A stretch of 33,008 nt of DNA. Source: a virus. This document shows positions 1 through 33,008 of this stretch, in pieces (within the stretch, counting starts at the first letter, position 1; each line of letters begins with the position of its first letter). A program made the translations under genes and the position numbers. The DNA is taken from the IMG/VR virus record IMGVR_UViG_3300037485_000995, positions 1 to 33,008 of that record; one strand, 5' to 3'. The notes under the pieces are model-generated. The model saw only the letters and a list, made by a program, of their open reading frames with translations. It did no database searches and had not been told where the DNA came from.

Positions 1-280
1 TATTTGAGTAGCAATTATCTTTTGTTTTTGCGTTTCTAATTTATTAACATCAGTCAAAAGTTTTCTTTCTGCTGTTGATAATTCACCAGTTAGCCTTATA
101 TTTTCTTTTATTTTATCATTTAAATCCATTACACTTTTAGGTGATTGACCACCATTAAATGAAAGTTGTAGTTTTGAAATTGCTACAACTTCCTCGTGTG
201 TTTTGGTTAATGATTTATAAAGGTCATCAAGTTGTTTTTGTGCCTCTTTACTTACTATTAAGTCAATACTATTTGCCATT
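1..280 (-). CDS. Tape measure protein, N-terminal fragment cut by the window edge
   Basis: This is the first 93 residues of the tail tape measure protein, read from the ATG at 278-280 to the window edge. It is nearly identical to the start of the complete copy at 29820-32690; one visible change is Met in place of Thr in the SVxDLND stretch. The region is helical and rich in Lys and Glu, as usual for the coiled N-terminus of these proteins. The start overlaps the last 12 bases of the upstream gene, as in the right-hand copy. The truncation is the contig boundary, not a mutation. Confidence 0.9.
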
Positions 281-597
281 CTTTTGTGATTTTATTGTTT
301 TTTCAGCTTGTTTTTGGAATTCAATCCATTCTTTTACTGTGATTTCTTTTGCATCCAGTTTGTATTTTAATTCTAAAATACGACTAACAGATATTAATTG
401 TGATTCAATACTTTGGCTTTCCTGTTGATCATCTTTTTTAAGTTCCAATTGCAATATCTCTATTTGCGTTTTCACGTTCTGCAATCTTTGGTTTATGCTT
501 TCAATTTGTGCAAATATATCTTTTGCCCTATCTATTTTATAATGCCATTTTTCAAGTTCCCATGTTAAGGCGTGAAACATATCAATGTTTAAACCTT
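1..597. repeat. Left copy of diverged terminal duplication
   Basis: This segment aligns without gaps to 32412-33008. I counted about 39 substitutions in 597 positions by eye, and no insertion or deletion. Positions 1-126 and roughly 194-319 are identical; the rest carries the differences, mostly at third codon positions. It covers the N-terminus of the tape measure gene and the C-terminal half of the gene before it. The window is therefore one genome unit of about 32411 bp plus an overlap from a second, related variant. Confidence 0.95.
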
Positions 598-835
598 TAT
601 CGTAATTATATAAAGACTTCAGTATTAATGTAACGCAATTATATTTTCCCTCTAATTTTAACAGTTTATAGATCTTAGAAAATCTTTGATATACTGCATT
701 ATTTTGAGTTAATTCTAAATATTCAACAAAGAAATCATTCATTACTAAATGCAGATCCTTAACCTCTTTTAATTCTTTTGTAAAGTATTTTAATTCGTTT
801 GTTTCAAGATACTTTTGAAAGTTCCATAGTGGCAT
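269..835 (-). CDS. Putative tail assembly chaperone or tail protein, coiled coil (188 aa)
   Basis: The gene lies between the major tail region and the tape measure gene, where siphoviruses encode tail assembly chaperones, so that role is inferred from position. I recognise no family by sequence. The C-terminal half (about residues 85-188) is strongly helical and charged, with a likely coiled coil. I place the start at the ATG at 833-835 (MPLWNFQ), just after the stop of the preceding gene at 849. The frame stays open to 922, but those extra 29 codons lie inside the upstream gene. No lambda-type -1 slippery heptamer is in the right frame. The last 12 bases overlap the tape measure start. The partial copy at the right end differs by about 6 mostly conservative changes in 103 residues. 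Confidence 0.7.
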   Translation of the reverse strand: MPLWNFQKYLETNELKYFTKELKEVKDLHLVMNDFFVEYLELTQNNAVYQRFSKIYKLLKLEGKYNCVTLILKSLYNYDKGLNIDMFHALTWELEKWHYKIDRAKDIFAQIESINQRLQNVKTQIEILQLELKKDDQQESQSIESQLISVSRILELKYKLDAKEITVKEWIEFQKQAEKTIKSQKNGK

Positions 836-848
836 TTCATCGCACTTT

Positions 849-1289
849 TTATAAATATTGACGGATGTACTTATCCAATTCAGGTTTAATAATTTCATAA
901 TTAAGTTTTTGTTGATTATCATAATTCAATCCAAAAATATTTTTACCATATTTTCCAATCAAATCAGGTGTTTTTCTATCTGTGGAATTAAAAGTAAGTA
1001 TTAAATTGTCTTTGTCTACTGTTAAATAAAACCCATCGTAAAATGCTCCAGAATAGTTTAAAGTTGTTCTGTCGTATGGTTGGCCTAAAAGCTGTTTAAT
1101 CTGGATTGTAAAAAATGCATAAGGTTTTAAGTCTAATCCTAAACTATCCTCACCTTTTGCATATAATTGAGCTTGTCTGTTTAAATCAATTATCTCGGCC
1201 TTATTTCTGTTTATTATACCTTCTGTTTGTTGAGGAATATTATCCCTAACATTTTTCACAAAGTCCATATAATCTTTTACAGTTATCAT
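849..1289 (-). CDS. Hypothetical tail-region protein (146 aa)
   Basis: This soluble 146-residue protein (MITVKDYMDF to YIRQYL) sits between the major tail protein and the putative tail chaperone, so a tail role is likely but unproven. I chose the ATG at 1287-1289: an in-frame start at 1316 would run into the terminator of the upstream gene and add a poor hydrophobic peptide. The N-terminal 50 residues look helical and the rest mixed. No motif, signal peptide or membrane segment is visible. It is followed closely by the next gene, whose start lies 14 bases beyond this stop, which suggests coupled translation. Confidence 0.75.
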   Translation of the reverse strand: MITVKDYMDFVKNVRDNIPQQTEGIINRNKAEIIDLNRQAQLYAKGEDSLGLDLKPYAFFTIQIKQLLGQPYDRTTLNYSGAFYDGFYLTVDKDNLILTFNSTDRKTPDLIGKYGKNIFGLNYDNQQKLNYEIIKPELDKYIRQYL

Positions 1290-1302
1290 AATACAAAAGT
1301 AC

Positions 1303-1332
1303 AAAAAAAAGCGCACCTATTAAGATGCGCTT
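1303..1332 (-). terminator. Rho-independent terminator after major tail gene
   Basis: On the minus strand AAGCGCA (1332-1326) pairs perfectly with TGCGCTT (1315-1309) across a 10-base loop and runs into eight T. It lies 22 bases past the stop of the major tail protein. Full or partial termination here would make that abundant protein transcript-dominant and lower expression of the genes behind it. Confidence 0.9.
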
Positions 1333-1354
1333 AATTCATTAACTTAAAACAAAA

Positions 1355-2290
1355 TTATATAGCTGTTGTAGTTGCTACATTTGATTTATAAAGTACACCA
1401 TCAAGGTTGATGATAGTTTTTAATAGTGTAGTATCCCAAGTTTTAAGCGTTAATACTTTACCAGCAATAAATGCAGGAACAGTTAACGTGTATTTACCGG
1501 GTTCTGTTGTGCTTTCTGCTAAAGTTGTGATTGTTGTAGTAACACCGTCAACAGTATAAAGCAAATCAGTTTTAAGCAATCCACTCAAAGATACTTGGTG
1601 ATTGTCTGCTAATGTTTTAACAGTGAAAACAATTGATGTTCCAGCAGTTGGAGTTGTGATTGTGAAAACTGCATCATTAACACCATCAAGGTCTTCTTGA
1701 GCGTTATAATCCAAGTTATCCGCTGTAATCCAGCTTACTCTTTCGTCAAACTCTAATCTGTTTACCATTTGAAAAGTTACTGATTGAGCAGAAGCATCCG
1801 TTCCATTACTCATTGTGTATTTTCCATTTTCAAACATTCCAAGTGTGAATCCTTTAAATTCTCCAGCTTTGGTTTGTGTGAAGATAGCATCACCTTTAGA
1901 ATCAAACATGATCAAATCATATTGTCTGTTAGAAGACAAAGAAGTCAATGCTTTGTGGAAGTTTAAACCGTTGTCAAACATAACCATATACTCATATGGA
2001 TTTTTACCCGCTACGATTTTCTCACCTGATCCAGCTCTGGTGATGATTGTGTCTTCTGCTGTGTTGTCTGTTAATTCTACAACACCTTGCAAAATGATTA
2101 ATTGCCCCTTTTGTTGCAATTCTTGAATGTAAGCCAATTCCAGAGAACGTGCTTCGTCAAATTTTAGGCCTCTCTCTAAAAGTCCTAATGTTGTTACTCT
2201 TTTAATGTCCTGTTTGCAGTTTTTCAGACCAGTTCCTAAAACTTCTGATGCGCTACAGTTTACCGAATTTACGATGTTAGTTAATGCCAT
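1355..2290 (-). CDS. Major tail tube protein (311 aa)
   Basis: Likely the protomer of the tail tube. The call rests on gene order (after capsid and neck genes, before tape measure), size, and a strong terminator directly downstream, typical of an abundantly made product. The N-terminal two thirds (about 1-200) form the main domain, with a GEFKGFTLGMFENGKYTMSN stretch and an acidic surface. The last 100 residues are Thr and Val rich with alternating beta pattern, like an added Ig-like or beta-sandwich decoration domain. It starts 2 bases after the stop of the neck gene upstream. I see no catalytic motif. A role as another tail structural protein cannot be excluded from sequence alone. Confidence 0.75.
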   Translation of the reverse strand: MALTNIVNSVNCSASEVLGTGLKNCKQDIKRVTTLGLLERGLKFDEARSLELAYIQELQQKGQLIILQGVVELTDNTAEDTIITRAGSGEKIVAGKNPYEYMVMFDNGLNFHKALTSLSSNRQYDLIMFDSKGDAIFTQTKAGEFKGFTLGMFENGKYTMSNGTDASAQSVTFQMVNRLEFDERVSWITADNLDYNAQEDLDGVNDAVFTITTPTAGTSIVFTVKTLADNHQVSLSGLLKTDLLYTVDGVTTTITTLAESTTEPGKYTLTVPAFIAGKVLTLKTWDTTLLKTIINLDGVLYKSNVATTTAI

Positions 2291-2292
2291 TT

Positions 2293-2787
2293 TTAATTAA
2301 AATTTATAGTTTTTAAACAATTTTCTTTGAAGTAAATATCCAATTCTAAAATGATTACATTCCAGTTGTCAATAGTTTTTGCATTTTTTCCATTGTCTTC
2401 AGAATAGTTTGATCTTCTTTGTAATTTATACTTTCCTTCCTTTATTTCTGTTGTTGTACTTCGATCCAATGCTTTTAGTATATTTTCTGCAAGTGGATTT
2501 AATACATCATTAAATTCTGTTTCCCAAATTATCGGGTTTGTGTTTGTTTGGTGTACTGATTGTTTAGCAATGATTAGTTTCACAGATTTTTCAACTCCTT
2601 TTTTAGAGAAGTTCCCATTCTCTTCATTCTCAACTAACCATATCAATGGATATTTATTTGTTTGCTTTAATTGTGCTAAATACAAATTTAATGAATCCTG
2701 ACTTCCCCAGTTAAATTTTGGTTGAAAACCTTGAATAGTTGGTAACTGTGCGAATAAATCTCTTAAATAATGCTCTACTACAATCAT
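2293..2787 (-). CDS. Tail completion / head-tail joining protein (164 aa)
   Basis: This protein is predicted to belong to the neck, joining connector to tail tube, by its place directly before the major tail gene. It has the usual length for tail terminator or completion proteins (about 130-170 residues) and a mixed alpha/beta pattern: a helical N-terminus (VEHYLRDLFAQL), the strand PLIWLVE at about 47-53, and a C-terminal strand IILELDIYF. The start overlaps the stop of the upstream connector gene by 4 bases (ATGA type), so translation is probably coupled. No family could be assigned with certainty. Confidence 0.6.
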   Translation of the reverse strand: MIVVEHYLRDLFAQLPTIQGFQPKFNWGSQDSLNLYLAQLKQTNKYPLIWLVENEENGNFSKKGVEKSVKLIIAKQSVHQTNTNPIIWETEFNDVLNPLAENILKALDRSTTTEIKEGKYKLQRRSNYSEDNGKNAKTIDNWNVIILELDIYFKENCLKTINFN

Positions 2788-3422
2788 AGTCCAAATTGAT
2801 TTTGATTTCTGAATAAGGTCATATTTGCATCTGGATAGTCTGTTTCGTGATCAGCTAAAAACTGAATCAAACTAACATAACCCAACTGCTCACCGCTTCC
2901 GAACCAATCCACAACTTTTGTTGTTCCTTTATACCATACAGTTGGAAAGTAAGTATTTGTTCCCTGATATTCAGAAACAAAATCATTCCAAACTGTTACC
3001 AATCTTTGATTTGAATTAACATTTTGAGCGTTTTGTGAATTAATCATTTTTTCGCCTGTTCCAGTAACAACAGAAATGGTATCCTTTAACCAAGAGTAAA
3101 AAGTATATTTGGCCATCAATGAAGACTTATAAAGGCCTTCAGTGTATCTTAAGCCTTTCCACTTGTATAATTTACCTTCTTTGGTGTATTCTGCACCATT
3201 GACAAAATTAAGCCATTTTTGTGGTGCTAATGTATCCAGAACTCCATTTGTGATTTTACTATCCAAATCTTTAAATAAAACGTATCCCAATGCATTTTGT
3301 AATAATTCCCTACATTTTTCATCAATATATTGATTTAATACAGTAATATTATCGGAATCCATCTCGTTAAGATTTGGAATACTCAATTCTTTGATAAAAT
3401 ATGTTTGGTCAATTAAATACAT
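2784..3422 (-). CDS. Head-tail connector (adaptor) protein (212 aa)
   Basis: Positioned between the major capsid gene and the tail completion gene, where the adaptor that docks under the portal is encoded. The N-terminal half is helical (DSDNITVLNQYIDEKCRELLQNALG), as in adaptor proteins that present long helices to the portal ring. Aromatic residues are frequent in the centre (LYKWKGLRYTEGLYK). It resembles connector-like proteins of Bacteroidota phages in size and order, but I cannot name a family with confidence. Its start abuts the stop of the 45-residue gene upstream. Confidence 0.55.
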   Translation of the reverse strand: MYLIDQTYFIKELSIPNLNEMDSDNITVLNQYIDEKCRELLQNALGYVLFKDLDSKITNGVLDTLAPQKWLNFVNGAEYTKEGKLYKWKGLRYTEGLYKSSLMAKYTFYSWLKDTISVVTGTGEKMINSQNAQNVNSNQRLVTVWNDFVSEYQGTNTYFPTVWYKGTTKVVDWFGSGEQLGYVSLIQFLADHETDYPDANMTLFRNQNQFGL

Positions 3423-3560
3423 TTATTTTTTGCTTTTAGGTTCGTAATATTTAGCCACTTTATCAATGTTCACTAAGTGAGAAGCGAGTTGGGAGTCGCA
3501 CTCCCAAACATCGCCTTTCAATTTAGTTGCAAAGTCTTTTATAAACTCTACTTTTTTCAT
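3423..3560 (-). CDS. Small hypothetical protein between capsid and connector genes (45 aa)
   Basis: A short open frame starts at the ATG at 3558-3560 (MKKVEFIKDFATKLKGDVWE) and stops at 3423-3425, directly against the next gene. It fills the gap between the capsid and connector genes exactly, is read in the same direction and is Lys rich, which supports it being real. No membrane segment or known motif is seen. Its position suggests a small virion or head assembly accessory protein, but that is inference only. Confidence 0.65.
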   Translation of the reverse strand: MKKVEFIKDFATKLKGDVWECDSQLASHLVNIDKVAKYYEPKSKK

Positions 3561-3563
3561 CTA

Positions 3564-4721
3564 CTATGTTGCCAATGTAGTTAATGCAGCAGAAATAGAA
3601 GCTACTTTTCTGAATCCAGTTTTGTCAGCTTCACGGATTAAGAAAGCTAATCTCTTACGAGCTTTCAAAGTCAACATATCTTCTGCGAAATCAGTTCCAT
3701 TGTAACCTTTAGAAACAACAACACCACCCATTTCATAGATACGTGCAAATCTTGAATCACCTAAATAAAGTGTGTTTGCTGGTACGTTGTTATCTTCTAC
3801 GATGTTCAATGCTCCAATACGTGGATCATTAAAGTTGAAAACATAATTGTATGTACTATCTTTTTTCAATTTCAATTTATTGATATCTGCAATGTTCATT
3901 GCAACGAAATCTGGAGCGTATTTTGCACCACCAACAGAAGTAATATCTTCAGAAACTTTTGCAATCAAGTCATAAATGTTTGCATCAGCAATTCCAGAAG
4001 CTACAGCCGTGTAAGCTGGTGAAGAAGTAATTAAACCTTTTAGGTTTGTTCCTGTGTTATCACCTACTACGATTTGAGAAGCTACTTTATCAAGTACGTT
4101 TGCATCCAAAAATACTTCTAATTCAGCAGAAGCCATAACCTCATCATTGAAGAATTCTTCAGATACTGGTAATGAATCACCGATTTTTTGCAATGCTAAT
4201 GTATAACCTTTGAATTTAGCAGTTGATTCAGCAAATGCAACACCTTCAGCAACAGAAGCGGCCGCTTTTACGGTTGTAGCTTCATCCCAGTCAACATAAG
4301 CAATAGTACCATTATGGTTACCAGCACCAACAGGAATTTTACGAAATAACTCATATAAACTTCTTTTTTTACGTTGCAATTGACCAATTCCATCAACTAA
4401 TGCAACGTGTGGATTTGTAGCAATAGAAGATCTTAAAGTGTCAGCTTTCAAAACTACTTCAGCGTTTCCACCTTTTGCAATAGCTCTCAAAGTTTCTTTG
4501 TTTTCTTTGATTTCGTCAACCAAAGTTTTTACGGTTGAAGTTACTTTCATTTCTTTCAATTGGTTTACTTGTTCTTGTAGGTTTTCGAATACTGATTTCT
4601 CAATTGTTTCTTTACCTTTCAAAGCCTCTAATTCAGCTTTCAATACAGATACTTCAACATCCTGTGCTTTGTATCCTTCAACTTTTGCGCTTAAAGCGTC
4701 TAATTGTTCTTGTGTGATCAT
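3564..4721 (-). CDS. Major capsid protein, HK97 fold with N-terminal delta domain (385 aa)
   Basis: This is the head shell subunit. Residues 1 to about 90 form a charged heptad-rich coiled coil (start MITQEQLDALSAKVEGYK), the scaffold-like delta domain that the prohead protease removes in HK97-type phages. The body from about residue 105 has the usual HK97 features: a basic stretch (QRKKRSLYELFRKIPVG), the SLPVSEEFFNDE helix region typical of the spine helix, and a late beta segment VVVSKGYNGTDF before the C-terminus. The length matches the family. It lies directly behind the protease and portal genes in the standard order, 2 bases after the protease stop. No frameshift or unusual feature is visible. 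Confidence 0.9.
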   Translation of the reverse strand: MITQEQLDALSAKVEGYKAQDVEVSVLKAELEALKGKETIEKSVFENLQEQVNQLKEMKVTSTVKTLVDEIKENKETLRAIAKGGNAEVVLKADTLRSSIATNPHVALVDGIGQLQRKKRSLYELFRKIPVGAGNHNGTIAYVDWDEATTVKAAASVAEGVAFAESTAKFKGYTLALQKIGDSLPVSEEFFNDEVMASAELEVFLDANVLDKVASQIVVGDNTGTNLKGLITSSPAYTAVASGIADANIYDLIAKVSEDITSVGGAKYAPDFVAMNIADINKLKLKKDSTYNYVFNFNDPRIGALNIVEDNNVPANTLYLGDSRFARIYEMGGVVVSKGYNGTDFAEDMLTLKARKRLAFLIREADKTGFRKVASISAALTTLAT

Positions 4722-4723
4722 TT

Positions 4724-5530
4724 TTAAAATTTGTTTAATAGTTTGTTAAATTCTTGTTCATTCATTTTTTGAGTAACAATTTCTGTTGGCTCATTTTCTG
4801 AAAGTGTGTGAACGGCTTTCATATTATTTTCTAATGTCGGTGTAACTGGATTTGATCCAATAACAACGGCAGATCCTTCAATCAATTTTGCTTCAAGTAC
4901 GGCCCAGAAATATCCTTTTTCAATTGCTGTTTCTTGATTTGCAACCTCTGGTAAATATTTATTCCAATTTTCAAACTCTTGTGTGCTTGATGGATTATTT
5001 GCGCAAAGTAACATTTTAACATATGACATTCCAACAGAATGATTTTTTACAAATCCTTTAGAATACTGATCATACATAAATTCGTTCCGATCTTCTTTTA
5101 CTTTACTTTCAAAGATTAAGCATTCTGTTTTACCATCATATTCAAAACCTAATTGTTTAAAAGTAAATTGTTGCGTATAAACATTTAAATCCGAACCATC
5201 TGCAATGATCTTGTCAAATTCCATGCAGTGTTCTTGCAAATGTACAATATTTTTGTTTTCGTTTATTGACTTATTCCATAAACCTTTAATATGAACATCA
5301 CCGTGTGAATCTAAAAAGTTAGTTGAATTTACTACAACTTTAACTTTCAATTCTTCTTCAGCTTCTTCAACTGGTTTATTATTAACAATTGCCTTTGTTG
5401 TTTCAATTGGACCAAATGAAAATGTATCGGCTTTTTTAAATGATGCCTTTTTAAATGCGATCAGTTTATTTTGATTTTTAATAATAAAATCAATTTCCTG
5501 TTCCTTATTTTCGAATGATGGTATTTTCAT
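4724..5530 (-). CDS. Prohead protease, HK97 / S78 family (268 aa)
   Basis: Predicted to be the maturation protease that trims the capsid delta domain inside the procapsid. Visible family hallmarks are LDSHGDV (about 73-79), HLQEH (97-101) providing the catalytic His, HSVGMS (164-169) with the nucleophilic Ser165, and EAKLIEGSAV (213-222), the usual strand after the active site. It has a charged N-terminal extension of about 60 residues and an acidic C-terminal tail. It sits between portal and major capsid genes, the canonical place. The start used is ATG at 5528-5530. A 23-codon frame overlapping the portal stop lies upstream in another frame and is not included. Confidence 0.88.
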   Translation of the reverse strand: MKIPSFENKEQEIDFIIKNQNKLIAFKKASFKKADTFSFGPIETTKAIVNNKPVEEAEEELKVKVVVNSTNFLDSHGDVHIKGLWNKSINENKNIVHLQEHCMEFDKIIADGSDLNVYTQQFTFKQLGFEYDGKTECLIFESKVKEDRNEFMYDQYSKGFVKNHSVGMSYVKMLLCANNPSSTQEFENWNKYLPEVANQETAIEKGYFWAVLEAKLIEGSAVVIGSNPVTPTLENNMKAVHTLSENEPTEIVTQKMNEQEFNKLLNKF

Positions 5531-5572
5531 TTTGTTTATCTTTTTTTAGTTGCTCAATTTCTTCTTTTGTTA

Positions 5573-6727
5573 TCATAACTCATCAATATTAATGTTGTTT
5601 TGATCTGCTAAAATCTTGTTATCAAGTTTCAATTTTATTACTTCCTGACGTTCCTTCTCAAATACTTGGTTAAATGCTAAATGTTCCCAAGTCATAAACA
5701 ATTCAGTATAATTAAATTTTTCCTCTAATGAATCAGTCAATAACTGGCCTTTTGGCTTCAATACATATTCAACGTGCCTATTTGTTGCCTTCTCTTGGTT
5801 TTCGTATGTACTGCTTTTTAAATTGGCTTCAAGGATATCTCTCGGAATACCATACATTGAACCGATCATAAAGAAATCATTGTAATAACATTCATCCAGC
5901 TTTAAACGTGCAATATCATCAACAAATCTTTTGATATCAATAGGCTTTTTAATTGCGTGAACGCTCTTATTACTTCTTACTACATTTTCAATATTTCGTT
6001 TCTCATCATTTGACATATTAACACCTTCTAAACTTTCGCTTTTAGCGGATGCAATAAATTTCTGACTAAACTCTAAATTAATGTTTTTAGCATTAAGCGC
6101 ATTTTCTGAATTGGCTATGATTTTATATAAAGCATCAATTCTGGATACACCTTTTAAATGGTTATCACTAACAGAGTTTGTAAGATCATAAAATGGTGTT
6201 ATTTCTGAAATTGGAATAACTCTGGATGTATTACCAATATTGTACTTAATTGTGCCTTTTACAATATCTGAATAAGTAATTTTAGATAAAATAAGACTGT
6301 TTAATTTATCAACTATATTACTATCAAATTCAATATTCGCTGGATTAAGCCATTGTATTGGTGATGTTTCATTTAACTGATTGTTTGGAGTCCAAAGGTA
6401 GGCTGTGCCTAATTGCATAAAAAACATGTAATCCCACAGGAATTGAGTCCAGTTCTGTTTAAAGTTTGGCTTCTTTCTTTGTGAATATAAAAAGTCTGTT
6501 TCTGTTGGTGTATTGATTTTACCTAAACTAAATAAATCACAGTTTAAAGCAAACACTTTTAATACTGCTGGATTTGATAAAATTACGTTTAATTTTTCTT
6601 TATCGTTTTTAAACTTTGATACGTTTGCATTTTGATTAATTAGTTCATAGAAGAAATTACCAGACAAATCACGCTCCACAATTTGAGGCGCATTATTACC
6701 AAAAGAAAAATTTAGATTGAATCCCAT
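5573..6727 (-). CDS. Portal protein (384 aa)
   Basis: Predicted dodecameric portal through which DNA is packaged. The call rests on its position directly after the large terminase and before the protease, on a length near that of HK97-type portals, and on a typical core: WDYMFFMQLGTAYLW (tube and stem-forming region, about residues 93-107), WLNPANIEFD, GVSRIDALYKIIANSEN (about 194-210, the long helix seen in phage portals), and YGIPRDILEANL near 294-305. The C-terminus is helical and charged. The start at 6725-6727 follows the terminase stop by 21 bases, with a TAACTTTG box (6741-6748) that could be a weak promoter. Confidence 0.82.
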   Translation of the reverse strand: MGFNLNFSFGNNAPQIVERDLSGNFFYELINQNANVSKFKNDKEKLNVILSNPAVLKVFALNCDLFSLGKINTPTETDFLYSQRKKPNFKQNWTQFLWDYMFFMQLGTAYLWTPNNQLNETSPIQWLNPANIEFDSNIVDKLNSLILSKITYSDIVKGTIKYNIGNTSRVIPISEITPFYDLTNSVSDNHLKGVSRIDALYKIIANSENALNAKNINLEFSQKFIASAKSESLEGVNMSNDEKRNIENVVRSNKSVHAIKKPIDIKRFVDDIARLKLDECYYNDFFMIGSMYGIPRDILEANLKSSTYENQEKATNRHVEYVLKPKGQLLTDSLEEKFNYTELFMTWEHLAFNQVFEKERQEVIKLKLDNKILADQNNINIDEL

Positions 6728-6748
6728 AATAAAATTTTCACAAAGTTA

Positions 6749-7981
6749 CTAAATATTTTTAATAATATTCATTTCAAACAGTTTTTGTGCAATATATTCA
6801 ATTGCATTGATTAAGTGATCGTTTCCATCTTCTGGATTTTCCAAGGTAACTCCGAATCTATCCTTTTGATAAGAATAGTTTTCCTGTTCAAATTCAATAT
6901 TTTTTGAAGTAGAAGTATAATAAATATTTAGGCCTTGCATTGTTCCGATTCTGTCTAACAATCTGCTTTTACCACCAACAGATACCGCATACTCCCAACC
7001 CGATCGCCTTAATGCTATTATTTTTGTAGGCCTGTTGGAATCACAAACAATAATTTTGTCTTTAGGTATATTTAACTTTGTAAACATCCAACTGACTAAT
7101 CCTTCATCCTGATTTGCGTTGATCTGGTGCAGTTCAGTTGTTGTTAAGTTTCTGCGGAGTTCATTCTCTGATTTGTAGTTAAGTTCGTGAACGTATAAAT
7201 TACCATCATGATATTTAACCTCAACAATTCCCCAAGGATCAACAAGTCCCCAATCACAGCCATAGTAAGTCTGTTTTTCTATGTTTAAATAATCAATATA
7301 ATCAATAGACTTCCAGTTATAAATCCTTCCTTGTTTTTCAGCTTTTAAACCTAAACCGAATACTTGCCAGTTATAGTCATTTGCTGTGCCTTGTTTAATA
7401 TTGTATTCAGTAGGCTCATAAGATAGTATTTTCTTTTTTTGCTCAATAGGTATAAATGGATTGTCTTTGAATGTTGAATGAATCACAAATGCATTATCTC
7501 GTTTCATAACATTATCGGCCCAGTGAGTTCCTACTGGATTATAATCCATAAAGATAGTATTTGAACACCTCATATCTAATTGATCAAATGTTTCTTTTGA
7601 TAGTTTATAAAACTCATTAAACCATAAATAGTCTGAATGGTATCCCATTACTTTTAATTCATCATCTGTTCCTTCAATGTAAATTTGTGATCCATTAGGG
7701 AAGGTAAAATATGATTCTGATTTATTAAATATAACTTTATCCCAATTTGGTAAAGTAGGATAATATTTTAACATATCCTGTAAAATTGTATCCTTACAAT
7801 CCTTTTTAGTTATTCTAAAAGCGGAGCATTTAATACTTTTTTTTGACCAGCATAAAACCCAAAACAACTGTAATATACTAAATGTTTTACTTGATCTGGA
7901 TGATCCAGAATTGATAATATATTTATATTTATTAGTATTTAAAGCGTTATAATTTTTCTCAAATACTGGTGTCGCTTTCAT
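6749..7981 (-). CDS. terL: Terminase large subunit (410 aa)
   Basis: This is the DNA-packaging motor and concatemer-cutting nuclease. The ATPase half shows the Walker A motif GSSRSSKTFS (26-35) and a Walker B segment DYLWFNEF (117-124) with the acidic pair position at the end. The nuclease half shows YGCDWGLVDPWG (240-251; Asp243), IIVCDSNRPTK (310-320; Asp314) and a late acidic motif PEDGNDHLINAIEY, together forming the RNase H-like metal site. It is a compact terminase of the Terminase_3/Terminase_6 type. It overlaps the small terminase gene by 23 bases, which implies coupled translation. How the phage packages (cos or headful) cannot be read from this protein alone. Confidence 0.92.
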   Translation of the reverse strand: MKATPVFEKNYNALNTNKYKYIINSGSSRSSKTFSILQLFWVLCWSKKSIKCSAFRITKKDCKDTILQDMLKYYPTLPNWDKVIFNKSESYFTFPNGSQIYIEGTDDELKVMGYHSDYLWFNEFYKLSKETFDQLDMRCSNTIFMDYNPVGTHWADNVMKRDNAFVIHSTFKDNPFIPIEQKKKILSYEPTEYNIKQGTANDYNWQVFGLGLKAEKQGRIYNWKSIDYIDYLNIEKQTYYGCDWGLVDPWGIVEVKYHDGNLYVHELNYKSENELRRNLTTTELHQINANQDEGLVSWMFTKLNIPKDKIIVCDSNRPTKIIALRRSGWEYAVSVGGKSRLLDRIGTMQGLNIYYTSTSKNIEFEQENYSYQKDRFGVTLENPEDGNDHLINAIEYIAQKLFEMNIIKNI

Positions 7982-8423
7982 CTTTAGGCTTTATTACTTC
8001 TATTTTTAAAACATTGTTTAAACTTTCGCCATTTGTTTTTATATCTTGATTTACATTTTCAGTAAGTCCATTTAATCGCTGTGTTATACTTGCATTATAG
8101 ATTCCAGCCATTCCACCTTCAATTTGATTGTTTCTAACTGCTTTGCGTATGCTATTACAGATAGTTAAAAAATCAGTATAGTTGTTATGCGTATTTGCAA
8201 AATAATGACTTAAATCGCCTATTATATCATTATCAAAACAATAACATTCAAAACCTTCAATTGTTAACGGTCTTTGTCTTTCACGGTAAATCATTTGAAT
8301 ATCTTTACCGATGTAATCCTGAACTAAAATAGGATTATTTTTAACCCATTCTTTATAATCAAGAAAGTGTTGCCAAAGTATTTCAGGAGTTGCTATTTTC
8401 TTTGTTCCGAAAGGTCGTGCCAT
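7959..8423 (-). CDS. terS: Terminase small subunit, gp3-type DNA packaging protein (154 aa)
   Basis: Predicted DNA-recognition subunit of the terminase. It begins MARPFGTKKIATPEILWQHF and continues with YKEWVKNNPI and RERQRPLTIEGFECY, a pattern I associate with the gp3-like packaging proteins common in Bacteroidota phages. A helix-turn-helix is expected around residues 50-80 (PLTIEGFECYCFDNDIIGDL). The C-terminal NASITQRLNGLTE segment is typical of small terminases and precedes a polar tail. The start at 8421-8423 lies inside the end of a 49-residue frame upstream, and the 3' end overlaps terL. Confidence 0.8.
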   Translation of the reverse strand: MARPFGTKKIATPEILWQHFLDYKEWVKNNPILVQDYIGKDIQMIYRERQRPLTIEGFECYCFDNDIIGDLSHYFANTHNNYTDFLTICNSIRKAVRNNQIEGGMAGIYNASITQRLNGLTENVNQDIKTNGESLNNVLKIEVIKPKDESDTSI

Positions 8424-8532
8424 TTTCTTTGATCTTTTTAAGTGTTTCTTTTGCTTGTTGTTTCAATCTATATTCCTGTTCAAAAATAGATTCTCGCAAA
8501 GTAATTGGTTTAATTCTTCTTTTATTAGCCAT
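8383..8532 (-). CDS. Small basic protein overlapping the terS start (49 aa)
   Basis: An open frame from the ATG at 8530-8532 (MANKRRIKPITLRESIFEQE) to TGA at 8383-8385 encodes a Lys/Arg-rich helical protein. It begins 4 bases after the stop of the upstream membrane protein gene and its last 41 bases overlap the terS start in another frame. The dense packing, same strand and protein-like composition support it. No family recognised. It may bind nucleic acid or may mainly couple translation into terS. Confidence 0.55.
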   Translation of the reverse strand: MANKRRIKPITLRESIFEQEYRLKQQAKETLKKIKENGTTFRNKENSNS

Positions 8533-8536
8533 TTTA

Positions 8537-8737
8537 TTAGTCAATGATACAAAGATATACTTTTTTATTATTAATGTATTGTACCCTCATTAGATCACCT
8601 TCTGACGGTTGTAAATCGTCATTTTGCAAAGTTAATACAATTGTTTTGTTTAAATGCTTTGGTTGGCTATTTTTACCTAATTGAAACATTATAATTCCGA
8701 CTGATGCTATTAAAAGCATTATAAATATTATTCGCAT
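8537..8737 (-). CDS. Small membrane-anchored protein (66 aa)
   Basis: The first 18 residues (MRIIFIMLLIASVGIIMF) form one hydrophobic segment that acts as a membrane anchor or signal anchor; the remaining 48 residues are polar and end in IDDK-free VYLCIID. There is no lipobox cysteine after the hydrophobic segment. It overlaps the upstream gene by 10 bases and is the last early gene before packaging. Function is unknown; a cell-envelope role such as superinfection exclusion is possible, with no direct evidence. Confidence 0.6.
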   Translation of the reverse strand: MRIIFIMLLIASVGIIMFQLGKNSQPKHLNKTIVLTLQNDDLQPSEGDLMRVQYINNKKVYLCIID

Positions 8738-8904
8738 TCTATATCTTGTTTAAGTTGATTTAATCCGTTTAAAATAACTGAATCACTATAAGTTAATGAT
8801 TTTAATGAATTGTATATTATATCCATTAATTCGTGAATATCCAGATCATCATCTGGAGTTATTGTTGTTGATTTTCTTTGTTTTGTTTTAAATATTATTT
8901 TCAT
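8728..8904 (-). CDS. Small hypothetical protein (58 aa)
   Basis: I start this gene at the ATG at 8902-8904 (MKIIFKTKQRKSTTITPDDD) rather than an in-frame GTG at 8916, because AGGTGG (8919-8914 on the minus strand) then sits 9 bases upstream as a Shine-Dalgarno-like site. The protein has a basic N-terminus, an acidic centre (PDDDLDIHELMDIIYN) and a helical C-terminus. No known family. The 3' end overlaps the next gene. Confidence 0.6.
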   Translation of the reverse strand: MKIIFKTKQRKSTTITPDDDLDIHELMDIIYNSLKSLTYSDSVILNGLNQLKQDIECE

Positions 8905-8908
8905 ATTA

Positions 8909-8923
8909 ATTACCACCTAAATT
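8909..8923. repeat. Short dispersed motif ATTRCCRCCTAAATT, copy 1
   Basis: The 15-base plus-strand sequence ATTACCACCTAAATT recurs with one or two changes at 14391-14405 and 16899-16913. On the coding strand it reads AATTTAGGTGGTAAT. Here the AGGTGG core lies where a ribosome binding site for the gene starting at 8904 belongs. In the other two copies it does not sit at that distance from a start codon. Confidence 0.55.
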
Positions 8924-8969
8924 TTTAATTAAATAATTTAATAACCATATACATTTTGGCCTTAAAAAC

Positions 8970-9272
8970 TCATAACTTATCCAGATCAGAATTATTTTTA
9001 TCATTTTTTCTACATTTATCTGAACAATATAATTCTTTTGTAAATCCTGTATTTATTATATTACTGCATTTGTGGCACAGTGTTGCTCCATTTCCATTGT
9101 TGAATTTATGAATTGGTTTAATTATTTCCCAATAATAATCACAATTTAAATTATCTATATTAGGACTTTCACAAAACCAAGACTGTCTAAATTCACTCGG
9201 TTTAGCTTTAAATCTATAGCAATTATCTTTTATATTGCAATTTATTCCTTTGCACATTGATATATCTGGCAT
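8970..9272 (-). CDS. Cysteine-rich putative zinc-binding protein (100 aa)
   Basis: The protein has nine cysteines. The N-terminus MCKGINCNIKDNCYRF and a later WFCES resemble a small cysteine-rich module frequent in Bacteroidota phages. The C-terminal half has CHKCSN and, 14 residues on, YCSDKCRK, a likely zinc ribbon or knuckle (C66, C69, C83, C87). No catalytic motif is seen. It may bind DNA or protein. A GC-rich hairpin at 9301-9317 separates it from the gene upstream. Confidence 0.65.
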   Translation of the reverse strand: MPDISMCKGINCNIKDNCYRFKAKPSEFRQSWFCESPNIDNLNCDYYWEIIKPIHKFNNGNGATLCHKCSNIINTGFTKELYCSDKCRKNDKNNSDLDKL

Positions 9273-9300
9273 CTTCTTTTATTTAAAATTTTAAGTTATT

Positions 9301-9317
9301 ACGGCGTTAATCGCCGT
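9301..9317. other. Short GC-rich hairpin between early genes
   Basis: ACGGCG (9301-9306) and CGCCGT (9312-9317) form a perfect 6-bp stem with a 5-base loop in the gap between the 161-aa gene and the cysteine-rich gene. No T tract follows on the minus strand, so a simple Rho-independent terminator is unlikely. It may stabilise or separate messages. Confidence 0.5.
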
Positions 9318-9325
9318 TAAAACAA

Positions 9326-9811
9326 TTATTTATTTTCCAAAGATTCTAAAATTTTATAATCATTTAAATTAAATTCCTTCATTAATTTATTCCAAAGATA
9401 CGAATCATTATCGAATCTTAAAGCGTTGATAATTCTTAAATACGGCCAGCGTGTTTCTGGCATTTTTTCACGTTTTTTATGCTGTCTGCGTTTTGTTTTA
9501 AATTCTTTTGGTACTGGAGGATAATTTTTATTTTTTATGATGTAACAGGCCTTATTGTATAATTCAGGATCTTTTGTATTGAATGCCTGTTTAATCATTT
9601 GATAGTTTTCGTTATCCTCATATTCCTTTGTTTTTGCAATTGAATTATAAAGGCTTTCACGGATCATTTGCAATTCATCTGCTATATTTGCAATAGTGCG
9701 TGTTTTATGTTCCTGATTAATATATAAATTACGTATAAAAATAACGTGATGCTTTCTATTTTTAGTTTTCAAGTCAATATTGAAAATTTCTTTTATTTCG
9801 TTTAGTGTCAT
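9326..9811 (-). CDS. Hypothetical early protein with possible DnaA-like/HTH domain (161 aa)
   Basis: The segment from about residue 17 to 70 (NRKHHVIFIRNLYI, then TIANIADELQMIRESLYNSIAK) has the spacing of a helix-turn-helix and recalls the C-terminal DNA-binding domain of DnaA, but lacks its diagnostic DHTTV motif, so I hold this only as a possibility. A basic linker (KTKRRQHKKREK, about 105-116) follows and then a helical tail. A DNA-binding role in replication or transcription is plausible. It overlaps the upstream gene by 4 bases (ATGA), sharing its transcript and probably the promoter at 10021-10050. Confidence 0.6.
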   Translation of the reverse strand: MTLNEIKEIFNIDLKTKNRKHHVIFIRNLYINQEHKTRTIANIADELQMIRESLYNSIAKTKEYEDNENYQMIKQAFNTKDPELYNKACYIIKNKNYPPVPKEFKTKRRQHKKREKMPETRWPYLRIINALRFDNDSYLWNKLMKEFNLNDYKILESLENK

Positions 9812-9996
9812 AATTTATTTATTTCGTTTTTTACTTCATACCAATAATCTATTCTATAATGTTCTAATGAATCAAACTCGTTTATCATTTCATCAACTGC
9901 ACTCAAAGCGCTTTTTATTCCTTCCCTTTCGGCTTCGCTTGTATTCCAGTAAGTAAATTTATCAATTAACTCTACTGCTTTTTCTTTTGGTGTCAT
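9808..9996 (-). CDS. Small hypothetical protein (62 aa)
   Basis: I choose the ATG at 9994-9996 (MTPKEKAVELIDKFTYW) although the frame is open to 10050. The promoter at 10021-10050 would start transcription near 10013, leaving a short leader for this start, and the extra 18 codons would lie inside the promoter. The product is acidic and helical (DEMINEFDSLEHYRIDYWYEVKNEI). No family is recognised. The stop overlaps the next start by 4 bases. Confidence 0.65.
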   Translation of the reverse strand: MTPKEKAVELIDKFTYWNTSEAEREGIKSALSAVDEMINEFDSLEHYRIDYWYEVKNEINKL

Positions 9997-10020
9997 AATG
10001 TTTTGTTTAGTTTTATTTGA

Positions 10021-10050
10021 CAAATATAATAATACTTTATTATTACGCAA
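10021..10050 (-). promoter_or_regulatory. Early promoter, TTG-N19-TATATTTG, with shared operator
   Basis: On the minus strand TTG (10050-10048) is separated by 19 bases from TATATTTG (10028-10021), an exact fit to the Bacteroidota pattern TTG / TAnnTTTG. The spacer contains an 18-mer (plus strand 10029-10046, ATAATACTTTATTATTAC) shared with two other early promoters. Expected start of RNA is about 10013, 17 bases before the gene at 9996. The box overlaps the 3' end of the preceding gene. Confidence 0.65.
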
Positions 10051-10249
10051 TAACTTTTTCGAGAAATTTTGCTAAAAAATCAGTTTTATTTTTAATGTAT
10101 TCATTTTCAGCATCTTTATAAATCTTATCAATCCAATAATGTAATTTATAAGTTCCAGATCCTTTAAATATCATTCCATTTTTAAATGTATGTTCCAATC
10201 TATCAGGATTGTTTTCTTTAAATAGTTGTACTCTGTCTTTTAGTTTCAT
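10043..10249 (-). CDS. Small hypothetical protein (68 aa)
   Basis: A basic, helical protein (MKLKDRVQLFKENNPDRLEH; later YWIDKIYKDAENEYIKNKTDF). No known motif or membrane segment. It overlaps the nuclease gene upstream by 4 bases, so it is probably translated with it. Its last codons overlap the -33 region of the promoter at 10021-10050. Confidence 0.6.
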   Translation of the reverse strand: MKLKDRVQLFKENNPDRLEHTFKNGMIFKGSGTYKLHYWIDKIYKDAENEYIKNKTDFLAKFLEKVIA

Positions 10250-10515
10250 TTTATTATTTTTTTAAATTCATCGTAATCGTTTATGAATTCCCAAATAAAC
10301 CCAGCATCTCTAAATTGTTTCTGTCTTAATTTTTGCAATTCAGATTTAATTCCACCTTTTGAATTTTTTACCTCTATAAAAATCGTTTTTCCATCTTTAA
10401 AAAGCATTATATCAGCGTGTCCGCTTGTGCTTAATTTAATAGTCTTAATTACTAAATAGTTTTTTAATTTTGCGTATGCTATTATTTTAGTTTGTATTTG
10501 TTGCTCTGTACTCAT
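10246..10515 (-). CDS. VRR-NUC family nuclease (89 aa)
   Basis: A minimal PD-(D/E)XK nuclease of the VRR-NUC type, common in phages near helicases. Visible catalytic core: GHADIMLFKDGKTIFIEVK, with Asp35 after GHA, Glu48 and Lys50 in IEVK, followed by the family's S-ELQ-Q pattern (Ser58, Gln61, Gln66). Length is normal for the stand-alone form. The family acts on branched DNA or other structured substrates; the precise substrate here is unknown. The gene overlaps the SF2 helicase by 29 bases, which suggests the two proteins work as a helicase-nuclease pair in replication fork or recombination processing. Confidence 0.85.
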   Translation of the reverse strand: MSTEQQIQTKIIAYAKLKNYLVIKTIKLSTSGHADIMLFKDGKTIFIEVKNSKGGIKSELQKLRQKQFRDAGFIWEFINDYDEFKKIIK

Positions 10516-11716
10516 TGAATTGTTTTATATTAAATTTTTCTTTTTTGCTTACTGTTTTATAAATTGCCTCTGTAAGTGATCCTTTACCAAATATAAAATA
10601 AACATCATTTGTTGGTCGGTCTTTTAAAGTTAATCTGTCAATAGCTTGGATGAAATTTTTACCAGAATAACCAAAATTATAAAATACTAATGCATCTGCT
10701 TTAGATAATGATATACCTTCACATGAACTAACTTGTTGGCCAAGATAATGTTTATCAGTATTATTAAATTCATTTAAATCTGTGGTGCATTGATCTTTGA
10801 AAACATTTTGTAACAAATTTAATTCATTTTTAAAGTTATATATTATTGCTATCTTTTTACCTTCAAAGTATTTTTTAATAAATTGGCCTTTTGCATCGCT
10901 TAAAATTTGACTGTTACCAGATTCAAATATAATTGTTCCATTTTCTAATTGGTGTATCTTTTGCATAAGTTTAACACCTGAATCCGCAATGATCAATTCG
11001 TTTTTACCTTCAATTACATTATCTTTTTTTAACCTTTCAATTAATTCTATATTTAAACTTGGATAATGTATAACGTGTTTATTAACCTTTGATATAAATC
11101 CGCTTTGTTCCTGTGTAAATTTTAGCGTGTAAGGCTCTATAATTTTATTAACTGCTATTATATCACATTTGCTATAATCATTGATTAAACCATAGCCTAA
11201 TTGTTTCTGTGTTACTTTTACGTAATCTTTGGCCCATCTATAAAAATTTATATAATGTTTAAATGGACTGTAATGGCTAAAATTAAACTGGTGATAAATT
11301 TGCGAACCTGATTCAACACACATTGTACCACTTAAAAGAATAGCTGGTATTTTTGAAAATCTTTGCTTTGCTATTTTATAAAAGTTGTTTGGCTTTGGAT
11401 AGGTTGAGAATAATCCGTGAGCTTCATCATAAATAATAACATCAAAATTATTGTGTTCTATTTTGTGAATTGATTCTTTGTTTATGATTGTTAGGTTAAA
11501 ACCATATCCAACAGAATCAAAATCATCCTGTATGCTTTTAAAGGCTTTTATCTTTGTAATAAATAAAACATCATTTGCGTTAACATTCTGGCACGTTTGT
11601 AATGCTGTTAGTGTTTTACCAACTCTTGGGCTAAAATTATAATAAACAATTCCTTTTTTTCTTAAAATATCAGATCCTTTGGTTGATAGTTCTATTTGGT
11701 ATTTTCTTAAAATCAT
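10487..11716 (-). CDS. SF2 DNA helicase, DEAH/SNF2-like (409 aa)
   Basis: Predicted ATP-dependent DNA translocase or helicase. Motifs in order: Q-like start RKYQIEL (4-10), Walker A SPRVGKTLTA (29-38), Walker B DEAH (97-100), motif III LLSGT (127-131), and in the second RecA domain an EG-SLSKAD segment followed by QAIDRL, matching motifs V and VI. The second domain lies within about residues 230-400. The length is short for the family, with no accessory domain. It shares 4 bases with the primase-helicase gene and 29 with the VRR-NUC gene, a typical phage replication cluster. It could serve in origin opening, fork restart or recombination. Confidence 0.85.
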   Translation of the reverse strand: MILRKYQIELSTKGSDILRKKGIVYYNFSPRVGKTLTALQTCQNVNANDVLFITKIKAFKSIQDDFDSVGYGFNLTIINKESIHKIEHNNFDVIIYDEAHGLFSTYPKPNNFYKIAKQRFSKIPAILLSGTMCVESGSQIYHQFNFSHYSPFKHYINFYRWAKDYVKVTQKQLGYGLINDYSKCDIIAVNKIIEPYTLKFTQEQSGFISKVNKHVIHYPSLNIELIERLKKDNVIEGKNELIIADSGVKLMQKIHQLENGTIIFESGNSQILSDAKGQFIKKYFEGKKIAIIYNFKNELNLLQNVFKDQCTTDLNEFNNTDKHYLGQQVSSCEGISLSKADALVFYNFGYSGKNFIQAIDRLTLKDRPTNDVYFIFGKGSLTEAIYKTVSKKEKFNIKQFNEYRATNTN

Positions 11717-13965
11717 ATCTTTTTTATCCAGTTATTAATAGTACCTCTCGAAATATTAAATTCTTTAGCCAATTTACTTTTATTAATATTATCAATCCCT
11801 TTAGCTGCAATAATATTTTTAAGCATTTCAAAAGAATTATCTGAAATCTTACCGCTTTTAATATCTGAAACAGATTTATTTTCTAAACTATCTGTCTTTA
11901 TTTTTTTAAATTGTAATACAAAGTATTCTGCTAATTTTTCAGATTTTAAAATACATTCCTTTGAAACTGTTATTTCTTTAATATTTTTGTCTGCAAAATA
12001 AGAATCTATAAAATGTATTATTAAAGCTAACCTTGGAATATAAGTCTTTATTTTAGCAATCATACTTTTAAACATTTCAGGCTCATTATCTGAATTTTGT
12101 AATTCAACGTATTTATTAAATACTCTTACCCATTCTTTATTGGCTGCACTATCTAATTTGCAAATAAATGGTATTATATCATTATTATCGTCTTTTTTAA
12201 TAATATGCGAAATATTATCATTCATTTTTAAGATAGTATTTTCGTACCATTCAATTAATTTTTCTGGAAGTTCTTCATTATTAAAATTTTCAGCCTTTAA
12301 ATTATTAGGATATGCAAATAAAAACCTATCAATAAATCCTGAACTTATATTGTCATTTGTAAAATGACTGTCTAATATTTCAGGTTGAATACCACCAAGT
12401 ACAGGAATAAATGGAGAACCAATATAAAGATCACCTCTTGACAATCTATTAACAATTATACTTTCATTTGACCATATAGAAAGCCATTGCTGTTTATCGG
12501 AACCTTCTCTATATTTATTCATATCCTTAAACCATCCATCTAACTCATCTTTAAATACTCCAATTGAATTTTTACTTTCATTGTGTAATGATATTAAAGC
12601 CTCGATTGTTGTATCACTTGCAAGTAGTTGTTTTCTTTTTGGTTTATCTAATGGAATAGCATTATTTTTTTCTTTTTTAGAAAGTAGTAAATATTTTTCG
12701 TATTCCTCATATTTTAAAAAATAATCCTCAATTCTTTTTTTATTAATCTTTTTTAAAGGATAAATTATATTATTTATACTTGGTGTTTTACCAAGTCCAG
12801 CCTGACCAACTAAAGACAAAAATAAAGTACAACTTTCAGTCCACCCTTTTTTAGCTTCTATTTTTAAAGAATTTCCTATAATTACTGACATCATCCATAA
12901 AAAAGAAGAAGACATAAAATCCTCATTAAGCATTAATTTGTTTTTACTTTCTGAAATATACAATTGAATCTCTCTCGGAAATATATCTATAGGAAATTCT
13001 TTAGTTTCTATTTTTTGAACTAATTCTTTTGGAAATTCTTTTACCATTCGAGAACCGTAACCCTGTAAATATATCTCCTTTGAAGCAGCAGTAAAATCCC
13101 CATTATGATTTTTCCAACAGTAAGCTGAAAACGGTGTAATTAATTTTTCGTGAGGATAACAAGTGGCAGTACTAAAAAGATACATATTTCCTGAATCTCT
13201 AAATACATAACCACTATGCGGAGAAGTTGCTCCGTGTCTTTTAATTACTTGCTTATTGTTTAAATTAGCTACTATACTAAAATCAGATCCAATAACATCA
13301 AAAATAGTATGTTTTTTATTGTAATCATCCCAAGGCTTAATTTCTGATTTTACAAAATCTTTTTTAGGTTGTTCTATTATAGCCTCAACGTGATTGTATA
13401 TTTTAGAACAAGATAAAATAATATTTCTATCCTCTTTTGAAATATATCCAATATCTAAATAAGAACGTTTATTATATTGGTTATTTGGATAAACAAAACA
13501 ATAACCACCCAAAGACCTTGTTTCTAAAATAGCTTCCTTATATCCATTTAAAACAGCTAATTTTTTATTACCTTCTATTTCTTCACATTTAAAGAAAATA
13601 TGATAACCATCTGATTGTGTTTTATAAATTACTACTTTGTTATGGAAATCAAAAATATTATCATCTAAAAAAGAAATATACTCATCCCAAAAATCTTTTC
13701 TTTCTTTAGCTGTTGGCAAAACTTTTAAATCTACATCGATACACTGTAAATTATCATAACCAGTAACCACTCCAAAATTTGAAGTGGCTGCTATTTCAGA
13801 ACCGTCTTTTCTAAATAAACCACCTTTGTAATTGTAGTTTTTAGAAAACTCACTAAAGGTTAATTTTTCAGTTTGGCTTTTCTTCCAAGGAAAGTTTGGA
13901 GTTTTACTTTGACCTACTGTAATCAAAGAAAAATTTTCACAAAGTGCTTTTAAATTAAATTCCAT
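11713..13965 (-). CDS. Primase-polymerase / DUF3987 helicase fusion (750 aa)
   Basis: The likely main replication protein. The N-terminal domain (about 1-200) has the bifunctional primase-polymerase pattern: CIDVDL (75-80; metal-binding Asp77 and Asp79) and YHIFF (121-125). A cysteine/histidine-containing linker (CYPHEK, YCWKNHNGD; about 269-290) follows. The central part (about 330-600) is a DUF3987-like helicase with Walker A GQAGLGKTPS (387-396) and a Walker B-like FKDELDGWF (471-479). The last 25 residues form a helix-turn-helix (KLAKEFNISRGTINNWIKKI). No separate DNA polymerase gene is seen, so this protein probably primes and unwinds while host polymerase elongates. It lies just downstream of the candidate origin. 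Confidence 0.85.
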   Translation of the reverse strand: MEFNLKALCENFSLITVGQSKTPNFPWKKSQTEKLTFSEFSKNYNYKGGLFRKDGSEIAATSNFGVVTGYDNLQCIDVDLKVLPTAKERKDFWDEYISFLDDNIFDFHNKVVIYKTQSDGYHIFFKCEEIEGNKKLAVLNGYKEAILETRSLGGYCFVYPNNQYNKRSYLDIGYISKEDRNIILSCSKIYNHVEAIIEQPKKDFVKSEIKPWDDYNKKHTIFDVIGSDFSIVANLNNKQVIKRHGATSPHSGYVFRDSGNMYLFSTATCYPHEKLITPFSAYCWKNHNGDFTAASKEIYLQGYGSRMVKEFPKELVQKIETKEFPIDIFPREIQLYISESKNKLMLNEDFMSSSFLWMMSVIIGNSLKIEAKKGWTESCTLFLSLVGQAGLGKTPSINNIIYPLKKINKKRIEDYFLKYEEYEKYLLLSKKEKNNAIPLDKPKRKQLLASDTTIEALISLHNESKNSIGVFKDELDGWFKDMNKYREGSDKQQWLSIWSNESIIVNRLSRGDLYIGSPFIPVLGGIQPEILDSHFTNDNISSGFIDRFLFAYPNNLKAENFNNEELPEKLIEWYENTILKMNDNISHIIKKDDNNDIIPFICKLDSAANKEWVRVFNKYVELQNSDNEPEMFKSMIAKIKTYIPRLALIIHFIDSYFADKNIKEITVSKECILKSEKLAEYFVLQFKKIKTDSLENKSVSDIKSGKISDNSFEMLKNIIAAKGIDNINKSKLAKEFNISRGTINNWIKKI

Positions 13966-13967
13966 AA

Positions 13968-14192
13968 TTATAATTTTAATAAATATTCAATTTGACATTC
14001 GTTAAAATAACCCCAAGCATCAATAATTTTTTCTTTTAATTCATCAGTTGGTAATCTATTAAAAGTAACTATTAAACATCCTTTATGATCCTCTATTGTA
14101 TAAATAATATTTTCAAAATCCCAATAACATATCATTTCACGTAAAATCTCTAATCTGATAGGATTATTACTAAATTCATTTCTTGTACTCAT
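13968..14192 (-). CDS. Small hypothetical protein leading the replication operon (74 aa)
   Basis: I use the ATG at 14190-14192 (MSTRNEFSNNPIRLEILREM) because the upstream codons of the same open frame (to 14234) fall inside the leader hairpin at 14218-14251. The product is acidic with two predicted helices and one strand (GCLIVTFNRL). No family known. It is 2 bases upstream of the primase-polymerase gene and is the first gene behind the structured leader, so it may be the direct target of leader control. Confidence 0.65.
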   Translation of the reverse strand: MSTRNEFSNNPIRLEILREMICYWDFENIIYTIEDHKGCLIVTFNRLPTDELKEKIIDAWGYFNECQIEYLLKL

Positions 14193-14217
14193 AATGTAAA
14201 TTTTTATAAAAGACAAA

Positions 14218-14301
14218 ATCCCAATAATAGCCACTACACTATTACTGGGATTTGTCGGTTAGTCATAAGACTAAATTTCTTTATCGCAAGTAGTGGATTG
14301 C
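14218..14301 (-). promoter_or_regulatory. Structured leader: three hairpins with complementary loops
   Basis: In minus-strand order the leader holds: hairpin 1 (14301-14286; GCAA / TTGC, loop TCCACTAC), hairpin 2 (14274-14259; TTAGTC / GACTAA, 4-base loop), and hairpin 3 (14251-14218; a 13-bp stem ATCCCAGTAATAG / CTATTATTGGGAT with one G-T pair, loop TGTAGTGG). Seven loop bases of hairpin 1 (CCACTAC) are the exact complement of seven in hairpin 3 (GTAGTGG), so a kissing-loop fold is possible. Hairpin 3 is followed by TTTTGTCTTTT and could act as a terminator or attenuator in front of the gene at 14192. Confidence 0.6.
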
Positions 14302-14306
14302 TTTTA

Positions 14307-14314
14307 CAAATATA
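14307..14314 (-). promoter_or_regulatory. Putative -7 promoter box TATATTTG for the replication operon
   Basis: TATATTTG on the minus strand fits the Bacteroidota TAnnTTTG box. Transcription from it would begin near 14301, exactly at the first leader hairpin. No TTG is present at the usual upstream spacing, so the match is partial; the origin-like repeats begin 47 bases upstream. Confidence 0.45.
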
Positions 14315-14360
14315 ATATTTATTTTGATATAATTGATTATTATTATTAAAAATTTTAAAA

Positions 14361-14624
14361 AGTGTACAATAGTGTACAATTATTTATAATATTGCCACCT
14401 AAATTGACACCTATAAAGTCAATGGTGGCACGACTTAACAGCCGAAAGTGTTCAATTGTACACTTTTTTATTTTCAAAAATAATTTTTTTTATTTTTTTT
14501 ATTTTTCAATCATCAGGTGGAAACTGTCAAATTAAGCAATTTCTTTTATAAAGCCCTATGGTTATTGACTTATTTGATTTTTTTAATTATACACTTTTTT
14601 TATGTTGTACAATTATTGTACAAA
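14361..14624. other. Candidate replication origin: iterons, hairpin and T-rich tract
   Basis: This gene-free stretch carries seven copies of a 10-base motif: AGTGTACAAT exactly at 14361-14370 and 14371-14380, its exact complement at 14455-14464, one-mismatch copies at 14447-14456 and 14586-14595 (inverted), and two looser copies at 14604-14613 and 14615-14624 (inverted) built on the palindrome TTGTACAA. Between them lie a hairpin (14394-14429) and an almost pure A+T, T-rich tract (about 14463-14508). Iterons plus an easily melted tract beside a primase-helicase gene are typical of an origin. An operator array for a repressor is the main alternative. Confidence 0.55.
14394..14429. other. Strong bulged hairpin in the origin-like region
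   Basis: GCCACC (14394-14399) pairs with GGTGGC (14424-14429) and ATTGAC (14403-14408) with GTCAAT (14418-14423), giving 12 base pairs interrupted only by a 3-base TAA bulge, with a 9-base loop. It contains copy 2 of the dispersed ATTRCCRCCTAAATT motif (14391-14405). It has no T tract of terminator type. It may be a single-strand initiation or protein-binding structure. Confidence 0.7.
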
Positions 14625-14637
14625 AAAACCCGAAATA

Positions 14638-15798
14638 TTAAAATATAAAATCATTTATGCTTTTTTGACCGTTTTTATAATAGTTGAAATGTACAAAACC
14701 ACTCATTGAATTCTGGAAGTTTGTCTGAATCCAGTTTGAAGGTGGTGAAAAAGAAGGGAAGTTTTGATATGTAAAATGTTTGGAAGTTGAATTGTCAAAT
14801 ATGTACTGGTGTGAATCACCTTTACTGAACTCTATTTTTTGACTGTGCAATTTATGCTCATCAATGTAGTTTTTTATTTTTTCAATTTGCTTTGAATCTA
14901 AAATCGGTTTAAAGCCAAATTTAAGGTTTTTATCGTCTTTGCCGTGCGTAAGTATAAAAGTTATATTATCTTGGCTGTAATGGTCTATAAATCGCCTTTG
15001 GTTAATTATTTCTATTCTTTCTGTATACTTTAATTCTATGTAAGTTTTAAAAGCGGAATTTACAATATAACCAAATGATCCAGCATGGTTATCATTACAA
15101 ATATTAATACATTTTATTTTGTCATAGTGATTAATTAATGAATCAATTAATTGTATTTTAAAAGTCAATGCAGTATCAAAGGCTTTTTGATTGTCCATAT
15201 TTTGTGGTAATGAATGACCGCCTCTCGTTGTGTAACCATCCCATCCATCCAGAAAATCACCTAATTCGTGAATTATTAAAGTATTTGATTTTTTATTATT
15301 TAAAGTGTGTTTTACCATCACTTTCAATCTTTTGGTTAATTCATCCTCATTCCAAAGTCCATTATAAATTGAATATCCATCTGGATTTACATTCATTCCA
15401 ATATGAACATCCGTATAAACCAGCCTATCAAATAAGGCTATGCCCTTAAAATTATCATTTGTTTTTAAGGTTATAGGCTTAATTTTATCTTTAAAAATAT
15501 TTAAAAAGTCAATATCTTTTATATTTTTTTCCTCATCGCTTAATTTCTCAAATAGTGGATTTGTAACTCTTACTGATTCGTTTTTGTTTTTTAGCCATAA
15601 CATCGGCACCGTTTTGGGATCAACTCCAACATTTTCACAAGCGTTGATAACTCCTAAATTATTTCTTAATCTGTTAATATGTTTTCTGAAGGAATCGGTA
15701 TAATTATCTTTTAAAATTTCTTGGCCTATTTTACTATCATTTAATCCTTTTTGCAATAATTCTATAATCTTATCATTGTGGTGTGAATAGATACCCAT
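14638..15798 (-). CDS. Calcineurin-like metallophosphoesterase (386 aa)
   Basis: Predicted two-metal phosphoesterase, the fold used by Mre11/SbcD-type nucleases and by phosphatases. Motifs in order: YTDVHIG (128-134; Asp130, His132), GDFLDG (180-185; Asp181), NDNHAG (235-240; Asn237, His238), THGK (284-287; His285) and GDSHQY (327-332; His330). All metal ligands are present. The N-terminus (about 8-50) has a helix-turn-helix look (KIIELLQKGLNDSKIGQEIL). A role in DNA end processing fits the position beside the origin and replication genes, but phosphatase activity is equally open. It starts 17 bases past a terminator, so it may have its own promoter or depend on read-through. Confidence 0.82.
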   Translation of the reverse strand: MGIYSHHNDKIIELLQKGLNDSKIGQEILKDNYTDSFRKHINRLRNNLGVINACENVGVDPKTVPMLWLKNKNESVRVTNPLFEKLSDEEKNIKDIDFLNIFKDKIKPITLKTNDNFKGIALFDRLVYTDVHIGMNVNPDGYSIYNGLWNEDELTKRLKVMVKHTLNNKKSNTLIIHELGDFLDGWDGYTTRGGHSLPQNMDNQKAFDTALTFKIQLIDSLINHYDKIKCINICNDNHAGSFGYIVNSAFKTYIELKYTERIEIINQRRFIDHYSQDNITFILTHGKDDKNLKFGFKPILDSKQIEKIKNYIDEHKLHSQKIEFSKGDSHQYIFDNSTSKHFTYQNFPSFSPPSNWIQTNFQNSMSGFVHFNYYKNGQKSINDFIF

Positions 15799-15817
15799 AT
15801 TTTGATTTTATGTTAAT

Positions 15818-15845
15818 AAAAAAATGCGCCCGATTAAAGGCGCAT
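15818..15845 (-). terminator. Rho-independent terminator after the MazG-like gene
   Basis: On the minus strand ATGCGCC (15845-15839 side) pairs perfectly with GGCGCAT (15830-15824) over an 8-base loop and is followed by seven T (15824-15818). It lies between the stop of the MazG-like gene (15872) and the start of the metallophosphoesterase (15798), ending the first early transcript. Confidence 0.88.
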
Positions 15846-15871
15846 AAAGATAGTATTATTTTGTAAGTTAT

Positions 15872-16243
15872 TTACGCTGTTATTAAATCTTTTAAATCAA
15901 CAGCTTTGAAGCCTTCAGGCTTTAGTATTTTTCCATCTGGATTCCTTAACACTTTACCGTTTGGAAATTTTGTCATATTGTTTTCGTGTACCCTGTTAAA
16001 TGCTTCCTCAAATATATCTTGCATTCCATGAAAATTAATAGTTCCAAGCAATACATACATTTGATCTACTAACGCATCTAATATCTCAACTTTATTGCCA
16101 TCATAACAGGCCGAAATATATTCCATATTTTCCTCTCTTGCCAATTCAAAACGCAAACTGCAATCTTTAAAATCGTTAACTGTTGGTTTGTCGTTTACTT
16201 TCTGTAATCCTATTTTCTGAAATTCTCTAACTTTATTTATCAT
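15872..16243 (-). CDS. MazG-like / PRA-PH nucleotide pyrophosphohydrolase (123 aa)
   Basis: Predicted all-alpha NTP pyrophosphohydrolase, which splits NTP or dNTP to the monophosphate and pyrophosphate. The metal-binding ExxE...ExxD arrangement is visible: EENMEY (Glu38, Glu41) and EILDALVD (Glu53, Asp56, Asp60). The C-terminal stretch FEEAFNRVHENNMTKFPNGKV is the usual closing part of phage and PRA-PH-like members. Its length is normal for a single-domain form. It overlaps the upstream small gene by 11 bases and is the last gene before a terminator. Likely roles are dNTP pool cleaning or lowering of host alarmone; which one cannot be told from sequence. Confidence 0.8.
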   Translation of the reverse strand: MINKVREFQKIGLQKVNDKPTVNDFKDCSLRFELAREENMEYISACYDGNKVEILDALVDQMYVLLGTINFHGMQDIFEEAFNRVHENNMTKFPNGKVLRNPDGKILKPEGFKAVDLKDLITA

Positions 16244-16424
16244 TTTCTTTTAACCATAAATTAATTACTAATATACTTTTTTCTAAATCTGTTTGAAACT
16301 CTCCTTTTTTTTCTGCTCTTTCAAGTCTTTTGACAATGTCAAATAAATAAGGATTCCAGTTTCTTTCGGATGCTACTTTGTAAAGCGTTCCTTTGCTGTT
16401 ATCATAATGTTTTGGTGCTTCCAT
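16233..16424 (-). CDS. DUF3310-like small protein (63 aa)
   Basis: The pattern HYDNSKGTLYKVASERNWNPYLFDIVKRLERAEKKGEFQTDLEKSI (given here only as order: HYD at 6-8, KRLERAEKKGE near 32-42, DLEKSI near 46-51) resembles the small DUF3310 proteins that often accompany phage nucleotide-metabolism genes. The resemblance is modest. It overlaps the MazG-like gene by 11 bases, in keeping with a joint role in nucleotide handling. Its first 52 bases overlap a 57-residue frame upstream. Confidence 0.55.
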   Translation of the reverse strand: MEAPKHYDNSKGTLYKVASERNWNPYLFDIVKRLERAEKKGEFQTDLEKSILVINLWLKENDK

Positions 16425-16546
16425 ATTTCAATGATTTGTTCGTTAGTAAAGTAATGCCCATGATATAAAAATCCATCCTGAACTTGTTCCAGTCTTGGTT
16501 CAATTCTAATAAATTCTAATAATTTGCAAATATCTTCTATTTTCAT
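16373..16546 (-). CDS. Small hypothetical protein (57 aa)
   Basis: The frame begins at ATG 16544-16546 (MKIEDICKLLEFIRIEPRLE), overlapping the upstream stop in ATGA fashion, and ends at TAG 16373-16375 inside the next gene, overlapping it by 52 bases in another frame. Without it the stretch 16425-16542 would be the only sizeable gap in this operon. The product looks helical and acidic at first and ends basic. No known family. Confidence 0.6.
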   Translation of the reverse strand: MKIEDICKLLEFIRIEPRLEQVQDGFLYHGHYFTNEQIIEIWKHQNIMITAKERFTK

Positions 16547-16884
16547 TTTAATATTTTTTTTACTAATCCTTCAATGCTTTTAGGATCTTTATTATACGCT
16601 TCTAAAATTTTGCTCACGTTCTGCATTTCCCAAATTGGGACTGATGCAATTGTTTTTATAAAATTGTCGTATGTTTCATAAACAATTACACTGGCTTCTT
16701 CTTCACTTTTAAACATTTTGTCGAAATACTTCCATTCAACAGTTTTCAGTTGATCAATAAAATTATTGGTAAATTTTAATAAAACTTTCTTGAAATAGTT
16801 ATCTGATTTCATTTCTGTAATGTAATAACTTAAAACTTGTGAACTTATAACAATGTGATTAATTCTGTTTGATTCTGGTATCAT
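16543..16884 (-). CDS. Hypothetical early protein (113 aa)
   Basis: A soluble helical protein (MIPESNRINHIVISSQVLSY; later LKFTNNFIDQLKTVEWKYFD). No motif I recognise. It lies between the SSB-like gene and a set of overlapping small genes, so an early role in DNA or nucleotide metabolism is possible. A GC-rich hairpin (16903-16922) lies in its leader. The ATG at 16882-16884 is the only sensible start. Confidence 0.6.
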   Translation of the reverse strand: MIPESNRINHIVISSQVLSYYITEMKSDNYFKKVLLKFTNNFIDQLKTVEWKYFDKMFKSEEEASVIVYETYDNFIKTIASVPIWEMQNVSKILEAYNKDPKSIEGLVKKILK

Positions 16885-16898
16885 AGCTTATTATTTTA

Positions 16899-16922
16899 AT
16901 TACCGCCTAAATTAACAGGCGG
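16899..16922. repeat. Dispersed motif copy 3 and intergenic hairpin
   Basis: ATTACCGCCTAAATT (16899-16913) is a third copy of the 15-base motif also at 8909 and 14391. Here CCGCCT (16903-16908) also pairs with AGGCGG (16917-16922) across an 8-base loop, making a hairpin between the SSB-like gene and the next. There is no T tract after it on the minus strand. Confidence 0.55.
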
Positions 16923-16933
16923 ATTTATTAATA

Positions 16934-17254
16934 TTAAAATGGCAAATCTGAATCGTCAGCATCAACTGGAGTTGATTTAGCTTCAGAAAGTTTTTTAATT
17001 TTCCAGCCTGATATTGTATTGAAATACTTATCAACTCCTTCAGCGTTAGTCCATTTACGGCCTCTTAAATTAATATCTACTTCTACTTCTTGACCTACTG
17101 CAAAATCTTTTATCAATTCGCTTTTATTACCGCCAAACTCTATTAAAATAGACTGTGGATATTGTTCTGCCGTTTCAATTACTAATTCGCTCTTTTGAAA
17201 TTTTTCATTTCCTACATTTTCATTCTTTACTGAAATTTTACCTGTTACTTGCAT
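16934..17254 (-). CDS. DUF3127-like single-stranded DNA binding protein (106 aa)
   Basis: An OB-fold protein typical of Bacteroidota phages and their hosts. The pattern includes GKISVKNENVGNEKFQKSE at the start, ETAEQYPQSILIEF (about 27-40), VGQEVEVDINLRGRKW (about 54-69) and KYFNTISGWKIKKL (about 76-89), followed by an acidic tail ending DDSDLPF. That tail matches the C-terminal protein-interaction tip of SSB (acidic residues then P-F). It probably coats single strands and recruits partners. It directly follows the ERF annealing gene, forming a recombination pair. Confidence 0.82.
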   Translation of the reverse strand: MQVTGKISVKNENVGNEKFQKSELVIETAEQYPQSILIEFGGNKSELIKDFAVGQEVEVDINLRGRKWTNAEGVDKYFNTISGWKIKKLSEAKSTPVDADDSDLPF

Positions 17255-17277
17255 TTGTTTATTTATTTAGTGATTAA

Positions 17278-17763
17278 TTAATAATTTTTTTCTTGTTCTG
17301 CTGTTACGCTGTATTTAGTCTTAATTTGCGCCATTGTGGCCCCTGTTGCCTTTGCTTTGGCTAATATTTCAGCTGTTGCCATTGGTTTGGCTTGTACTGC
17401 CTTTTGTGCATCATCATCTTCAGAACCGATTCCGCAAATTGAACTTAAACTATATCTTCTGGCATAAGTTACTCCAGATCCATAGGCTTGTGCATCATTT
17501 ATATTTTTACAGAATATTTCAGCCAAAGATTCAAACATTTCGCCTGATTCGTGCATTAAAACTGTTTTTACAAAATTTTTGCCATCAATATTAACTAATG
17601 GTTGCAAAAGTACAATTCCATTATTGTTCAATGCAGGAACTACTGCCGCTAAAACATCATTCAAATCTGCGTATTTGTTTTTAAAGAAAGGATTAACACT
17701 TCCCTTCTTTGGTGTGATCATTTCTAATTGTGCTTTTACTAATGCTTTGGCTAAATTTTCCAT
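17278..17763 (-). CDS. erf: ERF-family single-strand annealing recombinase (161 aa)
   Basis: Predicted to anneal complementary single strands during phage recombination, concatemer formation or circularisation. Visible family hallmarks are NPFFKNKYADLNDVLAAV (about 23-40), LLQPL, VKTVLMHESGEMFES, KNINDAQAYGSGVTYARRY (about 86-104) and GIGSEDDDAQ (about 111-120). The domain fills the first 125 residues; the short tail is Ala/Lys rich. It is smaller than P22 Erf, as common for this subfamily. Its neighbours are the SSB-like protein downstream and an unknown early gene upstream. Confidence 0.88.
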   Translation of the reverse strand: MENLAKALVKAQLEMITPKKGSVNPFFKNKYADLNDVLAAVVPALNNNGIVLLQPLVNIDGKNFVKTVLMHESGEMFESLAEIFCKNINDAQAYGSGVTYARRYSLSSICGIGSEDDDAQKAVQAKPMATAEILAKAKATGATMAQIKTKYSVTAEQEKNY

Positions 17764-17766
17764 AAA

Positions 17767-18213
17767 TTAAAATTTTATTGTTATACTTGATTTTCTTGGG
17801 GTGGTGCTTACCACTGGTACGTCATTTCCGTACATATCAATAACATTTTGTTTTTGCGCTAATTTTAGCAATTCCGCCCTTGCATCCAAATCAGCTTTTA
17901 ATTGTTGGTAAATTGGATCATCTGAATAGTTCAAAGTATTTCCGCCATTGACTGGTGTAAATTCAACGCCCATAACAGTCTGTTTTTCTTCATTGATATG
18001 TTTTCTCGCTTCAATCATTGCAGTGCTTATAACCTCGTTTAAACGTGCTAAATTTGCAATAAATTCCATTTTGTCAACGTTACCATTATCCAGTAAATCG
18101 GTAACTAATTTAATACCTACTTTTTGCGCTTCTTTTTTTGTGAAATTTGAATCGTACATTGTTACGAAATCCTGCGCTCTTAATTCTAAAAATGTTTCTG
18201 AATTTGCTCCCAT
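17767..18213 (-). CDS. Hypothetical early protein upstream of erf (148 aa)
   Basis: A helical, charged protein (ELRAQDFVTMYDSNFTKKEA; later MIEARKHINEEKQTVMGVEF) with a predicted coiled part around residues 40-75 and another around 105-125. No enzymatic motif is visible. Being 3 bases upstream of the erf gene it is probably co-translated and may assist recombination, as accessory proteins in this position do, but I cannot name a family. Confidence 0.65.
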   Translation of the reverse strand: MGANSETFLELRAQDFVTMYDSNFTKKEAQKVGIKLVTDLLDNGNVDKMEFIANLARLNEVISTAMIEARKHINEEKQTVMGVEFTPVNGGNTLNYSDDPIYQQLKADLDARAELLKLAQKQNVIDMYGNDVPVVSTTPRKSSITIKF

Positions 18214-18214
18214 T

Positions 18215-18460
18215 TTATTTTACTTTATCAATTAAATTTAATACTCTGTTTTTCATACCGTGATCACTTGCTTTTAATACTTGGTAAATAATATCCAATT
18301 CGTTTATTATTTCAGCTTGTAAATTGGTAAATACTTCTGTGTGGCCACTTTCATAGGCTTCTGTTAAATTCGCCCATAATGGTGATGTTTCTACTTCTAT
18401 TCTGTTTATTGGTGATGTACTATCAAATCTTCCATCCTTCCAAGCATCATAACTGTTCAT
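18215..18460 (-). CDS. Small hypothetical early protein (81 aa)
   Basis: An acidic helical protein (MNSYDAWKDGRFDSTSPINR; C-terminus IIYQVLKASDHGMKNRVLNL). No known motif. It follows a 33-codon frame by 1 base and precedes the 148-residue gene by 1 base, so it belongs to a tightly packed early operon. Confidence 0.6.
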   Translation of the reverse strand: MNSYDAWKDGRFDSTSPINRIEVETSPLWANLTEAYESGHTEVFTNLQAEIINELDIIYQVLKASDHGMKNRVLNLIDKVK

Positions 18461-18461
18461 A

Positions 18462-18563
18462 TTAATTTATTTTAGTGTAAGCGTTGCACATTTGTTCATT
18501 ATCTGCAAAATATATGTTTTTAATCTTTTGCATCCACTCGTTAAATTTTTCTTTATTTTCCAT
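18462..18563 (-). CDS. Very small hypothetical protein (33 aa)
   Basis: ATG at 18561-18563 (MENKEKFNEWMQKIKNIYFA) to TAA at 18462-18464. Its start overlaps the previous stop in a TAATG arrangement and its stop lies 1 base from the next start region. The tight spacing on both sides supports translation. Nothing can be said of function. Confidence 0.45.
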   Translation of the reverse strand: MENKEKFNEWMQKIKNIYFADNEQMCNAYTKIN

Positions 18564-18667
18564 TAGTATCTGAATATGAAATTAAGAATAAAAATAATTG
18601 CTAAATAGTAAGCGAATTTAATCTGATAGTCTTTTTTTAGTAAAAAAGTTTTTATAATATTTTTCAT
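18563..18667 (-). CDS. Very small membrane peptide (34 aa)
   Basis: ATG at 18665-18667 (MKNIIKTFLLKKDYQIKFAY), with the C-terminal half YYLAIIFILNFIF forming one hydrophobic membrane segment. It begins inside the 3' end of the helix-turn-helix gene (50-base overlap, other frame) and ends in a TAATG overlap with the next small frame. It could be a real membrane micropeptide or a chance frame. Confidence 0.4.
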   Translation of the reverse strand: MKNIIKTFLLKKDYQIKFAYYLAIIFILNFIFRY

Positions 18668-18800
18668 AAGTTGCTGGTTTTAAAATAAATTTTGAATCTA
18701 ATAATTTGTTTAAATTTTGTCTTTGGATGCCGATTTGGTCGGCAAATTCTCCTTTTGTTAATTTGCTTTTTTCAAATAGTTTGATTAGTTTATGGTTCAT
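18618..18800 (-). CDS. Small helix-turn-helix regulator, Cro/XRE-like (60 aa)
   Basis: Nearly the whole protein is one helix-turn-helix: LIKLFEKSKLTKGEFADQIG then IQRQNLNKLLDSK (about residues 5-37), matching the spacing of Cro/XRE-type DNA-binding domains, followed by a short basic tail. As the first gene of this transcript unit, and the only clear small repressor-like protein in the window, it is the natural candidate to bind the 18-bp operator shared by three early promoters, including its own (18903-18920). That link is inference. Its leader contains the tRNA-like fold at 18821-18866. Confidence 0.75.
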   Translation of the reverse strand: MNHKLIKLFEKSKLTKGEFADQIGIQRQNLNKLLDSKFILKPATYEKYYKNFFTKKRLSD

Positions 18801-18819
18801 AAATAATTAATTAAATTAG

Positions 18820-18866
18820 TAGTTAGGTTGAGAATCGAACTCAATAAAGTATCCATTACCCTAACT
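18820..18866 (-). ncRNA. tRNA-like acceptor stem plus T-arm in an mRNA leader
   Basis: Read on the minus strand: AGTTAGG (18866-18860), a 15-base single strand (18859-18845), TTGAGTTCGATTCTCAA (18844-18828), CCTAACT (18827-18821), then A. The two 7-base arms pair perfectly as an acceptor stem. The middle piece is a perfect 5-bp T stem with the canonical 7-base T loop TTCGATT, directly abutting the acceptor strand as in tRNA. The D and anticodon arms are missing. After the discriminator-like A the sequence is CTA, not CCA. It lies in the leader of the helix-turn-helix gene, downstream of the promoter box at 18894-18901. It may be a processed RNA, a tRNA mimic for RNase P or other enzymes, or a tRNA relic. 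Confidence 0.65.
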
Positions 18867-18893
18867 ATTTTCCAGTATTTTAAAGAACATGGG

Positions 18894-18920
18894 CAAATAT
18901 AAATAATATTTTAGTATTAC
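18894..18920 (-). promoter_or_regulatory. Early promoter box with shared 18-bp operator (HTH gene)
   Basis: TATATTTG (18901-18894 on the minus strand) fits TAnnTTTG. The plus-strand 18-mer ATAATATTTTAGTATTAC at 18903-18920 matches those at the promoters near 10.0 and 19.2 kb. A TTG at the -33 position is not present (TTA is). RNA would start near 18888, giving an 88-base leader that contains the tRNA-like fold. The operator overlaps the stop codon of the gene upstream. Confidence 0.5.
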
Positions 18921-19144
18921 GTAAGTATTAAATCAGAAAATTTTTTATTTACTTCAAATATTTTTCCTAAAATAGCTGAAAATACTATAATTTCATCATC
19001 TGTAATTCTAAGTATTGAGGCCTCAAATCTATATTGACCTTCTCCCAATTTACACATTAATGATCCGTATTTATACTTATAAGTGAATGTAGAACCCAAA
19101 TCCGTTTTAAATTCTTTCTCGTCTAAAAAATCTTGCTTTGTCAT
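18917..19144 (-). CDS. First early gene, hypothetical protein (75 aa)
   Basis: A small, mostly beta-strand protein (TFTYKYKYGSLMCKLGEG; EASILRITDDEIIVF) without membrane segment or known motif. It is the first gene after the late-operon terminator and sits directly behind a good promoter (19171-19202), so it is likely among the first proteins made after infection. Early promoter-proximal phage genes often act on host functions; that is only a suggestion here. Confidence 0.65.
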   Translation of the reverse strand: MTKQDFLDEKEFKTDLGSTFTYKYKYGSLMCKLGEGQYRFEASILRITDDEIIVFSAILGKIFEVNKKFSDLILT

Positions 19145-19170
19145 TTTGTTTTGTTTTAATGTTTCTGGTA

Positions 19171-19202
19171 CAAATATACAATATAATATTTTAATATTAC
19201 AA
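19171..19202 (-). promoter_or_regulatory. Early promoter TTG-N21-TATATTTG with shared operator
   Basis: On the minus strand TTG (19202-19200) precedes TATATTTG (19178-19171) by 21 bases, within the range of Bacteroidota promoters. The spacer holds the plus-strand 18-mer ATAATATTTTAATATTAC (19183-19200), whose core TAATATT-TT-AATATTA is a near-perfect inverted repeat. It lies between a terminator and the first early gene (start 19144), the expected place for a main early promoter. Confidence 0.65.
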
Positions 19203-19212
19203 ACAAAAACAT

Positions 19213-19244
19213 AAAAAAACCGCTAATTATTTTTTAACGGCTTT
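19213..19244 (-). terminator. Rho-independent terminator ending the late operon
   Basis: On the minus strand AAAGCCGTTA (19244-19235) pairs with TAGCGGTTTT (19225-19216) over a 9-base loop: ten pairs, two of them G-U. Seven T follow (to 19213). It lies 9 bases after the stop of the small frame-shifted gene and just before the early promoter, so it separates late from early transcription. Confidence 0.85.
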
Positions 19245-19252
19245 AAAATCAA

Positions 19253-19416
19253 TTATCTGCTTAATTTATGTGCAAAGGCTTTTATTATTAAATCGGTTGG
19301 AATGTACTTAACAATTAACCTTAACCATCTTCCAGCATTTGTTGTGTATGCGCTTTCACTGTATTTAATTGCAATATCTTTTAGCGCCAAATTAATCAAT
19401 TCTTTTTTTTCCATTG
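19253..19416 (-). CDS. Small gene split by a -1 frame change at A AAA AAG (54 aa if shifted)
   Basis: From ATG 19414-19416 the zero frame reads MEKKELINLALKK and continues to a stop after 32 residues. Codons 11-13 are CTA AAA AAG, so A AAA AAG, a classical -1 slippery heptamer, lies exactly in phase. A -1 shift there gives DIAIKYSESAYTTNAGRWLR and then a mildly hydrophobic end up to TAA at 19253-19255, right before a terminator. The downstream part has no start codon of its own. Either it is programmed frameshifting or one A was lost from a run of seven, in the phage or in the assembly. Function unknown. Confidence 0.5.
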
Positions 19417-19418
19417 TT

Positions 19419-19895
19419 TTATATTTTTACATAAACGATACCGTTATCGTTTAAAGTTATTCCTTTTTCAAATCTGGATCTTAATACTTGCCAATTAAAA
19501 CCAAAGTTTTTCTCAAAGTGTGGTTTATCTTTAAATGTTTTCCAATCACCGCCCCATTGGTAGCCTTTGCTCTTAAAATATGTTATCACTCGTTCCCAGT
19601 GTTCATCTATTTCCCAGCTTGCCGTTTCAAAATTACCATCACCATTTTTATCATATAATAAAACCACATCAAAAGCTAATCCGTAATTATGCATACTTTG
19701 AAATGCATCTGCGTTACTTACTTTTGGTTTTTGCATAAACAATTCGTGTTGTTCAGCTGGTGATCTGTAAACATGGCTAAAACGAAGCCTTACATGTTTA
19801 GGCAATTTATTGTTACATTCTCGATAAAATACACCAAGTTCCTCTCTAATCTTTGGATGTGCTTTTTCAATTCTGTTTAAACTGATTTTATCCAT
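19419..19895 (-). CDS. Endolysin, M15 family peptidase (158 aa)
   Basis: Predicted zinc peptidase that cleaves cell-wall peptide cross-links (VanY / L-alanyl-D-glutamate peptidase type). Visible active site: FSHVYRSPAEQHELF (about 39-53), SMHNYGLAFDV (67-77; zinc ligands His69 and Asp76) and PHFEK (125-129; His126). Residues 83-86 (KNGDG) may form a calcium-like loop. Length is normal for a single-domain phage enzyme with no extra wall-binding domain. There is no signal peptide, so it needs a holin for release; two membrane proteins precede it. It overlaps the upstream gene by 8 bases. Confidence 0.88.
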   Translation of the reverse strand: MDKISLNRIEKAHPKIREELGVFYRECNNKLPKHVRLRFSHVYRSPAEQHELFMQKPKVSNADAFQSMHNYGLAFDVVLLYDKNGDGNFETASWEIDEHWERVITYFKSKGYQWGGDWKTFKDKPHFEKNFGFNWQVLRSRFEKGITLNDNGIVYVKI

Positions 19896-20148
19896 TCTTA
19901 TTTGTTTTAAAATTTATACAACTAAAAGCGTGCATTCTAACATCATCCATTTTACGGTCCATTTCTTCCAATTTCTTAAATAGAATATTGTTCAATTTTT
20001 CGGCATTTACTTGAATTTCATTTATTTTAGCTTCTAAATGTTCAATTTTCATATCCTGACGGATTATAACATTGTTCATTTTAACGTAAATGCCTATAAT
20101 TGTGCCTATCATTGGCAAAGATCCGATAATGATGTTGATATAATCCAT
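19888..20148 (-). CDS. Membrane protein with coiled coil, lysis cassette (86 aa)
   Basis: The N-terminus (INIIIGSLPMIGTIIGIYV, about 4-22) is one membrane segment; residues about 30-70 (IRQDMKIEHLEAKINEIQVN and onward) form a coiled coil. This design fits an inner-membrane spanin-like subunit or a one-segment holin helper. It overlaps the endolysin gene by 8 bases, so a lysis role is likely. Which of these jobs it performs cannot be decided from sequence. Confidence 0.65.
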   Translation of the reverse strand: MDYINIIIGSLPMIGTIIGIYVKMNNVIIRQDMKIEHLEAKINEIQVNAEKLNNILFKKLEEMDRKMDDVRMHAFSCINFKTNKNG

Positions 20149-20150
20149 TA

Positions 20151-20345
20151 TTATAATTTTGTTTTTACAAAGTTAATTAATTTATTGGGATCTTTCAACA
20201 ATAACAACGCTATGATAGTAAGAATTACCTCATTAAACGATAATTCCAAAGTATGGCTGTAATATTTCCAAACTTGCAGAAACAAAATACAAATACCGAT
20301 AATTGTAGTAACTACGTTTAATATATTATTCTTCAATTGGCTCAT
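20151..20345 (-). CDS. Putative holin (64 aa, two membrane segments)
   Basis: Two hydrophobic stretches, about residues 9-26 (LNVVTTIIGICILFLQVW) and 38-52 (NEVILTIIALLLLKD), with a short polar turn and a basic C-terminus (KLINFVKTKL), are the layout of a small class II holin. It lies two genes before the endolysin. Its first 20 bases overlap the end of the 51-residue gene in another frame. No family-specific motif is visible, so the call rests on topology and position. Confidence 0.65.
   Translation of the reverse strand: MSQLKNNILNVVTTIIGICILFLQVWKYYSHTLELSFNEVILTIIALLLLKDPNKLINFVKTKL
20168..20198 (-). promoter_or_regulatory. Possible internal promoter for lysis genes
   Basis: TTG (20198-20196) and TAACTTTG (20175-20168) on the minus strand lie 20 bases apart, matching the TTG / TAnnTTTG pattern, just upstream of the 86-residue membrane gene and endolysin. 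It sits inside the coding end of the putative holin gene, so the match may be chance. Confidence 0.35.
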
Positions 20346-20481
20346 CTATTTCAATCCACATTGTTATATCGCTATTTAAAGGCGCGAATATCTCCTTTGT
20401 GATAACATCACAATTAGTTAACATTTTGCCATTGTCGGCTGTTACGTGAATGTAATATCCTGGTACTGTTTCTATTTTCAT
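20326..20481 (-). CDS. Small hypothetical protein between tail adhesin and holin (51 aa)
   Basis: ATG at 20479-20481 (MKIETVPGYYIHVTADNGKM) to TAA at 20326-20328. It fills the gap between the repeat-rich tail protein (stop 20487) and the putative holin, overlapping the latter by 20 bases. The product is mostly strands, with an acidic end (MWIEIDEPIEE). It may be a small tail or baseplate accessory protein; no family is recognised. Confidence 0.65.
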   Translation of the reverse strand: MKIETVPGYYIHVTADNGKMLTNCDVITKEIFAPLNSDITMWIEIDEPIEE

Positions 20482-20486
20482 AATTA

Positions 20487-21878
20487 TTACGCTATTGTCC
20501 AACCTTTTGCGGTTGCGATTAATCTTTCTCCTGCTGTTAAACCTGCATAACCTGGATTTGATGAAACTGTTATTGTTTGTGCACCTGATGCTATACCTAA
20601 GTTTGTAAATATAGTTACAATATTAGCTTGACTTAATGACATTCCGCTATAAGAATGACCTCTCGTTGGATTAACTACATTACTTTTACTTAATGTTGTA
20701 TTATTAGCTAACCAGGAAGTAAAAACGGTGCAAACAGGTAAACTCAAGGCGGGTAATTCTCTTAAATTATAACAGTTGTTAAACATCTGGTTGACTGTAG
20801 TTACATTAGAGGTATTTAAAGCAGGCAAATACATTAAACTATTACAGCTATTAAACATACCTACCATAGTAGTAGCGGATGCAGTATTCAACAAAGGAAT
20901 TTCTGTCAAAGAGTTACAACCTGAAAACATATTTGAAAAGTTACTTCCAGAAGATGTAACCAATAAAGGTATTGTTGTCAATGACCTGCAAGCATTAAAC
21001 ATACTTGTAAAATTAGTTACAGTCGTTGTGTTAATTAAACCTACAGTTTCTAATGATGTACAATTGAAAAACATTTGAGAAGCATCTGTTCCCATAGTAA
21101 TTGCTGGGACTGTTTTAAGAGAGTAGCAGTTTTGGAACATACCAAGTGCATTAGTTGACGCTGAACAATTTAAAAGTGGCGCTATTTGCAAATTGTAGCA
21201 ACTGTCAAACATACTACTTACGTTTGTCGCTGAACTTGTATCAAAAGCATTAACCTCCTCTAACGCATAACAGTTAATAAACATACTATTAAATAGAGTA
21301 ATTCCAGTTGTTTCAGTTGGCTCAATATAAACAGACTTTAATGAATACAAATTATTAAATAAGTTAGTTGGATTAGTTGTACTCATTTGACGAATAGTTA
21401 TTTTTTCTAAACGTGCATATCTTATAACATTACTACTACCCGCCCAAGTAGGAAGACAGTTTGGAGTTCTGATGTCAAATTCTAACCATCCTGGTGCAAA
21501 TCCTTTGCCTAATGTTGCATTTTGAACTCCAAAGCTAACAAGCGTTAAATTTTGTCCTGCTTGTGGTGTAATTCTAACCAATGCTTGTCTAAATCCTTCA
21601 GTTGTTAGCGTTCCTGCGCTTAATGATGAAAATGTATGCTGATATGATGCTACGCTATTTGAAGCGTAATTTGTTGTTGTACCATCGCCCCAATCAACCG
21701 TATAAGCGCCTGTACACTGTAAAGCTACATAGTTAGCGCCATCGTCATATACTGCCATTAAACCTATAACCTCTTGAGTTCCTGGTGTTGGAATTGTTAG
21801 CCAATCGGTCGGTCGTGTCCAACTTGGCGTGTTACTTGAACCAGCAACTATTGGTAATTTAAAAGTCCCTACTGCCAT
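20487..21878 (-). CDS. Tail adhesin with DUF285/BspA-like leucine-rich repeats (463 aa)
   Basis: Residues about 1-170 hold a leading domain with VDWGDGTTTNY (61-71), a PKD-like motif. Residues 175-390 carry nine repeats of 22-26 (mostly 24) residues, such as NCYSLKTVP...MF and GCNSLTEIPLLNT...MF, with a conserved Cys-x-(S/N)-Leu start and Met-Phe end. This is the DUF285 / BspA-like pattern best known from bacterial surface proteins. The C-terminus ends GYAGLTAGERLIATAKGWTIA-like (last 20 residues), often seen in flavobacterial surface and phage proteins. Sitting between fibre genes and lysis genes, it is probably a receptor-binding or decoration protein of the tail tip. Confidence 0.8.
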   Translation of the reverse strand: MAVGTFKLPIVAGSSNTPSWTRPTDWLTIPTPGTQEVIGLMAVYDDGANYVALQCTGAYTVDWGDGTTTNYASNSVASYQHTFSSLSAGTLTTEGFRQALVRITPQAGQNLTLVSFGVQNATLGKGFAPGWLEFDIRTPNCLPTWAGSSNVIRYARLEKITIRQMSTTNPTNLFNNLYSLKSVYIEPTETTGITLFNSMFINCYALEEVNAFDTSSATNVSSMFDSCYNLQIAPLLNCSASTNALGMFQNCYSLKTVPAITMGTDASQMFFNCTSLETVGLINTTTVTNFTSMFNACRSLTTIPLLVTSSGSNFSNMFSGCNSLTEIPLLNTASATTMVGMFNSCNSLMYLPALNTSNVTTVNQMFNNCYNLRELPALSLPVCTVFTSWLANNTTLSKSNVVNPTRGHSYSGMSLSQANIVTIFTNLGIASGAQTITVSSNPGYAGLTAGERLIATAKGWTIA

Positions 21879-22186
21879 TAGTTGTAAATATTAAAAGTTA
21901 CTATTATGTTTCCAGTTGGTGCGTTAGTTGCATATATTTTTACACTACCAAAAAAAGATTCTGTAGCAGGTAAAATTTCAGCAGTTTTAACAATTGAAAT
22001 ACTTGCGTTTTGTGGAATAACATCAACAATGCTTGTATCTAAAATATTAGCATTTGAATAGTTATATTCATATAATCCACTAACTAATGACCAACTGCCA
22101 GAGGCTAATGTAACTGGTGTTACTTGTACAACATCAACTAATCCGTTTTGCAGTTGACCTTTTGGTATTTTTTTAGTTCCGTTCAT
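21878..22186 (-). CDS. Small tail-fibre-region protein (102 aa)
   Basis: A mostly beta protein (KKIPKGQLQNGLVDVVQVTP; ends IVTFNIYN) that looks like a fibre or baseplate domain on its own. It shares a single base with the genes on both sides (TAATG type), so it is translated in step with them. Similar sequence flavour to the last part of the 176-residue protein at 25528-26058. It probably belongs to the distal tail; no family is assigned. Confidence 0.65.
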   Translation of the reverse strand: MNGTKKIPKGQLQNGLVDVVQVTPVTLASGSWSLVSGLYEYNYSNANILDTSIVDVIPQNASISIVKTAEILPATESFFGSVKIYATNAPTGNIIVTFNIYN

Positions 22187-22410
22187 TATAAATAGTAATT
22201 AGCTTTTGTTGAAGGATTTAAATTATCATATAATATAGGTGTCATTTCAGCAATAAAACTACTTAAGTCAGCATTTGCATCCGCTAAATTATTGTAAGTT
22301 TTATGTGTATCAATTACGTTTATTAATTCCAAATTTGTTGGAAATAATCTAACATTTATTTTTGAATCATCCAAAGTAATGTTTTGGCTTTGTAGTGTAA
22401 ATTGTTCCAT
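22186..22410 (-). CDS. Small tail-fibre-region protein (74 aa)
   Basis: A short protein with a beta start (MEQFTLQSQNITLDDSKINV) and helical second half (LADANADLSSFIAEMTPILY). It overlaps the next gene by one base and lies 1 base from the large fibre gene. Possible fibre chaperone or small tail part by position; not identified by sequence. Confidence 0.6.
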   Translation of the reverse strand: MEQFTLQSQNITLDDSKINVRLFPTNLELINVIDTHKTYNNLADANADLSSFIAEMTPILYDNLNPSTKANYYL

Positions 22411-22411
22411 A

Positions 22412-25400
22412 TTATAAAGAATAAACTCCTAATGTTAATAAATCAAATTGCCCTGTGTTAGTTACTCCAGCACCCATACAACGTGAAGCCGTAAAATTCA
22501 AACCTTGCGTATCTATTGGTAAATTTGTGCTAATTGTACCCATTACAATACTTCCTGTTTCTTTATTTCTTACGCAATATTTTACTTCACTTGCATTGTT
22601 TTCGCTGTAAATTTCAATCGAATAAACAGTTGTTAATGCAGATCCAGCTGTTCTATTTGCTGGAAAGTTAACACCAAGATCAACTTTTGTTGCAGTTCCT
22701 GTCGCATCGTTGTGAAATACTTGAAGGTTTGTATCTAAAGCATCAGAACCAACCCCGATAATGTTAACTAATGATGAAACCAAAACAGAATCAGAATAAC
22801 CTAAATCCGTTGTTTGGCCAGCCATTCCGTAAAATTGTCTGCATCCAGAACCAAATGCAGTATCTGAAATATAAACATCACAAACATATTTAAAACCACC
22901 ACCAAGAAACCAAAGTAAAGCCGAACCCCTTGTTCCTGTATAACGACCAGCAGAAACTACCGAACCATAAAATCCTTTACGTACTTGTTTACTTGCGTAA
23001 TTTGTAGAAGATACAGACCTTGCAATTGTTGAACCTGTGGTTGCTATTGTAATACCACCGCTTGTAACTTCAGTAGTTGAATTGTTTGAATAATTAACAC
23101 CTCTAAATGTTTCGTGACCTCTTAATTTAGGAATAAAACCTTCATAATTAGGTATGTTTAAAGTAGTACCTACTAAAGTGGCAACACCAGTATAATTATT
23201 TGTTGTTAGCGTTATTGCATCTTGTTTAGCATCAAAATCAAGCCAATCTGTAAAACTCAAATATCCACTATTAACACCTGAAGCCTGACCGATAATTGAC
23301 TCAATATTTGAATTTGTCAAAAAACCATCAATTTGTGCTTTTGTATAATACTCTAAAACTCCAACACTTGTAGGTGTATAAAGAATGTTTATTTTATCAC
23401 CAGTTTGTAAAGTATCTGATATTGTTAATGTAGTAGTTACAAAAGAATATTGACTGCTATTAAGTTCCTGACCATTAACAAAAACAGCATAAATATCTGA
23501 AGGAGTGCCAGAAAGCGTGAAATTTTGAGCGCCTGAAAAACTAAATTCTTGCCTTGTTAATGGTACACCTAACAATAAATTTCCAGATCCTAAAACACTA
23601 TTTCCATTTATTGTTTTGATATTTGAACCAGAAACCAACAAATCCTGTTTATCGTTGAATGTACTCCAATCGGTTGAACTTAATGCGCCTCTATTTGTTG
23701 CGCTTGCCGTTGGTAAATTAAAGGTGTGCGTATCTGTTGCCGAACTAATTCCAAAGTCAGCGCCTGTTGTTCCTGTTGCAAAATATTGAGATTGTTCGGT
23801 TAAACCGTTTAAAGCATTTAAACCTGTAGAAAATGTAGTTATAATTTGCGATAAATGGCTATTTTCGGTATGCATTGTAATAGTACGACCACTATGCAAT
23901 ACATAAAATCTTACTGCTAATCTATCCGTCGCAAGTAATACAGTAGGAGGAACTGCTAACGCTGTAAAATACAAATCAATAGCCGTACCACCTGTTATAT
24001 TTTCAGGTGTTGCAGAATTTGAAGAAATTAAAGTAAAAGTAGTTCCATTATATTTATATAATTCGATATAAAATCGAGGACTACCACCGCCTGAGGATGC
24101 GCTAAAATATGTTTCAAAATTCCAATTACCTCCAGGAATTAATAATTTGTTTGGATTTCCTGAATCAGTAATGAATTGAGCAATATAACCATCTGCATTT
24201 ATAGTAAAATCCGTTCCAGCACCAATTACTGGTGTTCCGTCAATTTCTTTATAAGCAACACCGCCAATTGTACCCTGTGAAACGCTACCATTCAAATAGT
24301 AAGAAACCGAAGCCCCGCCACCGCCTGTAGTTGGGAAATTTGCCAAAGTACCATCACCTCTAACATATTGAGAAGCAACCCCAGCGCCAGTTACTGCAAT
24401 ATCTCCGCTTGATGTTATTGGACTGTTTGTAACGCTAAATGCGCTCGGCATTGTTAAACCTACACTTGTAACTGTGCCACCAGTTAAATCATCGGTTGTA
24501 GCAATTGTATAACTACCAACTGCTTTCTGTGGAAATTCTAAATTAACATTATTTGCAGTTAAATTATTAGCTTGTATTGTTCCTTCAAAATCTCCGCTAT
24601 TTACAGCAATCGTTCCATTATTATCAATAAATGCATAACTATTATTAGCATCATTTGCTGTATAAACATTGCTGGTATAAACATTTGTATATTCATCACC
24701 AAGTTGTACATTTAATGAATTTGTTGTGCTATTTCCATTATTTGTTACATATTGCAAGTCTATCAATTCCAATTCCCAAACGGCTGTATCATCTGTGTTA
24801 TCAGTACAAATGTATAAAGTTCCATCATCTAAAATCCATCTACTACCAACAATAAAACCTTTGGTTATATCATCGTAAATAGTTGGTGTCGTTGTGAAAT
24901 TATGAGATACTTCTCTAATTGTTACACCGCCATCACCCATCACATAAAGCCTTCCAGCTTCCCATTTCAATTCATAACCAACAGCGCAAATTTGCGCCAC
25001 ACCTTTTGAACCACCATAACCAGCATCAATGGTTCCCTCTTTTAATTTAGATCCATTATCTAAAATAATACCTACACCAGTATCAAATATGATATCATTT
25101 GTAGTTGTATTTCCGTTATCCGTTACATCTTGCAAATCTTGCGAACCACCGCCACCAGTACTTGATATAATTGGATTTAAAGGATCAGTGTCATCAATTG
25201 TTACATTTGTTCCAGCAACAACACTTTCTATGTACGAAGTTGGGATGTCCCCATCCCTATTAAAACCCGTATATTTGAGCGCTTCCAATCTTAACATCAA
25301 AGCTTGTGCGCTTGCAAATGTTTCTGGAGTACCCATATCAGTATCATCATAAACTGTGATATCAGTATATGAATATTCCCTTCTATTGCTACCGCTTTCC

Positions 25401-25525
25401 TCTACTATTTTAAATGTGCCAGCATCTGTTTTGCAATAAAATTTAGATAAAATAAAATTATCTGCATCGCTTGGAACGTGAAGCCACGTTTTAAGACTTT
25501 TTTTTCTTATTTCTAATGTAGCCAT
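22412..25525 (-). CDS. Large tail fibre / receptor-binding protein (1037 aa)
   Basis: Likely the main host-recognition fibre. The N-terminus (about 1-110) probably attaches to the tail. The shaft is Gly/Thr/Asn rich with fibre-type phrases: LQDVTDNGNTTTND and the related LQYVTNNGNSTTNS about 115 residues further on, GTVTSVGLTMPSAFSVTNSP with GDIAVTGAG, and ATNRGALSSTDWSTFNDKQD, all common in phage fibres and environmental sequences. The last 200 residues (from about ETFRGVNYSNNST) look like a separate beta-rich head domain for receptor or sugar binding. No intramolecular chaperone motif is visible. The protein lies between the 176-residue and 74-residue tail genes. Confidence 0.82.
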   Translation of the reverse strand: MATLEIRKKSLKTWLHVPSDADNFILSKFYCKTDAGTFKIVEESGSNRREYSYTDITVYDDTDMGTPETFASAQALMLRLEALKYTGFNRDGDIPTSYIESVVAGTNVTIDDTDPLNPIISSTGGGGSQDLQDVTDNGNTTTNDIIFDTGVGIILDNGSKLKEGTIDAGYGGSKGVAQICAVGYELKWEAGRLYVMGDGGVTIREVSHNFTTTPTIYDDITKGFIVGSRWILDDGTLYICTDNTDDTAVWELELIDLQYVTNNGNSTTNSLNVQLGDEYTNVYTSNVYTANDANNSYAFIDNNGTIAVNSGDFEGTIQANNLTANNVNLEFPQKAVGSYTIATTDDLTGGTVTSVGLTMPSAFSVTNSPITSSGDIAVTGAGVASQYVRGDGTLANFPTTGGGGASVSYYLNGSVSQGTIGGVAYKEIDGTPVIGAGTDFTINADGYIAQFITDSGNPNKLLIPGGNWNFETYFSASSGGGSPRFYIELYKYNGTTFTLISSNSATPENITGGTAIDLYFTALAVPPTVLLATDRLAVRFYVLHSGRTITMHTENSHLSQIITTFSTGLNALNGLTEQSQYFATGTTGADFGISSATDTHTFNLPTASATNRGALSSTDWSTFNDKQDLLVSGSNIKTINGNSVLGSGNLLLGVPLTRQEFSFSGAQNFTLSGTPSDIYAVFVNGQELNSSQYSFVTTTLTISDTLQTGDKINILYTPTSVGVLEYYTKAQIDGFLTNSNIESIIGQASGVNSGYLSFTDWLDFDAKQDAITLTTNNYTGVATLVGTTLNIPNYEGFIPKLRGHETFRGVNYSNNSTTEVTSGGITIATTGSTIARSVSSTNYASKQVRKGFYGSVVSAGRYTGTRGSALLWFLGGGFKYVCDVYISDTAFGSGCRQFYGMAGQTTDLGYSDSVLVSSLVNIIGVGSDALDTNLQVFHNDATGTATKVDLGVNFPANRTAGSALTTVYSIEIYSENNASEVKYCVRNKETGSIVMGTISTNLPIDTQGLNFTASRCMGAGVTNTGQFDLLTLGVYSL

Positions 25526-25527
25526 AT

Positions 25528-26058
25528 TTAGTAAGTTGTATTATTATAAACTTTTAAATGCAAATCAATTAAATCACTTCCAGAGCTTGTAACATCATCT
25601 AAAGAAAATTGGAAGGTTGTTGTTGTCAAAGGTTTAAAAACTATACTCAAAGCATTGTTATCAACTAACATATCACCGCTTTTAGATTCCAAAGTAAAAA
25701 ATACGCTATAAGCTGTTGTAGGCATTGCGTTTGTAAGTGTAACGGTGTAGGTATTTCCATTTGATCCAACAGCATTTAAGATACAACTTGAAATGTTACC
25801 TTGTGTTGCACTACTTGCACCAACTGTTCCAGATCCAATATTGATGCTTTTAACAACTCCAGAATTAAGTGCCAAAACAGCTTGAATATCTGTAATTGTA
25901 TCGTTTAATGCACCAATTACAGCTGTCAATGTATCTACATTATCAAACAAAGTGTCTGTGATTTCCTGTTCAACATCAGCGTGTTCAGTCTTTATGACCT
26001 TTGGTGTTTTATTTCTAATTTTAGCGTTAATAAACGCTGTTAATTCTGCTTGTGTCAT
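25528..26058 (-). CDS. Tail fibre-associated protein (176 aa)
   Basis: The first 70 residues are helical (MTQAELTAFINAKIRNKTPK, then EHADVEQEITDTLFDNVDTL), a start common in tail fibre proteins of Bacteroidota phages and presumably an attachment or trimerising segment. The rest is beta-rich (SGTVGASSATQGNISSCIL; FTLESKSGDMLVDNN), fitting a small trimeric fibre domain. It lies 2 bases before the large fibre gene in the transcript, so both may form one fibre assembly. Confidence 0.7.
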   Translation of the reverse strand: MTQAELTAFINAKIRNKTPKVIKTEHADVEQEITDTLFDNVDTLTAVIGALNDTITDIQAVLALNSGVVKSINIGSGTVGASSATQGNISSCILNAVGSNGNTYTVTLTNAMPTTAYSVFFTLESKSGDMLVDNNALSIVFKPLTTTTFQFSLDDVTSSGSDLIDLHLKVYNNTTY

Positions 26059-26062
26059 ATAT

Positions 26063-27211
26063 TTATATTAAATAATCTGTTGAATAATCTGAACTTGAAT
26101 AATCACCCGCTACAATGTTAAAACTCCACGAATAAGCCGATGTAGTTTCGAATGTTGAAGAAAATAAACCACTCGGCAATTCTATTGTGTAACTTCCTAC
26201 AGATGGAGTAAATGCACCCATTGAAATGTAATAAAAATCCCCATCAAACATTAAATAAGAACAATCATAAGAATATAAAACATTTCCTAAAGAATCTTTT
26301 AATTTTATAAATTTTCCAGTACCGTTTAATGTTGCGCCTAATTTATTTGTAATAAATTCAATTTGACCTACAAAATCATATAAACTTATTTGACCTACTG
26401 GATTATTTTCTATAATTCGTAAACCTTCATAAATTTGATATTGAAACGTAAAAAGATCGCTGTTGTTTATGTATGCAGAAAATTCCCCTTCTGATAAATT
26501 AGAATAGCCTAATCGCTCCGATCCTTTTACGTTTGTTTTGTTTGTCATTCTTAACCCATCAATATAAATAATATCGTGGATTAATAAAACATTTATTCTT
26601 TTAAATACAAATGGATCAATATTTACAAATTTATAATTTGTAACTTCCTTCAATAAGGCCCTTGTGCTTATTGTATTTCCTTTGCTTATTTGATAATAAT
26701 CTTTTACTTCCGTTTCATTATCCAAACGATCAAAAAAGCATCTTAATCTAATTGATTGATAAAAATCAACAATGTCATAAGATATCCCTTGAAAATATCC
26801 GTTTGCTTTATAGTCAAAACGTGTTGTTTGCTCTTCAGCTTCTTCCGTTATTAATATTTCATTTGAATACCAAACATCAGATCCAGTTGTTTTAACAAAT
26901 TTTAATCTAACAGGCTGAAATCCGAAATCAACATTTAAAAAATTAATTTCAAATGCAATCTGGTGAACTCCATTAATATCAGTAAATTCAAATATTGATA
27001 CATTTGTTGTAATATCGGCTAATGATGTATTTTCACAGTCAACAACAAAAACGGAAAAGTCATTGTCAAATGCGATTCCGTCAGCGTTGTTACTTATTTG
27101 CAGATAACTTTCTGAAGGTAATAATTGCACACAATCTGAATAGTTAATTTGTGAAATTTTTGGATTTTCACTATCTATTGTTTTCGATAATTTTATAAAA
27201 CTATAATCCAT
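26063..27211 (-). CDS. Distal tail / baseplate protein (382 aa)
   Basis: A beta-rich protein without membrane segments (start MDYSFIKLSKTIDSENPKIS; end SSDYSTDYLI). It overlaps the preceding 872-residue tail gene by 11 bases and is followed by fibre genes, the usual place of baseplate hub or upper-fibre proteins in siphoviruses. No enzymatic motif is seen. I do not recognise a named family; structure and position give the call. Confidence 0.65.
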   Translation of the reverse strand: MDYSFIKLSKTIDSENPKISQINYSDCVQLLPSESYLQISNNADGIAFDNDFSVFVVDCENTSLADITTNVSIFEFTDINGVHQIAFEINFLNVDFGFQPVRLKFVKTTGSDVWYSNEILITEEAEEQTTRFDYKANGYFQGISYDIVDFYQSIRLRCFFDRLDNETEVKDYYQISKGNTISTRALLKEVTNYKFVNIDPFVFKRINVLLIHDIIYIDGLRMTNKTNVKGSERLGYSNLSEGEFSAYINNSDLFTFQYQIYEGLRIIENNPVGQISLYDFVGQIEFITNKLGATLNGTGKFIKLKDSLGNVLYSYDCSYLMFDGDFYYISMGAFTPSVGSYTIELPSGLFSSTFETTSAYSWSFNIVAGDYSSSDYSTDYLI

Positions 27212-29819
27212 TTATTGCATCACTTAAATTAACTGCTGTTGTGTAAGATACTCCATTTACCTTTACTTTTTCTATCCTTGTGGGATTAATTAAAGGTACA
27301 CTATTGAAATCGTACAAAGTTATGAAAAAACCATCAATTTTGAACCAATTACGTTTTAATATTATTGAATCATAACCAACCTCGTTAATATTAATTAATT
27401 CAGTCCCTATTGTGTCAATGGTTACAAAGTCGCTTTCATTTCTTTGCTCTCCTTCAATTGTTAATAAATTAGTCATCCATTCATAGTCTAACTTTGTTGG
27501 ATGTATTTTTAAAACTCGGTTATTTGTGTCAACTACTCTTATAAATCCTTTTTGAGTGGCTAAATTATCCATCAATGTTTTGACTGTTTCAAATTCTGCT
27601 ACAACCTTTGTTTTAAACACCATCGGGGATAAAATTGCATCGCTTAAATCAGTTACATTAATATTCCCACCCTCAACAGTTGCAACTGTTTCTGATCCAT
27701 ATTTTGTTGAAAGTAAACCGTTATTTTTAAAGAATGTATTTTGTATTATTCCGCTTGGTTTGTATTTGGATGCTGTCTTTAAATAACTGCTCCAATATTT
27801 CATATTTCTTTTAATTGAATATCTTAAATTACTGTAATTGTTGCCAGATGACAAATTAAGTATTTCAGTGAAACCTTGACTTGTTCTATTTACATAAGAT
27901 ACATTGTTTAGCGGAAATTCTGTTTTTATAAATCCATCACCTTCAAAACTTGGTGTAAATCCACTCGGTGTTAATACTATTTTTTCACGCTCTAATGAAT
28001 AAACAGTGTAAGATCCTATATTTTCACCATCAATAATTTTAAAGTCAGAACCAACAACAAAACCCAACAAAGTCCAATCAAATGAAGCGCCTTCACCATT
28101 TAAAGTGTTGTTAAGTATTTCAAGCCTTCCGCTATTCATTCGCATTAATAAAACATTCACAAAACCGTCAATTGTTCCATCTGCTAATGGAAAAACATCA
28201 ATTAAAAATACTTTATCATCATTATCCAAAGAAGTGCTTTCTTTTGTGCTTATTCCTTGCCTTCTGGATGCCTCAATACTAAACGGATCACGAATATAAT
28301 TTACCTCTACTTTCTTAACATTTTCAACAAGTTTATTAGGTAACAAAAATTGTGCATCTGTATGTATGCTGTCAATTGTATTGCTTTCATCTTTGTTTTG
28401 TTCAAAAGTTTTATAAGAATAATTAAAAGCGTTTATACTATATCTATCGTTAAAATTTGTGTTAAACTCAGAATCTGGCGCCTGTAAAAATCCACCCAAA
28501 TCAACATTATTGTAAAAGTCATTATACTGCCCTATAAATACATTATTTTGGTTTATCTGATAGTCAGCATTCAATTCTTGTAATCCATCCGTTAAATCCT
28601 TAAAATTAACGTAAAAAGGCTTGTCAACATATTGCCTGATTAATTTACCATTAAATGCAAATTGTTCATAAAATTCACCAGCAACATCAAATTTTGGCGC
28701 CTCAAGTGTTAAACCTGAAATTGATTTTATATTTTGTTTTAATAAATCAATGTACCGAATTCCTTTTATAACGCTATTCATTGCCGTTGAAGTCGCTGTA
28801 ATATTTACACTTTCGCAATTATATGACAAATTAATTGTTCCTACTGGTGTTCCCGCTGGTGTTGTTAATGAATTTTGCCCTATTATACTGATCCAAATTT
28901 TACCGCCTGTTGGTAAAAAAGGAATTAACACTTCATAATCTTTATTACTTACTGCAAAATTATCATTTGTTGAACTTTCTAATGTTACAAAATCAAAATC
29001 ACCAGAAACATAAGAAGTGCCATAATAAACTCTAAATGTAAAGCTATTGAAAAACCCGCCAGAACTATAAACAAAATTAAAATTATTTATATTTATTCTT
29101 ATATCTGAAAGGCTGTTTAATGCTCTTATTATAGTTGATTCATCCCTTGCCGATTCTATTTCAGGTTGAGTAAATAATGAAGGTAAATAAGTATTTTGAA
29201 AAAATGTACTAAATGAATTCTCGATATTAAATGTATTTAAACTCCCTGTAATATTACATATTAAAGCATCTTGACCATACATTGGTTGATAAATATCCTC
29301 TTGTTCAAAACCGCTCCATTTACTGTTTTGCAATACTGGCTTTGCTTTTAATAATATATTTTCAGTTGCCAAAGGTGTAATTGTGTTTAAATCCAGATCC
29401 TTATTACTAAAAACATCAACATTAATATCTTTGCGCCTGTTTATTATTGCTCTGTTATTTTCCTGAATAATTTTGCACTCAAAATAAGTAAGTAAATCAG
29501 TTTTGGCCATTTGAAAATCAAGTAATCCAATAGTAAAATTAACACCGTTTTTCTTAAGTATAAATTCAACCTCACTTTCAAAACCATAAGTTTTGTAATA
29601 ATCCAACAATTGAAATAAACCCATTGTTAAACCATTATCAAAAGTTCCATCATAAAACTCCAGACTTACTTCCTCATTACCATAGCTTATATCCCTTCCA
29701 TAACGGCCTTTATCCTGTTCAACTGTAAAACTTGCACCATCGAATTTAACAGGCTCGGTTATCTCAATCAAGCCTGTTGTATCATTTTTAAAGTTTAAAT
29801 AAAATGTAAAGTTTTCCAT
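27201..29819 (-). CDS. Distal tail / tail-tip protein (872 aa)
   Basis: A large structural protein directly behind the tape measure gene, where the distal tail protein and tail-tip hub are encoded. The N-terminus (MENFTFYLNFKNDTTGLIEI ... KGRYGRDISYGNEEVSLEFY) recurs, in my recognition, in tail proteins of flavobacterial siphoviruses. The body is beta-rich with no clear lysozyme or peptidase motif. It starts 1 base after the tape measure stop and overlaps the next tail gene by 11 bases. Confidence 0.72.
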   Translation of the reverse strand: MENFTFYLNFKNDTTGLIEITEPVKFDGASFTVEQDKGRYGRDISYGNEEVSLEFYDGTFDNGLTMGLFQLLDYYKTYGFESEVEFILKKNGVNFTIGLLDFQMAKTDLLTYFECKIIQENNRAIINRRKDINVDVFSNKDLDLNTITPLATENILLKAKPVLQNSKWSGFEQEDIYQPMYGQDALICNITGSLNTFNIENSFSTFFQNTYLPSLFTQPEIESARDESTIIRALNSLSDIRININNFNFVYSSGGFFNSFTFRVYYGTSYVSGDFDFVTLESSTNDNFAVSNKDYEVLIPFLPTGGKIWISIIGQNSLTTPAGTPVGTINLSYNCESVNITATSTAMNSVIKGIRYIDLLKQNIKSISGLTLEAPKFDVAGEFYEQFAFNGKLIRQYVDKPFYVNFKDLTDGLQELNADYQINQNNVFIGQYNDFYNNVDLGGFLQAPDSEFNTNFNDRYSINAFNYSYKTFEQNKDESNTIDSIHTDAQFLLPNKLVENVKKVEVNYIRDPFSIEASRRQGISTKESTSLDNDDKVFLIDVFPLADGTIDGFVNVLLMRMNSGRLEILNNTLNGEGASFDWTLLGFVVGSDFKIIDGENIGSYTVYSLEREKIVLTPSGFTPSFEGDGFIKTEFPLNNVSYVNRTSQGFTEILNLSSGNNYSNLRYSIKRNMKYWSSYLKTASKYKPSGIIQNTFFKNNGLLSTKYGSETVATVEGGNINVTDLSDAILSPMVFKTKVVAEFETVKTLMDNLATQKGFIRVVDTNNRVLKIHPTKLDYEWMTNLLTIEGEQRNESDFVTIDTIGTELININEVGYDSIILKRNWFKIDGFFITLYDFNSVPLINPTRIEKVKVNGVSYTTAVNLSDAINGL

Positions 29820-32690
29820 TTATACGATCCTTCCTTTAGTTGTTAATCTGCTGTTTAATATCTCACGTGTACGACCATTTGAACTTATCATTTTCTTAAA
29901 TCCATTTTCATTTATATCAATTGCCACCTCATTTGATCCGCTATATTTTCTAAAAACACTTTCCAAATCATCTTTATTTATTCCGTTGGTTTGGTTTGTT
30001 TGTAACGGTGAAATATTGTTTTTCAAAAGTAAGTTATTAATTTGTTTGCTCCATTGATCAGGTGTAAAAATTTGCGTTCCTTTTGGAGCATCAACTACTT
30101 TATTTCTGCCTTTAAACTGTCTAATTTTTCCATCTGGTGTTACTACTGTTTCCTGATATTTTGAACCTTTAGCATCGTTAATTAACATCCTACCACCTTC
30201 GTGAACCCCACCTTCGGCAAACGCTGGAATTTCTTGTGATGCTACCATAGCCAATTGAGCGGCTCCAATTGCACCAACTACCAAAGACAATGGAATACCA
30301 GCGAATCCAGTCTTACCAAGTGTTGCAACAATAGCCTGTGCAGTATTAACCGCTATATTAAATAAGGCCATTCTTTTTTCGGCTTCGGCTTGTCTTCTTT
30401 GTATTACTTTGCGTTTTTCTTCGTATTGTTTCTCAATTTCAGCTCTGGCCGTTGCACTACTTCCAGCAAATGCAATAGAAACATTTTTTTGTTGTTCTAA
30501 ACGTGCATATTCAGCGTTAAAACGTGCTTCACTTTGTTTCATTAATGTATTGGTTAATTCTTGCCCAATTTCCATCATTGCAACCGCTGTTGTTTTCCAA
30601 TCATCACCAAATCCTTTAATTTCTTTATTCATTACCTTAAACAAAGTTGGCGTTCCTGATTCACTTCCAAATTGATCATAAAAACCTTTTAAATAATCTG
30701 TCATTTCTTCAGTAGCTTTTTTTGTTTCTTCTACTGCTTTTGGCATTTCGTGAAGCATTGGAGCTAATGGCTTTCCTTTTGTTATTTCGTCAATAGAAGC
30801 TTGTATTTTGTCAATTATTAATTGATAATTCTTATATTCTTCATTTGATTTGCTTACATTTTTTTGTATTTCTTTCCATTTAGAAATTTCAGCTTCTAAA
30901 GTTGGAATTACACCTTTTGCATTTTCATTTGTTAAATTTTGAGCTTCTAAATGTTCTCTTTTAGCTTTAGTATTTTTCTTTGTTGATTCTGTATTGTTGT
31001 CAATTTCTTTATTTTCTTTTACTAATGCATTTTTTAATACTTCAACACTACCAATTCTTCTATACATTACTTCATTTAGTCTTTGAATTTCTTTAGAATT
31101 TTCAGCTATTAAGTTTGTATTTTCTTTTGTCAATTGACCAAATGGACTTCTTGCACCTGTTTTTTGAATATCTTTATTTTTTTGAGTTAATTCATCAAAC
31201 TTTTTTCTATCGGTTTGTATTTTATCCTCTAATGACAATATCATTGCTCGGACTTTTTGTTCTTGTTCTGGTGTTCCTTTATAGTTTTTAAGTACGTTTT
31301 CCGCTTCTTCTTTCCCTATGTTTTTAAGTTCTAATAATTGTTCTTTTCTTATTTGAGTATCTGATTTTAACCATTCAGTAAACTTTGATAAATCTTTTTG
31401 AAATTTACCTAAAACTTTAGATCCTATATTTGAAATAACACTTTCGCCATAATTTAACTGTCTAATAAAATCAGTCCAAGCGTTTGTAAGCCTTGTTTGT
31501 GCAGCTGCTAAACTTTCTACTCTGTTTTTATTTTCAATTCCGTATGTTTTCTCTAATTGGCGCGCGAACTCTGGCAATACTTCAGAAGCTAAGACCTTAC
31601 CATCTTGCATCATTTTACCTAACTGTTTTTCAGTTACGCCCATAGATTTAGCCATAATACCAAACGCACCCGGCAATGCTTCGCCTAATTGACCTTTTAG
31701 TTCTTCAGCACTAACAGTTCCTTTTGACATCATTTGATTAAGTGCGGTAAATGCTCTATTTTGAGCATCAACACTTAAACCCATAAAACCAGCAGATTTG
31801 GCAACACTTTCAAATATTTGTTGTATTTCTTTTCCGCTTATTTTATCTTTTGCACTTACATAAAATTGAGTGAATTGCTTTGTAAGTCCGTTTATTTCAA
31901 TACCATATTTTTCAGAAATATCACTTAAAAACGCTTGACTTTCTGCAAATTTAGAATCAGTTTCAACTACTTGCTTAAGTGCTAAATCTAATGATTGCAA
32001 TTCTTTTGTGGTATTAAAAATATCTTTTGCAATATTTGCAAATAATGATAAACCACCAGCAATTCCAAACGCACTCATTAAATTTCCAATTCCAGCAATT
32101 GCCTGAGTTGGATAATTACCTACGTTTCTATTAAATTTACCAACGGCAGTATCTGCCTGAAGTACTTTTTTATTTAATCCATTAAATTCATTTTGAGCCT
32201 TGTCTAATTCTCTGTTATATTCTTTTTGCGTTTGTGTTGCTGTTTTTCCTCTTGCAATAATATCCTGTACCCTTCTGGCGCTTTCTGCTTGTTGCTTACT
32301 TAATTGTAAATATGCACTCGATAATTTTTCATTTGCAATCCTAACTCGATCAGCTTCTTTTGCTTCTTTATTTGCTAAATCAATATTAGATTTCCTTTGT
32401 TGGTTTTCTTTTATTTGAGTAGCAATTATCTTTTGTTTTTGCGTTTCTAATTTATTAACATCAGTCAAAAGTTTTCTTTCTGCTGTTGATAATTCACCAG
32501 TTAGCCTTATATTTTCTTTTATTTTATCATTTAAATCAGTAACACTTTTAGGCGATTGACCACCATTAAATGAAAGTTGCAGTTTTGAAATCGCAACAAC
32601 TTCTTCGTGTGTTTTGGTTAATGATTTATAAAGGTCATCAAGTTGTTTTTGTGCCTCTTTACTTACTATTAAGTCAATACTATTTGCCAT
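29820..32690 (-). CDS. Tail tape measure protein (956 aa)
   Basis: This sets tail length and passes into the cell at injection. The N-terminal 200 residues are coiled coil. A tape measure domain follows (about 230-420): KYGIEINGLTKQFTQFYVSA, GTVSAEELKGQLGEALPGAF, IMAKSMGVTEKQLGKMMQDG and VLPEFARQLEKTYG are strong family signatures. Hydrophobic segments occur near residue 200 (GNLMSAFGIAGGLSLFANIA) and near 815-840 (GIPLSLVVGAIGAAQLAMVA), followed by FAEGGVHEGG, a typical late tape measure phrase. At about 1.5 angstrom per residue the length would imply a tail near 140 nm, an estimate only. The first 12 bases overlap the preceding gene. Confidence 0.93.
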   Translation of the reverse strand: MANSIDLIVSKEAQKQLDDLYKSLTKTHEEVVAISKLQLSFNGGQSPKSVTDLNDKIKENIRLTGELSTAERKLLTDVNKLETQKQKIIATQIKENQQRKSNIDLANKEAKEADRVRIANEKLSSAYLQLSKQQAESARRVQDIIARGKTATQTQKEYNRELDKAQNEFNGLNKKVLQADTAVGKFNRNVGNYPTQAIAGIGNLMSAFGIAGGLSLFANIAKDIFNTTKELQSLDLALKQVVETDSKFAESQAFLSDISEKYGIEINGLTKQFTQFYVSAKDKISGKEIQQIFESVAKSAGFMGLSVDAQNRAFTALNQMMSKGTVSAEELKGQLGEALPGAFGIMAKSMGVTEKQLGKMMQDGKVLASEVLPEFARQLEKTYGIENKNRVESLAAAQTRLTNAWTDFIRQLNYGESVISNIGSKVLGKFQKDLSKFTEWLKSDTQIRKEQLLELKNIGKEEAENVLKNYKGTPEQEQKVRAMILSLEDKIQTDRKKFDELTQKNKDIQKTGARSPFGQLTKENTNLIAENSKEIQRLNEVMYRRIGSVEVLKNALVKENKEIDNNTESTKKNTKAKREHLEAQNLTNENAKGVIPTLEAEISKWKEIQKNVSKSNEEYKNYQLIIDKIQASIDEITKGKPLAPMLHEMPKAVEETKKATEEMTDYLKGFYDQFGSESGTPTLFKVMNKEIKGFGDDWKTTAVAMMEIGQELTNTLMKQSEARFNAEYARLEQQKNVSIAFAGSSATARAEIEKQYEEKRKVIQRRQAEAEKRMALFNIAVNTAQAIVATLGKTGFAGIPLSLVVGAIGAAQLAMVASQEIPAFAEGGVHEGGRMLINDAKGSKYQETVVTPDGKIRQFKGRNKVVDAPKGTQIFTPDQWSKQINNLLLKNNISPLQTNQTNGINKDDLESVFRKYSGSNEVAIDINENGFKKMISSNGRTREILNSRLTTKGRIV

Positions 32691-33008
32691 TCTTTTGTGA
32701 TTTTATTGTTTTTTCAGCTTGTTTTTGGAACTCAATCCATTCTTTTACCGTTATATCTTTTGCGTCAATCTTATATTTTAGCTCTAAAATACGGCTAACA
32801 GATATTAATTGTGATTCAATACTTTGGCTTTCCTGTTGATCGTCTTTTTTAAGCTCTAATTGCAATACTTCGATTTGAGTTTTCACGTTCTGCAATCTTT
32901 GGTTAATGCTTTCAATTTGTGCAAATATATCTTTTGAACGATCTATTCTATAATGCCATTTTTCAAGTTCCCAAGTCAATTGATGAAACATATCAATATT
33001 TAAACCTT
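32412..33008. repeat. Right copy of diverged terminal duplication
   Basis: Counterpart of 1-597 at a constant offset of 32411 bases, with about 39 substitutions and no gaps. The reading frames are preserved in both copies. This is where a circular map would close. Confidence 0.95.
32680..33008 (-). CDS. Putative tail chaperone gene, C-terminal fragment cut by the window edge
   Basis: The right-hand partial copy of the gene at 269-835. About the last 108 residues are present. Over the 103 that can be compared from MFHQLTWELE it differs from the left copy at six positions: Q/A, R/K, S/A, V/I, I/L and D/E. Its stop overlaps the tape measure start by 11-12 bases, as in the left copy. The missing start is due to the window end. 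Confidence 0.85.
   Translation of the reverse strand, partial: GLNIDMFHQLTWELEKWHYRIDRSKDIFAQIESINQRLQNVKTQIEVLQLELKKDDQQESQSIESQLISVSRILELKYKIDAKDITVKEWIEFQKQAEKTIKSQKNGK

Follow-up and report, generated by a model that had tools for sequence, protein, structure and literature searches.

The stretch of DNA analysed here (the window) is a virus record of 33,008 bases in which the minus strand holds most of the genes. By terminase, the nearest isolates are Flavobacterium phages (57% identity), and the promoter-like boxes in the window are of the Bacteroidota TAnnTTTG type; the virus appears to be a phage of Bacteroidota-type bacteria. The ends of the window (1-597 and 32412-33008) are direct repeats of 597 bases with 93.5% identity, so that the record probably covers an entire genome, circularly permuted and closed by two strain variants. 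At the locus of interest, a promoter-like box, a tRNA-like element and the gene of a small helix-turn-helix (HTH) protein were found with the following features.

18917..19144, minus strand: 75-aa open reading frame upstream of the element, kept in both close relatives
18903..18930, no strand assigned: AATACT/AGTATT repeats, operator-like, upstream of the -7 box, as read from the sequence
18894..18901, minus strand: promoter-like -7 box TATATTTG of the Bacteroidota TAnnTTTG type, by consensus match only
18860..18866, minus strand: 5' strand of the acceptor stem, AGTTAGG (perfect 7 bp)
18849..18859, minus strand: D arm GTA-ATGGA-TAC, loop with GG; GTA (18859-18857) pairs with TAC (18851-18849)
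18845..18848, minus strand: linker TTTA, 4 bases, replacing the anticodon arm and the variable loop
18828..18844, minus strand: T arm TTGAG-TTCGATT-CTCAA (TTGAG 18844-18840, loop 18839-18833, CTCAA 18832-18828)
18821..18827, minus strand: 3' strand of the acceptor stem, CCTAACT
18819..18820, minus strand: discriminator A73 (18820) and encoded C74 (18819); CA is not encoded, as is the case for tRNA genes of host and phage
18618..18800, minus strand: gene of a 60-aa Cro/C1-type HTH protein downstream of the element (HTH_3 match, structure model)

The initial annotation had placed the element downstream of a promoter-like box and ahead of the start codon of a small HTH protein, and this was confirmed. 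HTH_3 matched 6/6 homologues of the 60-aa protein (best E 1.4e-5), the predicted structure of the protein has four helices (pLDDT 84.6), and its ATG lies at 18800 on the minus strand, with the element between it and the TATATTTG box. The same box was found at the equivalent position in relatives. The open reading frames at 18917-19144 and 17767-18213 had no Pfam or PHROGs match. In the leaders of L053, L054, L055 and L058, which have homologous promoters, a palindrome GTAATTAAATTTAATTAC stands beside the -7 box; these palindromes and the 18903-18930 repeats look like operators of the HTH protein.

Direct reading from 18866 to 18821 confirmed a perfect AGTTAGG/CCTAACT stem abutting a perfect T arm, every pair of the acceptor and T stem being perfect; an eighth outer pair, T18867:A18820, may extend the acceptor to 7-8 bp. 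The 15 middle bases had been described as unpaired and the whole as a half-tRNA. Neither description stands, since a D arm (GTA/TAC with a GG loop) was found there and the anticodon arm alone is missing. The element is thus best described as a putative three-armed tRNA-like structure of 46 bases. It carries a 7-bp acceptor with discriminator, a T arm of the form TTCRANN and a 3-bp D arm with GG as in canonical tRNA, while a 5-bp anticodon arm with a 7-base loop is absent, only the 4-base linker being present. The GG of the D loop (ATGGA) is expected to dock on the T loop, and by sequence both elbow-forming parts are present as in mascRNA-like mimics. ARAGORN and Rfam gave no match at the locus, and among curated models neither tmRNA, Y RNA, T-box nor other Rfam families matched the element. 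A second, weak model match in the window (23141-23201, E 0.026) and another in G008 are at other positions and near chance, and were set aside.

For the chance estimate, the motif comprised a 7-bp stem and, directly next to it, a 5-bp stem closing a TTCRA loop, both without mismatches and with no more than 20 bases in the middle. It was found 19 times in 6,679 order-2 Markov windows with the trinucleotide composition of the window, an expectation of 0.0028 per random window that leaves out the D arm, the end bases and conservation. The earlier statement that the arrangement is hard to explain by chance was therefore supported. With up to 80 middle bases the expectation was 0.008 per random window. 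The element is the only Watson-Crick match to the motif in the window. For the isolated RNA, the minimum-energy fold is another hairpin inside the same outer stem (−12.9 versus −10.0 kcal/mol for the tRNA-like fold).

Two close relatives in IMG/VR keep both the element and the gene, whose protein is 98% and 82% identical. Their middle region reads GTAGTGGTAC, a D arm with GG, and their T loops differ solely at the variable position. The T stem shows a two-sided change in one of them (TTGAG/CTCAA to TTAAG/CTTAA, G-C to A-U) and a change to G-U in the other, and in one relative the outer pair of the acceptor is replaced by an A-A mismatch. Compensatory changes had been proposed as a check on the element, and the outcome was divided: the T and acceptor stems covary in the wider family described below, but covariation from the three closest sequences was not significant (pair counts within those of shuffles, 160/500), and a plain alternative hairpin is equally consistent with these three. 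The tRNA-like fold accordingly rests on the wider family, because the three closest sequences do not discriminate between the folds.

Among more distant phages, 24 loci with HTH homologues were compared. In L058/L043 and L059 (two records), the equivalent leader position is occupied by a 113-nt element whose D and T arms are those of tRNA-Leu and whose anticodon region is abnormal; the element scored 38 bits with the Rfam tRNA model (cut-off 29). L062 has a 72-nt tRNA-like element at this position, and its acceptor (TAGTCAGG/CCTGACTA, versus TAGTTAGG/CCTAACTA in the window) shows a paired change at pair 4 (T-A versus C-G). Three different tRNA-like elements thus occupy the same spot across phages. 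In at least ten further loci the same promoter is followed directly by the HTH homologue with no element (e.g. TATATTTGCATTTATAATCATAAAAACAAAATGCTATG); the HTH gene therefore does not need the element. The initial annotation had named the same HTH gene without the pairing as a refuting observation; these loci are of exactly that kind and speak against the regulatory-leader reading. The element is thus an optional unit after the promoter, exchanged between phages and travelling independently of the adjoining gene. Close copies of the 113-nt element were not found in INPHARED phages, nor were close copies of the 72-nt element in INPHARED and PLSDB.

Scans of IMG/VR recovered more than 200 distinct related elements (a lower bound), mostly with the acceptor AGTYAGG:CCTRACT. 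The scans were pattern-driven and the collections metagenomic, and most members were recruited by patterns fixing part of the 3' half, so that conservation there is partly by construction and the evidence rests on the unfixed parts. One scan, with the T loop, free bases and ACTACTAAT, gave at least 96 distinct elements, about half of which are not normal tRNAs, and a scan with an unbiased tail gave at least 170, with a matching acceptor in 164. The consensus is AGTCAGG TG GCG GAATTGGTAGA CGC, a variable middle, and ACAGG TTCGAAT CCTGT CCTGACT A C, the 5' half lying outside the search pattern. A trailing CTAAT, considered as a conserved motif, proved to be a pattern artefact; without it the tail is A73-C74 followed by A/T-rich sequence. 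The middle region ranges from 6 to 139 bases (median 52). The anticodon region is either deleted (forms of 42-62 nt) or swapped for unrelated inserts, and a canonical 5-bp anticodon arm was present in 3/149 long members versus 0.7 in shuffles. The inserts of long members, 216 in number, fell into 179 clusters, a few of them conserved with apparent paired changes.

A generic scan of 2.7 Mb with the acceptor unconstrained yielded 614 tRNA-like elements, 169 of which were rejected by ARAGORN. The acceptor [AG]GT[CT]AGG was carried by 145 of these 169 (ten with AGTTAGG, like the window) and by 0 in simulated DNA. About a dozen further elements of the same design have other, properly paired acceptors. 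In a Manatee Spring record the acceptor is AGTGCAG/CTGCACT, and the insert closely resembles that of AGTCAGG members; the acceptor pairs are therefore conserved as pairs. Up to six copies of the family were found on one stretch. Family-like members with other acceptors occur in MW202828 and in LR756501, a 735-kb uncultured phage. The Flavobacterium phage scanned, hattifnatt9-1, had no family member, and a crAss-like fragment (cr4_1) of similar look was rejected with an acceptor of only 6 pairs. In a related-phage locus (L216, L224, L287, L294 and L315), family members with quite different inserts were observed; the element stands directly after the TATATTTG box in L216, L287, L294 and L315, and a gene starting METTILANG lies downstream in L216 and L224. 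A hairpin of the GCTCGGAAAGACGAGC type was seen just 5' of long members in L074, L201, L215, L221, L272 and L299.

Short members, the class to which the window element belongs (listed members 42-62 nt), were collected from 27 contigs using a pattern in which neither the middle nor four of the T-stem bases were constrained. In 20/27, a D arm with a GG loop and a stem of 3 bp or more was formed, versus 4.25 ± 1.9 with shuffled middles (maximum 11, 500 trials), and the stems differed (GGAG/CTCC, CTAC/GTAG, GGAGA/TCTCC and GTA/TAC). The T stem was paired at 96-100% per position in the 27 members. When 26 members were selected without fixing the T stem, pairs 49-51 were formed in 26/26, versus shuffle maxima of 23, 24 and 25. 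All features defining the family (AGTYAGG:CCTRACT, D arm, T arm, A73-C74 and no anticodon arm) were found in the window. The short element is a member of a large phage family that keeps the top of tRNA and has lost or replaced the anticodon domain. At the level of sequence comparison, its structure, family, conservation, within-family covariation, 3'-end rule, position, and presence or absence between phages are well supported.

The 3' end and the genomic context were also compared with those of ordinary tRNAs. Host tRNA genes (a Flavobacterium MAG and Hymenobacter) mostly encode the discriminator and C74 and not CCA. C74 was encoded in 98% of family members versus 99% of ordinary tRNAs at the same loci, a rule of C74 without CCA that a plain hairpin would have no reason to obey. 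Long members have a D arm identical to that of host tRNA-Leu(CAA) and A73, and the AGTYAGG-type acceptor was absent from the tRNAs examined in two Bacteroidota genomes. Family members are mostly intergenic, standing singly or arrayed with ordinary tRNAs. An ORF start lies 8-70 bases downstream of 41% of members (25% of ordinary tRNAs, 19% of random sites), and a TAnnTTTG box lies at most 60 bases upstream of 13% (versus 3% of ordinary tRNAs and 4%). The downstream genes are many and unrelated to each other.

No description of this family was found in the open-access literature searched, which offered analogues only, and a phage family of anticodon-less tRNA-like elements seems not to have been described. 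Human mascRNA and menRNA, which resemble tRNA, are released from MALAT1 and MEN-beta by RNase P and RNase Z and receive CCA but are not aminoacylated; the part of mascRNA that both nucleases read consists of the T loop and two guanines of the D loop (PMC11693755), and the phage elements retain precisely this part. They share with the phage elements a tRNA-like unit within a longer transcript, an acceptor, a T arm and a reduced D arm with a GG elbow; unlike the phage short form, whose processing is proposed here, they are nuclear RNAs with an anticodon-like stem. In the TMERs of MHV68, function resides in the tRNA-like portion together with a stem-loop whose sequence is nonspecific, with processing by tRNase Z (PMC4838037). 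These are likewise virus-encoded tRNA-like elements in several copies, but they belong to a herpesvirus, are made by Pol III and consist of a predicted tRNA-like element followed by pre-miRNA hairpins. RNAC and RNAD of phage T4 are encoded in the T4 tRNA cluster. They are late-expressed small RNAs of unknown function (PMC9697503). Their likeness to the present family, as phage small RNAs, is one of description.

In the tRNA-like domain of tmRNA, acceptor and T arm close a large non-tRNA insert and there is no anticodon. The phage family resembles it in having acceptor and T arm without an anticodon, with inserts enclosed in the long members, and differs in that it has neither a tag reading frame nor a match to tmRNA, a real D stem is present in most members, and the inserts are mutually unrelated. 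The bacterial Y RNA module of YrlA mimics tRNA through the elbow. This elbow-based mimicry is shared, whereas YrlA ends elsewhere and has a Ro-binding stem, and the phage element has no Rfam match. Bacteroidota tRNA-Leu genes share the D arm of the long members (that of tRNA-Leu(CAA)), A73 and the C74 rule; unlike them, the phage family has no anticodon arm, and its AGTYAGG acceptor is absent from the host tRNAs examined.

We consider it fairly probable that the window element is a transcribed and processed tRNA mimic giving a stable, non-decoding RNA. It would be transcribed together with the HTH gene from the box at 18901-18894. Host RNase P would cut near 18866, 3'-end tRNA enzymes would cut near 18820/18819, and the CCA enzyme would complete the 3' end; RNase P processing and CCA addition are our best inference for this element. 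The freed product would be a stable RNA of about 46-50 bases, unable to decode, and the HTH mRNA would be left with a short 5' end about 18 bases before the ATG. What is selected would be the freed RNA, imitating tRNA or serving as a tRNA decoy towards tRNA-binding proteins, and/or the trimming of the mRNA. This course of transcription, cleavage, CCA addition and selected role is what we propose.

Phage tRNA genes are usually explained by codon supply. A family that keeps every tRNA-processing feature and drops decoding would show that phages exploit tRNA maturation for other ends: to punctuate mRNAs, to make stable small RNAs, or to supply decoys for defences aimed at tRNA. Programs that depend on an anticodon overlook many such elements or could give them a wrong label. 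Provided that the proposed structure holds, the 46-base form would count as one of the smallest natural tRNA mimics in which the three arms other than the anticodon arm are all present, and it would serve directly as a substrate in tests of the requirements of RNase P, the CCA enzyme, EF-Tu and LeuRS.

Two related readings concern what the RNA would do. More broadly and only tentatively, we suggest that Bacteroidota phages use a shared tRNA-top scaffold to make very diverse non-decoding small RNAs, the anticodon domain being removed or exchanged for unrelated structured inserts. These RNAs would target tRNA-binding proteins or defence systems of the host, and the window 46-mer would be the minimal, insert-free scaffold. 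It is also possible, though we would not put it higher, that the tRNA top loads and protects the RNA while the variable part (or the top itself in short forms) titrates a tRNA-binding protein, for example a host defence nuclease or synthetase. The 179 clusters among 216 inserts, some conserved with apparent paired changes, and the largely fixed acceptor agree with such a scaffold or decoy, as do the D arms of Leu type and the A73 of the long members; the anticodon is dispensable for LeuRS. Against it, short forms like that of the window have neither an insert nor a Leu D arm. The confidences expressed for these readings overlap and do not sum to one, because a scaffold or decoy role may coexist with a processed mimic.

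That the element is a decaying phage tRNA gene, drifting and functionless after loss of its anticodon arm, we regard as unlikely. Phages do gain and lose tRNAs, the element is missing from other phages with the same promoter and gene, and the long members share their D arm with host tRNA-Leu. Decay would, however, strike all arms, whereas in many unrelated members compensating changes keep the acceptor, D and T arms paired and only the anticodon region is gone or replaced; the ARAGORN-rejected elements, moreover, are mostly of one acceptor type, and up to six copies occur on one stretch.

A cis-acting leader, in which a bound tRNA-handling enzyme controls the HTH gene, is improbable. In three phages the element does stand after the promoter box and 20 bases ahead of the ATG, but the element-free loci share the same promoter and HTH homologue, others carry different elements, and the family precedes many unrelated genes and also occurs in tRNA arrays. 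The case for an ordinary hairpin or operator repeat with no tRNA meaning, which has the lowest-energy fold and an equal fit to the three closest sequences on its side, is very weak given the T-loop consensus, the GG of the D loop, the A73-C74 end and the presence of tRNA-like elements at this site in other phages. Least credible of all is an attachment site copied from a host tRNA, already called a weaker explanation in the initial annotation: several cyanophages do have a tRNA-Leu 5' half beside an integrase gene, the typical look of such a site, but no integrase match was obtained among the window proteins scanned, both tRNA ends are present and paired in the element, and its acceptor is absent from the tRNAs examined in two Bacteroidota genomes. 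The cyanophage matches, one-sided half-tRNAs beside integrases, were rejected as relatives and stand in contrast to the window element.

Two other kinds of odd tRNA-like RNA were observed during the scans. Tenacibaculum phage pT24, an isolated phage, has two near-identical genes, annotated as tRNA-Undet, with a long abnormal anticodon stem (L419, 390-468 and 757-835); considered as family members, they were rejected as a different odd tRNA. A second tRNA-ended type, whose scanned members had no match outside the tRNA model, has a core, CGTAATGA-GG..GG..CC-GAGTCC...AAGGTTG, that is conserved, and acceptors whose sequence varies while their pairing is preserved, and was found in L062, L071, L072, L095, L115, L119, L145, L241, L272, L273, L289, L296, L308, L336, L337 and L339.
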